This document shows, piece after piece, positions 1 through 64,000 of a stretch of 64,000 nt of DNA. The position numbers were made by a program, and so were the translations under genes. The notes below the pieces were generated by a model. The model searched no databases. It worked only from the letters and a program-made list of their open reading frames with translations, and was not told where the DNA came from. Where the stretch lies: positions 1 to 64,000 of the forward strand of contig CASEWB010000011.1 of assembly GCA_949291545.1 (NCBI GenBank), written 5' to 3'. Origin of the DNA: an uncultured bacterium (GTDB lineage Bacteria; Elusimicrobiota; Elusimicrobia; Elusimicrobiales; Elusimicrobiaceae). Within the stretch, counting starts at the first letter, position 1. Every line of letters begins with the position of its first letter.

Positions 1-942
1 TCGAGTGCGTGCGAAATGAATTTGGGCTGCCAGGAAAGCGGGGAAGCAGGGCTTTATCCGTTGCAAGTAACGACGGAACTGCTTCTTAACAAAGGGCGGT
101 TGGATTTTAATACGGCGGCTGCGGTGTACAGCGCTTCCGCCGCGATAGGCAATGGATATGGGGTAGCGCATTTGGATTTTTCAGACAACCTGCGCTTAAC
201 CACGCTAACCAACGGGTATACAATGGAAGCAGACCAAATGACGGTGGATACGCTTAATTTGTTCCCGGACCGGATTAAAACTTCGTTTCCCAGCTGTGCT
301 TCTGTAAAAGGAGCAGCTGATATTTCGTGGCAAAATTTGAAATTGCAAAAAACAACAGAAGTATACTTGATGTGCGGATCCCCGCTGGACGTGGATACGG
401 ATCCGGAACCGGAAGAAGATTGTTCCGATTATAGCTATAAAATGTCGCACAAAGCAGAATGTTGTGCTGCAGCCCCCACCACAGACCGGGACTGCTATGT
501 GGAAAAGTATACTTATAAATGGCAAAGTACTTCGTTTTCGATGGCGGATACATTTGGTTCAGATTGGTTAGAACAAACCTGTCAAAAACAGTGTTGGGGC
601 CAAGGACATAACGATGGCTGCGCTGGCGGCGGTAGTTTTTTCCAAGGGGTGTTTACGTCCAATCCGAACGTAGTAGTGTACGGAACGGATTCTTGCAGTA
701 ATTTAAGTATTTGTTCCAATGGTAGGGCGGAAACCTGCTATTGGAATTTGCGCAACTACAGTTGCAGCAGCTCCACTGTTGGGCTTGTCTTGGTGGGTTT
801 GTGCGGTTATGATGCCCCCAACGCCTCGGTTGTGTTTGGCTGTCCTCAGGAAGGAAGCGGTTCTTCCGTTCGGTGGAGCGGTGCCCAATCCGCGTACATA
901 TGTACGGAACGGAAAGAGATTGTAGACACCGGGTGGAAATAA
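1..942 (+). CDS. Cysteine-rich secreted or pilin-like protein, C-terminal part (5' end outside window)
   Basis: The reading frame is open from base 1 and ends in TAA at 940-942, so the true start lies outside the window. The first ATG (16) has no ribosome-binding site. About 313 residues are visible and 18 are cysteines, including a CC pair and many C-x(2-10)-C spacings, mostly in the C-terminal two thirds. Such density suggests a disulfide-stabilised exported protein. The region is also rich in Ser, Gly, Tyr and Asn and has an acidic PEPEED stretch, with no transmembrane segment. I do not recognise a domain. Similar Cys-rich tails occur on large prepilin-like proteins, and this genome is rich in pilins, but the diagnostic N-terminus is missing, so that link is a guess. 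An intrinsic terminator follows directly. Confidence 0.6.
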   Translation, partial: SSACEMNLGCQESGEAGLYPLQVTTELLLNKGRLDFNTAAAVYSASAAIGNGYGVAHLDFSDNLRLTTLTNGYTMEADQMTVDTLNLFPDRIKTSFPSCASVKGAADISWQNLKLQKTTEVYLMCGSPLDVDTDPEPEEDCSDYSYKMSHKAECCAAAPTTDRDCYVEKYTYKWQSTSFSMADTFGSDWLEQTCQKQCWGQGHNDGCAGGGSFFQGVFTSNPNVVVYGTDSCSNLSICSNGRAETCYWNLRNYSCSSSTVGLVLVGLCGYDAPNASVVFGCPQEGSGSSVRWSGAQSAYICTERKEIVDTGWK

Positions 943-952
943 GATTGTTTTT

Positions 953-982
953 AAAAGGCCTCCTTTTAGGAGGCCTTTTTTA
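953..982 (+). terminator. Intrinsic terminator after the Cys-rich gene
   Basis: A GGCCTCC/GGAGGCC stem with a tetraloop is followed by six T residues. Confidence 0.85.
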
Positions 983-1023
983 TCGGGCGGTGCTCGTCTT
1001 AATTTAGTAAAATATATCTATAT

Positions 1024-2874
1024 ATGATAGATATCAAAGACCTTTCCTTCCATTTTGGCCTGCGCACACTGTTTGAAGACACTTCCGTAATGATTCAAGA
1101 CGGGCAAAAAGTGGGCCTTGTGGGCCCCAACGGGTGCGGCAAAAGTACGCTTTTTAAACTGATTGAAGGGAAGTTCTCGCCGGACGGCGGGAAGATTGAT
1201 ATCTCCCGCGGCACTAAAATTGCGTCCGTGGCGCAGGATATTTTGGACCCTTCTGTGCCCTTGCTAAACTATGTCCTGGCCAGCGACAAAGAACTTTCCT
1301 CCCTGCAAAAAGAATTGGAAAACCCTAACATCTCCGGCGAACGTATGGCCGAAGTGTTTGACCGCCTGGACTTTTTGGGCGCCCACAGCGCCGAAGCCCG
1401 CGCCAGTGCCATTTTAAGCGGCTTGGGGTTTGTGAATGAAGACTTCCACCGCCCGCTGAAAGAATTTTCCGGCGGCTGGCAGGTGCGCGCCAATGTGGCG
1501 GCGTGCCTGTATGCTCCGTCCAACTGCCTGCTCTTGGACGAACCCACCAACCACTTGGATTTGGAAACCGCGATGTGGTTGGAAAATTACCTCGTCCGTT
1601 TGGACAAAACCATTTTTATCATTAGCCACGACCGCCATATTTTAAACCGCCTCTGCGACAAAATTATCCATGTAGAGGACGCCCAACTAAAGCTTTACAA
1701 CGGCAATTACGATACCTACGAACGCACCCGCGCCGCCGCCATAGAAGGAGCCCGCCTGGCGGCCGCCAAGCACGAACGCGTGGTGGCGCATTTGCAGTCG
1801 TTTGTGGACCGTTTCCGCTACAAGGCCACCAAGGCCAAGCAGGCGCAGAGCCGTATTAAAATGATTGAAAAACTCGGCGACGCGCCCGCTATCCCCAAAG
1901 ACCCGGAAGTGCACTTTCAATTCCCGTCGCCGGAGCGGCTGCAGAACTCGCTTGTTACCATCGAAAACGGCGTTGCCGGGTACGACGATAAACCCGTCCT
2001 GCAAAATTTGAACCTGCGCATTGAACCCGATGACCGCATCGCCCTTTTGGGTGCTAACGGAAACGGCAAATCCACACTGGCGAAAATTTTGTCGCATCGA
2101 TTGTTGTTGATGTCGGGCAAAATGACGATGGCCAAAAAAATGAAAATCGCCTATTTCTCCCAGCATCAAACCGAAGAACTGGACGTGGAAAAAACACCTT
2201 ACGAGCAACTCTCCGCCGTGATGCCTCTGGCCACGGAAACGCAAATCCGCGCCCAGCTGGGGGCGTTTGGGTTAAACAAAGCCAAGTCGGATACGGAAAT
2301 AGGCAAGCTTTCGGGCGGAGAAAAATCCCGCCTGCTGTTGGCGCTTATCACCAAGGACGCGCCGCACCTGCTTATTTTGGACGAACCCACCAACCACTTG
2401 GATATCCAATCCCGCCAGGCGCTCTTGGAAGCGCTGAATAATTACGAAGGCGCGGTGGTGCTCATTACGCACGACTTGCATGTGATTGAATATACCTGCG
2501 ATACATTATGGATTGTGCGCCACGGCACCTGCCAAACTTTCACCGGGGATTTGGAAGACTACAAAGCCCAGCTCTTAAAGAACAACGACCGCAACGACTT
2601 GGCCAGCGATAAAATGACTTCCAAAGAAGCCCAGCGCAAAGCCGCCGCCCAGCGTCGCGCGCGTATGGCGCCGCTTAAAAAAGAAATCCGCGCACTGGAC
2701 GAAAAAATAGAAAAACTTTCCGCCCGCAAAAAAGCTTTAGAGGACCAGCTGACCGTGCAGTACTCGGCCGACAGCAGTATTGAACTGGCCTTGCTGACGG
2801 ACCAGTTAAAAAATGCCGAGGACGAATGGATGCGCCTAAGCGAAGAATACGAACAGGCCTGCGCCGCCGATTAA
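1024..2874 (+). CDS. ABC-F family ATPase (ribosome-associated, Uup/YheS-like)
   Basis: This 616-residue protein has two ABC ATPase cassettes and no membrane segments, the hallmark of ABC-F proteins, which bind the ribosomal E site and relieve stalled translation. Cassette 1 has Walker A GPNGCGKST (residues 34-42), signature FSGGWQ and Walker B LLLDEPTNHLD. Cassette 2 has GANGNGKST near residue 343, LSGGEKSR and LILDEPTNHLD. The linker between them is basic. The C-terminus (about 525-612) is a charged helical coiled coil, as in Uup and YheS. The ATG lies 10 nt after a TAAAAT box (1008-1013) with no Shine-Dalgarno, so the mRNA leader is very short or absent. rhlE-like DEAD-box helicase starts 4 nt after the stop, suggesting one transcript for two translation/RNA factors. 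The exact subfamily (Uup, EttA, YheS) cannot be fixed by eye. Confidence 0.93.
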   Translation: MIDIKDLSFHFGLRTLFEDTSVMIQDGQKVGLVGPNGCGKSTLFKLIEGKFSPDGGKIDISRGTKIASVAQDILDPSVPLLNYVLASDKELSSLQKELENPNISGERMAEVFDRLDFLGAHSAEARASAILSGLGFVNEDFHRPLKEFSGGWQVRANVAACLYAPSNCLLLDEPTNHLDLETAMWLENYLVRLDKTIFIISHDRHILNRLCDKIIHVEDAQLKLYNGNYDTYERTRAAAIEGARLAAAKHERVVAHLQSFVDRFRYKATKAKQAQSRIKMIEKLGDAPAIPKDPEVHFQFPSPERLQNSLVTIENGVAGYDDKPVLQNLNLRIEPDDRIALLGANGNGKSTLAKILSHRLLLMSGKMTMAKKMKIAYFSQHQTEELDVEKTPYEQLSAVMPLATETQIRAQLGAFGLNKAKSDTEIGKLSGGEKSRLLLALITKDAPHLLILDEPTNHLDIQSRQALLEALNNYEGAVVLITHDLHVIEYTCDTLWIVRHGTCQTFTGDLEDYKAQLLKNNDRNDLASDKMTSKEAQRKAAAQRRARMAPLKKEIRALDEKIEKLSARKKALEDQLTVQYSADSSIELALLTDQLKNAEDEWMRLSEEYEQACAAD

Positions 2875-2878
2875 TGTT

Positions 2879-4489
2879 ATGAACGATTTTTCTATTTTGC
2901 CCGAATTTTTACAAACTGCCCTGCACCGGCTTGATATTACAGAGCCTACGCCCGTGCAGACGGGGGCGATTGGCCCCGCCTTGCAGGGGCGCGACGTATT
3001 GGCCACGGCCCAGACGGGCACGGGCAAAACGTTTGCGTTTCTCTTGCCGCTGGCCGTCCGTTTGGTGCAAAACCCGGCCGAAAATGCGCTTATTTTGTCG
3101 CCCACGCGCGAACTGGCCCAGCAGACGCAGAACGAATTAAAAAAGCTTTTCTCAGCCGATTTTTCGCTCCAAACCGCTCTTGTTGTGGGCGGGGACAACA
3201 TTCATAAACAATACGCCGATTTGCGCGATAAACCGCGCGTGATTATCGCTACGCCCGGGCGGCTGTTGGACCATATGGGCCGCAAAAGCGTCAATTTAAA
3301 AAATACCCATATGCTGGTGCTGGACGAAACAGACCGCATGCTGGATATGGGATTTATCGACGATATGCGGCGGATTGTATCTTCCCTGCCTGCGCCGCGG
3401 CAGACGATGCTCTTTTCCGCCACACTGCCTAAGGAAATTGAAGCCTTGGCCAAAGAATTTTTGCAAAATCCGGTGCGCGTTAAAATCGGTTCTGTAGTCA
3501 CGCCGGCCGATTTGGTGGTGCAGGAAATTGTGCATGTAGACGTGCGCGAAAAACTGCCCCAGCTGCTGCACGAACTAAATACCCGCCAAGGGTCCGTCCT
3601 TATTTTTACCCGCACCAAACACGGCGCGGAACGGCTGGCCAAACAGCTTAAGCTCTACGGCCAGAAAGCCAACGCTCTGCACGGTGAGCTGCGTCAAAAC
3701 CGCCGCCGCCAAGTGCTGGAGTTTTTCCGAAGCGGCGCCGTGCGTATTTTGGTGGCTACGGATTTGGCCGCCCGCGGGATTGACGTGCCGCATATTGCCC
3801 ATGTGATTAATTACGACCTTCCCCAATGCCCCGAAGATTATATCCACCGCATCGGCCGCACGGGGCGCGCGGGCGCGGTGGGGGCGGCGCTGTCGCTTAT
3901 TTCCGACGACGGGCAAAAATGGAAAGACATTTGCAAAGTCACCCGGTTTTCTATTCCCGTTAAAACTATTCAAAAAACAATTGAGCCCCTGCCCGCGCCT
4001 AAGTTTGTGGCGCAGGAAGAAGGGTCCGCACACGCCAAAAACCGCCGTAAAGAGCGCGCCAAACGCGTACAAACGCCGTCTAAAGCTACGGCGCTGGCCA
4101 AGCGGCTGCTTGCGGAGGGGAAAGTTTATTTGCCGCAGGGCAGCCCGGCCGAAAACCCCGTTTCGCGCAAGACGCGTCCGGCGGAACCTAAGGTTGTTAC
4201 GGCGGCGCCGCTAAAAAAAACCGCGGAAACCTTGCCTCGCTTTTCGGCTAAGCCGGGCGCGGCGCGCAATAAGGGCGGGCGCCCGCAGCCTTTTCAGAAA
4301 GCGGCGCAAGCCGCCGCTGTGCTGCCGCCCGCGGAGGAGAAAAATCCGTTCCGCACAGTTAAAGTAGGCGCCAGCAAAAAAGCGCTGGCCCGCCGGCAAA
4401 AAGCCGCCGCACAGCCACATGCGGCCCCTAAGCGGAAAGAAAATCGGGCAAAGGCTTTTTCTAAATTTTTTAAACGCAAACGCCGCTAA
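2879..4489 (+). CDS. rhlE: DEAD-box RNA helicase, RhlE-like, with DETD motif and long basic tail
   Basis: ATP-dependent RNA helicase of 536 residues. Helicase motifs appear in order: Q motif PTPVQ, Walker A AQTGTGKT, PTRELAQQ, TPGR, motif II, SAT, then in domain 2 ATDLAARGIDV and HRIGRTGRAG. Motif II reads D-E-T-D (residues 149-152) instead of DEAD. The LDMGF that follows and the overall pattern match RhlE. After about residue 375 comes a low-complexity Lys/Arg/Ala/Pro tail of some 160 residues, typical of RNA-binding extensions in this family, probably used in ribosome assembly or mRNA turnover. It lies 4 nt downstream of the ABC-F gene and is followed by a strong terminator, so the two form an operon. 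Confidence 0.93.
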   Translation: MNDFSILPEFLQTALHRLDITEPTPVQTGAIGPALQGRDVLATAQTGTGKTFAFLLPLAVRLVQNPAENALILSPTRELAQQTQNELKKLFSADFSLQTALVVGGDNIHKQYADLRDKPRVIIATPGRLLDHMGRKSVNLKNTHMLVLDETDRMLDMGFIDDMRRIVSSLPAPRQTMLFSATLPKEIEALAKEFLQNPVRVKIGSVVTPADLVVQEIVHVDVREKLPQLLHELNTRQGSVLIFTRTKHGAERLAKQLKLYGQKANALHGELRQNRRRQVLEFFRSGAVRILVATDLAARGIDVPHIAHVINYDLPQCPEDYIHRIGRTGRAGAVGAALSLISDDGQKWKDICKVTRFSIPVKTIQKTIEPLPAPKFVAQEEGSAHAKNRRKERAKRVQTPSKATALAKRLLAEGKVYLPQGSPAENPVSRKTRPAEPKVVTAAPLKKTAETLPRFSAKPGAARNKGGRPQPFQKAAQAAAVLPPAEEKNPFRTVKVGASKKALARRQKAAAQPHAAPKRKENRAKAFSKFFKRKRR

Positions 4490-4496
4490 AGACAAT

Positions 4497-4528
4497 AAAA
4501 ATCCCCGCTCAAAGGCGGGGATTTTTTG
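4497..4528 (+). terminator. Intrinsic terminator after rhlE
   Basis: An AATCCCCGC/GCGGGGATT stem with a small loop is followed by T6. It may also stop minus-strand readthrough from the pilin gene, since A-residues lie on the other side. Confidence 0.85.
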
Positions 4529-4543
4529 ATACATGCCAAACCT

Positions 4544-5035
4544 TTATGATCCAATAACGTACATGCCGTTTAACTGCTTGGAGCTTAGCGCTTCGCACAG
4601 CCAAGAGTATTTGGCCACCGAGCTCGAGCAGGTGAGCAGGTCCTTGTATTTGGTGGAACCGGAAGTGTAATTGTAGTACATTTTAAAGCAATATGTGTCG
4701 GAATAAGTGCTGCTGCCGCTTAAGCGGCAGGCGGATACGCCGTCCGTGGAGAAAGCATAGTGAAATTTGCCGATATTAAAGGCAGATTCTCCGGGGGTGT
4801 CGGCATCGAAGAACGATACGTCTAACCCATTTAAGCGCATAGGAGCCTCGGAATTAGCCGAGCGGTAGCGTTTGGCAGAATCAAAAATAGTGCGCAAGTT
4901 GGTAAGTGCTTCCATGGCTTCGGCGCGCTGTACCGAACGGCGGTACTGCGGCATAGCGATAGAAGTTAAAATGCCGATAATTAATACAACAGCTAACAAT
5001 TCTATTAAGGTAAAACCCGATTTTGTGTGGTTCAT
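4544..5035 (-). CDS. Type IV pilin-like protein
   Basis: Prepilin of 163 residues. The start at 5035 is chosen because AAGGAG lies just upstream. It gives the leader MNHTKSG followed by FTLIELLAVVLIIGILTSIA: a class III prepilin signal cut after Gly7 with Glu at mature position 5, followed by the hydrophobic assembly helix. The C-terminal half holds five cysteines (ACRLS, YCFKM, LTCSS, WLCEA region), likely forming disulfides as in pilin D-loops. No pilus assembly genes are nearby, so it is an orphan pilin. It could be a minor pilin, a pseudopilin of a secretion system, or a major pilin variant. It diverges from another pilin gene at 5174, and each has its own promoter. Confidence 0.88.
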   Translation of the reverse strand: MNHTKSGFTLIELLAVVLIIGILTSIAMPQYRRSVQRAEAMEALTNLRTIFDSAKRYRSANSEAPMRLNGLDVSFFDADTPGESAFNIGKFHYAFSTDGVSACRLSGSSTYSDTYCFKMYYNYTSGSTKYKDLLTCSSSVAKYSWLCEALSSKQLNGMYVIGS

Positions 5036-5057
5036 AAAAAGCTCCTTTTCTTTGTAC

Positions 5058-5086
5058 AGTATATCGGTTTTTGGAAGTTTTTTCAA
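5058..5086 (-). promoter_or_regulatory. Promoter of the minus-strand pilin gene
   Basis: TTGAAA and TATACT (minus strand) are separated by 17 nt, about 20 nt upstream of the AAGGAG site. Confidence 0.65.
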
Positions 5087-5109
5087 TATAGCGTCCGCCA
5101 AAAAGCACC

Positions 5110-5137
5110 TTGCATACAGCCGAAAAAAGGCTATAAT
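5110..5137 (+). promoter_or_regulatory. Promoter of the plus-strand pilin gene
   Basis: TTGCAT and TATAAT are separated by 16 nt. A purine-rich AAGAGG ribosome-binding site follows before the ATG at 5174. Confidence 0.6.
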
Positions 5138-5173
5138 AAATATAGTATTCCGAATTTATTTTAAGAGGTTTTT

Positions 5174-5695
5174 ATGTATAGAAAGTTAAAACAGACGGGG
5201 TTTACCCTTACCGAATTGATGGCGGTCGTTATCATTATCGCTATTTTGGCGGGGATTGGGTTCGGTTCCTACAAAAAAGCGGTAGAACGCAGCCGTTTTG
5301 CCGAAGGGCAGACGGCGGGCGCCACCGTGGCGGAAGCTGTTACCCGGTATTATTACGACAATATGGACACTTCTTACGCTGATTCCCGCCCGAAAGCGGC
5401 CTATTTGGATGTGGGGTTTGATGCTAACAGAGCTTGCGTGTCTACCACCGCAGACAAAGACTATTGTTTTAAAACCCGGTATTTTGAAATTATCGTTCAG
5501 ACCGATAAAATCAAAGTAACCCGTATCCAAGGAAATGCGGCCAAGGATTATTACTTCTATTTCTATCCGGAACATTTGTCCAAACAAAAGGAAGAATGCG
5601 GCTCCTTGACGGAAGCGGGCGGCGACTTGTGCAAAAGCATGGGGTATACGTCTTGCAGCGGTATGGGCAAAACCTTGATTTGCCACAAACCTTAA
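5174..5695 (+). CDS. Type IV pilin-like protein
   Basis: Prepilin of 173 residues. The leader MYRKLKQTG is followed by FTLTELMAVVIIIAILAGIG, giving cleavage after Gly9 with Glu at mature position 5. Thr replaces the common Ile at position 4. The mature body is only distantly like the other pilins here. It ends in a Cys-rich tail with six cysteines (ECGSL, DLCKS, SCSG, ICHKP and two before), suggesting stacked disulfides. Start evidence: AAGAGG 6 nt before the ATG and a consensus-like promoter. It is divergent from the pilin at 4544-5035 and ends in its own terminator, so it is a single-gene unit. Confidence 0.88.
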   Translation: MYRKLKQTGFTLTELMAVVIIIAILAGIGFGSYKKAVERSRFAEGQTAGATVAEAVTRYYYDNMDTSYADSRPKAAYLDVGFDANRACVSTTADKDYCFKTRYFEIIVQTDKIKVTRIQGNAAKDYYFYFYPEHLSKQKEECGSLTEAGGDLCKSMGYTSCSGMGKTLICHKP

Positions 5696-5707
5696 AATGG
5701 TTCTTAT

Positions 5708-5742
5708 AAAAAAGCCCGCTCCGGTTGGGGCGGGCTTTTTTT
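5708..5742 (+). terminator. Intrinsic terminator after pilin gene
   Basis: A GCCCGC(TCC)/(GG)GCGGGC stem with a short loop is followed by T7. Confidence 0.85.
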
Positions 5743-5780
5743 GGCGGATAAAAAGAAAATCGGAATAAGCAAATATAGAT

Positions 5781-5810
5781 AAAAAAACCATAAAGTCTTT
5801 TGCTTTATGG
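5781..5810 (-). terminator. Terminator of the small-peptide transcript
   Basis: On the minus strand CCATAAAG and CTTTATGG pair around a 7-nt loop, followed by T7. Two further hairpins precede it on the same strand: GCCGC-AAGGA-GCGGC near 5903-5917, and a long GACAGG/GGAAGAA stem at about 5829-5861. The 3' part of this short RNA is therefore highly structured. Confidence 0.75.
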
Positions 5811-5922
5811 TCCGCTTTGGCCGTTTTAGACAGGCGGAAGAAATTTTCTTCCCCTGTCCGCCGGTGAATGTCTGGCCGGCTGCAAACTGCTCTGTGTAAG
5901 GCCGCTCCTTGCGGCACTTGGG

Positions 5923-6012
5923 TTATTTTTTGCTGATCATGTAGTGCGCGCCGCTGACGTTTTCGCCAACTTTGATTAACGCTTCAGCCATTTTTTCCAA
6001 AATCTTGGTCAT
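5923..6012 (-). CDS. 29-residue peptide gene in its own transcription unit
   Basis: The frame starts at ATG 6012, preceded by a perfect AGGAGG 5 nt upstream, and ends in TAA at 5923. The peptide starts MTKILEKMAEALIKVGEN and ends HYMISKK. The first ~16 residues would form an amphipathic helix; there is no cysteine and no obvious secretion signal. A near-consensus promoter (6069-6097) and a terminator (5781-5810) bound the unit, giving an RNA of about 280 nt of which only 90 nt are coding. I do not recognise the family. Possibilities include a small regulatory or membrane-associated peptide, a peptide pheromone precursor, a toxin, or a dual-function regulatory RNA. The gene signals are strong even though the function is unknown. 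Confidence 0.65.
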   Translation of the reverse strand: MTKILEKMAEALIKVGENVSGAHYMISKK

Positions 6013-6068
6013 TTTATCCTCCTGTTAAATATCGTTTGGGGCGAACCCCTGTTTTTCTTTACACAAAT

Positions 6069-6097
6069 ATTATACAAATTTTTAGTGTAGTTGTAAA
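6069..6097 (-). promoter_or_regulatory. Strong promoter of the 29-residue peptide gene
   Basis: On the minus strand TTTACA and TATAAT are separated by 17 nt. Predicted transcription starts near 6062, giving a ~50-nt leader that includes AGGAGG. Confidence 0.75.
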
Positions 6098-6194
6098 TTA
6101 AGGGAATATATCATAACAAATATAAAAATGATATGCAAGCATTTTTTATGGTTTTTTGCGGATTTGCCGCCCCTGCCTTTTATATAATATATGT

Positions 6195-7754
6195 ATGAAA
6201 GTACTGCATACGGATTGTTTAGTAATCGGCGGCGGCATTGCTGGGTGTGTTTATGCACACCAAGCCGCCAAAAAAGGGCTTAAAACAATGCTCCTGTGCT
6301 GTGGGGAAATGCCCCAGGCAAACAGTGATTTGGCTCAGGGGGGAATCGTATACGAACCCCGCCTGAATATGGACGATTTGCTGGCCGATGTGAAAATGGC
6401 CACCGCTGGCATGTGCAATGCCGAAGCGGTAAAGCAAATCTCTGCCGCCGGCTGCAAAGCCGTGGAAGAAGTGTTTTTGAAAGATTTGTCCGTTCCTTTT
6501 GACCGCGACGAAAAACACCAGCTCCGTTTTACCCGCGAAGGAGCCCACCGCAAAAACCGTATTATTTATTCCAAAGATACTACCGGGCACGCGATGCTAA
6601 ACGCCATACAAGCGTCCGTGCGCAAAAACCCGCAAATTACCGTGCGGGAATTTACCTCCGCCATCGATCTGTTGACCCTTTCTCACAGCTCGCCCGACCC
6701 GATGGACCGCTACTACCCGCTGACGGTATTTGGCGCGTATGTGCTCGCCAATAAAACGGGTGAAGTTTTCGCCGTAACGGCCAAAAAAACCATTTTGGCC
6801 ACCGGCGGCGTAGGGCAGGTTTACCGCCACACTACCAATGCCGAGCACGCCTACGGGCACGGTATTGCTATGGCGTACCGCGTGGGCGCGCGCGTAATGA
6901 ATATGGAATTTTTGCAGTTTCACCCCACGGTGTTTGCCAAAGGAAAAAGCTTCCTTTTGTCTGAAGCACTGCGCGGCGAAGGCGCCATTTTGCGCAACTG
7001 CAACGGGGAAGCTTTTATGGCCAAATACCACCCGTTAAAAGATTTGGCCCCGCGCGACATTGTGGCCCGCGCTATTGAAGAAGAACGCCTGAAAACCTCG
7101 CACGAGTGCGTGTATTTGGATATTACCGCCAACCCGGCCGAAGAAACCAAAGAACGCTTCCCGGCTATTTACAAAAAATGCTTGGAAGAAGGGTTCGATA
7201 TGACCAAAGTGCCCGTGCCGGTGGTGCCGGCTGCGCACTACTTCTGCGGCGGGGTGTATGCCACGCCGGAAGGACGCACCAACATTACCCACCTAAACGC
7301 CATTGGCGAAACGGCCTGCACCGGCTACCACGGCGCCAACCGCTTGGCCAGCACGTCGTTGCTCGAAGCGGTGGCGATGGGATATTTGTGCGCCGAAGCG
7401 GACGCCAAGGAAATTGCGGAAGGGTCTTTCCATATTCCGGAGCCTAAGCCGTGGGTGGTGCCGGAAGAAAAACCGGATTTGAATTTGGTCAAACAGGATT
7501 TGGCCACCCTGCGTAATACTATGTGGAATTATGTGGGCTTAATCCGCAGCCGCAAGCACCTGGACCGTGCGGAAAAAATCTTGCGCCACTTGCATAACGA
7601 AATAGACGCCTTTTACAAAGGAGCTGCGCTGTGCCAGGAACTCTTGGATTTGCGCAACGGTACCCAAACGGCGCTGCTGATTACTTATGCCGCACTGAAA
7701 AACCGCCATTCGGTGGGGTGCCATTACCTGTCGGACGAGAAAAAGCCCGCCTGA
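6195..7754 (+). CDS. nadB: L-aspartate oxidase
   Basis: Flavoenzyme that oxidises L-aspartate to iminoaspartate, the first step of de novo NAD synthesis, in the cytoplasm. The protein has about 519 residues. It has an N-terminal FAD-binding motif CLVIGGGIAGCVYAHQAAK, a conserved NSDLAQGG segment, the substrate-site HTTNAEHAYGHG region, EFLQFHPT, SEALRGEGA, and a C-terminal GANRLASTSLLEAV and helical domain, all typical of the succinate dehydrogenase/NadB family. The start at 6195 is preferred over the upstream codon at 6156: a TATAAT box (6183-6188) ends exactly 6 nt before this ATG and there is no Shine-Dalgarno, so the mRNA is probably leaderless. nadA and nadC are not adjacent, but nadE is in the window at 48 kb. 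Confidence 0.95.
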   Translation: MKVLHTDCLVIGGGIAGCVYAHQAAKKGLKTMLLCCGEMPQANSDLAQGGIVYEPRLNMDDLLADVKMATAGMCNAEAVKQISAAGCKAVEEVFLKDLSVPFDRDEKHQLRFTREGAHRKNRIIYSKDTTGHAMLNAIQASVRKNPQITVREFTSAIDLLTLSHSSPDPMDRYYPLTVFGAYVLANKTGEVFAVTAKKTILATGGVGQVYRHTTNAEHAYGHGIAMAYRVGARVMNMEFLQFHPTVFAKGKSFLLSEALRGEGAILRNCNGEAFMAKYHPLKDLAPRDIVARAIEEERLKTSHECVYLDITANPAEETKERFPAIYKKCLEEGFDMTKVPVPVVPAAHYFCGGVYATPEGRTNITHLNAIGETACTGYHGANRLASTSLLEAVAMGYLCAEADAKEIAEGSFHIPEPKPWVVPEEKPDLNLVKQDLATLRNTMWNYVGLIRSRKHLDRAEKILRHLHNEIDAFYKGAALCQELLDLRNGTQTALLITYAALKNRHSVGCHYLSDEKKPA

Positions 7755-7780
7755 TAAAGGGTGCGTTAAAACCGCATTTT

Positions 7781-7816
7781 AAACGCCGGACGGAAATTTC
7801 CGCCCGGCGTTTTTGT
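7781..7816 (+). terminator. Intrinsic terminator after nadB
   Basis: An AACGCCGG/CCGGCGTT stem enclosing an inner GGAAATTTCC pairing is followed by T5. Confidence 0.8.
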
Positions 7817-7883
7817 ATAGGCTTCCGACGGGAGTTTGTTCCCTTGCCGTTTGTGCGGCAGGAGCGGCCCACTTGCGTAAGCT

Positions 7884-7951
7884 AAAAAAATCCCCCGAAA
7901 TTTCTTCGGGGGAAAGCATTGCAAAACCCCCGGGTTGCCCCGGGGTTTTGC
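7884..7951 (-). terminator. Tandem terminators after pyrG
   Basis: Two GC-rich hairpins lie in a row on the minus strand: CAAAACCCC/GGGGTTTTG (7922-7950), then CCCCCGAA/TTCGGGGG (7891-7912) followed by T7. Confidence 0.8.
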
Positions 7952-7958
7952 TTATTTC

Positions 7959-9584
<1,626 letters not shown>

Positions 9585-9606
9585 CTAACCAGGGCATGCT
9601 TGCGCT

Positions 9607-9641
9607 AAAAAAGAGGAACTCCCGCCGAAGCGGGAGTTCTG
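9607..9641 (-). terminator. Terminator of the LPS operon (after kdsB)
   Basis: On the minus strand GAACTCCCGC/GCGGGAGTTC forms a perfect stem around a 4-nt loop, followed by CC and a T-rich run. Confidence 0.85.
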
Positions 9642-9643
9642 CG

Positions 9644-10387
9644 CTATGCTTGATGTTCTTTAGAATACTTTTCGGCGGCTTCTAAATCGGCCGCGGTGTC
9701 AATGGCGGGGCCCGTCGGGTGGGTTTCCACGCACTTGATGGTTAATCCTTCTTCCAGCGCGCGCAGCTGTTCCAAGCGTTCCAGTTGCTCCAGCGGGCTG
9801 GGAGGGAGGGATACAAAGCGTTTGAGCGCTTCGCGGCGGTAGCCGTAAATGCCGCAGTGCTGCCAATAGGGGGCTTTTTTGTTTTCTTCGGTCAGCTCCC
9901 GTTTGTAGGGCACGCGCGAGCGCGAAAAATAAAGCGCGCGGCCGTCTTTGGCAATCACCGCTTTGACGCAGTTGGGATTGTCTATCTTGGTGTCGTCTAG
10001 CGTGGCGAATACGGCGGTGGAAATATCGCACGACGGGTCGCTTTTAAGCAAATTGGCCACGGCGGAAACGGTTTCCGTAGAAATAAACGGTTCGTCCCCC
10101 TGGACGTTGATAATGTATTCTTCCGGGCGGTTTTGGGCCGCTTCAAAAATGCGGTCCGTGCCGCTTTGGCAGGCTTCGCTGGTCAGCACGGCTTTGGCGC
10201 CGAACTTGGCCACGGCTTCCACCACCAAAGGCGATTCGGTGGCGATAATCACTTCGCCCAGGCCGGTGCGTTTGCACGCTTCGTACACATGTTGGATAAC
10301 GGGTTTTCCGTTTAAATCTTTCAAGATTTTACCCGGCAGGCGCGACGAACCGTAGCGTGCGGGAATGGCAATTAAAATATCACTCAC
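9644..10387 (-). CDS. kdsB: 3-deoxy-manno-octulosonate cytidylyltransferase
   Basis: Activates Kdo with CTP to CMP-Kdo for lipid A-core assembly. It has 247 residues, the usual length. The N-terminal nucleotide-binding motif IPARYGSSRLPGK and the internal NVQGDEPFI (metal/CTP site) are characteristic. It starts with GTG at 10387, and the GTGA overlaps the stop of hldE, so the two are translationally coupled. It is the last gene of the htrB-gmhB-lipoprotein-hldE-kdsB operon and is followed by a strong terminator. A neighbouring but separate unit encodes CTP synthase, which supplies its co-substrate. Confidence 0.96.
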   Translation of the reverse strand: MSDILIAIPARYGSSRLPGKILKDLNGKPVIQHVYEACKRTGLGEVIIATESPLVVEAVAKFGAKAVLTSEACQSGTDRIFEAAQNRPEEYIINVQGDEPFISTETVSAVANLLKSDPSCDISTAVFATLDDTKIDNPNCVKAVIAKDGRALYFSRSRVPYKRELTEENKKAPYWQHCGIYGYRREALKRFVSLPPSPLEQLERLEQLRALEEGLTIKCVETHPTGPAIDTAADLEAAEKYSKEHQA

Positions 10388-11373
10388 GGCAATACTCCTT
10401 CAATTTCTTCGCGGGTGGCGGTAGCGGTGCCGGATTTTTCTACTACGATTCCGGCCGCATAGTTGGAAAGCACCGCCGATTCTTGCAGCGTAGCGCCCGT
10501 GGAAAGCGCAAGCGTCAGTACGGAAATGACCGTATCGCCCGCGCCGGTGACGTCGTACACTTCGCGCGCCGTGGCCCGGACGGTGGTCGGCTTTTTGGAG
10601 CCTTTTTCAAACAGGCTCATACCGTCGGCGCCGCGCGTGATTAAAATAGAGTCGGCGTCCAGCATTTTCAAAATCTTATTCCCCAGGGTTTCAATGGCTT
10701 CCTCCCCGGATTTGGGGGATTCTCCCATTCCTTCCCAAGCTTCCTTGGTGTTGGGGGTCATACAGGTAATATTTTTGTATTTTTTAAAGTTATCGATTTT
10801 CGGGTCCACGCACACGGGAATTTTGTGCTTGCGGCAGGTTTCGATAATGGTTTGAATGTTGTGGTCGCTAAGCATGCCTTTGCCGTAGTCGGACAAAATA
10901 ACGCCTTTAGCGGTTTTTACGGCCAACTCAAAGCTCTTCATGCATAAGGTGGCTACGGAAGGAGAAATGGTTTTTTTGCTTTCGCGGTCAAAACGGACGA
11001 TTTGCTGCTGCTCGGCCATTACGCGGATTTTTTGGGTGGTGGGGCGGTCCGGGTCTTCGGCTACGCCGTAGATGTTGACGTTTTTCTCGCGCAGAAAGCC
11101 TTTTAGCATTTCTCCGCCCAAATCCTGCCCAACGACGGAAATCATCACCGGGCGCGCACCCAACGCGGCCAAGTTCACGGCTACGTTGCCCGCGCCGCCG
11201 GCCACGAAAAATTCTTTCTTTACGTCCACTACCGGCACCGGCGCTTCCGGCGAAATACGGCTGACCGTCCCTTTAATAAAATGGTCCAGCATAATATCGC
11301 CTACGACGATAATTTCCTGTCCTTCAAAATGTTTTAAAATTTCTTTCAAGCGTTTGGTTGGTATCGCGTGCAT
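10384..11373 (-). CDS. hldE: D-glycero-beta-D-manno-heptose-7-phosphate kinase (HldE kinase domain only)
   Basis: PfkB/ribokinase-fold sugar kinase that phosphorylates heptose 7-phosphate at C1 on the way to ADP-heptose for the LPS inner core. The 329 residues cover only the kinase half (RfaE1). The adenylyltransferase half found in E. coli HldE is absent and must be encoded elsewhere if the pathway is complete. Visible motifs are VVGDIMLDHFIKG near the N-terminus, VAGGAGNVAVNLAALGA, and the catalytic DVTGAGDTVIS near the C-terminus. The ATG is preceded by AGGAGA. It lies 35 nt after the DUF3108 lipoprotein gene and overlaps kdsB by 4 nt. gmhB, the next enzyme in the pathway, is in the same operon. 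Confidence 0.93.
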   Translation of the reverse strand: MHAIPTKRLKEILKHFEGQEIIVVGDIMLDHFIKGTVSRISPEAPVPVVDVKKEFFVAGGAGNVAVNLAALGARPVMISVVGQDLGGEMLKGFLREKNVNIYGVAEDPDRPTTQKIRVMAEQQQIVRFDRESKKTISPSVATLCMKSFELAVKTAKGVILSDYGKGMLSDHNIQTIIETCRKHKIPVCVDPKIDNFKKYKNITCMTPNTKEAWEGMGESPKSGEEAIETLGNKILKMLDADSILITRGADGMSLFEKGSKKPTTVRATAREVYDVTGAGDTVISVLTLALSTGATLQESAVLSNYAAGIVVEKSGTATATREEIEGVLP

Positions 11374-11408
11374 AAATTCTCCTGCTGTATTATTAAATCA
11401 TTATAGCT

Positions 11409-12629
11409 TTAATTGCGTTTGTATTCCAGTAGCTCGGCTGATACGCTGCCAATGAAAACTTCCGTTTTCATTTTGATAGGCATTTTGTATTCGTCGTCCG
11501 TCAGCCAAACTTTCAAGCTTTTGCCCTTGCTTACAAAAATTCCTTCGCCCCTAAACTGCGGCTCTACTACGATGCAATTAAATTTGCCCGCGTCAGTTTT
11601 GACGGTTTCCTTCCCCAGCACTTTGACTACCAGCGGGTATTGGCGTTCGCGGTTAATGATGTCAAACACGATGTCTTTGCCTATTTCCAGTTTTTGCGCG
11701 CGGACATAATAAAGCGACGAAAGCATATCCAGCACCTGCATCGAAAGCGGGCCGGAAATGACGCGCGGGGCTTCTTTCTTTTGGATTTCTCCGTAAAAAA
11801 GTTGGCGGGGGTAGTCGAAAATCAGCCATTCGTCGCGCTTGTAACTGCCTTCGCGCACGCTTTGCGTGTAGCCCAGCGAATAGAAGGTTTCGGCGTCAAT
11901 CCAGGAATAGTTTACATCGCGCACTTTAAAAAATGCATCTATGACGGCGGCGGAAAACGCCGTCGTTTGCAGCAAATAAGCCGCCCGGCCGTTCACCGTG
12001 GTCAAGCCGCGGTTTTTGATGTAGGCCGTGCCGGCTTTAATAAAAGAATAATAGACGCCATACTTCAGTTCTTCGCCGCTCCACGGTACGGAGGAGGCCG
12101 CCTGGACGGCCGGCTCGTAAGCCATAGGGCTCAAGCGGCGCCCGTCAAGCGGGATTAAATCTTCCCCTTCAAAAGAGGCTTTGTCCGCCTGCGGGGTTGG
12201 TAAAGTTTGGGCGGCACGCGCTTGTTTAACAAGCTGTTCAGCCCGGGTTGTTTCGTCCGCGGTGTCGGGCTGGGCGTCCAAATTAGTGCCGACGTCCTGC
12301 AGGAAAATGGTCACTTCCTCCGGGGCGGTTTCTTTTTTGGATTTTTTGGCGGCGGACTGTTGGGACTGGGCCGGCGTCTGGGGGGCGGCGGAAACTTCGC
12401 CCGAAGCGGATACCGGAGCGCCAGCGGAAGGCTGGGGAACGGGCGCAGGCGCCTCAAGCGCGGAGGGGGGAACGGACAAGGGGTCTTCTCCCGCCGGCGC
12501 AGAGGGGGCGTCGTCATAAGCCAGGGCGTCACGCACGGGGGGGAGTGGCGTTTGGGGGGCTGTGCGGTTCCCCGTGCAGGAGGCCGCCAACAAGCAACAC
12601 AGTAAAAGAAGCAAGCTTTTATTGGGCAT
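11409..12629 (-). CDS. DUF3108-like lipoprotein in the LPS operon
   Basis: A 406-residue exported protein. The start at 12629 is chosen because it gives a clean lipoprotein signal, MPNKSLLLLLCCLLAASC, with lipobox LAAS-C. The next ~150 residues are a Pro/Ala/Ser/Gln-rich low-complexity linker. The C-terminal ~240 residues resemble DUF3108: a predicted beta-rich domain with SGEELKYGVYYSFIKAGTAY, YSWIDAETFYSLGYTQ and VWLTDDEYKMPIKM. The domain name is recalled from family patterns, and no biochemical role is firmly assigned. The first 11 nt overlap the end of gmhB, so translation is coupled to LPS heptose synthesis. A role at the outer membrane or periplasm in LPS or envelope assembly is an inference from this context. 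Confidence 0.75.
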   Translation of the reverse strand: MPNKSLLLLLCCLLAASCTGNRTAPQTPLPPVRDALAYDDAPSAPAGEDPLSVPPSALEAPAPVPQPSAGAPVSASGEVSAAPQTPAQSQQSAAKKSKKETAPEEVTIFLQDVGTNLDAQPDTADETTRAEQLVKQARAAQTLPTPQADKASFEGEDLIPLDGRRLSPMAYEPAVQAASSVPWSGEELKYGVYYSFIKAGTAYIKNRGLTTVNGRAAYLLQTTAFSAAVIDAFFKVRDVNYSWIDAETFYSLGYTQSVREGSYKRDEWLIFDYPRQLFYGEIQKKEAPRVISGPLSMQVLDMLSSLYYVRAQKLEIGKDIVFDIINRERQYPLVVKVLGKETVKTDAGKFNCIVVEPQFRGEGIFVSKGKSLKVWLTDDEYKMPIKMKTEVFIGSVSAELLEYKRN

Positions 12630-13182
12630 AAGCGGCTCCGCAGTCTTTGGCAATAAAGCGCGCAGCATTAAGCAGGTTGGAGGCTATTTTATCCGGGTGT
12701 AAATCCGGGTATTTTTTAAGGTGGTTTTTGCCGTTGGCCGTGGTAACTAAAACGGTTTTAAAGCCAATGGCGCGGCCGAATTCTACATCGGCCTTTTTGT
12801 CGCCAATCATATAAGATTGGGCCGGGTCGATGTGGTATTTTCGGATTAACTGCAGGCCCAATTTGGGTTTGGGTTTGCGGCAGTCGCATTGTTGGTCGGG
12901 GGAGTGGGGACAGAAAACGATTTCTTCTATGACGGCGGGTTTTAACAGCTTTAGCATACGGGCGTGTACGGCGTTTACTTCTTTTTCGGTAAAATACCCG
13001 CGGCCAATGCCCGATTGATTGGACACGATAAAAAATTTAAATCCGCATTTTTGGAGCAATTTAAAAGCGGCTTTGGCGCTTTGGTAGGGGCGAACTTTGG
13101 CCGGATCGCTTAAATACGTGCCGGGCTTTTCGTGGATAATGGTGCCGTCCCGGTCCAAGAACACCGCTTTTAGCCCGCTCAT
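12619..13182 (-). CDS. gmhB: D-glycero-beta-D-manno-heptose-1,7-bisphosphate 7-phosphatase
   Basis: HAD-superfamily phosphatase that removes the C7 phosphate of heptose bisphosphate, the step after the HldE kinase. It has 187 residues, typical length. Motif I is VFLDRDGTI (nucleophile Asp), motif II is IVSNQSG, motif III/IV is MIGDKKADVEFG. The zinc-binding loop CPHSPDQQCDCRKPKP, which distinguishes GmhB from other HAD enzymes, is present. The ATG overlaps the htrB stop by 4 nt and the 3' end overlaps the lipoprotein start by 11 nt. Confidence 0.94.
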   Translation of the reverse strand: MSGLKAVFLDRDGTIIHEKPGTYLSDPAKVRPYQSAKAAFKLLQKCGFKFFIVSNQSGIGRGYFTEKEVNAVHARMLKLLKPAVIEEIVFCPHSPDQQCDCRKPKPKLGLQLIRKYHIDPAQSYMIGDKKADVEFGRAIGFKTVLVTTANGKNHLKKYPDLHPDKIASNLLNAARFIAKDCGAAYAQ

Positions 13183-14123
13183 ACCCGTTCCTCCGGGTGT
13201 TGTTTTAAATAGGCTTCGCCTTCGGCTTCACGTTTCCAGCGGTTGTGCGCCCACAGCCAAGAGGCCGGGTTGGCGCGGAGCCAGTCTTCGTAATATCCAA
13301 CTAATACTTTGGTAAATTTGCGGACGTTTTCCATACTAAAATCTTTGGGGGGGTACACTGGGTCCATTACTTCGGACATAATGGTTCCGTCTTTTTCTCT
13401 CCACACGCGCACCGGGAAAACCGGCACCTGCATTTTGATAGACAAAAGCGCCGTAATGGGGGAAAACGCCGCCATACGGCCCATAAACGGAAGCCACACT
13501 TCGCTCGAGCCGGCGTTTTGGTCAATCAAAATACCGAGCATTTTTTTCTTTTTCAGCCAGCGCATACAGGCAAAAAAAGGCTTGTCTTCGTTGTTGCTGT
13601 AGAAGGTGCGGCCGGTAAAAATATTGCGCAGGCGGTTGGTTTCTTCGTCCACATACGGGTTGTCCACGCGCTGGGCCAGCACGGCTTTGTCCACGCCGTA
13701 TACCGCACCCGCCAGGCCAAAAGCCTCCCAGTTGGTAAAGTGCCCTATATGGATAATGCCGCCCGTGTTGTTTTGGGCGTTTAGCATTTTTTCCGCCCCA
13801 ATAATGCGGCTGTGTTTTTTAAATTCTTCCGGGTTCATTTTGGTCAGTTTAATAAATTCCGCCAAAATGCCGCCCATATTGCGCCAGGATTCCAAGGCGA
13901 CGGCGCGGGCTTGTTCTTCGGTCATATCCGGGAAGGCGCGCCGAATGTCATACACCGAGCGGTTAAAGCGCTTTTTCATAATAAAACGCACGGCGCCGGT
14001 GGCTTTGCGCCCCAGCCAAACAGCCGTTCTATAAGGTAACAGGCCAAACAGCGCACAAAATGTTTTGAGCGCCGCGTATTGGATAAAATGCAACGGAGTT
14101 TTCTTAAAACGGTCTTTTGCCAT
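13179..14123 (-). CDS. Lipid A late acyltransferase (HtrB/LpxL/LpxM family)
   Basis: Inner-membrane enzyme that adds a secondary acyl chain to lipid A precursors. It has 314 residues. The catalytic HX4E motif is seen in IIHIGHFTNWEAFG, and later family blocks are IDQNAGSSEVWLPFMG and PVFPVRVWREKDG. The C-terminal part has WLWAHNRWKRE, matching the LpxL-type YxWxHxRWK pattern. LpxL versus LpxM cannot be decided by eye. It is the first gene of the minus-strand LPS operon. A TATAAT box (14132-14137) ends 8 nt before the ATG, with no Shine-Dalgarno, so the mRNA appears leaderless or nearly so. lpxK is divergently transcribed from the same intergenic region. Confidence 0.9.
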   Translation of the reverse strand: MAKDRFKKTPLHFIQYAALKTFCALFGLLPYRTAVWLGRKATGAVRFIMKKRFNRSVYDIRRAFPDMTEEQARAVALESWRNMGGILAEFIKLTKMNPEEFKKHSRIIGAEKMLNAQNNTGGIIHIGHFTNWEAFGLAGAVYGVDKAVLAQRVDNPYVDEETNRLRNIFTGRTFYSNNEDKPFFACMRWLKKKKMLGILIDQNAGSSEVWLPFMGRMAAFSPITALLSIKMQVPVFPVRVWREKDGTIMSEVMDPVYPPKDFSMENVRKFTKVLVGYYEDWLRANPASWLWAHNRWKREAEGEAYLKQHPEERV

Positions 14124-14219
14124 ATATACCCATTATAGCAAGTTTTCGCCCTAAAACCCGCCTGGTTTTGAAACCGCTCCGGAAATGGTAAAATATCTAA
14201 AACAGTTTTTGAGGAGTTT

Positions 14220-15323
14220 ATGGATTTATTACAGCTAAAAGAAGATTTACAACAGTCCGCCCTGGGGCGCGGCATTTTATTGGGCGCTTCTAAAGTGTAT
14301 GGTTTAGGAGCGTGGCTGAATAAAACTGCGTATGACAATGGGTGGAAGACGTCCAAAAGCGTCAATTCCCGGGTGGTATGCATTGGCAATATCACTGCCG
14401 GCGGCACCGGCAAGACGACGGCCGTTTTGCTGGCCGCCACCACACTGGCCAAAGAAGGCATCCGCGTGGCAATCGTTTCGCGCGGGTATAAACGGCAGCA
14501 AAAAGCGGACGGCCCCGTAGTGTTGTTTGACAACCCGGACGCCGATTGGCGTTTGGCCGGCGATGAACCTTTTATGATGAGCCGCGTGCTGAGCCAATAC
14601 AAAGTGCCGATTGTTATCAGCCCGGACCGGGCCGAAGCCGCCAATGAAGCTTTAAGACGCTTTAAAAGCCAGATTATTCTGTTGGACGACGGCTTACAGC
14701 ACCACCGCCTGCGCCGCGACGCGAATATCATTTTGGTGGACGCGAAAAATCCGTTTGGAAACAAGGAATTGTTGCCGTATGGAATTTTGCGCGAGCCTAT
14801 GACGGCTTTGAAAAGAGCGTCTTTGGTGGTGTTGACCCACTGCGACCAAGTGTCCGAACGACAGCTGGAGGATATCCGCGACGAAGTGCGTTTGTACAAC
14901 GATACGGTGGAAATTTTGGAAAGTATCCACGAACCGGAATATTATTTCGACATTTGCAAAAGCCAAAAAGTGGATTTGGGCGCGCTGAAAGGCCCGGCGG
15001 CGTGTTTCTGTGCGCTGGGGCACCCCGAAACGTTCGAAAAAACCCTGGAAAATTTGGGGTTAGAACTCAAACAAAAATGGCGCTTCCCGGACCACCAGTA
15101 TTATACCGAGCAGAATTTGCGCACGTTTGAAGAAACGCGTGGGAATCTGCCGCTTATTACCACGTTTAAGGACTTTGTAAAATTTCCCGACAACTGGCGC
15201 GAGATTTTGACCAAAGACGTGTATGTCCTGTCGGTCAATTTAAAAATCCGCGGCGGCGAAAAGGAATTTAGCAAGTTTACGGACGTGCTGTATCCGAAAT
15301 TTTCCAAAATAAGAGGGAAATAA
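14220..15323 (+). CDS. lpxK: Tetraacyldisaccharide 4'-kinase
   Basis: Membrane-associated kinase that phosphorylates the 4' position of the lipid A disaccharide. It has 367 residues. The P-loop ITAGGTGKTTAVLLAA (near residue 60) and the downstream SRGY.R..., GDEP.M and LDDGLQHHRL motifs are specific for LpxK. It is the only plus-strand gene among the LPS genes, with a TAAAAT box at 14189-14194 and a GAGGAG ribosome-binding site. Together with htrB, kdsB, hldE and gmhB it shows that the organism makes lipid A with a Kdo/heptose core. An intrinsic terminator follows. Confidence 0.95.
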   Translation: MDLLQLKEDLQQSALGRGILLGASKVYGLGAWLNKTAYDNGWKTSKSVNSRVVCIGNITAGGTGKTTAVLLAATTLAKEGIRVAIVSRGYKRQQKADGPVVLFDNPDADWRLAGDEPFMMSRVLSQYKVPIVISPDRAEAANEALRRFKSQIILLDDGLQHHRLRRDANIILVDAKNPFGNKELLPYGILREPMTALKRASLVVLTHCDQVSERQLEDIRDEVRLYNDTVEILESIHEPEYYFDICKSQKVDLGALKGPAACFCALGHPETFEKTLENLGLELKQKWRFPDHQYYTEQNLRTFEETRGNLPLITTFKDFVKFPDNWREILTKDVYVLSVNLKIRGGEKEFSKFTDVLYPKFSKIRGK

Positions 15324-15343
15324 TTTCCATTTTGCCGAAACCC

Positions 15344-15370
15344 AATCCCCGGTGCAAACCGGGGATTTTT
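15344..15370 (+). terminator. Intrinsic terminator after lpxK
   Basis: An AATCCCCGG/CCGGGGATT stem is followed by T5. Confidence 0.85.
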
Positions 15371-15444
15371 ATGCCCGGCGGTGCGTCCTGCCGCGGGGGG
15401 GCGGCTCGGTGCCGCTGGGCTAGGGCGCGTCAGAGCGGAAAGCA

Positions 15445-15907
15445 CCGGCTCGGTGCCCCGGAAAGTCGCCCAAATCGCTGGTTTTATTTGTACTTTTTTG
15501 GGCGCAAAAAAGTACCAAAAAACGCCCGGCCCGGGGCCCCATAAAAATCACTTCCAAGCGGGAAATTTTATAACTCGCGCGGTTCCCGCGCTCAAACAAT
15601 AAAATTTCTTTTCCGCTTGGAAGGCTTTTTATAAACGGGGCAAAAGGGCCGGATGAACGGCCCCACGACACCAACAGCCACGACGATAGAAACGACCACG
15701 GCAAAAAGCGGAAACGGCTTGCTTTTTTGATAGCGCGGCAGGACGGAAACGGGGTGGCTGTCCTAATCGCGTTCACGGGCATAGAATTGGGAGCACCGGC
15801 TCGGTGCCCGGATACGGAAACGTACACGAGTTTTTTGTTCCCTATCGCGTTAGTGCCGTATTGGGCACCCCCTTTGGCCGAGGCCAAAAAGCCTGCTCCC
15901 GGCAAGG
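15445..15907 (+). repeat. Long direct repeat, copy 1 (non-coding, left of pilin gene)
   Basis: This ~463-bp block recurs in the same orientation at 16531-16983, mostly identical with small indels. Both copies begin CCGGCTCGGTGCC and end in CCCGGCAAGG. It contains a GTACTTTTTT/AAAAAAGTAC palindrome and a large imperfect hairpin at about 15551-15630 built from nested arms CTTCCAAGCGG/CCGCTTGGAAG, GAAATTTTAT/ATAAAATTTC and GCGCGG/CCGCGC. A 180-codon minus-strand frame is open here but broken by non-triplet indels in copy 2, so the repeat looks non-coding. No transposase or terminal target duplication is visible. Lengths and identity are judged by eye. Confidence 0.85.
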
Positions 15908-15917
15908 CCTTGACTCG

Positions 15918-15938
15918 TTTTTTTTTTTTTGATAAATT
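15918..15938 (+). promoter_or_regulatory. T13 tract plus GATAAATTTTG promoter element of a pilin gene
   Basis: Thirteen consecutive T residues (15918-15930) abut GATAAATTTTG. The TAAATT box (15933-15938) ends 6 nt before the ATG at 15945. The same arrangement with T12 precedes the pilin at 57 kb. The homopolymer occupies the spacer region of the promoter. Confidence 0.55.
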
Positions 15939-15944
15939 TTGGCT

Positions 15945-16433
15945 ATGGCAAAAATTTATCAAAAATCATTCCCGGTGAATAAAAACGCCGGATTTACGCT
16001 AATAGAGCTGTTGGTGGTCGTTTTAATCATTGGTATTCTGGCGGCGGTGGCTTTGCCTAAATACCAGGTGGCTGTAGATAAGACCAAATTTATGGAAATG
16101 TTGACCGGCTGCCGGAAATTAGCGCAAGCCATTGATGTTTATTATTTGGCCACAGGAGAATATCCAAAATACTGGACTGACTTAGACATCACCTTATCCG
16201 GCTGCCAGGCAAGCACGACTCACTGGTCAGATTTGTATTGCAAAAATTTTTCTATAGACTTAAACCCTACTACTTTTAATGCCGCCGATGTAGATTACAG
16301 AGTGATACGAACGGGCAAATTATTTAATTGCGTCTACACATTTGAAACCAAAAAATTAGTTTGTACAGGCGCAGATCCGCGCGGAAAAGCTGTTATGAGA
16401 AGTATGTGCGGGGCAGTTTCTTGCACTTTATGA
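15945..16433 (+). CDS. Type IV pilin-like protein between long direct repeats
   Basis: Prepilin of 162 residues. The 16-residue leader MAKIYQKSFPVNKNAG precedes FTLIELLVVVLIIGILAAVA, giving cleavage after Gly16 with Glu at mature position 5. The body is a short pilin fold with about eight cysteines, ending CGAVSCTL. Start choice: ATG 15945 lies 6 nt after a TAAATT box, matching the leaderless pattern of other genes here. A GTG just before NKNAG would give the short leader common in this genome and is an alternative. The gene sits between two copies of a ~460-bp repeat and its GC is lower than the repeats. It is an orphan pilin without assembly genes nearby. Confidence 0.87.
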   Translation: MAKIYQKSFPVNKNAGFTLIELLVVVLIIGILAAVALPKYQVAVDKTKFMEMLTGCRKLAQAIDVYYLATGEYPKYWTDLDITLSGCQASTTHWSDLYCKNFSIDLNPTTFNAADVDYRVIRTGKLFNCVYTFETKKLVCTGADPRGKAVMRSMCGAVSCTL

Positions 16434-16530
16434 GAAAATACTTTTCGCTTTCCTCTTGCTAAAAACCCTTGCAACCGGTTGTTTCCGTCCCCAGGTTGTC
16501 CTATGCCCGGCCCGAGGCAGCGTTCCTACT

Positions 16531-16983
16531 CCGGCTCGGTGCCCTGGGAAGTCACCTAAATCGCTGGTTTTATTTGTACTTTTTTGGGCGCAAAAAAATA
16601 CCAAAAAACGCCCGGCCCGGGGCCCCATAAAAATCACTTCCAAGCGGGAAATTTTATAACTCGCGCGGTTTCCGCGCTCAAACAATAAAATTTCTTTTCC
16701 GCTTGGAAGGCTTTTTATAGGCGGGGCAAAAGGGCCGGATAAACAGCCACGGCACCAACAGCCACGGCAATAGAAATGGCAACAGCAAAAAGCGGAAATG
16801 GCTTGCTTTTTTGATAGCGCGACCTATCGGAACAGGGGGCAGTAGTCGCGTGGGCGGGCATAGAATTGGGAGCCCAGGCACGGTGCCCGGATACGGAAAC
16901 GTACACGAGTTTTCTTCCCTGTCGCGTTATGCCGTATTGGGCACCCCCTTTGGCCGAGGCCAAAAAGCCTGCCCCCGGCAAGG
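16531..16983 (+). repeat. Long direct repeat, copy 2 (non-coding, right of pilin gene)
   Basis: Second copy of the block described at 15445-15907, same orientation, about 453 bp, starting about 1,086 bp after copy 1. The nested hairpin recurs at about 16636-16713. Differences include single substitutions and several short indels in the middle. Together the copies bracket the pilin gene and could recombine to delete or duplicate it. The 97 bases between the pilin stop and this copy hold no recognisable gene. Confidence 0.85.
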
Positions 16984-16998
16984 AGGTCCTGGCAGGCC

Positions 16999-17769
16999 TC
17001 AGCGGTGTTTCCAAAGGGTGTAGCGTACGGCCAGCGGTTGCATGGCGGGGAACAACACTTTCAGCAGGCGGCGCTTGCCCGTGCGTTTGTTGAGGCCGCG
17101 GCGGGGGGTAAGCAGCGGCGCCGTAAATCCGTCCGGCAGCAGGGCGGCGGCTTGTTTGGAGTCAAACTGTTCGGCCGGCCAAAAGGCAAACCCCTCGGGT
17201 TTGATACCCAGCTGGGTTTTTAAGCGGAACAAACTTTCCTGCACCGATACGGCGGCGTCTTCTGCTGGCAGAAGCGTTACGTCCTGCCCGCCCAGCGCCA
17301 GGGCTCCTACTGAAACCAGCCCGCTTTTGTGCAGCGTTTTTAATTCTTTTTCCGTCAACAAATTTTGCCAAGGTTCTTCGTGCGGGTCCTGCCAGGCGTT
17401 GTAGGTGCCGGCCAGGTCAGGGGAAATAAATACCGCCGCCTGCATTTGGTGTTTTTCTAACAGTGGAAAAATATCCGTGACAAAGGATTGATACCCGCCG
17501 ATAAATGCCAGCAAAACCGGTTTTTGGGGTAATTTCCCTTCGGAAAGTTTTTGCAGCGAAACTGTGGTAAATCCGTATTTATGCAACCGCAAAAGCGTTT
17601 TTTCAAACGCTTTTGGGGAAATCCATTCGCGGGTTAAACGGGAATGTTTGGGGGCACAACCTACTTTTTGATAGGCCAATACAAACAGGGCGTGCGGCCG
17701 GCGGCGCAGGAAAAAATACCCACACAGAACGGCCGCCAATGCAGCGGCTGAAATAGATAGATAAATCAT
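16999..17769 (-). CDS. Degenerate polysaccharide deacetylase paralogue (probable pseudoenzyme)
   Basis: A 256-residue protein with an N-terminal membrane anchor (about residues 2-20) followed by a domain that aligns with the deacetylase encoded just upstream. The NodB metal site is lost. TFDDGY becomes AFIGGY (I90, G91 in place of the two Asp), and the HSLSH motif becomes LALGG (L157, G161 in place of the two His). The fold-forming surroundings (GFTTVSL, FPLLEKH, AAVFIS, SGLVSVG) are kept and the frame is intact over its full length, which argues for a retained non-catalytic role, such as glycan binding, rather than random decay. It starts 4 nt after the stop of its active paralogue and is the last gene of the three-gene operon. 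Confidence 0.75.
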   Translation of the reverse strand: MIYLSISAAALAAVLCGYFFLRRRPHALFVLAYQKVGCAPKHSRLTREWISPKAFEKTLLRLHKYGFTTVSLQKLSEGKLPQKPVLLAFIGGYQSFVTDIFPLLEKHQMQAAVFISPDLAGTYNAWQDPHEEPWQNLLTEKELKTLHKSGLVSVGALALGGQDVTLLPAEDAAVSVQESLFRLKTQLGIKPEGFAFWPAEQFDSKQAAALLPDGFTAPLLTPRRGLNKRTGKRRLLKVLFPAMQPLAVRYTLWKHR

Positions 17770-17772
17770 AAC

Positions 17773-18561
17773 TTATAATTTGCTTTGCCCGCGGGTAAGC
17801 TGCAGGTGATAATCGAACAGCGTCTCGCCCCCGCGCGGGAAAGCGCGGCGCAAGGTGGATTTGCCTTTCCAAGGCCACGGATTGATGCCCTTTTTGGTGC
17901 TAAAGTCGAATTGGTAACCGGCTTTAAACACTTGCGGGCGGACGCGTTTATCAAACCCGCCGGCGCCGTACGGATAACAAAACGCCGTCACAGGGCAACC
18001 CAGTTTTTCTTCCAGCAAATGTTTGCTTTCGGTAATTTCGCGTGCGATTTCTTCGTCGGATAAGCTGCGCAGCCGGCGGTGGGAAAGCGAGTGGGAACCA
18101 AAGCTTACCAGCCCGCTTGCTTGCATTTCTTTAATTTGTTCCCAGCTCATATATTCCGGGGTGCCGATACGGTCCGTAATCAAAAAAATAAGCGCGGGCA
18201 CATTGTATTTTTTAAGCAGCGGAAAAAGGTTCTCGTAATTATCCAAATAGCCGTCGTCAAACGTAAGCATCACGGGTTTTTGAATGGACGATTTGCCCGC
18301 GCGGCAGGCGGTCTCCAAATCGGCAAGCGAAATGGGCGTATAGCCATTGGCTTTTAGAAACAAAATTTGCCGCTCCAGCATATCCGGGCGCATAGTAAAG
18401 GGGAACTGTTCGTCCTGGGGGTCGTCCAACACGCCAACGTGGTGATACATTAACGCTACAAAGCCTTTGCGCTTGGGTAAATACCACGTTTTGCGTAACG
18501 CCGGGAAACGCCAAAAAAGATATACCAACAATACTACCAATGCGGCTATGCACACAATCAT
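17773..18561 (-). CDS. Membrane-anchored polysaccharide deacetylase (NodB/CE4 domain)
   Basis: CE4 esterase of 262 residues, likely removing N-acetyl groups from an envelope or exported polysaccharide. The start at 18561 is chosen because AGGAG lies upstream and its ATGA overlaps the glycosyltransferase stop. It gives an N-terminal membrane helix (residues 2-18). Catalytic motif 1 is TFDDGY (100-105, Asp102/Asp103). Motif 2 is the metal-binding HSLSH (His157/His161). Motif 3 is CYPYG. It belongs to an operon with a GT2 glycosyltransferase upstream and a degenerate paralogue downstream, pointing to modification of an LPS-core or exopolysaccharide sugar. The substrate cannot be told. Confidence 0.9.
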   Translation of the reverse strand: MIVCIAALVVLLVYLFWRFPALRKTWYLPKRKGFVALMYHHVGVLDDPQDEQFPFTMRPDMLERQILFLKANGYTPISLADLETACRAGKSSIQKPVMLTFDDGYLDNYENLFPLLKKYNVPALIFLITDRIGTPEYMSWEQIKEMQASGLVSFGSHSLSHRRLRSLSDEEIAREITESKHLLEEKLGCPVTAFCYPYGAGGFDKRVRPQVFKAGYQFDFSTKKGINPWPWKGKSTLRRAFPRGGETLFDYHLQLTRGQSKL

Positions 18562-19319
18562 TTTTCGTTTTGCTCCTGTAATTGCCACAGTTTGGCATAT
18601 TTTACAAATACATAAAAAGTGGAAAAAGAGGCCCACAACAGTCCGCGCAGACCGTCCAAAATCCCTAGTTTAAGCACATAGCGTTTGACAAATTCAAACG
18701 GAATCGTCACCAGTACAAACGCCAGCGAAAAGCGCCGCCCGTTCTTATACATTTGTTCTGCCGCCAAAGAGGTATATTTGTTGAATTTGTTGAAATACGT
18801 TTCAATTGTATCGTAAGAATAGTGGTTAATGGCGTGCTGCAACCGGCCGATTTTGCCCTCCACTTTCAGCCCTTCGTGCACCAGCCCGCCCACATATTTT
18901 GCGTTTTGGGTGCGTACCAGGCGCAGGTGCTTTTCTTTATTCAGCCCGCTAAAACGCATTTTTTTGCCTAAAAAATAGTTGCAGAACGGAATGTCAAAGC
19001 CGGCACAGTCGGTCGTTTGAACGACGCGGGCAATTTCTTCTTTCAGCTCGGGGGAGAGCGTTTCGTCTGCGTCCAAATTAAGCGCCCATTCGGAAGTAAC
19101 TTTGGAAAGGGCAAAATTCTTTTGGTTGGCAAATCCGTCAAAGGCGCGGTCAAACACTTGTGCGCCCAGCTCGCGGCAGACTAAAGCGGTTTTGTCTTTG
19201 GACAGGCCGTTTACAACCACCACTTCGTGCACCAAGCCGCGGGCACTCAAAATGCATTTAGCAATTTTGGATTCCTCGTTATGGGCAATAATAAAAAGGG
19301 TAATACGCGGGGTTTTCAT
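18558..19319 (-). CDS. Family 2 glycosyltransferase (WaaE/KdtX-like)
   Basis: GT-A fold glycosyltransferase of 253 residues. It starts with TLFIIAHNEESKIAKCI, a typical GT2 nucleotide-binding start, and has the metal-binding LNLDADETLS. The C-terminal half has an amphipathic/hydrophobic stretch near FVLVTIPFEF and a basic YKNGRRFS segment, as in LPS-core beta-1,4-glucosyltransferases of the WaaE/KdtX type. The start at 19319 is chosen over the longer frame because a TACAAT box (19326-19331) ends exactly 6 nt before the ATG, so the mRNA is probably leaderless. The upstream extension shows no protein-like sequence. It heads the deacetylase operon; LPS core synthesis is the likeliest role. Confidence 0.88.
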   Translation of the reverse strand: MKTPRITLFIIAHNEESKIAKCILSARGLVHEVVVVNGLSKDKTALVCRELGAQVFDRAFDGFANQKNFALSKVTSEWALNLDADETLSPELKEEIARVVQTTDCAGFDIPFCNYFLGKKMRFSGLNKEKHLRLVRTQNAKYVGGLVHEGLKVEGKIGRLQHAINHYSYDTIETYFNKFNKYTSLAAEQMYKNGRRFSLAFVLVTIPFEFVKRYVLKLGILDGLRGLLWASFSTFYVFVKYAKLWQLQEQNEK

Positions 19320-19362
19320 ACGGGTATTGTAGCATTTAGCAAGGGGGGATAGAAAGCCTTGT

Positions 19363-19443
19363 ATAAAAAGGGGAACCGCTGTAGCAGGGTTTGGGACTAC
19401 AGCGGTTTGGATGAAATGTAAATCGGTTTCTATACTTTTACTA
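19363..19443 (-). ncRNA. Possible small RNA with terminator hairpin
   Basis: On the minus strand an 11-bp perfect stem AACCGCTGTAG/CTACAGCGGTT (19374-19407) is followed by CCCC and T5, a classic intrinsic terminator. A TATAGT box (19438-19443) with a TTGGCA 15 nt upstream lies before it. Together they would yield a ~70-nt RNA with no coding capacity, ending just before the leaderless promoter of the glycosyltransferase gene. The promoter spacing is short, so this is tentative. Confidence 0.3.
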
Positions 19444-19558
19444 TAACATTCCTGGCGGTTTGCCAACAGGGCCATTGGACCCAATTTAAAAAAAATAAGT
19501 GCCTAGAAAAAAATAGGACTTATGTTGTATAATTTTTAGGACTTTAGGGAGGCAAAAT

Positions 19559-20155
19559 ATGAAAAAATTTCTTTTATTTGTGCCAGTGTTGCTGGCGGCT
19601 TGCACTACGCTGCCGACTTCGGCGGAGTACTTGCTGCGCGGGGATGGGTATTTCCAGGACGGCAAACCGCGAAAAGCGCTGGAAGCTTATACCCGGGCTT
19701 TGGAGTTAAACCCCGATAATTTAGAGGGGCACGCTTCCCGCGGGGCGGTGTATTATTTTACCGGGGATTATGACAACGCCGAAAAAGATTTTTTGTATGT
19801 GCTTGATAAAAACCCTTACCAGGTGGACGCTTACACCGCCTATGCAAGCACATTGGCTGCAAAAGGCGATTTCCAAAACGCGCTGACGGTATTGAACTTG
19901 GCCTTGCAGTTAAAGCCCAATAAACCGGAAATTTTCTTTTCCCGCGCAGGGGTATATTTTATGTTAGGCCAGTTTGAAGACGCCGTGCGGGATTATACGT
20001 CTGTAATTAATTTAAACCCGGCGTCCGAAGTGTACAACGCCCGCGGCGCCGCCTATGAAAAAATGGGAAAAACGGACTTGGCCCAAAAAGATTTTGACGA
20101 AGCCAAAACCGGCCGTATGCCCGAGAAATTAAATGTCTATTCTATGATTGACTGA
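19559..20155 (+). CDS. TPR-repeat lipoprotein
   Basis: A 198-residue lipoprotein. The signal MKKFLLFVPVLLAAC ends in lipobox LLAA-C, so the mature protein is lipidated and periplasmic. The rest is about four tetratricopeptide repeats with ALEAYTRALELNPDN, NAEKDFLYVLDKNPY, NALTVLNLALQLKPN and AVRDYTSVINLNP, a scaffold for protein-protein contacts. It resembles the small NlpI/PilF-type TPR lipoproteins. A PilF-like role in pilus secretin assembly would fit the pilin-rich genome but cannot be shown from sequence. The promoter TATAAT (19528-19533) and ribosome-binding site AGGGAGG are clear. An imperfect inverted repeat (19495-19523) lies just upstream of the -10 box and may be an operator. Confidence 0.85.
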   Translation: MKKFLLFVPVLLAACTTLPTSAEYLLRGDGYFQDGKPRKALEAYTRALELNPDNLEGHASRGAVYYFTGDYDNAEKDFLYVLDKNPYQVDAYTAYASTLAAKGDFQNALTVLNLALQLKPNKPEIFFSRAGVYFMLGQFEDAVRDYTSVINLNPASEVYNARGAAYEKMGKTDLAQKDFDEAKTGRMPEKLNVYSMID

Positions 20156-20181
20156 GTTTTCTCGACGGGAAAAATAAAAAT

Positions 20182-20211
20182 TTGCACACGGCGCTGTTCT
20201 TTTGTTATAAT
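20182..20211 (+). promoter_or_regulatory. Promoter of tRNA-Met
   Basis: TTGCAC and TATAAT are separated by 18 nt, with the tRNA 5' end 17 nt downstream of the -10 box. Confidence 0.6.
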
Positions 20212-20228
20212 AAATATACAAGATTTAC

Positions 20229-20302
20229 GTCACCGTAGCTCAGCTGGTTAGAGCGAGCGTTTCATAAGCGCTAGGTCGGTGGTTCGATCCCACCCGGTGA
20301 CA
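20229..20302 (+). tRNA. tRNA-Met (anticodon CAT)
   Basis: A full cloverleaf can be drawn. The acceptor stem is GTCACCG/CGGTGAC. The D arm GCTC/GAGC encloses AGCTGGTTA. The anticodon arm is AGCGT-TTCATAA-GCGCT. The T arm GGTGG/CCACC encloses TTCGATC. CCA is not encoded. G1-C72 pairing and the lack of the GGG/CCC anticodon-stem signature exclude an initiator tRNA. It could be elongator tRNA-Met or, less likely, a tRNA-Ile2 whose CAT would be modified to lysidine. Confidence 0.93.
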
Positions 20303-20309
20303 TTTTTTT

Positions 20310-20340
20310 ATGCCCTTGGCTTTGCTGAGGGCATTTTTTT
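20310..20340 (+). terminator. Intrinsic terminator after tRNA-Met
   Basis: An ATGCCCT/AGGGCAT-type stem with a ~12-nt loop is followed by T7. Confidence 0.75.
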
Positions 20341-20406
20341 GTCTTAGCACTTGTTTTTTGTGGAAAAACCGTCAAAAATGTACTATGATAAGATTACGGA
20401 GTTATT

Positions 20407-21222
20407 ATGAACAAAACTTTCGTTACTTTTTTTATGCTTTCCTTAGCCGCTTTGCCGGCTTGGGCTGCTTCCACCTGTGAAACCCGCGTGGACAGCCACC
20501 AGGACGCCACCACCAAACAGCGCGTGGCCTATTGTTTGACGCCGGAAGCCGAAGCCCCCGCCGCCCCCGGTCCGGAATTGGTGTATTACGGCGTTTCCAG
20601 CAGCAAACCCGCCGAAGAACCCCAAACGGAAGAACAAAAACGTGAACCGGTGTATTTTGATAAAAATGGGGTGGCGGTAAGCCAGAATTATGTAGAAAGC
20701 AAAAATTTCCCGCCGTTTGAAAACGACCGCTTAAGCGTGCAGGACGGGTTGGCGGCCCGCCAAGTGGGCAAAGACGAAGCCGATAAAGCCGCCAGCTGCT
20801 GCGAAGAAAAACTGGATATCGCGTTGGCCGAAGCGGAAGGAAAAGACGACGAAGCCGGCCGGAAAGCCCGCCAGACGAAGCCCCGCCGCTTTATGAAAGA
20901 ACCCCAGCCGCAAGAAACCACCAGCGCAGCGGTGGCGCAGGCGTATTCGGTTAACGATTACGGCGTTGGAAGCGCCGATAGTGCAGCAGGCTATGGCGCA
21001 ACGGATTTGAGCGGTTATAGCGACCCTTATGCGGCTCCGGCTGGCTATGCGCAGCCCGCAGCTGCTAACGTGCCTTACAGCGCGGCGCAGCCGGATACCG
21101 CTGCCCAACAGCCGCTGGTGCCAACCGGTACCCCGCAAGGCGAAATTCAGCAAGCCTACGCGCTTGAAAATAACCCGCTGGGTCAGCAGCCGGCAGCTAA
21201 TCCAGCAGCAAGCGGCTTATAG
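20407..21222 (+). CDS. Exported low-complexity protein of unknown function
   Basis: A 271-residue protein starting with a signal peptide (MNKTFVTFFMLSLAALPAWA, cleavage after AWA). The mature part is mostly disordered. An N-terminal third is rich in Pro, Glu and Ala, followed by a charged helical segment with a CC pair (about residues 125-160). A C-terminal third is rich in Ala, Tyr, Gln and Pro, with short repeats such as YSDPYAAPAGYAQPAA. No known domain was recognised. GGAG precedes the ATG. The next gene follows after 88 nt and may share its transcript. A wall- or surface-associated linker protein is possible, but nothing in the sequence proves it. Confidence 0.7.
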   Translation: MNKTFVTFFMLSLAALPAWAASTCETRVDSHQDATTKQRVAYCLTPEAEAPAAPGPELVYYGVSSSKPAEEPQTEEQKREPVYFDKNGVAVSQNYVESKNFPPFENDRLSVQDGLAARQVGKDEADKAASCCEEKLDIALAEAEGKDDEAGRKARQTKPRRFMKEPQPQETTSAAVAQAYSVNDYGVGSADSAAGYGATDLSGYSDPYAAPAGYAQPAAANVPYSAAQPDTAAQQPLVPTGTPQGEIQQAYALENNPLGQQPAANPAASGL

Positions 21223-21310
21223 GCCGCAAACGGGCGGTGTGGCGTGGGTTGCCAACAGCCTGGCGGCCTTAAGGCTTGACAAAGCCCCCCAGGGAGAATA
21301 AAATAAATTT

Positions 21311-21589
21311 ATGCAAATGTTACTTTCTTATTTAAAAAGACCGTATGCAGAAAAGGGTTTGATCCTCGGTACGCTGGACTTGCTGTTAAAGCTTGTAGCG
21401 GTGTTTGTGTGGGGATACATCACAATTATTTTGTGCTCGTTGTTTTTTGACTCGCTCCTTACGGATTATAATCCGCTTAACAAATTGTGGTGGTTTTCGT
21501 ACTGCTTTTTGATTTTCTTCGGGGCTACATGGCTGGCCTATATAGTGCTGTTCGTGCGCGACTATTACGGCGACCCGGACGAAGAATAA
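21311..21589 (+). CDS. Small two-helix membrane protein of unknown function
   Basis: A 92-residue protein with two predicted transmembrane helices (about residues 25-48 and 60-82), a short polar loop containing TDYNPLNK, and an acidic C-terminal end. I do not recognise the family. GGGAG lies upstream of the ATG, and the typical amino-acid layout of small inner-membrane proteins supports a real gene. It is followed by a strong terminator, so it probably ends the transcript begun by the exported protein before it. Confidence 0.65.
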   Translation: MQMLLSYLKRPYAEKGLILGTLDLLLKLVAVFVWGYITIILCSLFFDSLLTDYNPLNKLWWFSYCFLIFFGATWLAYIVLFVRDYYGDPDEE

Positions 21590-21602
21590 CCATTTTTCTC
21601 CT

Positions 21603-21634
21603 AAAAAGCCCTCCTAAAAAGGAGGGCTTTTTTT
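21603..21634 (+). terminator. Intrinsic terminator
   Basis: An AAGCCCTCC/GGAGGGCTT stem is followed by T7. Confidence 0.85.
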
Positions 21635-21687
21635 ATTCCAAAAGTGCTATATCGCTTTGTGCCGTGCTAAGGCTTCCCGGCGGCGGC

Positions 21688-22593
21688 TTACGGCAAATTA
21701 GAGGCCTGCTTTAGCAGCGTGCGTGCGGCTTGACGGTCTTTTTTTAATTGGCTGACCAAAGCGTCCAGTCCATTAAATTTGGTTTCGTCGCGCAGTTTGC
21801 CGGCAAACCAAATGGTAATTTTCCGCCCATAGATACTTTGGTGGAAATCAAAAATATTTACTTCCACCAACGGCAAGCAGGAATGAATAGTGTTTACCGT
21901 TGGGCGAAAGCCGATATTGCAGAAACCGTCGTAATACCGCCGGCCCACGCGCACTTTTACGGCAAAAACTCCCAGCGGGAGAATTTTATAAATTCCGGTA
22001 TCCAAATTGGCGGTAGGAAACCCCAATTTGCGCCCCAGTTTATGCCCGGGGACTACCGTCCCCGTCAGTTCATACGGGCGTGCAAGCAGTTCGTTTACGC
22101 GCTCGATATCGCCCATAGCCAGCGTTTTGCGGATAAGCGACGAAGAAACTTTTTGCCCGCCTACCTGGTAAAATCCGGCTACTTCAAAAGGAATGTTGTA
22201 TTGTTCGCAGGCGCGGCGTAAAAAGTCCGTATCTCCTTGGCGGTCTTTCCCAAAGGCAAAATCCTGCCCTACCAGCAATCCGCCCATTTGGTATTGTTCC
22301 AGCAAGGTGTGCTCAAAAAATTCCGCCGGCGCTTGGTTGCGGCATTGGGCAAAGTCCAGCGGCAAGGCGCGCAGCCCGATGGTTTTAAATAGTTGCTTCT
22401 TTTCGGCCGGAGTGGATAAAACCGTCATTTCCGGGTGGGGGCTAAGCAATGTTTTGGGGGGAAAAGGAAAATATAACGCCAGCGGTTTTTGCAGGTAGCG
22501 CACGGAAAGCGTTTCCAAGCGGCCAAACAGATAGCGGTGGCCAATGTGCAGCCCGTCAAAAGTGCCCAGCGTGATAAAATTTTTGCGCGTCAT
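21688..22593 (-). CDS. ribF: Bifunctional riboflavin kinase / FAD synthetase
   Basis: Converts riboflavin to FMN and then FAD. It has 301 residues. The N-terminal adenylyltransferase half has LGTFDGLHIGHRYLF (HxGH nucleotidyl transfer motif) and SSSLIRKTL. The C-terminal kinase half has the flavokinase motif GFPTANLDTG. The start at 22593 is chosen because its ATGA overlaps the truB stop, implying coupled translation; the longer frame upstream lies inside truB. It is the last gene of the rbfA-nrnA-truB-ribF cluster, a very common arrangement. Confidence 0.95.
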   Translation of the reverse strand: MTRKNFITLGTFDGLHIGHRYLFGRLETLSVRYLQKPLALYFPFPPKTLLSPHPEMTVLSTPAEKKQLFKTIGLRALPLDFAQCRNQAPAEFFEHTLLEQYQMGGLLVGQDFAFGKDRQGDTDFLRRACEQYNIPFEVAGFYQVGGQKVSSSLIRKTLAMGDIERVNELLARPYELTGTVVPGHKLGRKLGFPTANLDTGIYKILPLGVFAVKVRVGRRYYDGFCNIGFRPTVNTIHSCLPLVEVNIFDFHQSIYGRKITIWFAGKLRDETKFNGLDALVSQLKKDRQAARTLLKQASNLP

Positions 22594-23309
22594 AACGTAA
22601 TGCTTTCCACCCGACTGTATAATGTGTCCGTAGGGCAATTTTTCAGCAAATTGCCGTCAAAAGCGTTTTGCACCTGAAACGGGCCGATTTCCAGCCGCCG
22701 CAAAGCGGTTAAATGCCCGGCTGTGCCCAATTCTTGCGCCAGCAGATAGCCCAGCGAACGCACATAAGTTCCGCAGGAACAATGCACCGTAAAATCGATT
22801 TCGTCCGGCGCATTTAAGGAAATTTCTTTCCATTGCACGGTAACTTCGTTGTATTTGCGTTCCATTTCGGCGCCTTGGCGGGCCAAATCGTACATATGTT
22901 TGCCGCCAATGCGTTTGGCGCTGAAAAAAGGAATAGGCTGGCGGATTGCCCCGCTGAGTGCCTGGGCGGCGTTTTGCACGTCCGCTAATGACAGCGGCGG
23001 AACAGCCCGCTGGCAAACCGGGGTGCCGTAAGCGTCCCAGGTGTCTGTTTCGGTGCCCAGTTTTAACCGGGCCGAATAGGTTTTGGACAGTTTTAAAAAA
23101 GAGTCCTGCCGGCGGGTGGCTTCGCGCCCGACCAGCAAAACAAGAAGCCCGGTAGCCATTGGGTCCAAGGTGCCGCTATGTCCAATTTTTTTAGTTTTTA
23201 AAATCCGCCTGGAAATGGCAATAATGTCGTGCGACGAAAAATCCGCCGGTTTGTCTATTAACAGCAACCCGCTTTTTTGCGGTTCAGGCGATGTTTTTAA
23301 CAACTTCAT
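22590..23309 (-). CDS. truB: tRNA pseudouridine-55 synthase
   Basis: Makes pseudouridine 55 in the T loop of tRNAs. It has 239 residues, on the short side for the family because only a minimal C-terminal PUA-like region is present. The catalytic motif GHSGTLDPMATGLL carries the active-site Asp. ETDTWDAYG and FTVHCSCGTYVRSL are further TruB blocks. The start overlaps the end of nrnA by 26 nt and its stop overlaps ribF by 4 nt. Confidence 0.95.
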   Translation of the reverse strand: MKLLKTSPEPQKSGLLLIDKPADFSSHDIIAISRRILKTKKIGHSGTLDPMATGLLVLLVGREATRRQDSFLKLSKTYSARLKLGTETDTWDAYGTPVCQRAVPPLSLADVQNAAQALSGAIRQPIPFFSAKRIGGKHMYDLARQGAEMERKYNEVTVQWKEISLNAPDEIDFTVHCSCGTYVRSLGYLLAQELGTAGHLTALRRLEIGPFQVQNAFDGNLLKNCPTDTLYSRVESITL

Positions 23310-24279
23310 ACACCACTTTGGCCAAGGCGTCGGCTACTTCGTCCACGGCTTTCCCGGTTACTTTAAAGCCCGAGGCGCGCGCGTGCCCGCCTCCGTCGAA
23401 AGTTTGGGCGATGCGGCTTACGTCCACCCCGCCGCGGGAGCGCAGATTGACGGAAATTTTGTCCGGTTCTTCTTTAATCAGGGCCGATACTTCCACCCCG
23501 GGAATCATAGTCGGTTGGCTGACAATGCCCTGCGTTTGCGCAGGGGTAGCGCCAAAAGCCTCAAAATCGCGCCGGGTTAAAATAATTTGGCTGTATTTAT
23601 TGTCAAAGCGCATTTCCATTTTTTCCAAGGCGCGGCCCAATAGTTTAAGCTCGATGTAGGATTTGGTGAAATAAATAACCTGGTTGATTTTTTCTACGTC
23701 TGCCCCTAAGGCCACCAGCGCCGAGCCTACGCGCAGTGCTTCGGCCGTGGTGTTGGAATGGACAAAACGGCCCGTATCCGTCACCAGCCCGGTATAGAGG
23801 CAGGTGGCTTCCTGCGGGGTGGGGAGGAGATTTTCCTCTCCGGAGGCTTCAAATAGCTGGAAAATAATTTCCGCCGTAGAAGAAGCTTTAGAATCAATAT
23901 GATTGACGTTGCCGTAGGCATCGCTGACCAAATGGTGGTCTATGTTGATAAGGGTTTTTGCGCGGGTGAGGACGCTTTCCAAATCGCCTCCGCGCTGGCG
24001 GTCGGAACATTCCAAAAGAAGTACGGTGTCAAAATCCGGGTTTTCGGGCAGGACGCCAACGTGGATTTTCTCTAACCCCGGCAGAAATTTTAAATCGTTC
24101 CCCACTGCGGGGGCGGCATAGGCATAGACGGTTTTGCCCAAGCGTTCCAACAGAGAAGTCATTGTCAGCGTGCAGCCCAAGGAATCCCCGTCCGGGTTTA
24201 AATGCCCGGCGATAAAAAATTTGTTTCCGGCGAGCAGCGCTTTCCAAATAGCTTGCAGGCTTTCTTCCCTATTGTTCAT
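23284..24279 (-). CDS. nrnA: Bifunctional oligoribonuclease / pAp phosphatase (DHH family)
   Basis: DHH/DHHA1 phosphoesterase that degrades nanoRNAs and dephosphorylates 3'-phosphoadenosine 5'-phosphate. It has 331 residues. Metal-binding motifs are AGHLNPDGDSLGC, LLECSDRQ and INIDHHLVSD. The DHHA1 domain ends in FDGGGHARASGFKVTG. The start at 24279 (ATGAACAATAG) overlaps the rbfA stop by 11 nt and matches the family's N-terminus, whereas the longer frame reads into rbfA. Its place between rbfA and truB is common across bacteria. Confidence 0.94.
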   Translation of the reverse strand: MNNREESLQAIWKALLAGNKFFIAGHLNPDGDSLGCTLTMTSLLERLGKTVYAYAAPAVGNDLKFLPGLEKIHVGVLPENPDFDTVLLLECSDRQRGGDLESVLTRAKTLINIDHHLVSDAYGNVNHIDSKASSTAEIIFQLFEASGEENLLPTPQEATCLYTGLVTDTGRFVHSNTTAEALRVGSALVALGADVEKINQVIYFTKSYIELKLLGRALEKMEMRFDNKYSQIILTRRDFEAFGATPAQTQGIVSQPTMIPGVEVSALIKEEPDKISVNLRSRGGVDVSRIAQTFDGGGHARASGFKVTGKAVDEVADALAKVVYEVVKNIA

Positions 24280-24628
24280 TGGATTTTTCCTTTTCAATGA
24301 TTTGGAAAATAGATTCCACCCGGGAAGCTTTTTCGGGGGTGTCGTCGAACTCAAAGGCAAAAGAAGGAATCCGCTTTAAATGCAGCCGTCCGCGCAGCTT
24401 GGCGCCAATTTCTTTGCGCAGCAGCGACAAAGCGTCTTGGGTTTTTTTCTTGTCTTCGGGGCTGCCGAATACCGAGAAAAACACCTTTGCGTGGCTTAAA
24501 TCCTTGGATAAGCGCACGGCGGTGATGGTTACAAAACCGCCAAAATCGCCATTGGCGGCCATTTTGGTGATAAGGGTGTTGATTTCTTCCAATAAAAGGG
24601 TTTCTAAGCGTTTAATTCTGTCAATCAT
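24269..24628 (-). CDS. rbfA: Ribosome-binding factor A
   Basis: Small KH-like protein (119 residues) that helps mature the 5' end of 16S rRNA in the 30S subunit. Typical blocks are RIKRLETLLLEEINTLI at the start, VTITAVRLSKDLSHAKVFFSV in the middle and LRGRLHLKRIPSFAFEFDDT near the end. A TATAAT box lies 9 nt before the ATG and no Shine-Dalgarno is visible. It heads rbfA-nrnA-truB-ribF. In many bacteria infB directly precedes it; here a pilin and a DUF190 gene lie between. Confidence 0.95.
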   Translation of the reverse strand: MIDRIKRLETLLLEEINTLITKMAANGDFGGFVTITAVRLSKDLSHAKVFFSVFGSPEDKKKTQDALSLLRKEIGAKLRGRLHLKRIPSFAFEFDDTPEKASRVESIFQIIEKEKSNEQ

Positions 24629-24689
24629 ATATCATTAATTATAGCATTTTGGCAAATACAGACCACAACCAAAATCTGCATAAAAGTAC

Positions 24690-24718
24690 TTGAAAAAATT
24701 TTTAAATATATTTAAACT
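24690..24718 (+). promoter_or_regulatory. Promoter of pilin gene at 24.8 kb
   Basis: TTGAAA and TAAACT are separated by 17 nt. The leader carries a small GCACG/CGTGC hairpin (about 24731-24746) before the TAGGAG ribosome-binding site. Confidence 0.6.
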
Positions 24719-24769
24719 ATATCTGATAGGCACGTTTGGGCGTGCGATTTAAAAATAGGAGATTGCACT

Positions 24770-25270
24770 ATGAATAAAGGTTTTACGTTAATTGAGTTGC
24801 TGGTAGTCGTGTTGATTATCGGTATTCTCTCTGCTGTGGCTTTGCCGCAGTATACGAAAGCTGTAGAAAAATCCCGCGCGACGGAAGCTATGACCTTGCT
24901 GGGGAATTTGTCCACCGCGGAACAAATCTACAAAATGAGCACCGGCGGTTTTACCAACGATATGACGGTGCTGGACTTGCAGTTGCCGGGCGTGTCGGGC
25001 ACGTCGGCGGTGTCTACTATTACCACTAAAAACTTCAAACTGGATATCACCACGGCGACCACTACCGACTTTGCCGCTACGGCTACCCGCTGGGTAAAAA
25101 ATGCCGCCGGAACGGGCGATTTGGCTTATGTGCTGAACTTGTCTATCAACAACAACGGTACGATTACCCGCACCTGCACGGGTTCTGCCACTACCTGCAA
25201 ATCTATCGCCAATGGCGCCACCTGCTCGGGTACGTCTTCCGCGAACAAAGATTGGTGCTATAAAGCTTAG
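24770..25270 (+). CDS. Type IV pilin-like protein
   Basis: Prepilin of 166 residues with a minimal leader MNKG followed by FTLIELLVVVLIIGILSAVA, with Glu at mature position 5. The body is rich in Thr, Ala and Gly, low in charge, with cysteines only near the C-terminus (TCTGS, TCKS, TCSG, WCYKA). This composition and the short leader resemble a major pilin more than the others here. A promoter with TTGAAA-17-TAAACT, a TAGGAG site and a terminator make a compact single-gene unit. It lies between infB and rbfA on the opposite strand. Confidence 0.9.
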   Translation: MNKGFTLIELLVVVLIIGILSAVALPQYTKAVEKSRATEAMTLLGNLSTAEQIYKMSTGGFTNDMTVLDLQLPGVSGTSAVSTITTKNFKLDITTATTTDFAATATRWVKNAAGTGDLAYVLNLSINNNGTITRTCTGSATTCKSIANGATCSGTSSANKDWCYKA

Positions 25271-25287
25271 TAAGCTTTTGGTCTATA

Positions 25288-25320
25288 CAAAAACCCCCGC
25301 TTGTATAGCGGGGTTTTTTT
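25288..25320 (+). terminator. Intrinsic terminator after pilin gene
   Basis: An AACCCCCGC/GCGGGGTT-type stem is followed by T7. Confidence 0.8.
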
Positions 25321-25357
25321 ATAGCGAAATAACTTGATACCCCCTGGGGGGGAATCA

Positions 25358-25717
25358 TTATTCTTGGGTTTTAGTGCCTTGCTTTTTAAACAAGACGTCT
25401 ATATCTTGCACCGCCATTAAGCACCCTTTGGGTTGGTTTTCCAACACAGGACGTATAGCTTTGGCAAAGGTGTCCACTTTGGGCGCTTCTTCTATTATTT
25501 CCAGTACAACCGGGAATTTTTCCACCAATTCGAAATAACGCGCAGAACGCAAGCGCGTGCTGGGCCCAAAACCCATCATAGCCCGGTGTACGGTAGCGCC
25601 TTCCATACCAAATTCTTTGGCTTGTTTGGCAATAACTTCATACAGCGGAATGCAGTTTACTTTGTCGGTGCTGCTAAAATAAATTTTGAGTATTTTATAG
25701 TTGGTGTCGTTTCCCAT
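25358..25717 (-). CDS. DUF190 (PII-like) protein
   Basis: A 119-residue protein matching the DUF190 pattern: YKILKIYFSSTDK at the start, PLYEVIAKQAKEFGMEGATVHRAMMGFG, and PVVLEIIEEAPKVD followed by a final beta strand. DUF190 members have a PII-like fold and often accompany fluoride channels (crcB) or other transporters; no such partner is next to it. A purine-rich AAGGGGG site precedes the ATG. It lies between the pilin gene and infB, on the same strand as infB, but two terminators downstream of infB separate the two. A nucleotide-sensing regulatory role would be an inference. Confidence 0.8.
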   Translation of the reverse strand: MGNDTNYKILKIYFSSTDKVNCIPLYEVIAKQAKEFGMEGATVHRAMMGFGPSTRLRSARYFELVEKFPVVLEIIEEAPKVDTFAKAIRPVLENQPKGCLMAVQDIDVLFKKQGTKTQE

Positions 25718-25817
25718 AATGCCCCCTTGGGGAGTGCCCCTATGGGTAGGATAGCAGTTGAGGGGGAATGTGTAAAGTAATTTAAGGACCTAGAAATAAA
25801 ATTTCTCTTTTCTAACA

Positions 25818-25994
25818 AAAAGCCCAGGGCTTTATGTTATATTTAAGTCTTTTTGGCGAAGAATTAAAACTTACATTTTAATTCTTCTCGTCCCATATAC
25901 GCTACATAAAAAGCCCTAGGCTTGCGCCCAGGGCTTTATGTTTTTGCAAGTTCTGTGGGAAGAATTAAAACTTACATTTTAATTCTTCTCGTCA
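25818..25994 (-). repeat. Tandem duplication of the infB 3' end and terminator
   Basis: The block GACGAGAAGAATTAAAATG and what follows is present at 25959-25994, where it contains the infB stop codon, and again 101 bp further downstream at 25858-25892. Each copy contains a perfect 12-bp inverted repeat GAAGAATTAAAA/TTTTAATTCTTC with a 6-nt loop (25959-25988 and 25858-25887), followed on the minus strand by an AAAGCCC/GGGCTTT terminator hairpin with T5 (about 25909-25943 and 25818-25838). In the first copy the infB TAA lies in the hairpin loop. Confidence 0.8.
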
Positions 25995-28254
25995 CGTTAT
26001 CCTTCCGGAAACATTCAATCACGTCGCCTTCGGCCACGCCTTTGAATCCTTCGATCAAGATACCGCACTCATAGCCTTTTTCCACTTCTTTTACGTCGTC
26101 TTTGAAGCGTTTTAAGCCGCCAATTTTTCCATGGCCAATTTCCTGGCCGTTGCGTTTGACGCGTACTTCATAGCCGCGGATAATCGTGCCGCTGTCCACC
26201 AAAGAGCCCGAAATCAAGCCGGAGCTTAACTTCATTACTTTTTTGATGGTGGCCGTGCCTACGACGGTTTCCACCACGTCGGGTTCCAGTAAACCTTCCA
26301 TAGCGGCTTTGATGTCTTCCAACAGTTCAAAGATAATCGTGTAGCGGCGGATTTCGATTCCTTCGCGTTCGGCTTCGGCTTGGGCTTTGTTTTCCACGTC
26401 CACATGGAACCCAATCACCACCGCGTTGCTGGCTTTGGCAAGCAGAATGTCCGACTCGTTTACATTCCCCGGAGCGGAAAGGATAATGTCCAATTCCACT
26501 TCGTCGGACGGAATACGCAACAGCGCGTCTTTAATAGCTTCGATAGAGCCTTGTACGTCGGCTTTCAAAATAAGCTGTAATTTTTTGACGCGGTTGCCGT
26601 TTTCGTCGTTTTTGCCCAAGCTCATTAAGGACATTTGCTTGCGGTGGGCTTGAGAGTCCTCTTTCTGCGCCAATTTGCGCTTTTCGGCGGCGTAGCGGGC
26701 TTCTTTTTCGCTGGGCATAATATAGAGCGTATCGCCTACTTGGGGCGGTTCGCCGTTGATGCCTAAAATTTCCGCCGGCACGCTGGGGCCGATTTTTTGA
26801 TAGCGCTGGGAATTTTCGTCAATCAGCGCGCGGATGCGCCCGTAGTTCGTGCCTACGAGGAACGGGTCGCCCACTTTCATGGTGCCTTTTTGCACGAGCA
26901 CTGTGGCTACCACACCGCGTTTGCTGTCGCGTTTACTTTCCAAAATGACACCCACACCCGGGCGGTTGGGGTTGGCTTTCAGCTCCATCATTTCCGCCTG
27001 CAGGGCAATCATTTCCAGCAGTTTATCAATGTTAATGTGCTTCTTGGCCGAAATTTCCACATAAATCGTGGTACCTTGCCATTCTTCCGGCACGAGGCCT
27101 CTGGCGGCAAGGTCTTGTTTTACGCGGTCCGGGTTGGCGCCGGGCAAATCAATTTTATTGATGGCCACAATAATCGGCGCACCCGCGGCTTTGGCGTGTT
27201 CCATAGCTTCGATGGTCTGCGGCATAATGCCGTCCGTGGCGGATACCACCAACACAACAATATCGGTGGCTTGCGCCCCACGGGCGCGCATAGCGGTAAA
27301 CGCTTCGTGCCCGGGCGTATCCAAAAAGGTCAAGGTGCCGCGCGGAGTGGTAACACGGTACGCACCAATATGCTGCGTAATGGCTCCAGCTTCGCCAGCG
27401 ACCACGTTGGATTTGCGGATAGCGTCCAAGAGGCTTGTCTTGCCGTGGTCCACATGGCCCATAATCGTGATAACGGGGCTTCTGGGCTGTAAAGAAGCCG
27501 GGTCGTCCGGTGTTTCCATTAAAGCCACGGTTTCTTTGGCCAAATCTTCTTCTTCCATCTGGGCTTTGAAACCGCATTCGTCCACGACAAGCTCAATCAT
27601 ATCTTTTTCCAAGCGTTGGTTGATCGTGGCAAAAATACCCATCATCATCAGCTTTTTGATGAAATCATTGGTTTTGATGTTCATCTTTTCCGCTAATTCC
27701 TTTACGGTAGGCTCGCCCACAATGCGAATGGTTTTGGAATCTTGCGCCGGCTGTTGCGGGGCAGGGTGTTCCCCATGATGGTGCCCGTGGCGCGGGCCTT
27801 GCGGGCGCGGCTGTTGGACAGGGGCCGCCTGCGGTTTGGGCTGTTGGGCCGGGGCCGCCTGCGGTTTGGGCTGTTGGACCGGGGCCGCCTGCGGTTTGGG
27901 CTGTTGGACCAGGGCCGCCTGCGGTTTGGGCTGTTGGACCGGGGCCGCCTGCGGTTTAGGCTGTTGGGCCGGGGCCGGCTTTTCGGCCGGTTTTGCTTCC
28001 GGGGTTGCTTGAACAGCGTTTTCCTTTAGTTCTTCCGCTTCTGCGGCGGCTTTTTTAGCCGTTGTTTTTTTGGCGGTTGTTTTTTTGGCAGCCGTCGTTT
28101 TAGCCGTCGTTTTTTTAGCGGTTGTTTTTTTAGCAGCCGTTGTTTTAGAAGCCGTTTTCTTTACAGTCGTTTTCTTGGCGGCTGTTTTTTTGGCGGCGGG
28201 TTTTTTCTTGGCGGAGGATTCGTCTTCTGTATTAGTTGTTTTCTTTGTCGTCAT
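25972..28254 (-). CDS. infB: Translation initiation factor IF-2
   Basis: GTPase that brings fMet-tRNA to the 30S subunit. It has 760 residues. The N-terminal ~175 residues are low complexity: a Lys/Ala/Thr-rich stretch ([12 protein letters not shown] type) followed by about six copies of a [11 protein letters not shown]-type decapeptide. Then come the IF2-N region and the G domain with [23 protein letters not shown] and NKIDLPGA, then domains II-IV ending [10 protein letters not shown]. The ATG lies 23 nt inside the end of nusA, so the two are co-translated. The stop codon lies in the loop of a 12-bp hairpin that is duplicated downstream. Confidence 0.97.
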
Positions 28255-29617
28255 TGACTACCTCCTGCGTGTTTTCAGCTTCTTTTTCGGCGAGGTATTT
28301 CTTGGCGCCTTCAATAATCTTAGCGGCCGTTTTTTCGCCGATGCCCTGCACGGTGGAAAGGTGTTCTGCGTCCAACCCGGCAATTTGTTCTACGCTGTTA
28401 AAACCGGATTTTTGCAGCACCTCCGCCATTTTGGGGCCGATGCCTTCTACGTCAGCCAAGGCGGCTTGTACCGCGTCGGAAGCTTCTTTGCCTTCCTGCG
28501 CTTTTTGCGATTCGCTCTTTACTTCCAAATTCCAGCCCGTCAGTTTGGAGGCCAGCTTAATGTTTTGCCAATCTTTGCCGATGGCAATAGCCAGTTGGTC
28601 GTCCGGCACGATAACGGTGGCTTTCTTTTCCGCCAGGCTGTCGATTTTTACAAAGTCCGCTTTGGCCGGGGCCAGGGCGTTCATAATGACGGTAGAAATA
28701 TCGTCGGAATAGTTAATCAAGTCAATGCGTTCGCCGGAAAGTTCGTTCATTACCGCGCGGATGCGAATGCCGCGCATACCCACGCAGGTGCCGATGGGGT
28801 CGATTTTGCTGTCAATGCTGGACACCATCACTTTGGCGCGGAAGCCCGGGTCGCGCTGGATGTTTTTAATTTCCACGATGCCTTCGTTGATTTCCGGCAC
28901 TTCTACTTTAAAAAGCTCTTCTAAAAACTTGCCGTTGGCGCGGGACAAAATAACATACGGCCCACGTTGGCCTTTGTCCATTTTGTACGCGGCCGATTTG
29001 TAGCGCGAGAGGACCGGGTCGTCCCCTACGGCGGCGAGGTCATTTTGGTTCATTACTTTGGCAATGACCGCTTTTACGCGCGAACCGTTGGCATAGCGTT
29101 CTTTTTTGATTTGTTCGCAATAAGGCAAAATAGCTTCCACTTTGCCTAAATCTACGATAATATCACGGTCCGAAAAGCGGCGCACGGAACCGGTGACTAC
29201 TTCGCCTTCGCGGGGTTTAAATTCTTTGTAAAAATTATCGCGTTCAATGCCGCGTACTTTTTGGATTAACACCTGCTTGGCAATTTGCGCCGCAATACGG
29301 GAGAAGTCTTCCACTTCCAAGGTAATGGTTACCACGTCGCCCACTTTGGGGTTTTTGAGGTGCTTTTTGGCGCCTTCCACATCAATTTCCATTTCCGGGT
29401 TGGTGACCAGTTCCACCACGTTTAACGTTTGAAAGGCTTTGATGGAGCCGTTTTCTACGTCAATCTTGGCGCTGATTTGGGCCGTTTTGCCCAGGTTTTT
29501 GCGCAGGGCGGAAACAAGCGCGTCTTCAATCGTTTTTAAAATATCTTCACGTTTGATGTTTTTTTCTCTTTCCAGCCCTTCCAATGCCATTACTAAATCT
29601 TTAGCTGTTCCTTCCAT
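28232..29617 (-). CDS. nusA: Transcription termination/antitermination factor NusA
   Basis: RNA polymerase-associated factor of 461 residues. The N-terminal domain (LVMALEGLEREKNI) is followed by an S1 domain (GEVVTGSVRRFSDRDIIVDL) and two KH domains (PIGTCVGMRGIRI, VPDDQLAIAIGKDWQNIKLA). Instead of acidic repeats the C-terminus carries a double helix-hairpin-helix region with VEGIGPKMAEVL and VQGIGEKTAAKI, then an acidic tail. It starts 56 nt after rimP and overlaps infB by 23 nt, the standard rimP-nusA-infB order. Confidence 0.97.
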   Translation of the reverse strand: MEGTAKDLVMALEGLEREKNIKREDILKTIEDALVSALRKNLGKTAQISAKIDVENGSIKAFQTLNVVELVTNPEMEIDVEGAKKHLKNPKVGDVVTITLEVEDFSRIAAQIAKQVLIQKVRGIERDNFYKEFKPREGEVVTGSVRRFSDRDIIVDLGKVEAILPYCEQIKKERYANGSRVKAVIAKVMNQNDLAAVGDDPVLSRYKSAAYKMDKGQRGPYVILSRANGKFLEELFKVEVPEINEGIVEIKNIQRDPGFRAKVMVSSIDSKIDPIGTCVGMRGIRIRAVMNELSGERIDLINYSDDISTVIMNALAPAKADFVKIDSLAEKKATVIVPDDQLAIAIGKDWQNIKLASKLTGWNLEVKSESQKAQEGKEASDAVQAALADVEGIGPKMAEVLQKSGFNSVEQIAGLDAEHLSTVQGIGEKTAAKIIEGAKKYLAEKEAENTQEVVNDDKENN

Positions 29618-29673
29618 TTGTGTATTCTCCTTAATGTAAGCCGGGCCGTCTAACGTACACGGCCCAAGCGAGG

Positions 29674-30132
29674 TTAAAATTCAAGAACGGGGTCCAAGTT
29701 GGCCTTCTTGATGTTATCGTACGAAAAGCGAAATTGGTTGGTTCCGTCGTCCAATACGAAAGCGTCGTCATCGGCCGAAGCGATTACGCCGGTAAAAGAA
29801 CCGCGGTTTTCCAACGGTGCTTTGAGCACAATTTTGGCGCGCTGGCCGATAAAGCGTTTAAAATGCTGCGGTTTCTTGAGCACGCGCTGCACCCCGGGGG
29901 AGGAAACCTCCAGAATGTATGCACCGTCAATCAAGTTTTCCATTTCCAACACAGCGTCAATTTTGTCGGTCAATTCGCCGCAGTCGTCCAGCGTTACGCC
30001 GCCGACTTTGTCTACAAAAAACTGCAAAAGTTTTTTTCTTCCTTGGTTCTGGATAACCAAATCCACCAGCTCTACATTTTGGCTTTCCAGGGCCTTGGCC
30101 ACGGTTTTTTCTATGGTTTTGGGATCTCTCAT
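29674..30132 (-). CDS. rimP: Ribosome maturation factor RimP
   Basis: Cytoplasmic 30S assembly factor, 152 residues. The start at 30132 is chosen because AAGGAG lies 6 nt upstream and the protein then begins at the family N-terminus (MRDPKTIEKTVAKALES); the longer frame is leader sequence. Blocks typical of RimP are LEVSSPGVQRVLKKPQHF and the C-terminal SH3-like FVLDDGTNQFRFSYDNIKKANLDP. It heads the rimP-nusA-infB operon behind a TTGACA/TATTAT promoter and a 13-bp leader hairpin. Confidence 0.94.
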   Translation of the reverse strand: MRDPKTIEKTVAKALESQNVELVDLVIQNQGRKKLLQFFVDKVGGVTLDDCGELTDKIDAVLEMENLIDGAYILEVSSPGVQRVLKKPQHFKRFIGQRAKIVLKAPLENRGSFTGVIASADDDAFVLDDGTNQFRFSYDNIKKANLDPVLEF

Positions 30133-30164
30133 GGCAACTCCTTGATATAGCGCCTTATTTATGG

Positions 30165-30194
30165 AAAGAGCGACTTGTTGCCAAGTCGCTCTTT
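30165..30194 (-). promoter_or_regulatory. 13-bp hairpin at the 5' end of the rimP-nusA-infB mRNA
   Basis: AAAGAGCGACTTG and CAAGTCGCTCTTT form a perfect 13-bp stem with a 4-nt loop. The predicted transcription start near 30201 puts the hairpin at about +7. No T-run follows in the direction of the operon, so it is more likely an mRNA-stability or control element than a terminator. Confidence 0.55.
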
Positions 30195-30207
30195 CTAGAA
30201 CACTTTT

Positions 30208-30237
30208 ATAATAACATTCCCCGGGGGGGTTTGTCAA
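30208..30237 (-). promoter_or_regulatory. Promoter of rimP-nusA-infB
   Basis: On the minus strand TTGACA (30232-30237) and TATTAT (30208-30213) are 18 nt apart. Confidence 0.6.
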
Positions 30238-30293
30238 CCCCGTAAACGGCCTGACGAAACGCCCCGCCGTACAGGGCGCTTGGTTAGGTGGCG

Positions 30294-30608
30294 TTAAGAC
30301 AGCCACTTCACGCCGGCCGCTCCCATAACAATCAACACCATTGCGGCAATGCGCCCGGCACTGCGGCCTTCGTGAAAGAAAACCATATTCACCAGTACCG
30401 CGCCTGTCGTTCCCAGGCCAATCCATACCGCATAAGCCGCACTGACGGCTATCACCTGGAACGACAAGTAGAGCAACCCAAACGACAGTCCAAACCCACC
30501 AATAAACAACAGCAGGTGGGGCCATCTTTTTTCCGAGCTGAACTTTTTCAGCCCAACTACGCCGCACACTTCCGCGGCGGCAGCCGCCAAAACCCACAGC
30601 CAATTCAT
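30294..30608 (-). CDS. Small multidrug resistance (SMR) transporter subunit, second of a pair
   Basis: A four-helix inner-membrane transporter of 104 residues: MNWLWVLAAAAAEVCGVVGL (helix 1 with the conserved Glu14), then three more hydrophobic segments with AYAVWIGLGTTGAVLVNMVFF, the SMR signature. The start at 30608 overlaps the upstream SMR stop by 4 nt (ATGA). Paired SMR genes usually encode obligate hetero-dimers (YkkCD, EbrAB type) for cationic drugs, or guanidinium/polyamine exporters. The substrate cannot be fixed from sequence. The pair is downstream of a TetR regulator. Confidence 0.92.
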   Translation of the reverse strand: MNWLWVLAAAAAEVCGVVGLKKFSSEKRWPHLLLFIGGFGLSFGLLYLSFQVIAVSAAYAVWIGLGTTGAVLVNMVFFHEGRSAGRIAAMVLIVMGAAGVKWLS

Positions 30609-30949
30609 AAGCTCCCTCCCGACTGTGGTTCTCCGTCCGACAGCTTTAATAGCACAACGCCGCTTATCAGTACGGCCACGCATACCAGCTGCCCTGCGGA
30701 AAGCGCTTCGTCAAACAGGAGCCAGTCCATTACAACCGTTCCTCCCGAACCCACCGCCGCAAACACGGCATATACGGTGCCGGTGGGCAAGGATTGGCAA
30801 GCTTGGGTTAAAAAGTAAAAATCCAGTACAATCACCCCGATTACCAATCCCCAGTGCCACCCTTTGCCTGCGGTATTAAAACCATACACCCACAAGAGCT
30901 CAAACAGGCAAGTAAGGGCGACAAATATCCAAGGATTTAACTGCTTCAT
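30605..30949 (-). CDS. Small multidrug resistance (SMR) transporter subunit, first of a pair
   Basis: SMR protein of 114 residues with four predicted helices. The essential Glu is in helix 1 (LFELLWVYGF) and the signature is GTVYAVFAAVGSGGTVVMDW. Different charges in loops and tails compared with its partner at 30294-30608 fit opposite orientation in the membrane, as in heterodimeric SMR pairs. It starts 24 nt after the TetR stop, so the three genes are probably one autoregulated transcript. Confidence 0.92.
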   Translation of the reverse strand: MKQLNPWIFVALTCLFELLWVYGFNTAGKGWHWGLVIGVIVLDFYFLTQACQSLPTGTVYAVFAAVGSGGTVVMDWLLFDEALSAGQLVCVAVLISGVVLLKLSDGEPQSGGSL

Positions 30950-30973
30950 AAAACACCTCTTTTGAGCCTGTCA

Positions 30974-31537
30974 TTAGACCCCTAGAGCGTGTTCAATAAA
31001 TACCCGTGTTTCCTCCTTTTGGCGGGCGGCGTCTTGCGCGTCTCTTTGGCTAAAGAGAAAAACTTGCTCTGCCGCTTCTTCGATGCATCCTATCATTACG
31101 CGCGCCGTATAGGGGGCTTGGATTCCGGCCCGCAGGAGAGGGGCGTTACGGGTTAGAAAGTCCTTAAGCCATTCATAAATGGGGGCGTATAAGCTTTCCC
31201 ATTTGGTAATATCGGCGCTTTGCGTCAGCCCAGTGTAGAGAAAGGCCAGCACGTCGCGGTGTTTTTCCACCGTTTCAAAAATACTTTCCACTATTTGGGC
31301 CAGCTGCTGCGGAAGGGGGGAACTTGGATTTACGGTATTTTTCAGTTTTTCTTCCATTTTGGCCACCATGCATTGGGCAATGGCCGGCATAATGGCTAAT
31401 TTGGAAGGAAAATACAGGTAAAATGTCCCCTGTGCCACACCAGCTTGTTTTACAATGTCTGAAACTTTGGTTTTTTCTAAACCATTTTTCTTAAATACCG
31501 CCATAGCGGCAAAAACCAGCTTGGTTTTAGTATCCAT
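30974..31537 (-). CDS. TetR-family repressor of the SMR pair
   Basis: A 187-residue repressor. The N-terminal helix-turn-helix domain is canonical: AAMAVFKKNGLEKTKVSDIVKQAGVAQGTFYLYFPSK. The C-terminal ligand-binding domain is helical and variable. A perfect 9-1-9 palindrome (31561-31579) sits immediately downstream of its -10 box, the expected place for an autorepressor. The SMR genes follow in the same direction, so drug-induced derepression of the whole operon is the natural model. The ligand is unknown. Confidence 0.92.
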   Translation of the reverse strand: MDTKTKLVFAAMAVFKKNGLEKTKVSDIVKQAGVAQGTFYLYFPSKLAIMPAIAQCMVAKMEEKLKNTVNPSSPLPQQLAQIVESIFETVEKHRDVLAFLYTGLTQSADITKWESLYAPIYEWLKDFLTRNAPLLRAGIQAPYTARVMIGCIEEAAEQVFLFSQRDAQDAARQKEETRVFIEHALGV

Positions 31538-31560
31538 TGAACCTCTTATCTAAAAGGTAA

Positions 31561-31579
31561 ATGACTGACTGTCAGTCAT
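31561..31579. promoter_or_regulatory. TetR operator palindrome
   Basis: ATGACTGAC-T-GTCAGTCAT is a perfect 19-bp inverted repeat covering the expected transcription start of the tetR-SMR operon. It resembles the TGAC-N-GTCA half-sites of AcrR/TetR-type operators. Confidence 0.8.
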
Positions 31580-31608
31580 ATTGTATTTGTAAAAAAGGGG
31601 TTTGTCAA
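31580..31608 (-). promoter_or_regulatory. Promoter of the tetR-SMR operon
   Basis: On the minus strand TTGACA (31603-31608) and TACAAT (31580-31585) are 17 nt apart, close to consensus, with the operator directly downstream. Confidence 0.8.
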
Positions 31609-31638
31609 GGGAGGTGCATATAAAGTTATAATAATTTT

Positions 31639-32160
31639 ATGCAATCCAATTGGCTTACAAACAGCTTGCTTACTCCGGGCAGCGTGCAGCAAGCCTGCGC
31701 GGCTTTTGAGGTGATTCAACGGCGCATTGAGTGGATGGAACAGCGCGGCATAGAGCAATGGCCGCGTAAACACTATTTGCGGCTTTTTAATCGGGCCTAT
31801 TTTGAACAAGCCGCCCGGAAAAAACAGCTGTGGTTGTTAAAGTGGGAAAACACGGTACTGGCGTGTGCCGTTGTGTTGGACCAAGACGACCGGTGGCAGA
31901 AAAAACCCTTTGTCCCGGCTTATTACATACACAATTTTGCCTCTTTGCCAGAATATCCCGGTGCGGGTGGCCGCCTGCTGGCCCTGTTGGAAGCCAAAGC
32001 CTTGCAAGACGGGAAAACCTGCCTGCGGCTGGACTGCAAGACGGGTTCCGCCCCTTTAAACCGCTACTACCGGCGGCGCGGATATGCCTTTGCCGGATAC
32101 TTCCGCAGTGCGGTTTATAACGGAAACTTGCGCCAGAAAAACCTTTCACTTGCCGATTAG
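31639..32160 (+). CDS. GNAT-family acetyltransferase
   Basis: A 173-residue protein with the GNAT fold order. Strands around LWLLKWENTVLACAVVLD precede the acetyl-CoA region SLPEYPGAGGRLLALLEAKA (a variant of the Q/RxxGxG/A loop). Then LRLDCKTGSAPLNRYYRRRGYAFAG is the typical C-terminal NxxLxxFYxxxGF-like block. The substrate is unknown. A TATAAT box (31627-31632) ends exactly 6 nt before the ATG with no Shine-Dalgarno, so the mRNA is probably leaderless. A distantly similar GNAT gene is at 41557-42075. Confidence 0.82.
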   Translation: MQSNWLTNSLLTPGSVQQACAAFEVIQRRIEWMEQRGIEQWPRKHYLRLFNRAYFEQAARKKQLWLLKWENTVLACAVVLDQDDRWQKKPFVPAYYIHNFASLPEYPGAGGRLLALLEAKALQDGKTCLRLDCKTGSAPLNRYYRRRGYAFAGYFRSAVYNGNLRQKNLSLAD

Positions 32161-32258
32161 CCAACTAATCCTTTTTTGCATTGCATAGCGAGCGGGTGTT
32201 ATCTAAAATAGTTAGGTATCCGGCGCTTATCCGACGGATAATTCCTAAAGGGGGACGC

Positions 32259-33125
32259 ATGAAAAAAACATTAGTATTGGCGGCCTGGGCTTTTGTAAGC
32301 GTACAAGCCGTGTTTGCTCAAAACACTCAATCGGCAACTTACCAGCAAAAAGCTGGTGCTGCCGCCACCCAGCTGGCTAACGAAGCTTCGCTTAAGCAAG
32401 GGGAGCCCAAGCTGAAAGTAAATACCACCACCACTACTACCAGTGTATATGATTCCTCGGTGCACAACAAAAGAGGGACGACCGATTCTATGGTAGTGGA
32501 ACAAAGCGTGGCCAATGCCCAAGGCCAAACCACGACGGAAGGGGAAATTTACACCAGCTTTACGCCCAGCAAAGCGGCGCAGACCAACGCCCGCACGCGG
32601 GAACTGTCGGTAGCGGCGGGTATGACGCATATGTATAACCAAGACAGCTTTAACGGGCACTACGGTTCCAACGGAATGTCTGCCGATGTAAATATGCTGT
32701 GGCACACTTCGCCGCATTTTGCCTTAGGGTTCGATTATATGATGCTCCACCCGTACAGCCAAACCCACGGTTCGGCCGACCAAGCCCGCAATTACGATGA
32801 TATTTACCTGCACGGTATTTCGCTGGCGGGCAAATATACGTTAAACGCCTGGAATAACCTGCGGGTGTATATCCCGATGGGGTGGGGTATGATGAATGCC
32901 CGTATGAAAACCAATTCCGCTTTGCACCATTCCAGCAATGACAAATGGGGCACCGGTTTTTATGCTGGCTTAGGTTTGCAGTATGATTTTACGCCCTGCC
33001 TGTTTGCCGGGTTAGAATACCGCTACACATATGCTTTTATCAGCGATAAAGATCTCTCCTCCTACGGCAGCGACAAAAACCTGCAATATCATTCTGCGTT
33101 TTTGCGCGTAGGTATGCGGTTCTAG
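32259..33125 (+). CDS. Outer-membrane beta-barrel protein
   Basis: A 288-residue exported protein. The start at 32259 is chosen because GGGGGA precedes it and it gives the signal peptide MKKTLVLAAWAFVSVQAVFA. After a Thr-rich N-terminal segment (NTTTTTTSVYDSS) of about 90 residues come alternating aromatic/polar strands consistent with an eight-stranded barrel: FALGFDYMMLHPY, GISLAGKYTLNAWNNLRVYIP, FYAGLGLQYDF and CLFAGLEYRYTYAF. It ends LRVGMRF, with a C-terminal Phe as recognised by the BAM machinery. The barrel type is OmpA/Opr-like, with no OmpA peptidoglycan domain. Function unknown. Confidence 0.82.
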   Translation: MKKTLVLAAWAFVSVQAVFAQNTQSATYQQKAGAAATQLANEASLKQGEPKLKVNTTTTTTSVYDSSVHNKRGTTDSMVVEQSVANAQGQTTTEGEIYTSFTPSKAAQTNARTRELSVAAGMTHMYNQDSFNGHYGSNGMSADVNMLWHTSPHFALGFDYMMLHPYSQTHGSADQARNYDDIYLHGISLAGKYTLNAWNNLRVYIPMGWGMMNARMKTNSALHHSSNDKWGTGFYAGLGLQYDFTPCLFAGLEYRYTYAFISDKDLSSYGSDKNLQYHSAFLRVGMRF

Positions 33126-33139
33126 TCGTTTGCTCTATC

Positions 33140-33167
33140 AAAAAGGCCCTCGCAAGAGGGCCTTTTT
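33140..33167. terminator. Bidirectional terminator between barrel and thioesterase genes
   Basis: An AAAAAGGCCCTC/GAGGGCCTTTTT stem has T-runs on both strands, so it can serve the two convergent genes. Confidence 0.85.
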
Positions 33168-33186
33168 ACTGTCCAAAATGGCTTGT

Positions 33187-33915
33187 TTACTTCCAGCGCG
33201 CGTATACGCGGGAGGCTTCTTTCCCGTCCGATTGGCGCACCAGCGTCAGCCAAAAAGCATTGGGTTCACAAGGGTATACCCCAACGCTTATCTTTTCGCC
33301 TGCGCGGCATTCGCTTTTAAAGGAAATTAACAAACGGTCCAGCTGTTTCCCGGCGCGGGCTTGCAGCGGGACGCTTTGAATAGCCCAGGCGGCGTAGTGC
33401 GTGTTATTAATATGTCCGTTTAAGTCCAGGTCTTCTTCCCGGGTAAGGATTTCCTGCGTGTAGGCGGGTTGCTGGGCCGGAAGAGGCGCTTTGAAGTTTT
33501 CTTCCGGTTCTAATCCTTGCGGTAAATGGGAGTGGTCGTCCAATAAATGCTGCGGTGTGCGCACCAAGCGGCGTTTTTGCACGTCCATAATCGCCCACCA
33601 GGAGGACCCTTCAAACAAAGGTGTTTTATTGGCGCCGTATACGACAAACTGGCGGCGGCTGAGCAGCCTGTCCGAGAAAACGTGCCACGTTTTGACCGTG
33701 ACGTCCTGCCGCACGATAGCGGCCTGGAGGGCGCGCGCCTGCAGGTGGGTAAGTATCCAGGCTTGGTGGTCTTTTATTAAATCTTCCCATCCAAAGCCCA
33801 TTTGCGCGCTGTCCTGTGCGGCGGCCTGTTGGAAATATTTTAAAAACGTAGCGGCTGGAATATGGGCGTGGACGTCCAATTCGTCATACCGCACGGGAAA
33901 AATTTGTTCTATCAT
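33187..33915 (-). CDS. Acyl-ACP thioesterase
   Basis: A double hot-dog enzyme (about 242 residues) that releases fatty acids from acyl-ACP. The N-terminal hot-dog has YDELDVHAHIPAATFLKYFQQAAAQ. The C-terminal one has DLDLNGHINNTHYAAWAIQ, carrying the N-x-H-x-N-N signature of the FatA/FatB-like bacterial thioesterase family. Two ATGs are possible. The second (33915) is preferred because a TACAAT box (33922-33927) ends exactly 6 nt before it, the leaderless arrangement seen in other genes; the first (33921) would add two residues. Confidence 0.88.
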   Translation of the reverse strand: MIEQIFPVRYDELDVHAHIPAATFLKYFQQAAAQDSAQMGFGWEDLIKDHQAWILTHLQARALQAAIVRQDVTVKTWHVFSDRLLSRRQFVVYGANKTPLFEGSSWWAIMDVQKRRLVRTPQHLLDDHSHLPQGLEPEENFKAPLPAQQPAYTQEILTREEDLDLNGHINNTHYAAWAIQSVPLQARAGKQLDRLLISFKSECRAGEKISVGVYPCEPNAFWLTLVRQSDGKEASRVYARWK

Positions 33916-33968
33916 AAACATATTGTAGCTTATTGGGCAGCAAAGCGCTTCCGTTCTAGGGAAAAACC

Positions 33969-33997
33969 TTGATTTTTATGCCTAAAAAGACTAAACT
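33969..33997 (+). promoter_or_regulatory. Promoter of pilin gene at 34.0 kb
   Basis: TTGATT and TAAACT are separated by 17 nt, the same -10 sequence as the pilin promoter at 24.7 kb, followed by a strong AGGAGG-type ribosome-binding site. Confidence 0.6.
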
Positions 33998-34022
33998 ATA
34001 ACTAGCTTTTTAGGAGGTTTTT

Positions 34023-34505
34023 ATGTCTAGAGGGTTCACTTTAATTGAATTAATGGTAGTGGTACTGATTATTGGTATTTTGTCTTCGGTGGCGCTGCCG
34101 CAGTATACGGTGGCGATTGAAAAAGCCCGCTCTGCCGAGATGGTGTCCAATGTGCGCAACATTATCCAAGGGGACCAGATGTGGCGTTTGGTCCACCGTA
34201 ATGAAAAATATACGACTTGGAAAGATGTCTATTCTATCCCGGGGGCCACCTGCAGCGGTACGTCGTGCCAGACGAAAAATTTTTCGTACGATTTAGACGC
34301 CGCTGTTATGACGGATGCCGGAACGGGGGTAATTGCCAACGGGGATAGATTGGCCACTGGTGATAGCTTTTATGAGTGGGACGTAATGCGCAATGCAGAC
34401 CGCAGCTATACCAGCACCTGCTATGCTAATAGCACCCGTGTGGGCCGCGCGGTATGCCGCAGCCTGGAAGCACAAGGCTGGGTGTATATGGAAGGCGGCC
34501 AATAA
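34023..34505 (+). CDS. Type IV pilin-like protein
   Basis: Prepilin of 160 residues. The leader MSRG is followed by FTLIELMVVVLIIGILSSVA, with Glu at mature position 5. The C-terminal part has four cysteines in ATCSGTSCQTK, TCYANS and AVCRSLEAQGW. The final C-R/K-S/A-L-E/G block recurs in other pilins here (CKALGG at 57 kb, CEALSS at 4.6 kb), suggesting a shared disulfide-bounded C-terminal loop. It has its own promoter, ribosome-binding site and terminator and lies alone between unrelated genes. Confidence 0.9.
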   Translation: MSRGFTLIELMVVVLIIGILSSVALPQYTVAIEKARSAEMVSNVRNIIQGDQMWRLVHRNEKYTTWKDVYSIPGATCSGTSCQTKNFSYDLDAAVMTDAGTGVIANGDRLATGDSFYEWDVMRNADRSYTSTCYANSTRVGRAVCRSLEAQGWVYMEGGQ

Positions 34506-34523
34506 GCCATATTCCTTTGAAAT

Positions 34524-34555
34524 AAAAACCCCGAGCCAAAAGCTCGGGGTTTTTT
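34524..34555 (+). terminator. Intrinsic terminator after pilin gene
   Basis: An AACCCCGAGC/GCTCGGGGTT stem is followed by T6. Confidence 0.85.
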
Positions 34556-34620
34556 GCATAACCGTGCAGATTATCTAGTAAACTGCTGTTTAGAGGAATA
34601 TTGCTAACAGGAAAACGCCT

Positions 34621-35304
34621 TCAAAATGAAAAGGAGCCGTCCTTTAAATAATTGTTTGGTGTGGCCGAAGACCAGTTAATTCCTCTTTTGACCACTCGCG
34701 CTGGTATGCCAGCAATAATCACATTAGGTTCAGTAAATTTTTTGGATACGATGGCTCCTGCTCCAACTATGGAATTTTCGGCGATAGTAGTATTTTTTAG
34801 GACATAGGTCGCTTGGCCCAGCCAAACATGGTCACCTATTGTGATGGCTTTCCCTATGTTTAAACATTCTTTTGTGGTTTCGGAGTAGATAGCATGAAAA
34901 TCGGTATTCCAAATCTTAATGCCCCACGAAAACATACAATTTTTCCCTATTGTGATGGTGGAGTTATCCTCGCGTAGGGAAATATGAATCCCGGCCGCGG
35001 AAGATTTTGCCCCAATTTTAACTATGCAGTTATTAGTAGGGGATTGCCCTTCCCCAATTTCTATTTTCCCTTGAAAAAAGGATACGGAAGGATCTATGTC
35101 TATCACATTGCCATTACCCCATATATATATCTTTAATCCTTCTGGACAATAGGAAATTTTATTTCCTTTTCCGTATGCATATATGTTACGGAAAGGCCGG
35201 TGATAGAGCTTTTTTAACCATAAGGCAGCCAAGTGGGCTGTGTATTGTAGTTTATTCTCTCCGTATTTTGTCTTTAAAATTGCTTTTTGTGCAGCAAAAT
35301 CCAT
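34621..35304 (-). CDS. Hexapeptide-repeat acyltransferase, AT-rich (probable recent acquisition)
   Basis: A left-handed beta-helix acyltransferase of 227 residues, probably an O-acetyltransferase acting on a surface sugar. The start at 35304 is chosen because GAGGAG lies 6 nt upstream. Hexapeptide repeats run through the middle and end in GKAITIGDHVWLGQATYVLKN and the classic tail NSIVGAGAIVSKKF..NVIIAGIPARVVK. His acceptor candidates are in FHAIYSE. The gene is visibly richer in A+T than its neighbours and is preceded by an AT-rich palindromic region, suggesting transfer from elsewhere. No other polysaccharide genes are adjacent. Confidence 0.88.
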   Translation of the reverse strand: MDFAAQKAILKTKYGENKLQYTAHLAALWLKKLYHRPFRNIYAYGKGNKISYCPEGLKIYIWGNGNVIDIDPSVSFFQGKIEIGEGQSPTNNCIVKIGAKSSAAGIHISLREDNSTITIGKNCMFSWGIKIWNTDFHAIYSETTKECLNIGKAITIGDHVWLGQATYVLKNTTIAENSIVGAGAIVSKKFTEPNVIIAGIPARVVKRGINWSSATPNNYLKDGSFSF

Positions 35305-35364
35305 GCCAGGCTCCTCAAACAAATATAATTCTATTGGATAATAATAACTTAATTATAATAGTTT

Positions 35365-35398
35365 ATTTTATAAAATTTTTTACATAATTTTATAAAAT
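35365..35398. repeat. AT-rich perfect inverted repeat
   Basis: ATTTTATAAAATT and AATTTTATAAAAT pair over 13 bp with an 8-nt loop, just upstream of the AT-rich acyltransferase gene. No T-run follows, so it is unlikely to be a terminator. Confidence 0.6.
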
Positions 35399-35478
35399 AC
35401 TTAAGGATGCCTTTTGTTTTTGCAGATAAAATAATTTTACGCCATTGGCGCAAGCTCGCTAGAGAGGCCCCGTCCATT

Positions 35479-35512
35479 AAAAAAGGGAACGCCCTTAAGA
35501 GCGTTCCCTTTG
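35479..35512 (-). terminator. Terminator of the cdsA-dxr-rseP-ispG-proS operon
   Basis: On the minus strand AAAGGGAACGC/GCGTTCCCTTT forms a perfect stem with an 8-nt loop, followed by T6. Confidence 0.85.
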
Positions 35513-35538
35513 CATTTAATACTGTTAATCCGGAAAAT

Positions 35539-37263
35539 TTATTTCCCGGCGGCTTGCAGCAGTTTTGCTACCGCTTCGTCCAGGTTCCAGCGCACGGCAT
35601 CTTTATCGGTGCGTTTTTTATATTCGCACTGGCCGTCTTTCACGGTGCGGCTGCTGACTACCAAGCGGTGCGGCAGGCCGATTAAGTCCATATCCTTAAA
35701 CTTAATGCCGGCGCGTTCGTCGCGGTCGTCCAACAACACGGACAGGCCCGCTTTTTCCAACTGGGCGGTAATTTCGTCCGCGTGTTTTTTGACTTCGGGG
35801 TTAGATGCATAGTCAATGGCCACAAGTGCCACGTCAAACGGGGTTAACGGCGCAGGCCAAACAATGCCGTTATCGTCGTGGGACTGTTCAATGGCGGCGG
35901 CCACCACGCGGCTGATGCCAATGCCGTAGCAACCCATAATCATAGGTTTGGCGGTTTGGTTTTCGTCCAGGAAAGTGGCTCCCATGGCGGCGGAATATTT
36001 GGTGCCCAGTTTGAACACATGCCCCGCTTCAATGCCGCGGGTGAAGGTGAATTCGTGCCCGCAGCGGGCGCATTTATCGCCGGCGGAGGCCATTTTTAAA
36101 TCGGCATATACGTCTACGGTAATGTCGCGGCGGGGGGTGACGTTGATGGTGTGGACGTCTTTTTCGTTCCCGCCGGAAACGCCGTTTACAATATTTTTGA
36201 CGTAGTTGTCGGCGTAAATCATTACGGACGGATTTTTCTCTTTCAGCCCCTGCGCGCCCGCAAAGCCCACAAACGAACCCGTTACCTGGGTGTAGACTTC
36301 TTCGGACGCTTTTTCCAGCTCGTTGCATTTTAAGAGCGCTTTAAATTTAAATTCGTTTAACTCGTGGTCGCCTCGTACCAAGGCCACCACCGGTTTGCCG
36401 TCGGCCGTGAACACCAACAGTTTAATTAACTGCGAAGTGGGCACATGGAGCATATCGGCTACGTCTTCGATGGTGTACGCTTTGGGGGTGGAACGTTTTT
36501 CCATCGGTTTTAAATCGGCTTCGTTGATGGCAATATCCGCCGGGGCCTGGATTTCGGCCTTTTCCGTGTTGGCGGCATACCCGCAGGAAGGGCAGTTGGC
36601 GATGGCGTCCTCGCCGGTGGAGGCGAGCACCATAAATTCGTGCGAAAAGTTCCCGCCGATGGCGCCGGTGTCTGCCTCTACGGCTTTAAATTCAAACCCA
36701 CAGCGCGTAAAAATGCGTTGGTAGGCGTCGTACATTTTTTGGTACCATTCGTTGGCTCCTTCGTCGTTGGCGGCAAAGGAGTAGGCGTCTTTCATATAGA
36801 ATTCGCGCGCGCGCATCACGCCAAAGCGGGGGCGGATTTCGTCGCGGAATTTGGTGCCGAACTGATAAAGGCAAAAGGGGAGCTGTTTGTAAGAGGTGGT
36901 GTCCTTTTTCACCAAGTCCGTCATTACTTCTTCGGCGGTGGGGGCAAAGCAGAATTCGGCGTCTTTGCGGTCGGCAAAGCGCAACAGTTCCTTGCCGTAG
37001 TACGTCCAGCGGCCGCTTTCTTCCCAAAGTTCTTTGGGCTGCACTAACGGCAGCCACACTTCGCACGCGCCGGCGCGGTCCATTTCTTCGCGCACGATGT
37101 TTTCCACTTTTTTAAGCACTCTAAGCCCCAACGGCAGCCATTCATACAGGCCGCTGGCCACTTTGCGGATAAGCCCCGCGCGGATCATCAATTTGGCCGA
37201 AAGCGTATCGGCGTCTTTGGGCGCTTCTTTTAAGGTAGGCAAATAATACTGTGAGAGTTTCAT
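35539..37263 (-). CDS. proS: Prolyl-tRNA synthetase (bacterial type)
   Basis: Class II aminoacyl-tRNA synthetase of 574 residues. It has motif 1 around GLRVLKKVENIVREEMDRAGACEV, motif 2 around FGTKFRDEIRPRFGVMRAREF and motif 3 at YGIGISRVVAAAIEQ. The large insertion between motifs 2 and 3 is the editing domain (YbaK-like) that clears misacylated Ala-tRNA-Pro. The C-terminal anticodon-binding domain begins near FDVALVAIDYA. A perfect GGA-type site is weak upstream, but the start matches the family N-terminus. It follows ispG by 15 nt and is the last gene of the block. Confidence 0.97.
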   Translation of the reverse strand: MKLSQYYLPTLKEAPKDADTLSAKLMIRAGLIRKVASGLYEWLPLGLRVLKKVENIVREEMDRAGACEVWLPLVQPKELWEESGRWTYYGKELLRFADRKDAEFCFAPTAEEVMTDLVKKDTTSYKQLPFCLYQFGTKFRDEIRPRFGVMRAREFYMKDAYSFAANDEGANEWYQKMYDAYQRIFTRCGFEFKAVEADTGAIGGNFSHEFMVLASTGEDAIANCPSCGYAANTEKAEIQAPADIAINEADLKPMEKRSTPKAYTIEDVADMLHVPTSQLIKLLVFTADGKPVVALVRGDHELNEFKFKALLKCNELEKASEEVYTQVTGSFVGFAGAQGLKEKNPSVMIYADNYVKNIVNGVSGGNEKDVHTINVTPRRDITVDVYADLKMASAGDKCARCGHEFTFTRGIEAGHVFKLGTKYSAAMGATFLDENQTAKPMIMGCYGIGISRVVAAAIEQSHDDNGIVWPAPLTPFDVALVAIDYASNPEVKKHADEITAQLEKAGLSVLLDDRDERAGIKFKDMDLIGLPHRLVVSSRTVKDGQCEYKKRTDKDAVRWNLDEAVAKLLQAAGK

Positions 37264-37278
37264 TTTGTAATATCCTTT

Positions 37279-38361
37279 TTATTTTTTCCAGTCTTTAATT
37301 TTTTGAATTAAAAAATCTACCCATTTTTCCTGGGGGAGTTTGAACATCGTCTGCCCGTGTTCAAAGTACAGGCCTTCGCCTTTGCCGCCGGCGATGCCAA
37401 AGTCGGCGTCGCGCGCTTCGCCCGGGCCGTTTACCACGCAGCCCATCACCGCAATTTTAAGCCCGGTGGCTTTTTGCAGGAGGGCTTTGTCGGAATAGAT
37501 TTTGTCTTCCAGTGCGTGCACGGTGCCCGTCACGTCCACTTGCGTGCGGCCGCAGGTGGGGCAGGAAATCAAATTCGGGCCGTATTCGCGCAGGCCGAGC
37601 GCTTTTAAAATTTCGTACGCGGTGCGCACCTGCATGCGCGGGTCTTCCGTCAGCGATACGCGTATCGTGGCGCCAATGCCTTTTTGCAAGAGCGTCCCCA
37701 GCGCAACGGCGCTTTTTACCGTGCCGCTTAAAAAGCTGCCCGCTTCCGTCAGCCCAATGTGCAGCGGAATATCGCTCTGCTGGGCAAATAATTCGTTGGC
37801 CAGTACGGTGCGTTTAAAATTGTCCGACTTGAGCGACACCACCACATCTTTGAAATTTAATTGTTCCAAAATGTTGGCTTGTTCCAGGGCTTCGTTTACC
37901 ATTACTTCGGCCCACTTTTCGTCGGACAAATCCATTTTGCCCTGTACGCTTTTTAAGTATTTCACACTGCCCGCGTTTACGCCAATGCGTATGGCCACGC
38001 CGGCGTCCTTGGCGGCTTTTACGACTTCTTTGGTGTTTTCCACCGCGCCAATGTTGCCGGGGTTGATGCGCACTTTATCTACGCCTTGTTTAATGGCTTC
38101 CAGGGCGAGTTTATAGTCAAAGTGAATGTCCGCCACCAGGGGGGAGTGAATGCGTTTTTTAATTTCGCCGATGGCTTGGGCGGCCTGCATATCGGGCACG
38201 GCCACGCGGTTGATTTCGCAGCCGGCGTCTTCCAGCAGGTTGATTTGGGCGGCCGTGGCCAGGGCGTCGCGTGTATCGGTGTTGCACATGCTTTGCACGC
38301 GCACCGGGTGGCCGGAGCCTAAAATATACGGGCCTACTTTTACTTCTCTAGTCTTGTACAT
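37279..38361 (-). CDS. ispG: 4-hydroxy-3-methylbut-2-enyl diphosphate synthase (flavodoxin)
   Basis: [4Fe-4S] enzyme of the MEP isoprenoid pathway, 360 residues. The TIM-barrel part starts REVKVGPYILGSGHPVRVQSM. The C-terminal cluster domain has CPTCGRTQVDV (CxxC) and GCVVNGPGEARDADFGIAGG (third Cys and conserved Glu). The start overlaps the rseP stop by 14 nt. dxr, the first committed enzyme of the same pathway, lies two genes upstream in the same operon. Confidence 0.97.
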   Translation of the reverse strand: MYKTREVKVGPYILGSGHPVRVQSMCNTDTRDALATAAQINLLEDAGCEINRVAVPDMQAAQAIGEIKKRIHSPLVADIHFDYKLALEAIKQGVDKVRINPGNIGAVENTKEVVKAAKDAGVAIRIGVNAGSVKYLKSVQGKMDLSDEKWAEVMVNEALEQANILEQLNFKDVVVSLKSDNFKRTVLANELFAQQSDIPLHIGLTEAGSFLSGTVKSAVALGTLLQKGIGATIRVSLTEDPRMQVRTAYEILKALGLREYGPNLISCPTCGRTQVDVTGTVHALEDKIYSDKALLQKATGLKIAVMGCVVNGPGEARDADFGIAGGKGEGLYFEHGQTMFKLPQEKWVDFLIQKIKDWKK

Positions 38362-39475
38362 ATTCCGCCTCCGCGGGTTTGGTTTTGCCGTCTTGCGTTT
38401 GCGTTACAGCGGCGGCGGTTTTAGGAGCAAAGAAAATACGTTTGATGTCCGAGTACGACGCATACACCACCAGCAAAAGCAGGATAAACAACCCTACGTT
38501 GGCCGCGTGGTTGAGCATTTTTTCCGTCGGCAATTTGTGGGTCAGCCCTTCCCATAGGTATACCAAGGCGTATCCGCCGTCCAGTATCGGAATGGGGAAC
38601 AGGTTGAACATTCCCACCGCCAAAGAAAGCATCGCAATCAAAAATACAAAATCAAACAAGCTGCGGTGCACCGACTGATGGATAATGTTTACAATGCCAA
38701 TGGGGCCGGCCAGTTCGGGCGCTTTCTTTTTGGTAAAGCTCTGCCCCAGGGACGAAAGCGAAAATTTCGTCCAGTAGTAGCACTGGTAGACGCCCAGCCC
38801 GGCGGCTTTCCACAGCGGAACTTGGTTGTAAGTCGGGTTGACGGTAATGCCCAGCACGGTGGGGGCGTTTTCTGTAAAATCGCCGTCTTTTACGGTGGCC
38901 GTCAGCGTTTGGCCGGCGCGTTCGTAAGTAAGGGTGATGTCTCCTTTGCGCTGGGCCATAGCTTGGGTTAAATCCTGCCAGTTGGCAATTGCCTTACCGT
39001 TTATTTGGCGGATAATATCGCCTGCTTGCAAATCCAATTTTTCGGCGGGGTAGCCTTTGGCTACGGTTCCTACTGCCGCCGGGAGTTTGACGGGGTCCGT
39101 TTCCGGCATACCTTTGATGTAAATCAGTACGCCAAAAATAAGCGCCGCCAGCACATAGTTAAACAATGCGCCATTGACCACCATAAAAAACTTGGCATAC
39201 CATTTTTTGGCGGCAAATTCGTACGGTTTGGGCGGTTCGGGGGCGTTTTCGGGGTGGAACATCGGGCCGGCGGGCTCTACAAAGCCGCCAAACGGAATGG
39301 CGCGGATTTGGTAGTCCGTATCGCCCACTTTTTTGTGCCACAGAATTTTGCCAAATCCAAACGAAAATTCATTTACGCGGATACCGGTCAAGCGGCAGGC
39401 AATGTAGTGCCCGAACTCGTGGATAATCACAATCGGGCTGAGCACAACAATAACGGCAACAATGGATAAAAGCAT
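38348..39475 (-). CDS. rseP: Site-2 (M50) intramembrane zinc metalloprotease
   Basis: A 375-residue inner-membrane protease of the RseP family that cleaves anti-sigma factors or signal-peptide remnants. HEFGH (residues 19-23) is in the first membrane helix. A single PDZ domain follows (KGYPAEKLDLQAGDIIRQINGK), then NLFPIPILDGG, the second active-site motif, in the third helix. The C-terminal helix LGLFILLLLVV-type and a charged tail follow. E. coli RseP has two PDZ domains; one PDZ is common elsewhere. It sits between dxr and ispG, 8 nt after dxr. Confidence 0.95.
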   Translation of the reverse strand: MLLSIVAVIVVLSPIVIIHEFGHYIACRLTGIRVNEFSFGFGKILWHKKVGDTDYQIRAIPFGGFVEPAGPMFHPENAPEPPKPYEFAAKKWYAKFFMVVNGALFNYVLAALIFGVLIYIKGMPETDPVKLPAAVGTVAKGYPAEKLDLQAGDIIRQINGKAIANWQDLTQAMAQRKGDITLTYERAGQTLTATVKDGDFTENAPTVLGITVNPTYNQVPLWKAAGLGVYQCYYWTKFSLSSLGQSFTKKKAPELAGPIGIVNIIHQSVHRSLFDFVFLIAMLSLAVGMFNLFPIPILDGGYALVYLWEGLTHKLPTEKMLNHAANVGLFILLLLVVYASYSDIKRIFFAPKTAAAVTQTQDGKTKPAEAEYVQD

Positions 39476-39483
39476 ATCTTCTC

Positions 39484-40683
39484 CTAAATAACAGCTTTTT
39501 TATAGCTTTTTTCTTTTAAGCACGCCAGCGCAGCTTCCCGCGCCCATTGGTCGGCCTCTAAGGCTTGGTTTAGTGTTGCATCGCCTTGGGTTTGCGGGGC
39601 GGATTTAAGCACCGTGTAAACCAATTTGGCAATATCCGTAAATTTGATTTGCTCCTTTAAGAACGCGTCTACGGCAATTTCGTCCGCCGCGCTTAACACG
39701 GCCGGCAGAATACCGCCTTTGCGCGCCGCCGCCAAGGCCAAATCCAGGCAGGGGAAGCGGTCCAAATCCGGTTCAAAAAATTCCAGTTTGGCGGCTTCAA
39801 ACAAATTCAGTTTTTTCACCGGGCCCGGCGCACGGCGCGGGTAGGTGATGGCGTACTGTATCGGCACGCGCATATCAGGCTCGCCCATTTGCGCCAAAAT
39901 GGCCCCGTCGTTAAATTCCACCGCCGAGTGTACGATAGACTGCGGGTGAATGACGATTTGCACCTTTTCTTCGGGCAGGGCAAACAAATTCATAATTTCA
40001 ATGGACTCAAAGCCTTTGTTCATGAGGGTGGCGGAGTCGATGGTAATTTTTTTGCCCATGCGCCAGCGCGGGTGGTTTAAGGCTTCGCCGGGGGTAACCG
40101 TGGAAAGCGCGCCTTTGCGCTTGGCAAACGGCCCGCCGGAAGCAGTCAAAAACACGCGGGAAATTTGGGGTTCCAATTTGGTATATCCGTGTTCGTCGGC
40201 CATACCGCTTAAGCATTGGAAAATGGCCGAAGGCTCGCTGTCCACCGGCAGGATAGCGGCTTGCCAGCGTTCGCATTCTTTCATGAGGGTTTTGCCGGCC
40301 ATTACCATAGGTTCTTTGTTGGCCAGCGCAACGGTTTTGCCGGCCTTGATGGCGCTGACCAGCGGCTGAAAGCCTACGGCGCCCACCACCCCGCTGATAA
40401 TTAAATCCGCCGTCGGCAGCGAAGCCATAAACATCAAGCTTTCAATTTCCGGCGGCAATAGGCGGGTGCCTTCGGGCATTTGGTCTTTGATTTTTTCGTA
40501 ACTTTGCGGATTTAAGACGGCCGCAAAGCGGGGCTTAAACGTATGAAGTTGTTTTAAAAAAAGTTCCGTATTGTTGTTGGCGGACAGAGCCATTACGCGG
40601 TACTCCTGGCCCAGACGCGCAATTACGTCCAGGGCGGACGTGCCGATAGAACCCGTGGAGCCCAAGATAACGATGTTTTTCAT
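39484..40683 (-). CDS. dxr: 1-deoxy-D-xylulose 5-phosphate reductoisomerase
   Basis: NADPH-dependent enzyme making MEP, the first committed step of isoprenoid synthesis. It has 399 residues. The NADPH motif is VILGSTGSIGTSALDV. Active-site segments are LANKEPMVMAG, LPVDSEPSAIFQ (metal-binding Asp/Glu) and LTASGGPF, and KITIDSATLMNKGFESIE is the family signature. The ATGA start overlaps the cdsA stop by 4 nt. The product feeds ispG two genes downstream and, eventually, undecaprenyl diphosphate via uppS upstream. Confidence 0.97.
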   Translation of the reverse strand: MKNIVILGSTGSIGTSALDVIARLGQEYRVMALSANNNTELFLKQLHTFKPRFAAVLNPQSYEKIKDQMPEGTRLLPPEIESLMFMASLPTADLIISGVVGAVGFQPLVSAIKAGKTVALANKEPMVMAGKTLMKECERWQAAILPVDSEPSAIFQCLSGMADEHGYTKLEPQISRVFLTASGGPFAKRKGALSTVTPGEALNHPRWRMGKKITIDSATLMNKGFESIEIMNLFALPEEKVQIVIHPQSIVHSAVEFNDGAILAQMGEPDMRVPIQYAITYPRRAPGPVKKLNLFEAAKLEFFEPDLDRFPCLDLALAAARKGGILPAVLSAADEIAVDAFLKEQIKFTDIAKLVYTVLKSAPQTQGDATLNQALEADQWAREAALACLKEKSYKKAVI

Positions 40684-41498
40684 AAGGTGTAGAGCACTAC
40701 ATAGTAAAATAACGGTGCGAGAAGCAGGTAAGAGTCAAACCGGTCTAAAAAACCGCCGTGGCCGGGCAGCAGGTTGGAAGAATCTTTCACGCCCGTAGAG
40801 CGTTTGATAACGGATTCGGCTAAATCGGACACTTGGCCCACTACCGCAACCAAAAGCCCTAATAAAATAGCTTCCTTGACGGAAAACAACGTGGACAAAA
40901 ACAAATGCCGCATCAGCACCGCGCCGCCTACCGCCAACACCGTGCCGCCCACAGCGCCTTCCCACGTCTTTTTGGGGCTGACTTCCTGGTTCAGCTTGTG
41001 CCGCCCAAAGAAACGCCCGCTAAAATAGGCGCCCGTATCGCTGATCCATACGGTGATAATCATAAACAAAGTTAAATATTCGCCATAGGTGGCAATATCG
41101 CGCAGATTCACTAAATGCGCCAGCGACCACGGAATTAAAAATACGCCCGTAAAAGTATTGCAAACGCGGTCCCAAGAACGTTTGGGGGTGAGTACTTCCA
41201 CCAAAAGCACGCCAAAAATGACGATGCTGATAGAAAAAGGATACAAATTGTTGGGAAGGTCGGTCATTTCCGTTGGAGTGCGGCCTAAAATAGCTACCAC
41301 TGCCATCAATAAACCGAAAAACATCAGGCTGATCATATGCACCGGTTTTTTGCCGGCCGTCAGCACCAGGCCATATTCGTACAGGCACAGCAAGATTACA
41401 CAGCCCACAAAAGCCATGTAAATCACGCCGCCAAAATGAATGGCGGCTAAAATAACGGGAATCCCAATCAGGGCGGTTAAAATTCTAGGTAATAGCAT
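40680..41498 (-). CDS. cdsA: Phosphatidate cytidylyltransferase
   Basis: Makes CDP-diacylglycerol, the precursor of phospholipids, in the inner membrane. It has 272 residues with about seven hydrophobic segments. The C-terminal CDS signature is complete: SPKKTWEGAVGG and SVIKRSTGVKDSSNLLPGHG followed by GFLDRFDS. A TAAAAT box (41505-41510) ends exactly 6 nt before the ATG and there is no Shine-Dalgarno, so it probably starts a leaderless transcript covering cdsA-dxr-rseP-ispG-proS. Confidence 0.95.
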   Translation of the reverse strand: MLLPRILTALIGIPVILAAIHFGGVIYMAFVGCVILLCLYEYGLVLTAGKKPVHMISLMFFGLLMAVVAILGRTPTEMTDLPNNLYPFSISIVIFGVLLVEVLTPKRSWDRVCNTFTGVFLIPWSLAHLVNLRDIATYGEYLTLFMIITVWISDTGAYFSGRFFGRHKLNQEVSPKKTWEGAVGGTVLAVGGAVLMRHLFLSTLFSVKEAILLGLLVAVVGQVSDLAESVIKRSTGVKDSSNLLPGHGGFLDRFDSYLLLAPLFYYVVLYTL

Positions 41499-41556
41499 AT
41501 CTTTATTTTACTATATTTAGGCGGGTTTATCTTGTAAAAGCAGAGGGGGAAAAAGG

Positions 41557-42075
41557 TTAGCGGCAGAGTACTTTTTCAAACGCGTGGCGCGCCTGGTGCT
41601 CCCGGACGAAAATAATGCCGCAGTTGGTAAACCCGCACCGGGCCAACAAATGCTGCATCGGGTAGTTCTCGGGGTGAGTGTCGGCCCGAAGCGAAAAAAT
41701 GTTTTGCGCCAAGGTGGCTTGCTCCCAAAATTCCAACACTTTTAAGGCGGCCCCGGTGCCGCGGAGTTTTTCCGTCAGGGCAAAACGGTGCAGCACACAA
41801 TAGGCCCCGTCCGACAGCCAGGCTCCTTGTTCGATGCGGCGGTAGGGGGTTTCGTCTTCAAACGAGAGCGCAAAATAACCATTCACCTCGCCTTGGGTTT
41901 CCAGCACATAGCCTTTGCCGCGGGCGATATCGTCATGCAAAATTTCTTGATTGGGGTAGCCGTCCTGCCACTGGTTTACTTGGCGGACTTTTAAAAGCGT
42001 TTTGGCTTGGCGGATAATTTGCCGGATGCGAGGCAAATCATTCGGCCGGGCGGTACGGATATGGACGTTGTTCAT
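41557..42075 (-). CDS. GNAT-family acetyltransferase
   Basis: A 172-residue acetyltransferase. VHIRTARPNDLPRIRQII is a typical GNAT start. GYVLETQGEVNGYFALSF, VLHRFALTEKLRGTGAALKVLEF (with the R-G-T-G-A acetyl-CoA loop) and LARCGFTNCGIIFV complete the fold. The substrate is unknown; the pattern is close to generic YitI/RimI-like cytosolic GNATs. The ATGA start overlaps the stop of the DNA-alkylation-repair-like gene, so the two are co-translated. It sits between uppS and cdsA, which are usually adjacent. Confidence 0.85.
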   Translation of the reverse strand: MNNVHIRTARPNDLPRIRQIIRQAKTLLKVRQVNQWQDGYPNQEILHDDIARGKGYVLETQGEVNGYFALSFEDETPYRRIEQGAWLSDGAYCVLHRFALTEKLRGTGAALKVLEFWEQATLAQNIFSLRADTHPENYPMQHLLARCGFTNCGIIFVREHQARHAFEKVLCR

Positions 42076-42788
42076 TTGCGTTTGGCCACCATTGCTTTTG
42101 TTTTAGGGCTTTTTAGTTCCCACAGGGCGTTGGTTGCTACCCAACGGGCGGAACGGTTGTCCGCATACAAATCCAAAATTTCTTCGGCCACGGCAATGGC
42201 TTTGGGGGTTAAACGGGGGTTTTTTTTGCCAATGTTGCGCAACGCCCAGTTGACCGCTTTATGCACCATAGGCCGCGGGTCGCAGGCGTGGTTTTTAATC
42301 AGTGGGAACATCTTAATAAGGTCTTCGTCCTTGGTCTTGGCCCGGGGCGCCGCCAGGGTGCAAATAACGGCAAATCCGGCCCGGCGGACGAATTCTTCCT
42401 CGCGTTTAATCCAACGTTCGGCCAGCTTGAAGGGATTTTTGACTTTAGAAAATAAATTACCGGCGCATAAATCGCAAATATCCCAGGAATTGAGTTCCCG
42501 GGCCCAAGCGTCCAGTTTTTCGCGCGTCATTTGTGCCGGGTCCGCCAGCATAGAGGCCATAATCCGCGCTTCGTGTATGCCGCTTTCCCACAGGGCTTCG
42601 GCCAGTTCCTGGTCCGGCCGCGGCAGGCCTTTTACCAAAATCCTCAGCGTAGTAACGGGCGTGCCCAGCGCTTTATCCGTGCAGATGCCAAAACGCTGCG
42701 CCATCTGTTTCTTGAAAGAGGCAGAGGAGAAGCGTTTAATCCGCCGGAGCATTTCTTCGGCGCGGGAATGAATCAGCGGGGTAGTCAT
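42072..42788 (-). CDS. DNA alkylation repair (AlkD-like HEAT-repeat) protein
   Basis: A 238-residue, all-helical protein resembling the AlkD/DNA_alkylation family. Matching blocks are MAQRFGICTDKALGTPVTTLR, GLPRPDQELAEALWESGIHEARIMASML, LNSWDICDLCAGNL (conserved Trp-Asp and Asp), VRRAGFAVICTLA and PRPMVHKAVNWALRNIGKK. Family members excise bulky or cationic alkylated bases or bind DNA without catalysis. The start overlaps the uppS stop by 4 nt, so it is part of the uppS transcript although functionally unrelated. Function is inferred from family resemblance only. Confidence 0.85.
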   Translation of the reverse strand: MTTPLIHSRAEEMLRRIKRFSSASFKKQMAQRFGICTDKALGTPVTTLRILVKGLPRPDQELAEALWESGIHEARIMASMLADPAQMTREKLDAWARELNSWDICDLCAGNLFSKVKNPFKLAERWIKREEEFVRRAGFAVICTLAAPRAKTKDEDLIKMFPLIKNHACDPRPMVHKAVNWALRNIGKKNPRLTPKAIAVAEEILDLYADNRSARWVATNALWELKSPKTKAMVAKRK

Positions 42789-43483
42789 ACGCCTCCAAAG
42801 CGGCGTTTGCGGCCGCGGTAAGCCAAAAGGGCTTTGTTAAATTCGGCTTCGTCAAAATCCGGCCACAAAACGGGGGTAAAATAAAATTCGCTGTAGGCGG
42901 CTTGCCATAATAAAAAATTGGACAGGCGTTCTTCCCCAGACGTGCGGATAATCAGCTCCGGGTCCGGCAGTTGGGGTTGGTAGAGCTGGGCGGAAATATC
43001 CTGCATTGTAATTTGCTTTTTGCCTTGGGTCAGCAAGGCATTTACCGCGTGGACGATTTCCTGCCGCGCCCCGTAGTTAAGGGCTAAATTAAGCGTAAGC
43101 TCCTGGTTGTGTTGGGTAGAGGAAACAGCGTGGTCTATTTTTGCCAAAATAGACGGCGGAAGCGGGTCCCGCGCACCGCTAACCAACAGGCGCAGGCCGT
43201 GTTTGGCGGCGTCTTGCGTGTAGCGGTCCAAGGTTTGTTCCAACAGTTTAAAAAGGCCGGTTACTTCCTCCTGCGGGCGGGACCAATTTTCGGTAGAGAA
43301 AGCGTAAAGCGTTAAAATTTTTATACCCGCTTTTTGGGCGGCCTTCAAGGTGCGTTCCACGGCTTTGGCCCCGGCATTGTGCCCGGCCAGGCGCGGCAAA
43401 TGGCGTTCTTTGGCCCAGCGGCCGTTGCCGTCCATAATAATAGCTATATGCTGCGGAACCGGATTAAAAGCTGTTTCTGACAT
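42785..43483 (-). CDS. uppS: Di-trans,poly-cis-undecaprenyl diphosphate synthase
   Basis: Cis-prenyltransferase making the undecaprenyl carrier for peptidoglycan and LPS. It has 232 residues. The substrate motif HIAIIMDGNGRWAKE near the N-terminus, HNAGAKAVERTL, LTLYAFSTENWSRP, and the C-terminal PDPELIIRTSGEERLSNFLLWQ block are diagnostic. A TACAAT box (43490-43495) ends exactly 6 nt before the ATG and no ribosome-binding site is visible, so it is probably leaderless. The alkD-like and GNAT genes follow with 4-nt overlaps. Confidence 0.96.
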   Translation of the reverse strand: MSETAFNPVPQHIAIIMDGNGRWAKERHLPRLAGHNAGAKAVERTLKAAQKAGIKILTLYAFSTENWSRPQEEVTGLFKLLEQTLDRYTQDAAKHGLRLLVSGARDPLPPSILAKIDHAVSSTQHNQELTLNLALNYGARQEIVHAVNALLTQGKKQITMQDISAQLYQPQLPDPELIIRTSGEERLSNFLLWQAAYSEFYFTPVLWPDFDEAEFNKALLAYRGRKRRFGGV

Positions 43484-43536
43484 ATAGCTATTGTACCTTT
43501 TTTGGTTTTTACAGGGAAGAATAATTCTAGCGTATA

Positions 43537-43575
43537 GAAAAACTAAAACCCCGGGGCGTTGGCTCCGGGGTTTTA
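43537..43575 (-). terminator. Terminator after frr
   Basis: On the minus strand AAAACCCCGG/CCGGGGTTTT forms a long stem with a ~10-nt loop. The U-run is interrupted by AG and then T5. Confidence 0.7.
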
Positions 43576-43594
43576 GGCGTTAATAGAAAACCGG

Positions 43595-44158
43595 TTAGAT
43601 TTTCATAATTTCAGCTTCTTTGTTTTTAATCACCTGTTCGATTTTGGCGATGTTCGCGTCCGTCGCTTTTTGGACGTCGGTTTCGTAGCGTTTCAAATCG
43701 TCTTCGGTAATTTCGGCCGCTTTTTGCGCTTTTTTGAGTTTTTCCAGTACGTCACGGCGTTCATTGCGTACGGCTACTTTAAAATCTTCGCTCATTTTGG
43801 AAATATTCTTGGCCAGTTGTTTGCGGCGGTCTTCGGTCATAGAAGGCAAGGTGATGCGGATTACTTTGCCGTCGTTTACCGGGCTGGCGCCGAGGTCGGC
43901 TTTTTGGAGTGCTTTATCGATATCGTTGATAGAGCTGATATCCCAGGGTTGGATTTCCAGCGTTTTGGCGTCCAATACGTTGATAACGGCCATTTGTTTA
44001 ATAGGGGTTTGGGTGCCGTAATAATCCACGCGGATATTTTCTAACAGCCCCGCGCTGGCACGGCCGGTGCGGATGGTGGCCAAATCGCGTTCCAAGCGGG
44101 AAACATGCTCGGCCATATTGGTTTTGGTCTTGGTTAAAAGGGTGCTAATGCCTTCCAT
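43595..44158 (-). CDS. frr: Ribosome recycling factor
   Basis: Splits post-termination ribosomes together with EF-G. It has 187 residues, the usual size. The two-domain pattern is complete: helix 1 (LTKTKTNMAEHVSRLERDLATIRTGRAS), DYYGTQTPIKQMAVINV, DINDIDKALQ-type domain II (SSINDIDKALQKADLG) and RKQLAKNISKMSEDFKVAVRNERRD. The start at the ATG 44158 is preferred over an upstream TTG because GAGGA lies 8 nt before it. A TATAAT box is at about 44194. It follows pyrH by ~120 nt. Confidence 0.96.
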   Translation of the reverse strand: MEGISTLLTKTKTNMAEHVSRLERDLATIRTGRASAGLLENIRVDYYGTQTPIKQMAVINVLDAKTLEIQPWDISSINDIDKALQKADLGASPVNDGKVIRITLPSMTEDRRKQLAKNISKMSEDFKVAVRNERRDVLEKLKKAQKAAEITEDDLKRYETDVQKATDANIAKIEQVIKNKEAEIMKI

Positions 44159-44281
44159 ATTCAAATTCCTCGTATAGTGAAATGTTACTTTATTATAGCA
44201 ATTCTGGCGCGGTTTGCGTGGGGCGCTTTAGCGGGGGATATAAAAATCCGCCCGCTGCAGATGGCGGCGGGCGGAAATGTG

Positions 44282-45019
44282 TTAATAAATAATGGTGCCG
44301 ACGTCTTCGCCGCAGAGGGCTTTTTTGATGTTGCCCTTTTTGTGCAAGTTGAAAACTTGTACCGGCACTTTGTTTTCCAAGCACAAAGCCAGCGCGGCCG
44401 TATCCATAAACTGCAGCTGGCGGGCGATGGCTTCTTTGTAGGTAATTTTGTGAATGAGTTTAGCGTCGGGGTTTTTGCGCGGGTCGCTGTCGTACACGCC
44501 GTCCACCTGGGTGGCTTTTAAAAGCACGTTGGCGTTGATTTCCGACGCGCGCAGCGCAGCGGCGCTGTCGGTCGTAAAGAACGGGTTGCCCGTGCCGCCC
44601 GCAAAAATGACGATGCGTCCTTTTTCCAAGTGGCGCAGCGCTTTGCGGCGTACAAACGGTTCGGCCAGTTGATAAATGTTGATGGACGTCAGCACGCGGG
44701 TGGGCACGCCGGCTTCTTCCAAGGCGGACTGCAAAGCCAATGCATTGATAACCGTGGCTAACATACCCATATTGTCGGAATTGACGCGGTCAATCACGCC
44801 GCCGCCGTCGCGCACGCCGCGCCAAATGTTGCCGCCGCCCAGCACAATGGTCAGCTCGCAGTTGCCGCAGCGGTAAGCATCGGCAATTTCTACGGCGATT
44901 TCTTTTAAGGCTTGCGGGTTAATGCCGCGGTGGCCTTCGTTAATTAAAGCTTCACCGGATAATTTAAGCAACACCCTCTTTTTGGGGTGAGCGCTAGCTT
45001 GTTGGCAGCACGTTTCCAT
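44282..45019 (-). CDS. pyrH: UMP kinase
   Basis: Hexameric amino-acid-kinase-fold enzyme phosphorylating UMP to UDP. It has 245 residues. The N-terminal KRVLLKLSGEALIN, the nucleotide/effector segment VLGGGNIWRGV, NALALQSALEEAGV, and FAGGTGNPFFTTDSAAALRA are the family blocks, and YDSDPRKNPDAKLI is near the C-terminus. The start at 45019 is supported by GAGAGG and by a TACAAT box at about 45051-45056, so pyrH has its own promoter, separated from tsf by a terminator. The first ~10 residues (with CC) are an unusual N-terminal extension. Confidence 0.96.
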   Translation of the reverse strand: METCCQQASAHPKKRVLLKLSGEALINEGHRGINPQALKEIAVEIADAYRCGNCELTIVLGGGNIWRGVRDGGGVIDRVNSDNMGMLATVINALALQSALEEAGVPTRVLTSINIYQLAEPFVRRKALRHLEKGRIVIFAGGTGNPFFTTDSAAALRASEINANVLLKATQVDGVYDSDPRKNPDAKLIHKITYKEAIARQLQFMDTAALALCLENKVPVQVFNLHKKGNIKKALCGEDVGTIIY

Positions 45020-45142
45020 AGGATATCCTCTCTTGGAATGATATTTTTACTATTGTAGCACAAAACAGCGTATTCCGCTATCAGGCGGTTGGCTTCTTTT
45101 TCGTCCGCGGGGGAAAGGCGTATTCCCTCTGCCCGGCAGACC

Positions 45143-45173
45143 AAAAAAAAGCCCCTCGCGGGGAGGGGCTTTT
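45143..45173 (-). terminator. Terminator after tsf
   Basis: On the minus strand AAGCCCCTCC/GGAGGGGCTT-like pairing (AAGCCCCTC...GAGGGGCTT) is followed by T8. Confidence 0.85.
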
Positions 45174-45177
45174 AAAA

Positions 45178-46002
45178 CTAGAAGCGAACGAAACGAACCA
45201 CTTTCAATTCGCAACCCAAATTCTTGGATTCTTCGGCCAGGTAATCGGCAACGGTTTTTTTGTTGTCTTTAATGGTCGGCTGTTCCAAGAGGCAGTTTTC
45301 TTTGGCAAACTTTTTGACTTTGCCGGGCAGCATTTTTTCAATGGCGGCGGCAGGTTTGCCTTCGTTAATGGCTTGGGTTTTGTAGATGTCCAGCTCGCGG
45401 TCAATAACGGCTTGCGGGATATCTTTGGCGTCCACCCAGCCGCTCTGCATACCTACGGTGTGCATGGCCAGGCCGCGGGCGATTTCTTTCACTTTTTCGG
45501 CGTCGTTGGCGGTGCCGGAAACGGCCAGTTCCAAAATGGAGGCTTTTTTGTTGTCGGAGTGAACATAATAAGCCATCACGCTGCCTTCGGCAGGCGTCCA
45601 GTTGTAGCCGCCTTTAAAGGTGGTGTTTTCGCCAAATTTGGGGGCTTGTTCGGTGATCATCGCTTTGATGTGTTCATCATTGGCGTAATCCAAACCGGGG
45701 TGTTCCAAAACGTATTGGGCCAAATCGTCGGCCAATTTAATAAAAGCATCGGTTTTGGCCACAAAGTCGGTTTCGCAGCCCAGGTAAATCATAGCATAGT
45801 TTTTGCCGTCGGTTTTAATCGATACCCGGCCTTCTTTGGTTTCGCGGTCGGAACGTTTGGCCATATCCGCCAATCCTTTTTTGCGAAGGAATACGATGGC
45901 TTGTTCCATATCGTCTTTGCATTCCAGCAGGGCTTTTTTGCAGTCCATCAGGCCCGCGCCGGTTTTTTCTCTAAGCACTTTAATGTTTTCGGCTAAAGAC
46001 AT
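45178..46002 (-). CDS. tsf: Elongation factor Ts
   Basis: Guanine-nucleotide exchange factor for EF-Tu. It has 274 residues. The UBA-like N-terminus reads MSLAENIKVLREKTGAGLMD, followed by the family signature CKKALLE and YLGCETDFVAKTDAF, the dimerisation/core domain and C-terminal helices. The start at 46002 is chosen over the longer frame because AGGAG precedes it and the family always begins at this point. It follows rpsB by 70 nt, the nearly universal rpsB-tsf order. Confidence 0.97.
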   Translation of the reverse strand: MSLAENIKVLREKTGAGLMDCKKALLECKDDMEQAIVFLRKKGLADMAKRSDRETKEGRVSIKTDGKNYAMIYLGCETDFVAKTDAFIKLADDLAQYVLEHPGLDYANDEHIKAMITEQAPKFGENTTFKGGYNWTPAEGSVMAYYVHSDNKKASILELAVSGTANDAEKVKEIARGLAMHTVGMQSGWVDAKDIPQAVIDRELDIYKTQAINEGKPAAAIEKMLPGKVKKFAKENCLLEQPTIKDNKKTVADYLAEESKNLGCELKVVRFVRF

Positions 46003-46072
46003 TTTTTTCTCCTGTAGGGGGTTAAATCTGAGGGGGAAGCTCCCGGGCGGGCCGGGAACTTCCACACAATCG

Positions 46073-47116
46073 TTATTTGGCTTCTTCGGCCGGAGCTTCT
46101 TCTTTGGCTTCGGCTTTAGGTTCCGCTTCGGCTTCGGCTTTCGCTTTGGCTTTTACGGTTTTTTTGGCTTTGGAAGCGGCCGGTTTTTTGGCGGCAGCTT
46201 TCTTTTTGGAAGCCGGTTTTTCAGCTTTTTCGGCTTTTTCTTCCGCTTGGGCGGCCGGAGCTTCTTTGGCGGCCTCTTCTTTGGCGGGTTCTTCTACTTT
46301 TACCGTTTCTTCCACCACAACTGCTTCGGCAGCGGCGGGTTCGGCTTTTTCGGCCGCGAGCATCGCGGATTCAAAGGCCTGGGCCATTACCGGGTTTTCG
46401 GCGGGTTGGTTTTCGGCGATTTTGACGGCTTCCAGCTCGGCTTTGCCTTCCAAAATGGAATCGGCAATCGCGCTGCAGAACAATTTGATAGAGCGGGCAG
46501 CATCGTCGTTACCGGGTATCGGTACGCTGATCATATCCGGGTCGGCATTGGTATCGCACACGGCTACCACCGGAATACCCAACGCGTGGGATTCGCGCAC
46601 GGCGCCAGCGGTGTCTACCGGGTCAATCACAAAGACCACGTCCGGCAATACTTTCATATCGCGGATACCGCCCAGCAATTTTTGCAAGCGGTTCATTTCT
46701 TTGGTCAAGCGGCTGGCTTCTTTTTTGGAAATAGCTTTAAACACGCCGGAGGATTCCCATTTTTCCAATTCGTTGAGTCTTTCGACGGATTTTTTAACGG
46801 TTTGGAAGTTGGTCAGCGTTCCGCCGAGCCATTTTTCGTGGATGCAGTACGCACCGCAGCGGGCGGCTTCGGCCTGGATAGCTTCCTGGGCTTGTTTTTT
46901 AGTGCCGACGAACAAAAATTTGGAGCCTTTTTTGCTTTCTTCTTTAATAAAAGCGCAGGCTTTTTTAAGTTCTTTGGCGGTTTTTTGTAAGTCTAAGATA
47001 TGGACGCCGTTTCTTTCTCCAAAGATAAAGCGGCCCATTTTGGGGTTCCAGCGGGAAGTTTGGTGACCGAAGTGTACGCCGGCTTCCAGCATGGCTTTCA
47101 TAGATACGTTGCTCAT
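46073..47116 (-). CDS. rpsB: 30S ribosomal protein S2 with long charged C-terminal extension
   Basis: Ribosomal protein S2, 347 residues against ~240-260 usual. The core begins [20 protein letters not shown] and contains [29 protein letters not shown] and [19 protein letters not shown], the S2 signatures. The last ~100 residues are a Glu/Ala/Lys-rich low-complexity tail ([20 protein letters not shown] type). Two starts are possible: 47116 with AGGAGA upstream, used here; and an in-frame ATG at 47230 with AAGGTG and a TATAAT box, which would add 38 basic residues. The start at 47116 matches the family. Confidence 0.95.
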
Positions 47117-47343
47117 GTTTTCTCCTGTGGCCGCCGCCGAAATTAGGGAAGGGGTTTCCCCGGTGGCGTTGGCCTTGGGTGTCGTCGGGACTGGCTTTGA
47201 TTTACGAACTTTTTTCGCTATCCCGCTCATATTACACCTTAAAAGCATTATAGCATAAAAAAACGGCCAAGCCAATTGCTTGCCCGCTTGTACTGGTACT
47301 TACTATATATATTATACCTTTTTATAAATTCTGTGCAAAACAT

Positions 47344-47374
47344 AAAAAACCGCGGGGTCATAAAACCCCGCGGT
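47344..47374 (-). terminator. Terminator after the GLQLG-repeat gene
   Basis: On the minus strand ACCGCGGGG/CCCCGCGGT forms a stem followed by T6. Confidence 0.85.
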
Positions 47375-47390
47375 ACGGAAAACGCGTTTC

Positions 47391-47909
47391 TTAGAAGCGC
47401 CCGTTGACAATGACCATCGCCGGGAACCAACCGTTTTCGGCAATGTTCAAGAGCCCGATTTGCAGCCCGTCAATGGTTTTGGCATAGTTGACAAAACCCA
47501 ATTGCAAGCCGTTCATATATTCGGCTTGGTTGAAGAAACCCCACTGCAAGCCGGTGGCGTTGTGCATAGACAGGTTGACTAAACCCAATTGGGCGCCGAT
47601 AATATCTTCGTTTTTAGCCAACAACCCCAGCTGGGCACCTTTTACCTGGTTGGCCAGGTTGATAATCCACGCCATGCTGACGCCGTTCAGTTCATACTCG
47701 GTCTGGGCGAACAGGAAATCTAACTGCACCCCCGTAACGGTAGCCGTTTTAGACGCAATACCAAAATCCAAACCGGTAATATCGTGAATGTTGCCCGGTG
47801 TGGCAATGGCAATATCGTCCCACAAGGAGAGTTTCAAAACTCCCGTTTCCGCCGAGGCGGGCAATACGGCAGCTATCAATAACGCTGCAAATACAGCTAG
47901 TTTTTTCAT
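47391..47909 (-). CDS. Surface GLQLG-repeat protein (LA_2272-like)
   Basis: An exported 172-residue protein with signal peptide MKKLAVFAALLIAAVLPASA. The rest consists of about seven short repeats of 16-21 residues built on G-x-Q-L/I-G-L/F-V/L-N: VTGVQLDFLF, VKGAQLGLLAKN, IIGAQLGLVNLS, ATGLQWGFFNQA, MNGLQLGFVNYA, IDGLQIGLLNIA. Such repeats occur in the LA_2272 surface-repeat family of spirochetes and other bacteria, likely forming a beta-rich or barrel-like surface protein ending VNGRF. The function is unknown. A strong GGAGG site precedes the ATG and a terminator follows, so it is monocistronic. Confidence 0.8.
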   Translation of the reverse strand: MKKLAVFAALLIAAVLPASAETGVLKLSLWDDIAIATPGNIHDITGLDFGIASKTATVTGVQLDFLFAQTEYELNGVSMAWIINLANQVKGAQLGLLAKNEDIIGAQLGLVNLSMHNATGLQWGFFNQAEYMNGLQLGFVNYAKTIDGLQIGLLNIAENGWFPAMVIVNGRF

Positions 47910-48034
47910 ATGCGTTTTGTTCCTCCGTTGTATTGCAAATGTGCTTCGGATGTTTTTTATTGTAGCAATTTAATCTGTTTTTTTCATACAAAAATAAGAT
48001 TAGAAAGTGCTAAAATAACCATAAGAGGTGACTT

Positions 48035-49537
48035 ATGAAAATAAACCTGGTTTCTTTTAATCCTTTATCTGCAGATATTGCCGGCAATGCGGCTTTAGTG
48101 CGCCAGCTGTTGCGTGCACCGGCCCCCAAGGCGGATTTGTTGGTCCTGCCGGAGGCCGCTCTTTGCGGGTGCCCTCTTTTTGATTTATTTGACGATAAAC
48201 ATTTGGCGGCGCAAAATGCCGCCGCCTTAAAAGAACTGGCCAAAGAAACCAAGGAAACCGCCGTAGTGTTAGGATATATGGAGCGGCAGAAAGGGGAGCC
48301 TGTCACCGCGGCTGCTTTTATATATAAAGGAAAAATCACTAAAATTTTTGACGCACAGACCCTATCTTTTAAGGGCAAAGAAATCCAGTTTGTGTTAGGA
48401 ACCCCCGAAGAAACCCAGCCCGATCCGGACGCGGACGCCACTGTATTTTTGACGGCGCGCCCATATTTAAAGGGCAACATTGCCCCGCGTGTGGAAGCGC
48501 TTAAAAAAGCGGCCAAAAAATACGCCAAGCCTATGGTTTTATGCAACCTTTTGGGCGGTGGGGACGGCATGATTTTTGACGGCCTGGTGGCCGCGGCTGA
48601 CAAAAAAGGAACTTTGGTGTTGGCGGGGGAACCTTTCCGCGAACAGGTGCTTACCTTTGACACCGAAGAAAAACACGAGCCTATCTCATACAAAAAACCT
48701 CAGCCGGAAGAATTGATTGAGGCACTGGCGTTTGGTTTGCGCGATTATGTGCACAAAAGCGGTATGGATAAAGTGGTATTTGGGTTAAGCGGGGGGATTG
48801 ACTCGGCTTTTACTGCCGCCCTGGCTGCCAAAGCATTGGGGGGAGAAAGCGTGTATTGCGTTTCGCTTCCTTCCTATTGTACCAGCGATTTGAGCAAAAC
48901 CTTGGCAGGGCAGCTGGCGCGCCGGTTGGGCGTAAATTTGGAAGAAGTCGGCGTAGTGCCCGCTTTAGCCAGCGTAAAAGAAGCGATGTCGCATATTGTA
49001 TCGCACCCCAAAGACGCCACGGAACAGGAACTTCAGTCCCGCCTGCGCACCACCATTTTGGGCGCACTGGCCAGCGAGTATAAGGCTATGCTTATTTCTA
49101 CCGACGATAAAAGCGAATGCGCCGTGGGCTCTTTTGTGCTGTACGGGGACGCCGGCGGCAGTTTGCAGCCGATAGGCGATTTATACAAAAGCGAAATTTA
49201 TGAATTGGCCGAATATTTAAACAAACAAGGGGAAATTATCCCGCGCGGTATTATAGAAAGAGCGCCCACTTCGGAACTGAGCCCCAATCAAAAAGACGAG
49301 GACCAGCTGCCGCCTTATGCTGTGTTGGACAAAATTTTGCGGGCTTACCTGGAAGAAGGCTTAACCGCGGCGGATATTGCCCAAAAATACCGCATCAAAG
49401 CGGCCGTAGTGCAGGACGTGCTTTCCCGCGTGAACCAGGCCGATTTAAAGCGCCGCCAAACGGCCCCTGCTTTACAGGTGAGCGCCCACCCGTTTGCTTC
49501 CGTGCTGCGGCCGATTATCAAAAAAATTAATTTATAA
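48035..49537 (+). CDS. nadE: NAD+ synthetase with degenerate glutaminase domain
   Basis: Final enzyme of NAD synthesis, amidating deamido-NAD. It has 500 residues. The C-terminal synthetase domain is intact, with ATP-pyrophosphatase motif FGLSGGIDSAFTAALA (near residue 250), ISTDDKSECAVGSFVLYGD and ELSPNQKDEDQLPPY. The N-terminal ~230 residues are a nitrilase-like glutaminase domain. Its Glu (E40 in LPEAAL) remains, but the usual nucleophile motif (x-C-E-D-x-W) is replaced by a Pro/Asp-rich stretch TPEETQPDPD with no cysteine nearby. Ammonia-dependent synthesis is therefore likely. A GAGGTG site and a TAAAAT box at about 48010 precede the ATG. The subtilase gene begins 2 nt after the stop. 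Confidence 0.92.
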   Translation: MKINLVSFNPLSADIAGNAALVRQLLRAPAPKADLLVLPEAALCGCPLFDLFDDKHLAAQNAAALKELAKETKETAVVLGYMERQKGEPVTAAAFIYKGKITKIFDAQTLSFKGKEIQFVLGTPEETQPDPDADATVFLTARPYLKGNIAPRVEALKKAAKKYAKPMVLCNLLGGGDGMIFDGLVAAADKKGTLVLAGEPFREQVLTFDTEEKHEPISYKKPQPEELIEALAFGLRDYVHKSGMDKVVFGLSGGIDSAFTAALAAKALGGESVYCVSLPSYCTSDLSKTLAGQLARRLGVNLEEVGVVPALASVKEAMSHIVSHPKDATEQELQSRLRTTILGALASEYKAMLISTDDKSECAVGSFVLYGDAGGSLQPIGDLYKSEIYELAEYLNKQGEIIPRGIIERAPTSELSPNQKDEDQLPPYAVLDKILRAYLEEGLTAADIAQKYRIKAAVVQDVLSRVNQADLKRRQTAPALQVSAHPFASVLRPIIKKINL

Positions 49538-49539
49538 TT

Positions 49540-50544
49540 ATGCGCCGCGGAGTTTTGTTTCTGTTGCCGTTTTTGTTTGCACAGGCAGTGTGCGGGGCCG
49601 GTACGGTGTTTTTGGGGCCCACGCATCTGCATATAGACGAAAACGGCAATTTTGCACCCGCAGAAAAATCCTCCTCCGCCACACCGTTTGATAATTTGTG
49701 GGCATACCGCGCCCTGCCAACCGATAAAAAACTGACGGGCCTCGGCGTGAAAATTGCCTTGGCGGACAGCGGCATCACGCCCCACCCGGAACTGAACGGC
49801 AAGCAAATTATGGGGCAGGATTTTACCCTCTCCGGCACGCTATCCGATTTTAAGAACCACGGCACCGGTGTAGCCGCCATCATAGGCGCGCGCGGCGTAC
49901 GGTTTACGGGCGTAGCGCCCCAGGCGGCTATTTGGGCTTATAAAATAGACGACGGCAGCCGTTTGATTTCGCCCCAAGCCGCCGCTAATGCGCTGCATAC
50001 CATTCTTGCTTATAACGAAGCTAACCCTTCCGACAAAATTACAGTTATAAATTTAAGCTACGGTATTTCCGGCGGGGGCTCTCTCCCGCTGACTAATGCC
50101 ATTAACCGCGCGCACGATTCGGGGGTGACGGTGGTGGTGCCGGCAGGCAATTTTGGTTATCCGGGGGTTTTTTATCCGGCCAATTTGTCTACGGTGCTGG
50201 CGGTGAGTGCGCTGGCGGCGGACGGGGAACACCTGTACGCTAATTCCGCCTACGGGCCGGAAGTGGATTTTACGGCCCCGGGGGACCGCGTGTATACGGC
50301 CTCTGCCGATGGGGATTATACGCTAATGAGCGGCACTTCGGCCGCGGCGGCTTTTGTGTCGGGGGCGGCTGCGTTGGCGGTGGAAGGATTAACCAAAAAA
50401 TTGGGCCGCTACCCCTCCGCCGAAGAAGTAAAAGACGCTTTAAAAGCGGCCTCCGCCAAGGTGCCCGGCTTGCCCGATGCCGCCCAGGGCAACGGCCTGA
50501 TTGATATAACAAAACTGGAAGAACAACTGGGGAACCCTAAATGA
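49540..50544 (+). CDS. Secreted subtilisin-like serine protease (S8)
   Basis: Subtilase of 334 residues with signal peptide MRRGVLFLLPFLFAQAVCGA. The catalytic triad is visible: Asp76 in KIALADSGI, His107 in KNHGTGVAAIIGARG, and Ser267 in LMSGTSAAAAFVSG. The oxyanion-hole Asn is in VVVPAGNFGYPG. The pro-region between signal and catalytic domain is short (about 50 residues). Ser-proximal SGTSAAAA differs slightly from the common SGTSMAAP (Met and Pro are replaced), so it is a divergent but apparently active member. It begins 2 nt after nadE and overlaps the MATE gene by 4 nt. It may act in the periplasm or outside the cell. Confidence 0.92.
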   Translation: MRRGVLFLLPFLFAQAVCGAGTVFLGPTHLHIDENGNFAPAEKSSSATPFDNLWAYRALPTDKKLTGLGVKIALADSGITPHPELNGKQIMGQDFTLSGTLSDFKNHGTGVAAIIGARGVRFTGVAPQAAIWAYKIDDGSRLISPQAAANALHTILAYNEANPSDKITVINLSYGISGGGSLPLTNAINRAHDSGVTVVVPAGNFGYPGVFYPANLSTVLAVSALAADGEHLYANSAYGPEVDFTAPGDRVYTASADGDYTLMSGTSAAAAFVSGAAALAVEGLTKKLGRYPSAEEVKDALKAASAKVPGLPDAAQGNGLIDITKLEEQLGNPK

Positions 50545-51905
50545 CTGCTGCAACCAAAAAACCGCGCAAGATTATTCGCCGAAAATTGTTTCATTTAACC
50601 AGCCCTATTTTTGTGGAAACGCTGCTGATTATGCTCACCGGCGCGGTGGACGTGCTTATGCTCAGCCGCTACTCGGACGAAACCGTCGCCGCGGGCGGCG
50701 TAGTGAACCAGCTGTTAAACTTGGTTTTTATTTTGTACGGCATCACCACGCTGGGTACTTCCGTGCTGTGCGCGCAGTATTTGGGCGCGCGGCAGAAAAA
50801 GAATGTATCCCAGGTCATTGGAGTATCCTTATTAGCCAACTTGTTGATGGGGCTGGTGGTCAGCGCGGGGTTGTTTTTCTTTGCACAGCCATCTTTAAAA
50901 TTGATGGGACTGAACGAAAACTTGATTGGATACGGCGTTTCGTATATGAAAATAGTCGGCGGGTTTTCGTTTTTGCAGGCGCTGTCTATGACTCTTTCCG
51001 CCATTTTAAGAAGCCACAACAAGGCCTATTATCCAATGTTTGTTACGTTGCTGATTAACCTGGTAAACGTAATAGGGAACTATTTCCTTATTTTTGGGAA
51101 TTGGGGCGCGCCTCGTTTGGGGATTACCGGCGCCGGCATTTCCACGTCCGTAAGCCGTTTAATAGCGGTTTGTTTGTTGGCTTATTTGTTGTTTAGCCGG
51201 GTGACGCCTTTCCCCGCGCTGAAACTCTTTAAACCCTTTCCGTGGGATAAAATCAAGAACTTGCTGATTATCGGGCTGCCGGCGGCGGGGGAACAGGTAT
51301 CTTATAATTTTTCGCAGGTATTGATAACCTATTTTTCCGTGATGCTCGGCACCGCCGCGCTGACGGCGCGCACCTATGCTATGAGCATTGTAATGTTTTC
51401 GTATGTGTTTTCGATTGCCATTGGGCAGGGGGCGGCGATATCCATTGGGCATTTAATCGGCGAGGACCGCGACAACGCGGCCTTTTCCGTAGAAAAATAT
51501 TCCATCAAACTGGCTATGGTGGTAACCGTGTGCATTTCCATTTTAACAGCTTTGGTGGGAACAAATATTTTTAAACTGCTTTCCACCAACCCGGAGGTAA
51601 TTTCCATCGGGGCGACGGTGTTGTATATCGATGTACTGTTGGAAATCGGCCGCGCCGTCAACATTACGTCGGTTAATTCGCTGAATGCGGCGGGGGACGT
51701 GATGTACCCGTTTATTTCGGGCGTAATTGTGATGTGGGGCGTGGCAACGCTGCTTTCCTATGTGTTGGGAATTTGGTGGGGTTGGGGGCTGAACGGCATT
51801 TGGCTGGCGATGGCGCTGGACGAAAATATCCGTGCCGCCGTTTTTGAACGCCGCTGGCGAAGCCGCAAATGGGAAAATAAAAGTTTTGCCCGCCGCCGCG
51901 CCTGA
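50541..51905 (+). CDS. MATE-family efflux transporter
   Basis: Inner-membrane multidrug/cation antiporter of 454 residues with about twelve hydrophobic helices. The N-terminal bundle starts after a basic tail (KKPRKIIRRK) with LFHLTSPIFVETLLIMLTGAVDVLML, and SVLCAQYLGARQ matches MatE-domain repeat 1. IGLPAAGEQVSYNFSQVLI and IGQGAAISIGHLIGEDRD mark repeat 2. Substrate unknown. The ATGA start overlaps the subtilase stop by 4 nt, so nadE, the subtilase and this transporter form one transcript. Confidence 0.92.
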   Translation: MTAATKKPRKIIRRKLFHLTSPIFVETLLIMLTGAVDVLMLSRYSDETVAAGGVVNQLLNLVFILYGITTLGTSVLCAQYLGARQKKNVSQVIGVSLLANLLMGLVVSAGLFFFAQPSLKLMGLNENLIGYGVSYMKIVGGFSFLQALSMTLSAILRSHNKAYYPMFVTLLINLVNVIGNYFLIFGNWGAPRLGITGAGISTSVSRLIAVCLLAYLLFSRVTPFPALKLFKPFPWDKIKNLLIIGLPAAGEQVSYNFSQVLITYFSVMLGTAALTARTYAMSIVMFSYVFSIAIGQGAAISIGHLIGEDRDNAAFSVEKYSIKLAMVVTVCISILTALVGTNIFKLLSTNPEVISIGATVLYIDVLLEIGRAVNITSVNSLNAAGDVMYPFISGVIVMWGVATLLSYVLGIWWGWGLNGIWLAMALDENIRAAVFERRWRSRKWENKSFARRRA

Positions 51906-51937
51906 CGGAAACGTTGCATATTTGCTAAAATATCCAT

Positions 51938-52432
51938 ATGACTGAAAATTCGTTTTACCGGGATTATGACGTCCCGCAGGATTTGCAATTTAAAACGGCC
52001 GATATTATCCGCATGGGGGGGCTGGAGTGTTCTGCACAGATTAGCCCCAAGTATTTTGCGGACGTGTTGGAAGCCCCCAATAAAATTACACAAGTAACGG
52101 TGGGGCTGGCGTTTTCTGTAGCTACAAATGAAATTTTGGTGCGCGGCAGCGTAACGGGCCAGCGCCAGGTGCAGTGTGCCCGCTGCCTGAAGACAACCGA
52201 ACAAAATTTTGCAGAAGAATTTTTGGAAACATATAGCAATAAGTCGGAAATAATTGATATAATGTTACTGGTAAGACAAACACTGGCTTTAACGGACGAT
52301 ATCCGTTTTTTATGCAAGCCCGATTGCAAGGGGCTTTGCCCCCAGTGCGGACAGGATTTAAATATCGCTCCGTGTGGGTGTAAGCCGGCGAATTTGTCGC
52401 CTTTTGCTGTGCTAAAAGGAAAATTTAAGTAA
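51938..52432 (+). CDS. DUF177 (YceD-like) protein
   Basis: A 164-residue protein of the YceD/DUF177 family, which is nearly always beside rpmF and is linked to 23S rRNA maturation. A core block is GSVTGQRQVQCARCLKTTEQNFAEEF. It ends with a Cys-rich region LCKPDCKGLCPQCGQDLN and CGCKP, consistent with zinc binding. A TAAAAT box (51926-51931) ends exactly 6 nt before the ATG, with no ribosome-binding site, so the transcript is probably leaderless. It is followed by rpmF, plsX, fabG, acpP and rnc, the classic order. Confidence 0.9.
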   Translation: MTENSFYRDYDVPQDLQFKTADIIRMGGLECSAQISPKYFADVLEAPNKITQVTVGLAFSVATNEILVRGSVTGQRQVQCARCLKTTEQNFAEEFLETYSNKSEIIDIMLLVRQTLALTDDIRFLCKPDCKGLCPQCGQDLNIAPCGCKPANLSPFAVLKGKFK

Positions 52433-52476
52433 CAATTCATTTTGAATTTTACTAGAGTAAAATAGGAGTTATACCA

Positions 52477-52686
52477 ATGCCCAATCCAAAGAAAAAACAC
52501 ACTCGTTCCCGCCGGGACATGAGAAGATCCCACAATTCCGGAGTAGAATTGCCGCAGCTCGTGGCCTGCCCGAATTGCCATTCTCCCAGACTGCCGCACA
52601 ACGTCTGCCCGACCTGCGGGTTCTATAAAGACAGAGTGGTTGTGGCCCAAAAAGCCAAAGCCGAAAAAGCTGAAGAAGCCAAATAA
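52477..52686 (+). CDS. rpmF: 50S ribosomal protein L32
   Basis: A 69-residue protein with MPNPKKKHTRSRRDMRRSHN at the N-terminus and a zinc-ribbon CPNC...CPTCGFY, the Cys4 form of L32. The tail is a short Lys/Ala/Glu-rich extension. TAGGAG precedes the ATG by 8 nt. The plsX ATG follows 9 nt after the stop. Confidence 0.97.
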   Translation: MPNPKKKHTRSRRDMRRSHNSGVELPQLVACPNCHSPRLPHNVCPTCGFYKDRVVVAQKAKAEKAEEAK

Positions 52687-52695
52687 CGGTTTATT

Positions 52696-53739
52696 ATGAA
52701 AATAGCCCTGGACGCTTTAGGCGGAGATTACGGCGCAACACCCAACGTGTTAGGCGCTTTGAAAGCCGCCAAGAATTTAGATCTTGAGATCATCTTGGTG
52801 GGGGACGAAGTTGTGCTGCGCCGGGAACTCCGTGCGTTGGGCTACGCGGACGTGCCTAAGAATATTTCTATCGTCCACGCTCCCCAAACCATTGATATGG
52901 GCGCGGAACCCGCCAAAGAATGCCGTAATAAAAAAGACGCCAGCATTGTTGTATGCGCGAACCTGGTCCGCAAAGGCCAGGCGGACGCATTTGTTTCCGC
53001 CGGTCATTCCGGTGCGGCAATGGTGGCGGCTTTGTTTGGTATGGGGCGCATTAAAGGCGTCCAGCGGCCGGCTATTGCCACGCCTATGCCCACTTTCAAG
53101 GGCGTAAGCTTGCTTTTGGACGGCGGCGCCAATGCCGACTGCAAACCCATTCACTTGCTGCAGTTTGCGGTAATGGGTTCCGCCTATATGCAGAAAGTGT
53201 TTGATATTCCGGCCCCGTCGGTGGGTGTATTGTCTATCGGCGAGGAAGAAACCAAAGGCAACTTTTTGGTCAAACACACCATTCCGCATATGCGCGAAAT
53301 CGGCGTGAACTTTAAAGGCACGGTAGAAGGGCGCGACGTCAATACCGGCGATACGGACGTGATTGTATGCGACGGATTTGTAGGAAACATCGTTTTGAAA
53401 ATGGCCGAAGGTTTGGCTAAAACGATGATCCAAATGATTAAGCGCGAAATTAAAAAACGTCCGCTGGCCATTTTAGGGGCGCTGTTAGCCAAAGGCGCTT
53501 TTAAAGCCGTTAAAAACCATACCAATCCGGACTGCTACGGCGGTGCCCCGTTAGTAGGGGTAAATGGTGTAGCGATTATTTCGCACGGCAAATCCAACGA
53601 TTTTGCCATCTATAACGCCATCAAAACGGCCGCGCGCTTGGTAGAAAAAGATTTCATTGGCGACATTGCCGCCAAAATTGCAGCGCTCAAACCTACGTTT
53701 GACGCAATTGAAAAAGAAATCCACCAGGAGGAAGCCTAA
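52696..53739 (+). CDS. plsX: Phosphate acyltransferase PlsX
   Basis: Converts acyl-ACP to acyl-phosphate for phospholipid synthesis. It has 347 residues. IALDALGGDYGATPNVLGAL at the start, DAFVSAGHSGAAMVAALF, LLDGGANADCKPIHLLQFA and ICDGFVGNIVLK-type VCDGFVGNIVLKMAEGL near the end are diagnostic. It lies between rpmF and fabG. The fabG start overlaps the plsX stop by one base (TAATG). Confidence 0.97.
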   Translation: MKIALDALGGDYGATPNVLGALKAAKNLDLEIILVGDEVVLRRELRALGYADVPKNISIVHAPQTIDMGAEPAKECRNKKDASIVVCANLVRKGQADAFVSAGHSGAAMVAALFGMGRIKGVQRPAIATPMPTFKGVSLLLDGGANADCKPIHLLQFAVMGSAYMQKVFDIPAPSVGVLSIGEEETKGNFLVKHTIPHMREIGVNFKGTVEGRDVNTGDTDVIVCDGFVGNIVLKMAEGLAKTMIQMIKREIKKRPLAILGALLAKGAFKAVKNHTNPDCYGGAPLVGVNGVAIISHGKSNDFAIYNAIKTAARLVEKDFIGDIAAKIAALKPTFDAIEKEIHQEEA

Positions 53740-54482
53740 TGGCGGATTTTAAAGGCAAAAACGTAATGATTACCGGGGCAACGCGGGGCATTGGCCTTGC
53801 GATTGCCGAAGAATTTGCCAAAGCCGGCGCCAATTTAGCTATTTGCGGGACCCGAGAAGAAGCTTTGGCCCAGGCGGCCCAAACGTTGGGCGCCTATGGG
53901 GCGAAGGTCTATACGCAAGTAGTAAATGTGGCCCATGCGCAAGACTGCGAAAGTTTTGTTGCCAATGCGGTAAAGGAATTGGGGTCTTTGGACGTGCTCG
54001 TCAATAATGCGGGCATTACCAAAGATAACCTGACTATCCGTATGAGCGAACAGGACTGGGACGACGTCATTGCCACCAATTTGAAAGGGACGTTTTTAAT
54101 GTCCAAAGCCGCTTTAAAAGTGATGTTCAAAAAAAGAAGCGGCAACATCGTAAACATTTCTTCCGTCGTGGGGGAAATGGGCAACGCCGGCCAGGCCAAC
54201 TATGTAGCCAGCAAGGCGGGCATTATCGGGCTGACCAAAACTTTTGCGAAAGAATTTGGTTCCCGCAATGTGCGCATTAATGCGGTGGCTCCCGGTTTTG
54301 TGCAAACCGCTATGACCGACGCTCTGCCCGAAGAAATAAGAGCCAAGGCATTGGAAGCCGTACCGCTGAAACGATTTGCTAAGACGCAGGACATCGCCAA
54401 AGCAGTAATGTTTTTGGCCAGCGAAGATGCTTCGTACATCACGGGGCATATTCTCGCCGTCAATGGCGGGCTTTATATTTGA
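53739..54482 (+). CDS. fabG: 3-oxoacyl-ACP reductase
   Basis: NADPH-dependent short-chain dehydrogenase of the fatty acid elongation cycle, 247 residues. The cofactor motif is MITGATRGIGLAIAEEFA, the NNAG motif is VLVNNAGIT, and the catalytic Ser-Tyr-Lys triad lies in IVNISSVVGEMGNAGQANYVASKAG. The C-terminus SYITGHILAVNGGLYI is typical of FabG. AGGAGG lies just before the ATG inside the end of plsX. fabH, fabD and fabF, frequent neighbours, are not present here. Confidence 0.96.
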   Translation: MADFKGKNVMITGATRGIGLAIAEEFAKAGANLAICGTREEALAQAAQTLGAYGAKVYTQVVNVAHAQDCESFVANAVKELGSLDVLVNNAGITKDNLTIRMSEQDWDDVIATNLKGTFLMSKAALKVMFKKRSGNIVNISSVVGEMGNAGQANYVASKAGIIGLTKTFAKEFGSRNVRINAVAPGFVQTAMTDALPEEIRAKALEAVPLKRFAKTQDIAKAVMFLASEDASYITGHILAVNGGLYI

Positions 54483-54526
54483 TTAAATACGTACAAGGGG
54501 AAGCCCTTTAATTATCGGAGGACAAA

Positions 54527-54772
54527 ATGTCTGTAGAAAACGTGCAAGAAAGAGTAAAAAATATCATTGTGGAACAATTGGGTGTGGAAGCCGACCAGGT
54601 GAAACCCGAAGCTCAGTTTGTGAATGATTTGGGCGCCGATTCCTTGGATACGGTAGAACTCATCATGGCTTTGGAAGACGAATTCGGTATTGAAATCCCG
54701 GATGAAAAAGCCGAAAAAATCAAAACCGTTGGCGAAACCATCGAATACATCGAACAAAACGCCAAAAAATAA
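54527..54772 (+). CDS. acpP: Acyl carrier protein
   Basis: An 81-residue acidic protein. The phosphopantetheine attachment Ser lies in [20 protein letters not shown], the classic AcpP motif. CGGAGG sits before the ATG at a good distance. It is preceded by fabG and followed by rnc after 2 nt. It carries the acyl chains used by plsX, fabG, lpxK-pathway acyltransferases and the thioesterase elsewhere in the window. Confidence 0.97.
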
Positions 54773-54774
54773 AC

Positions 54775-55440
54775 GTGTACACGGATATAGAGCGTATCAT
54801 TGGATATAGCTTTAAAGATAAGGCTGTTTTAAAGGAAGCACTCACTCACAAGTCCTTTGCCGGGGAACACCGCAGCGCCAAACACAACGAGCGCTTGGAA
54901 TTCCTAGGGGACAGTATATTAGGCGCCATTGTTGCAGATTACATCTACAACCAATGCCCTCATGTAGAAGAGGGGGTGCTTTCTAAAATTAAGTCGAACT
55001 TAGTTTCCCGGCGCAACCTTTATCTTTGGGGCAAACAGCTGAACCTGGGCCAATATATGAGCCTGGGCCACGGCGAGCTGGCCACCGGCGGCCGGGAAAG
55101 GGACAGCATTATCTCCAACGCGGTGGAAGCTGTTATTGGCGCCGTCTATATAGACGGTGGCTACGCGGCGGCGGAAGCGGTTATTTTGCCTTGGGTTAAA
55201 ACCCAAGCGCTTACGCAGGACGCGCAAGATTTCAAAAGTGTGCTGCAGGAATTCCTGCAAAAACGCGGGCCGCATACCCCCGTTTATGAAGTAATTCAGA
55301 CCGTCGGCCCAGAACACAATAAAATCTTTACCGTTCGGGTAAGCTTGGACGGGAAAGAACTGGGCACCGGCAAAGGCCGCAACAAAAAATTGGCCGAACA
55401 GGCTGCCGCCCAGGCCGCTTTTGAACAGTTAAAAAAATAA
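54775..55440 (+). CDS. rnc: Ribonuclease III
   Basis: Double-stranded-RNA endonuclease for rRNA and mRNA processing, 221 residues. The nuclease signature NERLEFLGDSILG and the later catalytic SNAVEAVIGAVYIDGG are present. The C-terminal dsRNA-binding domain reads DFKSVLQEFLQKRGPHTPVYEV and ends GKGRNKKLAEQAAAQAAFEQL. It starts with GTG (54775), 2 nt after acpP, with no own ribosome-binding site, suggesting coupled translation. The acpP-rnc order is conserved in many bacteria. Confidence 0.96.
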   Translation: MYTDIERIIGYSFKDKAVLKEALTHKSFAGEHRSAKHNERLEFLGDSILGAIVADYIYNQCPHVEEGVLSKIKSNLVSRRNLYLWGKQLNLGQYMSLGHGELATGGRERDSIISNAVEAVIGAVYIDGGYAAAEAVILPWVKTQALTQDAQDFKSVLQEFLQKRGPHTPVYEVIQTVGPEHNKIFTVRVSLDGKELGTGKGRNKKLAEQAAAQAAFEQLKK

Positions 55441-55451
55441 CAGGAGAAATT

Positions 55452-57203
55452 ATGCTTCCGAACCCCAAGAACACAACGAAAGTGAATGTTCCGGCGGAAA
55501 GTAAACTGTCGGAAGCATTTTCCCTGCTTACCAAAAAACCGCTTATTACCTTAGCGGTTATTGCGGCGGTTCCAATCGTGCTGATGCTGGCTTTTACTTT
55601 TAAAAGCGGCTACACGCCCAGCAGCAAAAACAGTAAGTACGATAAAATTGTCGTCGTTAAAACTCCAACCGAAATTGCCGACGATGCTACCGACGCTCTG
55701 CAAAAAAAAGATACCCAAACTTTTCTAAATATCTTAAACGAGCAAACCAAGAACGACCCGAATATCGTCAACAGCAAAGGGGACCCGCTTATTGTGGCGG
55801 CGGCAACGTTTGGCAATTTGGAAGCCGTCCAGCAGCTTATTTTAAACGGGGCCGACGTCAACAAGGCCAACTCGTTTACCAAAGATACTGCCTTGCTGCG
55901 CAGCCTTTACGGCAATTTCCCGCAGATTACCCGCTTGCTGGTGTATTCCGGGGCGGATATTAATGCGAAAAACAACTACAACCATTCTCCTATGTATTTG
56001 GCTTTGGAAAAGAAACAGGCCGAATTTATTGATTTGTTCCTTTCCAGCGGGGTGCGGGAAGGGCTGAATACCGCCTATCTTTTCCGCGCCAGTGCCCAAA
56101 AAAACCCGATGGGCGTGTTGGCTATGTTGAAGGGCGGGATTGACCCAAACGTCAAAAACGAAAAAGGCAACACGCCGCTTATTATTTCCGCTTCGTTGGG
56201 GGACGTGCCCAGTGTGCAGTCCTTGATGGCTTACCGCGCCGATGTAAACGCCGCCAACAACGATGGCAACACTGCTTTAATTTACGCGGCTCGCTACAAT
56301 CACCCGGAAATTATCCGCGAACTTTTAAAACCGCAGACGATGCAAGCCCCGTTGGACGTAAATATGCAAAACAAGGCCGGGCAAACGGCTTTGTATTGGG
56401 GGGCCTCCAAAGGGTACGAAGAAGTAGTGCGCCGTTTGCTGGCGGCGGACGCGGACCCGACCATCGCCGCTAAAGACGGGTTGATCCCGTATATGGTGGC
56501 CCGCAAAAACAACCGGGGGCAGGTGCTTAAATGGTTTGATATGGATTTGACGCAAGTGAAAAACAGCGTGATCGAACAAGACAATGCGGCCCTGATTGCA
56601 CAGGCCAAGGTGGAAGGACGCGAATTGCCGCAATTGGCGGAGCAGACCACGGAAAAACCCGTGACGGAAGCGGATATTTTTACCGCCGCGCAGACGGGGG
56701 ATATGGAACTGGCCAAAAAAGTGATTGCCTTAAATAAGGCGGTGGTATTCAATAAAAATAAATCGGGCGAAACGCCGCTTTTGGTAGCTGTGGAAAATGG
56801 CCAAAAAGAAATGGTGACGTATCTGGTGAATAATATGTCGCGCTTGTTTGAATCGTCGCCTAAAGGGAATGCTTTCCATATTGCCGTGCGTACTCAAAAT
56901 ATGGATATGCTGCGGCATTTGGTCTCGCTGGCCCGCCAAGAAGGGCGGCTGGCCATGATGTTGGAATATCGTGTCGCCCCGCAAAAAAATGCCCAACCTA
57001 TGACGCCGCTTGGCTTTGCCGCGTTGTTATGCAATAAAGAAATCTACGATTATTTGGTATCTATTGGGGCCAAAACAGGCGGTATCAGCAAAAACGATAA
57101 TATTTTGGGGTACAAGACGCCAGCTGATATTATGGCCCAATGCAAAGCAAAAGTGTCCCAAGCCAAAACGCTCACCCGCTCGGCCCCGCGTCGCAGCCGT
57201 TAA
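55452..57203 (+). CDS. Membrane-anchored ankyrin-repeat protein
   Basis: A 583-residue protein. An N-terminal cytoplasmic stretch (about 30 residues) is followed by one transmembrane helix (LITLAVIAAVPIVLMLAFTF), then a large domain of about 11-12 ankyrin repeats, probably periplasmic by the positive-inside rule. Clear units are DPLIVAAATFGNLEAVQQLILNG-type, NTPLIISASLGDVPSVQSLM, NTALIYAARYNHPEIIRELL and QTALYWGASKGYEEVVRRLL. Ankyrin repeats mediate protein binding; no catalytic domain is seen. AGGAGA precedes the ATG, 11 nt after rnc, so it may be co-transcribed with the acpP-rnc operon. A paralogous ankyrin protein is at 59.4 kb. Confidence 0.9.
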   Translation: MLPNPKNTTKVNVPAESKLSEAFSLLTKKPLITLAVIAAVPIVLMLAFTFKSGYTPSSKNSKYDKIVVVKTPTEIADDATDALQKKDTQTFLNILNEQTKNDPNIVNSKGDPLIVAAATFGNLEAVQQLILNGADVNKANSFTKDTALLRSLYGNFPQITRLLVYSGADINAKNNYNHSPMYLALEKKQAEFIDLFLSSGVREGLNTAYLFRASAQKNPMGVLAMLKGGIDPNVKNEKGNTPLIISASLGDVPSVQSLMAYRADVNAANNDGNTALIYAARYNHPEIIRELLKPQTMQAPLDVNMQNKAGQTALYWGASKGYEEVVRRLLAADADPTIAAKDGLIPYMVARKNNRGQVLKWFDMDLTQVKNSVIEQDNAALIAQAKVEGRELPQLAEQTTEKPVTEADIFTAAQTGDMELAKKVIALNKAVVFNKNKSGETPLLVAVENGQKEMVTYLVNNMSRLFESSPKGNAFHIAVRTQNMDMLRHLVSLARQEGRLAMMLEYRVAPQKNAQPMTPLGFAALLCNKEIYDYLVSIGAKTGGISKNDNILGYKTPADIMAQCKAKVSQAKTLTRSAPRRSR

Positions 57204-57277
57204 CCGAAGTGAATTTTATAACGCCCGGTGCAAACAAGCGCCGGGCTTTTTTGTTATTTCTAAAAGGGGTTGATTTC

Positions 57278-57297
57278 TTTTTTTTTTTTGATAAATT
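57278..57297 (+). promoter_or_regulatory. T12 tract plus GATAAATTTTG promoter element of a pilin gene
   Basis: Twelve T residues (57278-57289) abut GATAAATTTTG, the same module as at 15918-15941 (T13). The TAAATT box (57292-57297) ends exactly 6 nt before an in-frame ATG at 57304. Confidence 0.55.
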
Positions 57298-57336
57298 TTG
57301 CATATGCAGCGGATTGATTCAAAAAGGATATTAAAA

Positions 57337-57852
57337 ATGAAAAGTTTTACTACACGCCGTTTAGGCGGTTTTACACTGATAGAATTGTTAGTGGTAGTGT
57401 TGATTATCGGCATTTTAGCGGCTATTGCGTTGCCGCAGTATCAAGTGGCGGTAGACAAGGCCCGTTTTACCGAAGTAATTAACATGACACATGCAATCAA
57501 AAATGCGATGGAAGTTTTTTATTTGGCCAATGGATCGTATCCGTTGCCTGGAGGAGCATGGGAACTTGATATTGATCTGCCGGATAAATGTGAACGCGTA
57601 AAAGGCGACAATACATTTAATTGTACAGACTCGTGGTACGATATGGGGAATACAACTGTAGACGGATATAATGGGGCACGCTATGCGGAAGGTGAGAAAG
57701 CCGCGCGCAACCGATATCGCATAATGACAGATCGTTCCGGTACGCCGGGGAAACGATATTGTTTTGCTTTGGATAAATCAGACCGCGCCCGCCGCTTATG
57801 CAAAGCCCTGGGCGGCACCAGTCAGGGTGGATTTTCTTTTGAATTGCCTTAA
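57337..57852 (+). CDS. Type IV pilin-like protein behind a T12 tract
   Basis: Prepilin of 171 residues. The leader MKSFTTRRLGG is followed by FTLIELLVVVLIIGILAAIA, giving cleavage after Gly11 with Glu at mature position 5. The body has NAMEVFYLANGSYPLPGG, common in pilins of this type, and four cysteines including KCERVKGDNTFNC and YCFAL...LCKALGG. The start at 57337 is preferred because AAGGA lies 8 nt upstream. An in-frame ATG at 57304, 6 nt after a TAAATT box, would add 11 residues if the mRNA is leaderless. Its promoter region is shared in sequence with the pilin at 15.9 kb. Confidence 0.88.
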   Translation: MKSFTTRRLGGFTLIELLVVVLIIGILAAIALPQYQVAVDKARFTEVINMTHAIKNAMEVFYLANGSYPLPGGAWELDIDLPDKCERVKGDNTFNCTDSWYDMGNTTVDGYNGARYAEGEKAARNRYRIMTDRSGTPGKRYCFALDKSDRARRLCKALGGTSQGGFSFELP

Positions 57853-57905
57853 TGTGTTTTACGGATTGAACTCTTTTTTGCAGAAAGGCAGGAACCACAA
57901 TAATC

Positions 57906-57943
57906 AAAAAGCCCCGCGTTTATTACAAGACGCGGGGCTTTTG
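57906..57943. terminator. Bidirectional terminator between pilin and asnS
   Basis: An AAAAGCCCCGCGT/ACGCGGGGCTTTT stem with a ~10-nt loop has T-runs on both strands, serving the two convergent genes. Confidence 0.85.
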
Positions 57944-57956
57944 ATACAAGCAAAAC

Positions 57957-59255
57957 TTACGGATGGATTTTGTCCATCATGCGCGGGAACGGAATCGTTT
58001 CGCGCACATGCTGCAGGCCGCAAATCCAGCGGACCATACGTTCAATGCCCATACCAAAGCCCGAGTGGGGGACGCTTCCGTAGCGGCGCAAGTCCAAATA
58101 CCAATCGTAGCCTTGAGGGTCTAGGCCTTGTTCTTTGATGCGGGCTAAAAGGGCGTCATAGTCGGCCTCTCTTTCGCTGCCGCCGATAATTTCGCCGGCG
58201 CCTTCGGGGCCGATTACGTCCACCGCCAGCACGACTTTGGGGTTTTTGGGGTCGCGCTTCATATAGAAAGCCTTGATGGCGGCCGGGTAGCGGTGAATCA
58301 TAATGGGGGTGTCGTAGTCTTCGCCCAGCAGGGTTTCTTCGTCGCCGCCGATATCGCCGCCCCAAGGGGTATTGTTGCCTTTTTTATGCAAAATTTCAAT
58401 GGCGTCGGTGTAGTCAATACGGGGGAACTTCTTTTCTACCGTAGCTTGGAGTTTGGTGGTATCGCGTTCCAGGATTTTCAAATCGTCGGCGCGGTTTTTA
58501 AGCACTTGGGCCACAATGTATTTGATAAAATCTTCGGCCAAGTCCATATTATCGTCCAAATCGTTGTAGGCTACTTCGGGTTCCACCATCCAGAATTCGG
58601 TCAAATGGCGGCGGGTTTTGCTTTTTTCGGCGCGGAAGGTGGGGCCAAAGCAGTAAGTGCGGCCCAACGCCATAGCCGAAGCTTCGCCATAGAGCTGCCC
58701 GCTTTGCGAGAGGAAAGCCTTCTCGCCGAAATAATCGGTTTCAAACAGCGTGCTGGTGCCTTCGCAGGCGGCGGGGGTTAAAATGGGCGAGTCGGACAGG
58801 ACAAACCCGTTTTTATGCAAGTATTCGCGAATGGCAAAAATGATTTCGTCGCGGATACGCAAAATGGCGGTTTGTTTGGCCGAGCGCAGCCACAAATGGC
58901 GGTAGTGCATCAAAAATTCCGGGCCGTGTTCTTTGGGGGAGATGGGGTAATCCTTGGCCATTTGCAGAACTTCCAGGTTCTTTACGCCCAATTCATATCC
59001 CAGCGGGGAGCGTTTATCTTCGCGCACGGTGCCGGTGATAATGATGGAAGATTCCTGGGTTACTTTGTCGCCCAGTTCAAATTGTTCGGGGGAAACATCC
59101 CCTTTAAACATAACGCACTGGATGATGCCGCTTCCGTCGCGCAGCTGCAAAAAGTGCAGTTTGCCGCTGGAGCGTTTGTTGTACAGCCAGCCTTTTAAAG
59201 TGATTTCTTGGCCTAGGTATTGGCCCACGTCTTTCACGCGATATTTGCTAGACAT
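57957..59255 (-). CDS. asnS: Asparaginyl-tRNA synthetase
   Basis: Class IIb synthetase of 432 residues. The N-terminal OB-fold anticodon-binding domain begins [19 protein letters not shown]. The catalytic domain has [25 protein letters not shown] (motif 2) and [15 protein letters not shown] (motif 3). The start at 59255 is chosen because GAGGGA precedes it and the OB domain then begins normally; the upstream frame is not protein-like. A TACAAT box lies near 59293. AsnS rather than AspS is inferred from the length and motif-2/3 context (no GAD-type insertion, which bacterial AspS has). Confidence 0.95.
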
Positions 59256-59438
59256 AATTCCCTCTATAAAAAAATAAACGGAGTACTCGTATATTGTATC
59301 TTTTCTAAGAGGTTGTTTCAATGTGGAAACCGGTTAGAAAAATCTTTTTATGCCTTATTATATCTGTAGATGTAAACAGAAATTTTGCGCAAAAACGTAT
59401 TTTGGTGTAAAATGAAATATAGTCCAACAGGAAATTTT

Positions 59439-60413
59439 ATGGAAGAAAGAAATTTGGCATTTATCCGCAAAGCAACAGAAGGGGATGCTGCCTATATTCA
59501 AACCCATTTGCCAGATACTGACGATTTAACGCGCCAGCGTGCTTTTGTGTATGGAACTGTTCCTGTACAAAAAATATTGTTGGAAGCCGGTGTTAACGTA
59601 AATGCCACTCCTTGTTTTGAGGGAAATCTTCCCAATTTCCCCGCATGGGGTTACTTGGAACCCCACTACGGCGTTTCTGCACACGCTACCGCCACCGCTT
59701 TGCTGCGGGCGTGTGTTATGGGAAATAATGAGCAGGCGCGCTTTTTAATTCAGCAAGGGGCGGATGTGAACATAGCTGGGCAGCTGGATGACGAACCAGA
59801 CAAGGATACTTGGTTGTCTGTACTGGACGGTTCTTTTGCTCTATGGGCGGCTATTAGTAAGAAAAACGCACCGCTGATGAGTATGTTACTTGAAGCGGGG
59901 GCGGACGTAAACTGGCCGCAAAACCTTAGTTTACCCTATAATGCATTGTATGCGGCCTTGCGTACGGGGGATCTTTTTTTTGCAGAGTTATTGCAGCAAT
60001 ACACCGCTAAATTTACAGATTCTAAATCCCGTGCGCTATTGAGTGCGCTAGCGGTTCTTAAACACGGGGATATCCCTGCGCTTAAGGAAATTTTGGGTGC
60101 GGAGGACCCCATGTTTATTTTTTTCGGAGAGAGTTTTTTACTCTTTTGCTTGCGGCGTGGGTATTTAAAGTATGCAAAATTATTATTGGCGGCAGGGGCA
60201 GACCCAGATGCAAAAGACACCTTAGGGCAAGCGCCTTTAACTGTAGCCTTAAACAACAAAAGTAAAGAGAGCTTAGAAATGCTGTTGGCGGCGGGGGCTG
60301 ATACGGGAATAAAAGATGTTTTCGGGCGGGATCTAGTGCAGCAGGCCTTAGATAAACAAGCGGGAGAAGATATTGTAGATAGGTTGAAAAATATCATCGG
60401 TAAACATCATTAA
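59439..60413 (+). CDS. Ankyrin-repeat protein (cytoplasmic)
   Basis: A 324-residue protein with no signal peptide or membrane segment. Six or more ankyrin repeats are visible: VPVQKILLEAGVNVNATP, ATALLRACVMGNNEQARFLI, ALWAAISKKNAPLMSMLL followed by EAGADVN, and LRRGYLKYAKLLLAAGADPD, then QAPLTVALNNKSKESLEMLL. The start at 59439 is chosen because CAGGAAA lies upstream; an in-frame ATG at 59412 is an alternative. It could be a cytoplasmic regulator or an effector; nothing in the sequence decides this. The A+T content is higher than in the neighbouring genes. Confidence 0.85.
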   Translation: MEERNLAFIRKATEGDAAYIQTHLPDTDDLTRQRAFVYGTVPVQKILLEAGVNVNATPCFEGNLPNFPAWGYLEPHYGVSAHATATALLRACVMGNNEQARFLIQQGADVNIAGQLDDEPDKDTWLSVLDGSFALWAAISKKNAPLMSMLLEAGADVNWPQNLSLPYNALYAALRTGDLFFAELLQQYTAKFTDSKSRALLSALAVLKHGDIPALKEILGAEDPMFIFFGESFLLFCLRRGYLKYAKLLLAAGADPDAKDTLGQAPLTVALNNKSKESLEMLLAAGADTGIKDVFGRDLVQQALDKQAGEDIVDRLKNIIGKHH

Positions 60414-60451
60414 ACACCGTAAAAAATTTTTCTTTTTGATTTTGGATATGC

Positions 60452-60457
60452 TATAAT
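60452..60457 (+). promoter_or_regulatory. -10 box of tRNA-Ala
   Basis: TATAAT lies 45 nt before the tRNA. The flanking sequence C-TATAATAAATAT resembles that of the tRNA-Met promoter. No convincing -35 box was found. Confidence 0.5.
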
Positions 60458-60501
60458 AAATATGTCAGAAGGAAACCCCAGACGTAAAAAACCGATTTTT
60501 C

Positions 60502-60577
60502 GGGCGTGTAGCTCAGCTGGGAGAGCGCCTCGTTCGCAACGAGGAGGTCGTCGGTTCGATCCCGATCACGTCCACCA
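60502..60577 (+). tRNA. tRNA-Ala (anticodon CGC)
   Basis: The acceptor stem GGGCGTG/CACGTCC includes the G3-U70 wobble pair that defines alanine identity. The D arm is GCTC/GAGC, the anticodon arm CCTCG-TTCGCAA-CGAGG, and the T arm GTCGG/CCGAT-type with TTCGATC. CCA is encoded (ACCA). It is immediately followed by a hairpin terminator. Confidence 0.95.
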
Positions 60578-60648
60578 TTTAGAAACCACGCGAAAGCGTG
60601 GTTTTTTATTGGGGACGAGGCGCGTTTAGGTTCCGAAGTGAGCGGAGG
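60576..60648 (+). repeat. Direct repeat after tRNA-Ala, copy 1, with terminator
   Basis: This 73-bp block starts at the tRNA 3' end, contains the terminator AAACCACGC/GCGTGGTTT plus T6 (60583-60607) and ends AAGTGAGCGGAGG. It recurs 104 bp downstream with few changes. Confidence 0.75.
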
Positions 60649-60752
60649 CGGTCGTCGGGCAGGTCCCGCTCGCGTTCCCCATTTAGAAACCACGCGAAAG
60701 CGTGGTTTTTTATTGGGAACGAGGCGCGTTTTGCTCCCGAAGTGAGCGGAGG
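60649..60752 (+). repeat. Direct repeat copy 2, preceded by a decayed tRNA-Ala 3' half
   Basis: Positions 60680-60752 repeat 60576-60648, including the terminator hairpin (60687-60711). The 31 bases before it (60649-60679) align with the T-arm and acceptor end of the tRNA (23 of 32 matches at the same 104-bp offset). This shows that the 3' part of the tRNA was duplicated together with its terminator and has since decayed. Confidence 0.65.
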
Positions 60753-60973
60753 AGCCCAATTTTTGCTCCATACAGTGAAATTTCCTGTGTGTGGAAAGAA
60801 ATCCTCACCCGCTGAATCACAAAACGTTTCATTCCGATATTTTTCGCGTCCGGTAGTAAAGCTTGAAAAATACAGGTAACTGAATTATATTATTAGAAAA
60901 GATTAGAGTGAAATCCCGTACGGTGAGTTTTGTTCTAGTCAGCCGTTTTGTATTTAAAAGGCAAGAGGCGTTT

Positions 60974-62176
60974 ATGAAAAAAATTCTTTTCGTCTTACTG
61001 TTTTGTGTTGTGGCTCCGTACGTCGGTGCCTGGGGGCTGCTGCCGGAATTTGTAAAACTCCAACCTGCCCAATACAAGCAAAACAACGGCTATCGTAAAT
61101 TTTTACTGTATGACATTGTTTCCGGGCGGCCGGGATTGCGGGTGTGCACAAGCACGCGTTTTCGCAATAAAGTGCAGGAAGATGAACTGTTTAACAATAC
61201 CCAAGCGGCTTTTTCGGTTATTTTCCGTACGGTGCGGAACACCATCCAAAACAGCGGCCGTGCGCAAGAATTCCAGGATTTCCTTTCCGTGTGGCCGGAT
61301 GCGTTTCAGTTGCAGCGGGTAGTGCCGCCGGAGGGAAAAGAATGTAATGCCATCGCCGGGAAATATGACCTTCAAATCAAAGGCCGGGCCACTGCGGTTC
61401 CGATTGATACCGGCTATCAGCTGGAATATGGTATGCAAGGGTACGCCGCGCCGCAAATGGACCCGAAAACTTCCTCCTGGACGGTGTTATTGTCTACGGA
61501 TCAAAGCAAAAACAAACGTATGGGGATTGCTTTGCACGAAACGGCGCATTTATTGGGGTTGGCGGATCAATATAATAACCAGGATTCGGATAGAGCCTAT
61601 TCCTTGGCGGCTTTTGAAGATTTGACGAAAATAGATTCCATTATGCGTGCTTTTTCGCACTCCGGCCGGGATGTGCTTACCTGCGATGACGTGGAAGGAA
61701 TAATTAATGCGGTAGATTTTATTTTGCGGCAGGAAGGCGTTTCTTCCAAACGGCTTGAAAACGGCTGGGCCGATTTATGTGGGCGCAATTATGTCTATAT
61801 AGGGGGAAAACCCGTCCGCAACAACGATCCTGCCCGCGCTAAACAAAACCGGGATGCTTTTGCCCGCTGGGCGGCTGCGGGGTATGCCCCTCATGCTCAA
61901 CCGCTGTTTGCCGATAAAGCCCGGCAAGTACAGCAGGCGGTGCGCGATAGTTTGAACGGCTTGGCGCAATTGGAAGATAAAAAACGGGACATCACTTTGC
62001 AGATTGAATCTAAATCCTATGAGCTCGCGCACGCCAAAGACTACGGGTGGACCGCCAAACAGAAACAAGCCGTCCGGCAAGAATTGTTGCGCCTGCGGCA
62101 AGAGCTAAAACGGCTGGAAGCGCAAACCGCCAGGCAGCCGGCCGCGGCCGGATTCGGCGGAGGGGTAATGCCATAG
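60974..62176 (+). CDS. Secreted metzincin-like zinc peptidase with C-terminal coiled coil
   Basis: A 400-residue exported protein. The start at 60974 gives signal peptide MKKILFVLLFCVVAPYVGA; GAGGCG lies upstream. The zinc site HETAHLLGLAD (residues 188-198) fits HExxHxxGxxD, with Asp as third ligand as in snapalysin-type (M7) peptidases, and SIMRAFS (Met near residue 224) would be the Met-turn. Four cysteines flank the domain. The last ~85 residues (about 320-385) are a long Lys/Glu/Leu/Gln helix, likely a coiled coil. No known family is recognised over the full length. Secretion to the periplasm or outside is expected. Confidence 0.75.
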   Translation: MKKILFVLLFCVVAPYVGAWGLLPEFVKLQPAQYKQNNGYRKFLLYDIVSGRPGLRVCTSTRFRNKVQEDELFNNTQAAFSVIFRTVRNTIQNSGRAQEFQDFLSVWPDAFQLQRVVPPEGKECNAIAGKYDLQIKGRATAVPIDTGYQLEYGMQGYAAPQMDPKTSSWTVLLSTDQSKNKRMGIALHETAHLLGLADQYNNQDSDRAYSLAAFEDLTKIDSIMRAFSHSGRDVLTCDDVEGIINAVDFILRQEGVSSKRLENGWADLCGRNYVYIGGKPVRNNDPARAKQNRDAFARWAAAGYAPHAQPLFADKARQVQQAVRDSLNGLAQLEDKKRDITLQIESKSYELAHAKDYGWTAKQKQAVRQELLRLRQELKRLEAQTARQPAAAGFGGGVMP

Positions 62177-62227
62177 CCGGCTGGCGGCCTTGCCGCATGT
62201 CGGAGGACGGGGGCTGACTATTTTAGC

Positions 62228-62257
62228 AAGATGCTTTCCGTTGGAAAGCATCTTTTT
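62228..62257 (+). terminator. Intrinsic terminator after the peptidase gene
   Basis: An AAGATGCTTTCC/GGAAAGCATCTT stem is followed by T6. Confidence 0.85.
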
Positions 62258-62320
62258 TCACGGAAGGTTCGGCACATCTCCGCTGCCCTTTGCTCTCCTA
62301 AAATGCTAAAATAAAGCTAT

Positions 62321-63550
62321 ATGGCTAAACTAGTACGCGGGTTTAGAGACATCTTTGAACCCCAATCCAAAAATTTTACCGAGCTGGAAAACTGCGCCCG
62401 CGGCGTATTTTCCCTCTATGGGTTTGGCGAGCTGCGCCTGCCCACGGTGGAGCTGAAAGAACTCTACATCAAATCCACCGGCGAGACGACCGACATCGTA
62501 CAAAAAGAAATGTACGCCTTTGAAGACGCCGGCCACCGCCAGCTGGCCATCCGCCCGGAAGGCACCCCCGGCGTGGTGCGTGCGTATTTGGAAAATAATT
62601 TTACGCAAAACGCGCCCGTGCAAAAGTTTTATTACATCGGCAATATGTTCCGCGCGGAACGCCCGCAGGCGGGCCGCTACCGCGAGTTTGAACAAATCGG
62701 CGCGGAATACATCGGCAACTCGGCCCCGGCGGCGGACGCCGAAGTGATTTTGATGTTGAAAGACATTGTTTCCCAATTTGGCGCCAAAAACTACAAAGTC
62801 AAAATCAACAGTTTAGGCTGCGATAAATGCCGCCCGCTCTACCGCCAGGAACTGATTGATTTCCTGTCCAAAGAAAAAGACACCCTTTGCGAAAACTGCC
62901 AAACGCGCTTGGAAAAAAATCCGCTGCGCGTGCTGGACTGCAAAATTGACGGAGCCCGTTTTGCGGGCCGCGTCCCCACGATGAAACTCTGCCCCGAATG
63001 CCAGGCCCACTTTGACGAAGTGCAGGCCCTGCTGAAAGGCAAAATTGATTTTGAAGTGGACCCGATGCTCGTGCGCGGGTTGGATTATTATTCCCGCACC
63101 GTGTTTGAATTCCAGGCGGGGGACGTTTCCCAAAACGCCATTGCCGCCGGCGGACGCTATGACACGCTGGTCAAAAATATGGGCGGCCCGGCCACCCCGG
63201 CCATCGGCTGGGCGATGGGCGCCGAACGCGTGATTATGGCCCGCGGCGAGACCGAACACCCGAAAGAAAAAAGCATTTATGTCGTGTCGCTGGAAAAGGA
63301 CTGCAACGAAACCGCTTTTAATTTGATGCAGGACTTGCGCCGCGCCGGCATCCGCACGGAAGGCGGCCTGTTTGACAAGAACGTCAAAGGCCAGATGAAA
63401 CAAGCCGACCGCTGCGGCGCCGCCTACGCGCTTATTTTGGGCGGCAACGAGCTTGCACAGCGCGCCGTGACGCTTAAGGACTTAACCACCGGCGAGCAGA
63501 AGCAAATTCCATTTGAAGCATTAATTGACGAGGTTAAAAAACTTTTATGA
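62321..63550 (+). CDS. hisS: Histidyl-tRNA synthetase
   Basis: Class II synthetase of 409 residues. It starts MAKLVRGFRDIFEPQSKNF, and has RPEGTPGVVRAYLENN (motif 2 region), FYYIGNMFRAERPQAGRYREF, VRGLDYYSRTVFEFQ and FGAERV-type motif 3 IGWAMGAERVIMARGE. The C-terminal anticodon-binding domain follows. A TAAAAT box (62307-62312) ends 8 nt before the ATG, with no ribosome-binding site, so its mRNA is leaderless or nearly so. A CEN..C and CPEC zinc-like insert (residues near 165-220) is present. aspS overlaps by 4 nt, the usual hisS-aspS order. Confidence 0.97.
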   Translation: MAKLVRGFRDIFEPQSKNFTELENCARGVFSLYGFGELRLPTVELKELYIKSTGETTDIVQKEMYAFEDAGHRQLAIRPEGTPGVVRAYLENNFTQNAPVQKFYYIGNMFRAERPQAGRYREFEQIGAEYIGNSAPAADAEVILMLKDIVSQFGAKNYKVKINSLGCDKCRPLYRQELIDFLSKEKDTLCENCQTRLEKNPLRVLDCKIDGARFAGRVPTMKLCPECQAHFDEVQALLKGKIDFEVDPMLVRGLDYYSRTVFEFQAGDVSQNAIAAGGRYDTLVKNMGGPATPAIGWAMGAERVIMARGETEHPKEKSIYVVSLEKDCNETAFNLMQDLRRAGIRTEGGLFDKNVKGQMKQADRCGAAYALILGGNELAQRAVTLKDLTTGEQKQIPFEALIDEVKKLL

Positions 63551-64000
63551 AACGAACGAACTACTGCGGGGACATTACCGCTTCCCTGCTAGGCACCAAA
63601 CAAACCTTGTGCGGTTGGGTGAACAGCTACCGCAACCACGGGGGGGTGCTGTTTATTGATTTACGCGACCGCAGCGGCATTTGCCAAGTGGTGGTGGAAC
63701 CTTCCAAACCGTTTTTTGCGGAAGCTTCCGCCGTGCGCAACGAATATGTAATTGAAGTGACGGGCACCGTCAACCGCCGTATTGAAGGGGCCGTCAATAA
63801 AAATATGAAAACGGGCGAAGTGGAAGTCGTGGCGGAAGAATTTAGAGTGTTAAACACTTCTATTCCGCTTCCGTTTGACGTGGAAAAATCCCGCTCCGTA
63901 GCCGAAGAAATCCGCCTTAAATACCGCTACCTGGATTTACGCAACCCCAAGATGTACGCCAACTTGCTTTTGCGCCACCGCCTGATGCAGGCCGCGCGCC
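63547..64000 (+). CDS. aspS: Aspartyl-tRNA synthetase, N-terminal part (continues beyond window)
   Basis: Only the first 151 residues are in the window. The OB-fold anticodon-binding domain reads LCGWVNSYRNHGGVLFIDLRDRSGICQVV. The linker VAEEIRLKYRYLDLRNPKM is the conserved entry to the catalytic domain and is typical of AspS. The ATGA overlaps the hisS stop by 4 nt. Whether the enzyme is discriminating or not cannot be told because the catalytic domain lies outside the window. Confidence 0.93.
   Translation, partial: MKRTNYCGDITASLLGTKQTLCGWVNSYRNHGGVLFIDLRDRSGICQVVVEPSKPFFAEASAVRNEYVIEVTGTVNRRIEGAVNKNMKTGEVEVVAEEFRVLNTSIPLPFDVEKSRSVAEEIRLKYRYLDLRNPKMYANLLLRHRLMQAAR

Follow-up and report, generated by a model that had tools for sequence, protein, structure and literature searches.

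The nadE gene at positions 48035-49537 (plus strand) of the window, the stretch of 64,000 nucleotides analysed here, most probably encodes a working NAD synthetase that is fed free ammonia, derived from a glutamine-dependent NadE2 and keeping its pseudo-glutaminase domain as a folded part of the protein (probability approximately 0.8). The glutaminase site is lost, both domains are conserved, the same short form is distributed across the genus, and no stand-alone nitrilase-family partner was found in the genomes searched for one. We infer that the protein is active, that ammonia is its donor and that the dead domain has a role in packing. NaAD would be adenylated in the synthetase domain and then attacked by ammonia from solution, and the dead N-terminal domain would be kept, probably, for the packing of subunits and domains and for shaping the route of ammonia to the synthetase site. 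Free ammonia is accepted in vitro by two-domain NadE, according to passages of PMC6946656 and PMC3376133, and the latter also contains the argument that single-domain NadE use ammonia in vivo. The short form would operate beside an intact glutamine-type NadE1 in the window's genome, and as the only NadE found in five relatives. Ammonia is high in the gut, a setting that would make its supply plausible; Elusimicrobia were reportedly placed in the chicken gut in one study and in the rumen in one record.

Gene and domain layout

The open reading frame is intact (ATG start, 500 aa) and was assigned to the NadE2 (PRK13981) lineage of two-domain NAD synthetases with profiles and a synthetase-domain tree. 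The pseudo-glutaminase domain, of nitrilase fold, spans approximately residues 1-215 (48035-48679, plus strand), as delimited with an AlphaFold2 model and structure alignment. The NAD synthetase domain (residues 228-475; 48716-49459, plus strand) had been described as complete in the initial annotation, and this was borne out: the PF02540 (NAD_synthase) match covers positions 2-241 of 242 (210.8 bits, E 2e-62) and SGGIDS is present. Alignment by eye with intact enzymes indicated that the C-terminal extension typical of two-component NadE, a signature of that type according to part of PMC3376133, is retained (49451-49534, plus strand).

The CN_hydrolase (PF00795) match of the window protein is restricted to residues 8-98 (E 2e-6), and intact NadE are some 45 residues longer than this protein. 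The window protein scored 170.4 bits with TIGR00552 (cut-off 63.65) and fell short of the NF010588 (PRK13981) equivalog cut-off (384.4 bits against 479), a profile with which the intact sister-family relative L028 scored 626.6 bits. The closest solved structures by sequence are all two-domain NadE (5kha, 4f4h and 3n05). Having two domains, the protein falls outside the single-domain class (type N, synthetase domain only); in the predicted structure, the N-terminal nitrilase-fold domain is fused to the synthetase as in NadE-Gln (type F). The protein was filed as a NadE variant outside the glutamine-dependent class.

Loss of the glutaminase site

Intact enzymes have a Cys-Glu-Lys triad, a second Glu and a YRE loop, which contacts glutamine and gates the tunnel (sections of PMC6946656). 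Of all these elements, the window protein retains only Glu40, the triad Glu (codon 48152-48154, plus strand, by alignment). The nitrilase-like domain with Glu40 is therefore as initially annotated, and the position is Glu in 31/31 short-form rows that cover it (two rows do not).

The position of the nucleophile is occupied by Gly122 (codon 48398-48400, plus strand). This position was assigned because the preceding strand aligns without gaps to intact relatives (KGKKIAITVC in intact enzymes, KGKEIQFVLG in the window protein), in a register set by eye, MAFFT itself having put a gap at the nucleophile strand. Among the 33 short forms covering the position, 27 have Gly, two Asp, two Glu, one Thr and one Leu; none has Cys (0/33), and the alignment proposed as a check on the initial annotation thus placed no conserved Cys there. 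The missing Cys noted in that annotation was confirmed, but its placement inside TPEETQPDPD was not, as TPEET comes after Gly122. The loss is also wider than had been described, extending to the catalytic Lys and to the greater part of the active-site loop. The loop that carries the catalytic Lys and the second Glu in intact enzymes is missing at residues 106-111 (48350-48367, plus strand, by alignment); it amounts to approximately 21 residues, counted by eye. At the column of the catalytic Lys, none of the 33 short-form rows has a residue; L076, which was trimmed at an internal Met by the script and does not cover the site, stops short of this column. In intact NadE of the sister family, E, K and C are all present in 12/12 rows, from which L033 (site itself lost) and L036 (truncated) were left out.

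Predicted structure

An AlphaFold2 model was built with 30 relatives (mean pLDDT 80.8, pTM 0.83). The N-terminal domain has a pLDDT mostly of about 90, with weaker stretches at residues 41-60 and 171-180, and the synthetase loops 358-376 and 412-418 have values below 50. The whole model aligned with the intact two-domain NadE 3n05 (Z 33.6, 463 residues), and its N-terminal domain with nitrilase-fold amidases (Z 21-24, 205-211 residues). From these structure alignments, the dead domain is therefore predicted to keep its nitrilase fold, the outcome of the structure prediction that had been proposed with the initial annotation.

Distribution in the genus

Comparison with related genomes, also proposed there, recovered the same short dead form in 34 of the 66 genomes of the genus (gut Elusimicrobiota), the other 32 being without it. 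The matched stretch is free of stop codons in all 34, two of which are truncated at a contig end; this recurrence without stops ruled out a sequencing error or a broken gene. The 66 genomes were sorted by hand into NadE patterns and 62 were classified. The short form occurs together with an intact NadE1 in 23 genomes (the window's genome included), with a single-domain NadE in six and alone in five. Intact NadE1 alone was seen in 16 genomes, NadE1 with Cys replaced by Gly in ten (one also with a single-domain NadE) and a single-domain NadE alone in two; two of the single-domain cases were checked against NCBIfam (TIGR00552). The four unclassified genomes are 78-85% complete, and one has a NadE1 fragment. 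No intact glutamine-type NadE is visible in 23 of the 62 classified genomes. Two genomes gave additional matches: there are four to PF02540 in G088, and in G022 the NadE1 with Gly is accompanied by a single-domain NadE and one more weak match.

The second NadE of the window's genome (G000), which lay outside the DNA seen for the initial annotation, is intact and of the glutamine type: it was found on the minus strand at L007:5336-7267 and contains PELSLTG, PKTHLPNY and VEICEDLW. The short copy therefore need not be essential in that genome. The short form is the sole NadE found in G080, G033, G074, G016 and G008 (85-96% complete). Each of these five has one other PF02540 match, weak (22.7-26.6 bits) and above the Pfam cut-off, which was considered as a second NadE and rejected, being MnmA in 5/5. 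NadD is present in 10/10 genomes tested, the five among them.

Nearly all of the genomes are drafts, and rpoB was not found in 18/66 (8/36 of the better ones), the window's own included, so single gene absences are weak evidence. It is unlikely that all five short-form-only cases are assembly gaps.

Could the short form still depend on glutamine, with another protein as the source: a glutaminase acting in trans, or the intact NadE1 that the cell also makes, through leaked ammonia or mixed assemblies? An intact NadE1 does accompany the short form in 23/34 carriers, and two-subunit NadE with separate glutaminases exist according to part of PMC3376133. The five short-form-only genomes speak against it, having neither NadE1 nor, in a nitrilase-family search, any stand-alone nitrilase-type protein except one of Lnt size. 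Their PF00795 matches are the NadE and one protein of 541-548 aa each; the identity as Lnt was established for the counterpart in the window's genome, and the five others were assigned by size alone. In the window's genome, too, the PF00795 search found no stand-alone nitrilase-type glutaminase beyond the Lnt-sized protein. Furthermore, NadE1 is octameric and NadE2 dimeric, in separate clusters (sections of PMC7196632). Supply by a partner protein is thus considered improbable. Ammonia dependence with a scaffold domain, one of the options raised in the initial annotation, is the best reading of a lost site, a modelled fold and the lack of a stand-alone PF00795 candidate; it is from these that we infer the use of ammonia.

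Glutamine synthetase (PF00120) was found in only 42/66 genomes of the genus, and five of those in which it was not found are 98-99% complete. It is missing less often where the short NadE is present (6/34 against 17/28 classified genomes, Fisher p 6e-4, uncorrected for kinship). Loss of an intact glutaminase was not significantly associated with a missing glutamine synthetase (11/23 against 12/39, p 0.28).

Selection on the two halves

Ratios of mean dN to mean dS (Nei-Gojobori) were calculated for 13 close short forms. The synthetase half gave 0.045, from 76/78 usable pairs, and the dead half 0.133, from 74/78. For ten NadE1, the values were 0.077 for the synthetase half and 0.089 for the N-terminal half (45/45 pairs). 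As dS is high, near saturation in many pairs, the comparison of the halves within the gene outweighs the absolute values: mean dN of the short form is 0.161 in the dead half and 0.057 in the synthetase half, which is about three times slower. Purifying selection acts strongly on the synthetase half and more loosely on the dead half, which is still constrained; the gene is not decaying.

These values bear on the idea that the short form is redundant, retained beside NadE1 while it slowly decays. The roughly threefold faster dead half and the 32/66 genomes that do without the short form would fit such a copy; the lack of internal stops in all 34, dN/dS well below 1 in both halves and the five genomes in which it is the only NadE found do not, and we regard slow decay as highly improbable.

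Other cysteines near the site

Cys46 (codon 48170-48172, plus strand, by alignment) was considered as a relocated nucleophile. It stands six residues after Glu40, at the canonical Tyr position; in the M. tuberculosis enzyme, Tyr58 borders the glutamine site, six after Glu52 (part of PMC6946656). The position is Cys in 30/31 short forms (Val in L077) and Tyr in 12/12 intact relatives. A second Cys lies two residues ahead of the Gly122 position in 10/33 relatives; the other 23/33 lack it, as does the window protein. A relocated nucleophile is the least credible of the readings, given that the glutamine-holding loop has gone together with the catalytic Lys and second Glu, that L077 has Val at position 46, and that the upstream Cys is missing from the window protein itself.

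Parallel losses in NadE1 and in a sister-family genus

Within the genus, the nucleophile Cys is replaced by Gly in 10/49 NadE1 read (a NadE1 fragment in G013 was not counted), and no other replacement was seen. The ten are in G036, G004, G011, G029, G021, G015, G067, G061, G022 and G032 (loci L064, L066, L068, L158-L160 and L169-L172), and their Gly codons are GGG (3), GGA (3), GGC (2) and GGT (2). Inspection by eye found the loop altered in 9/10 and near normal in that of G022.

In a NadE1 tree from which the site columns were omitted, six changes between Cys and Gly are needed, and well supported branches require five of them. A single shared loss for the ten cases was rejected (AU p 4e-96, quick method). 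A tree of rpoB, covering 44 of the 66 genomes, also requires six changes for the NadE1 state; it includes 44 of the 48 genomes with a match, as four short pieces were omitted, and the G083 sequence was cut at an internal stop. Both trees were made with a quick method and the change counts carry no direction; the direction of loss, from Cys to Gly, was assumed on the ground that intact relatives have Cys. The ratio of dN in the N-terminal domain to that in the synthetase domain is higher in the ten Gly-bearing NadE1 (median 1.95) than in 33 intact ones (1.46; p 5e-4), in a test with 33 of 38 intact rows (five showed too little divergence) and pairs that are not independent. The dead NadE1 occurs in 0/23 genomes with the short form and in 10/26 without it (Fisher p 8e-4); reduced to independent pairs, this association gave five pairs with none against and was not significant.

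Genus g10 of the sister family is a probable further lineage of NadE Cys loss, judged from its sequences. The Cys is lost in 2/2 genomes, L033 (G052) and L157 (G090): the replacement is Gly in L157 and, by MAFFT, Ser in L033, which has also lost the Glu. The AU test did not reject a single loss shared by the short form and g10 (p 0.14), although g10 is placed with its own family at 100. As a control, 90 loci of the class outside the genus and g10 were taken, namely the 30 best-scoring loci of the class search (which found NadE in 183/196 genomes) and 60 picked by hand, together a non-random sample; the Cys is retained in 88/88 NadE that are covered. In the synthetase tree, the short form lies closest to L272 (G172; same family, other genus), which is on a long branch. 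L272 retains the Cys, with CAD for CED and an altered loop, and is possibly an intermediate.

The constant Gly in NadE1 may relieve backbone strain at the nucleophile elbow once catalysis is no longer selected. Alternatively, it may open the site to ammonia. A broader proposal extends the latter idea: gut Elusimicrobiota would be amid a repeated adaptive switch from glutamine to ammonia, made by several routes (the dead NadE2, the Cys to Gly changes in NadE1 and the single-domain NadE). Gly at the nucleophile position of NadE1 would turn the former glutamine pocket into an open entrance through which ammonia reaches the tunnel, which would be why no other replacement is seen there. We hold this tentatively, as doubtful.

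Relation to known enzymes

NadE are sorted by layout, single-domain enzymes being classed as ammonia-dependent, and the octameric NadE1 and dimeric NadE2 as glutamine-dependent (parts of PMC7196632); all previously characterised two-domain NadE used glutamine efficiently, as stated in a passage of PMC3376133. With the NadE2 type (PRK13981/NF010588; 5kha, 4f4h, 3n05), the window protein shares domain order, synthetase domain, C-terminal extension and overall fold; unlike it, the window protein is without the Cys, the Lys and the active-site loop, and stays below the profile cut-off (384 bits against 479). With single-domain ammonia-dependent NadE (E. coli type, type N), it shares the lack of a working glutaminase and, probably, ammonia as donor; it differs in retaining a whole nitrilase-fold domain and in grouping with two-domain NadE. 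A similar history is described for vertebrate CPS1, in which the ancestral glutaminase domain was likewise kept after loss of the Cys and external ammonia is used (sections of PMC4655335 and PMC7657897), as would be the case for the short NadE. CPS1 is an unrelated enzyme with a Cys-His-Glu triad, and human CPS1 has Ser in place of the Cys, whereas the short NadE has Gly.

In the open-access literature, judged by titles and the starts of abstracts, no description of a dead glutaminase domain in a two-domain NadE was found. Because whole two-domain groups have lost the glutaminase site, annotation of the donor by layout is probably wrong for these groups. Intact, partly decayed and dead versions within one genus form a natural series for the conversion of an amidotransferase to ammonia use, which also bears on why a dead domain is retained. 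The short NadE would give vertebrate CPS1 a counterpart in bacteria.

Other genes in the window

A 172-aa protein is encoded at 47391-47909 (minus strand); it has repeated LQ-G-VN-like motifs, recognised by eye, and matches no Pfam family at E 0.001. A subtilase-family peptidase (PF00082) is encoded at 49540-50544 (plus strand), starting two bases past the nadE stop codon. Ankyrin-repeat proteins are encoded at 55452-57203 and 59385-60413 (both plus strand; Ank_2 E 2e-50 and 2e-19, respectively), and a pilin-like protein with the N-terminal methylation motif PF07963 at 57298-57852 (plus strand).
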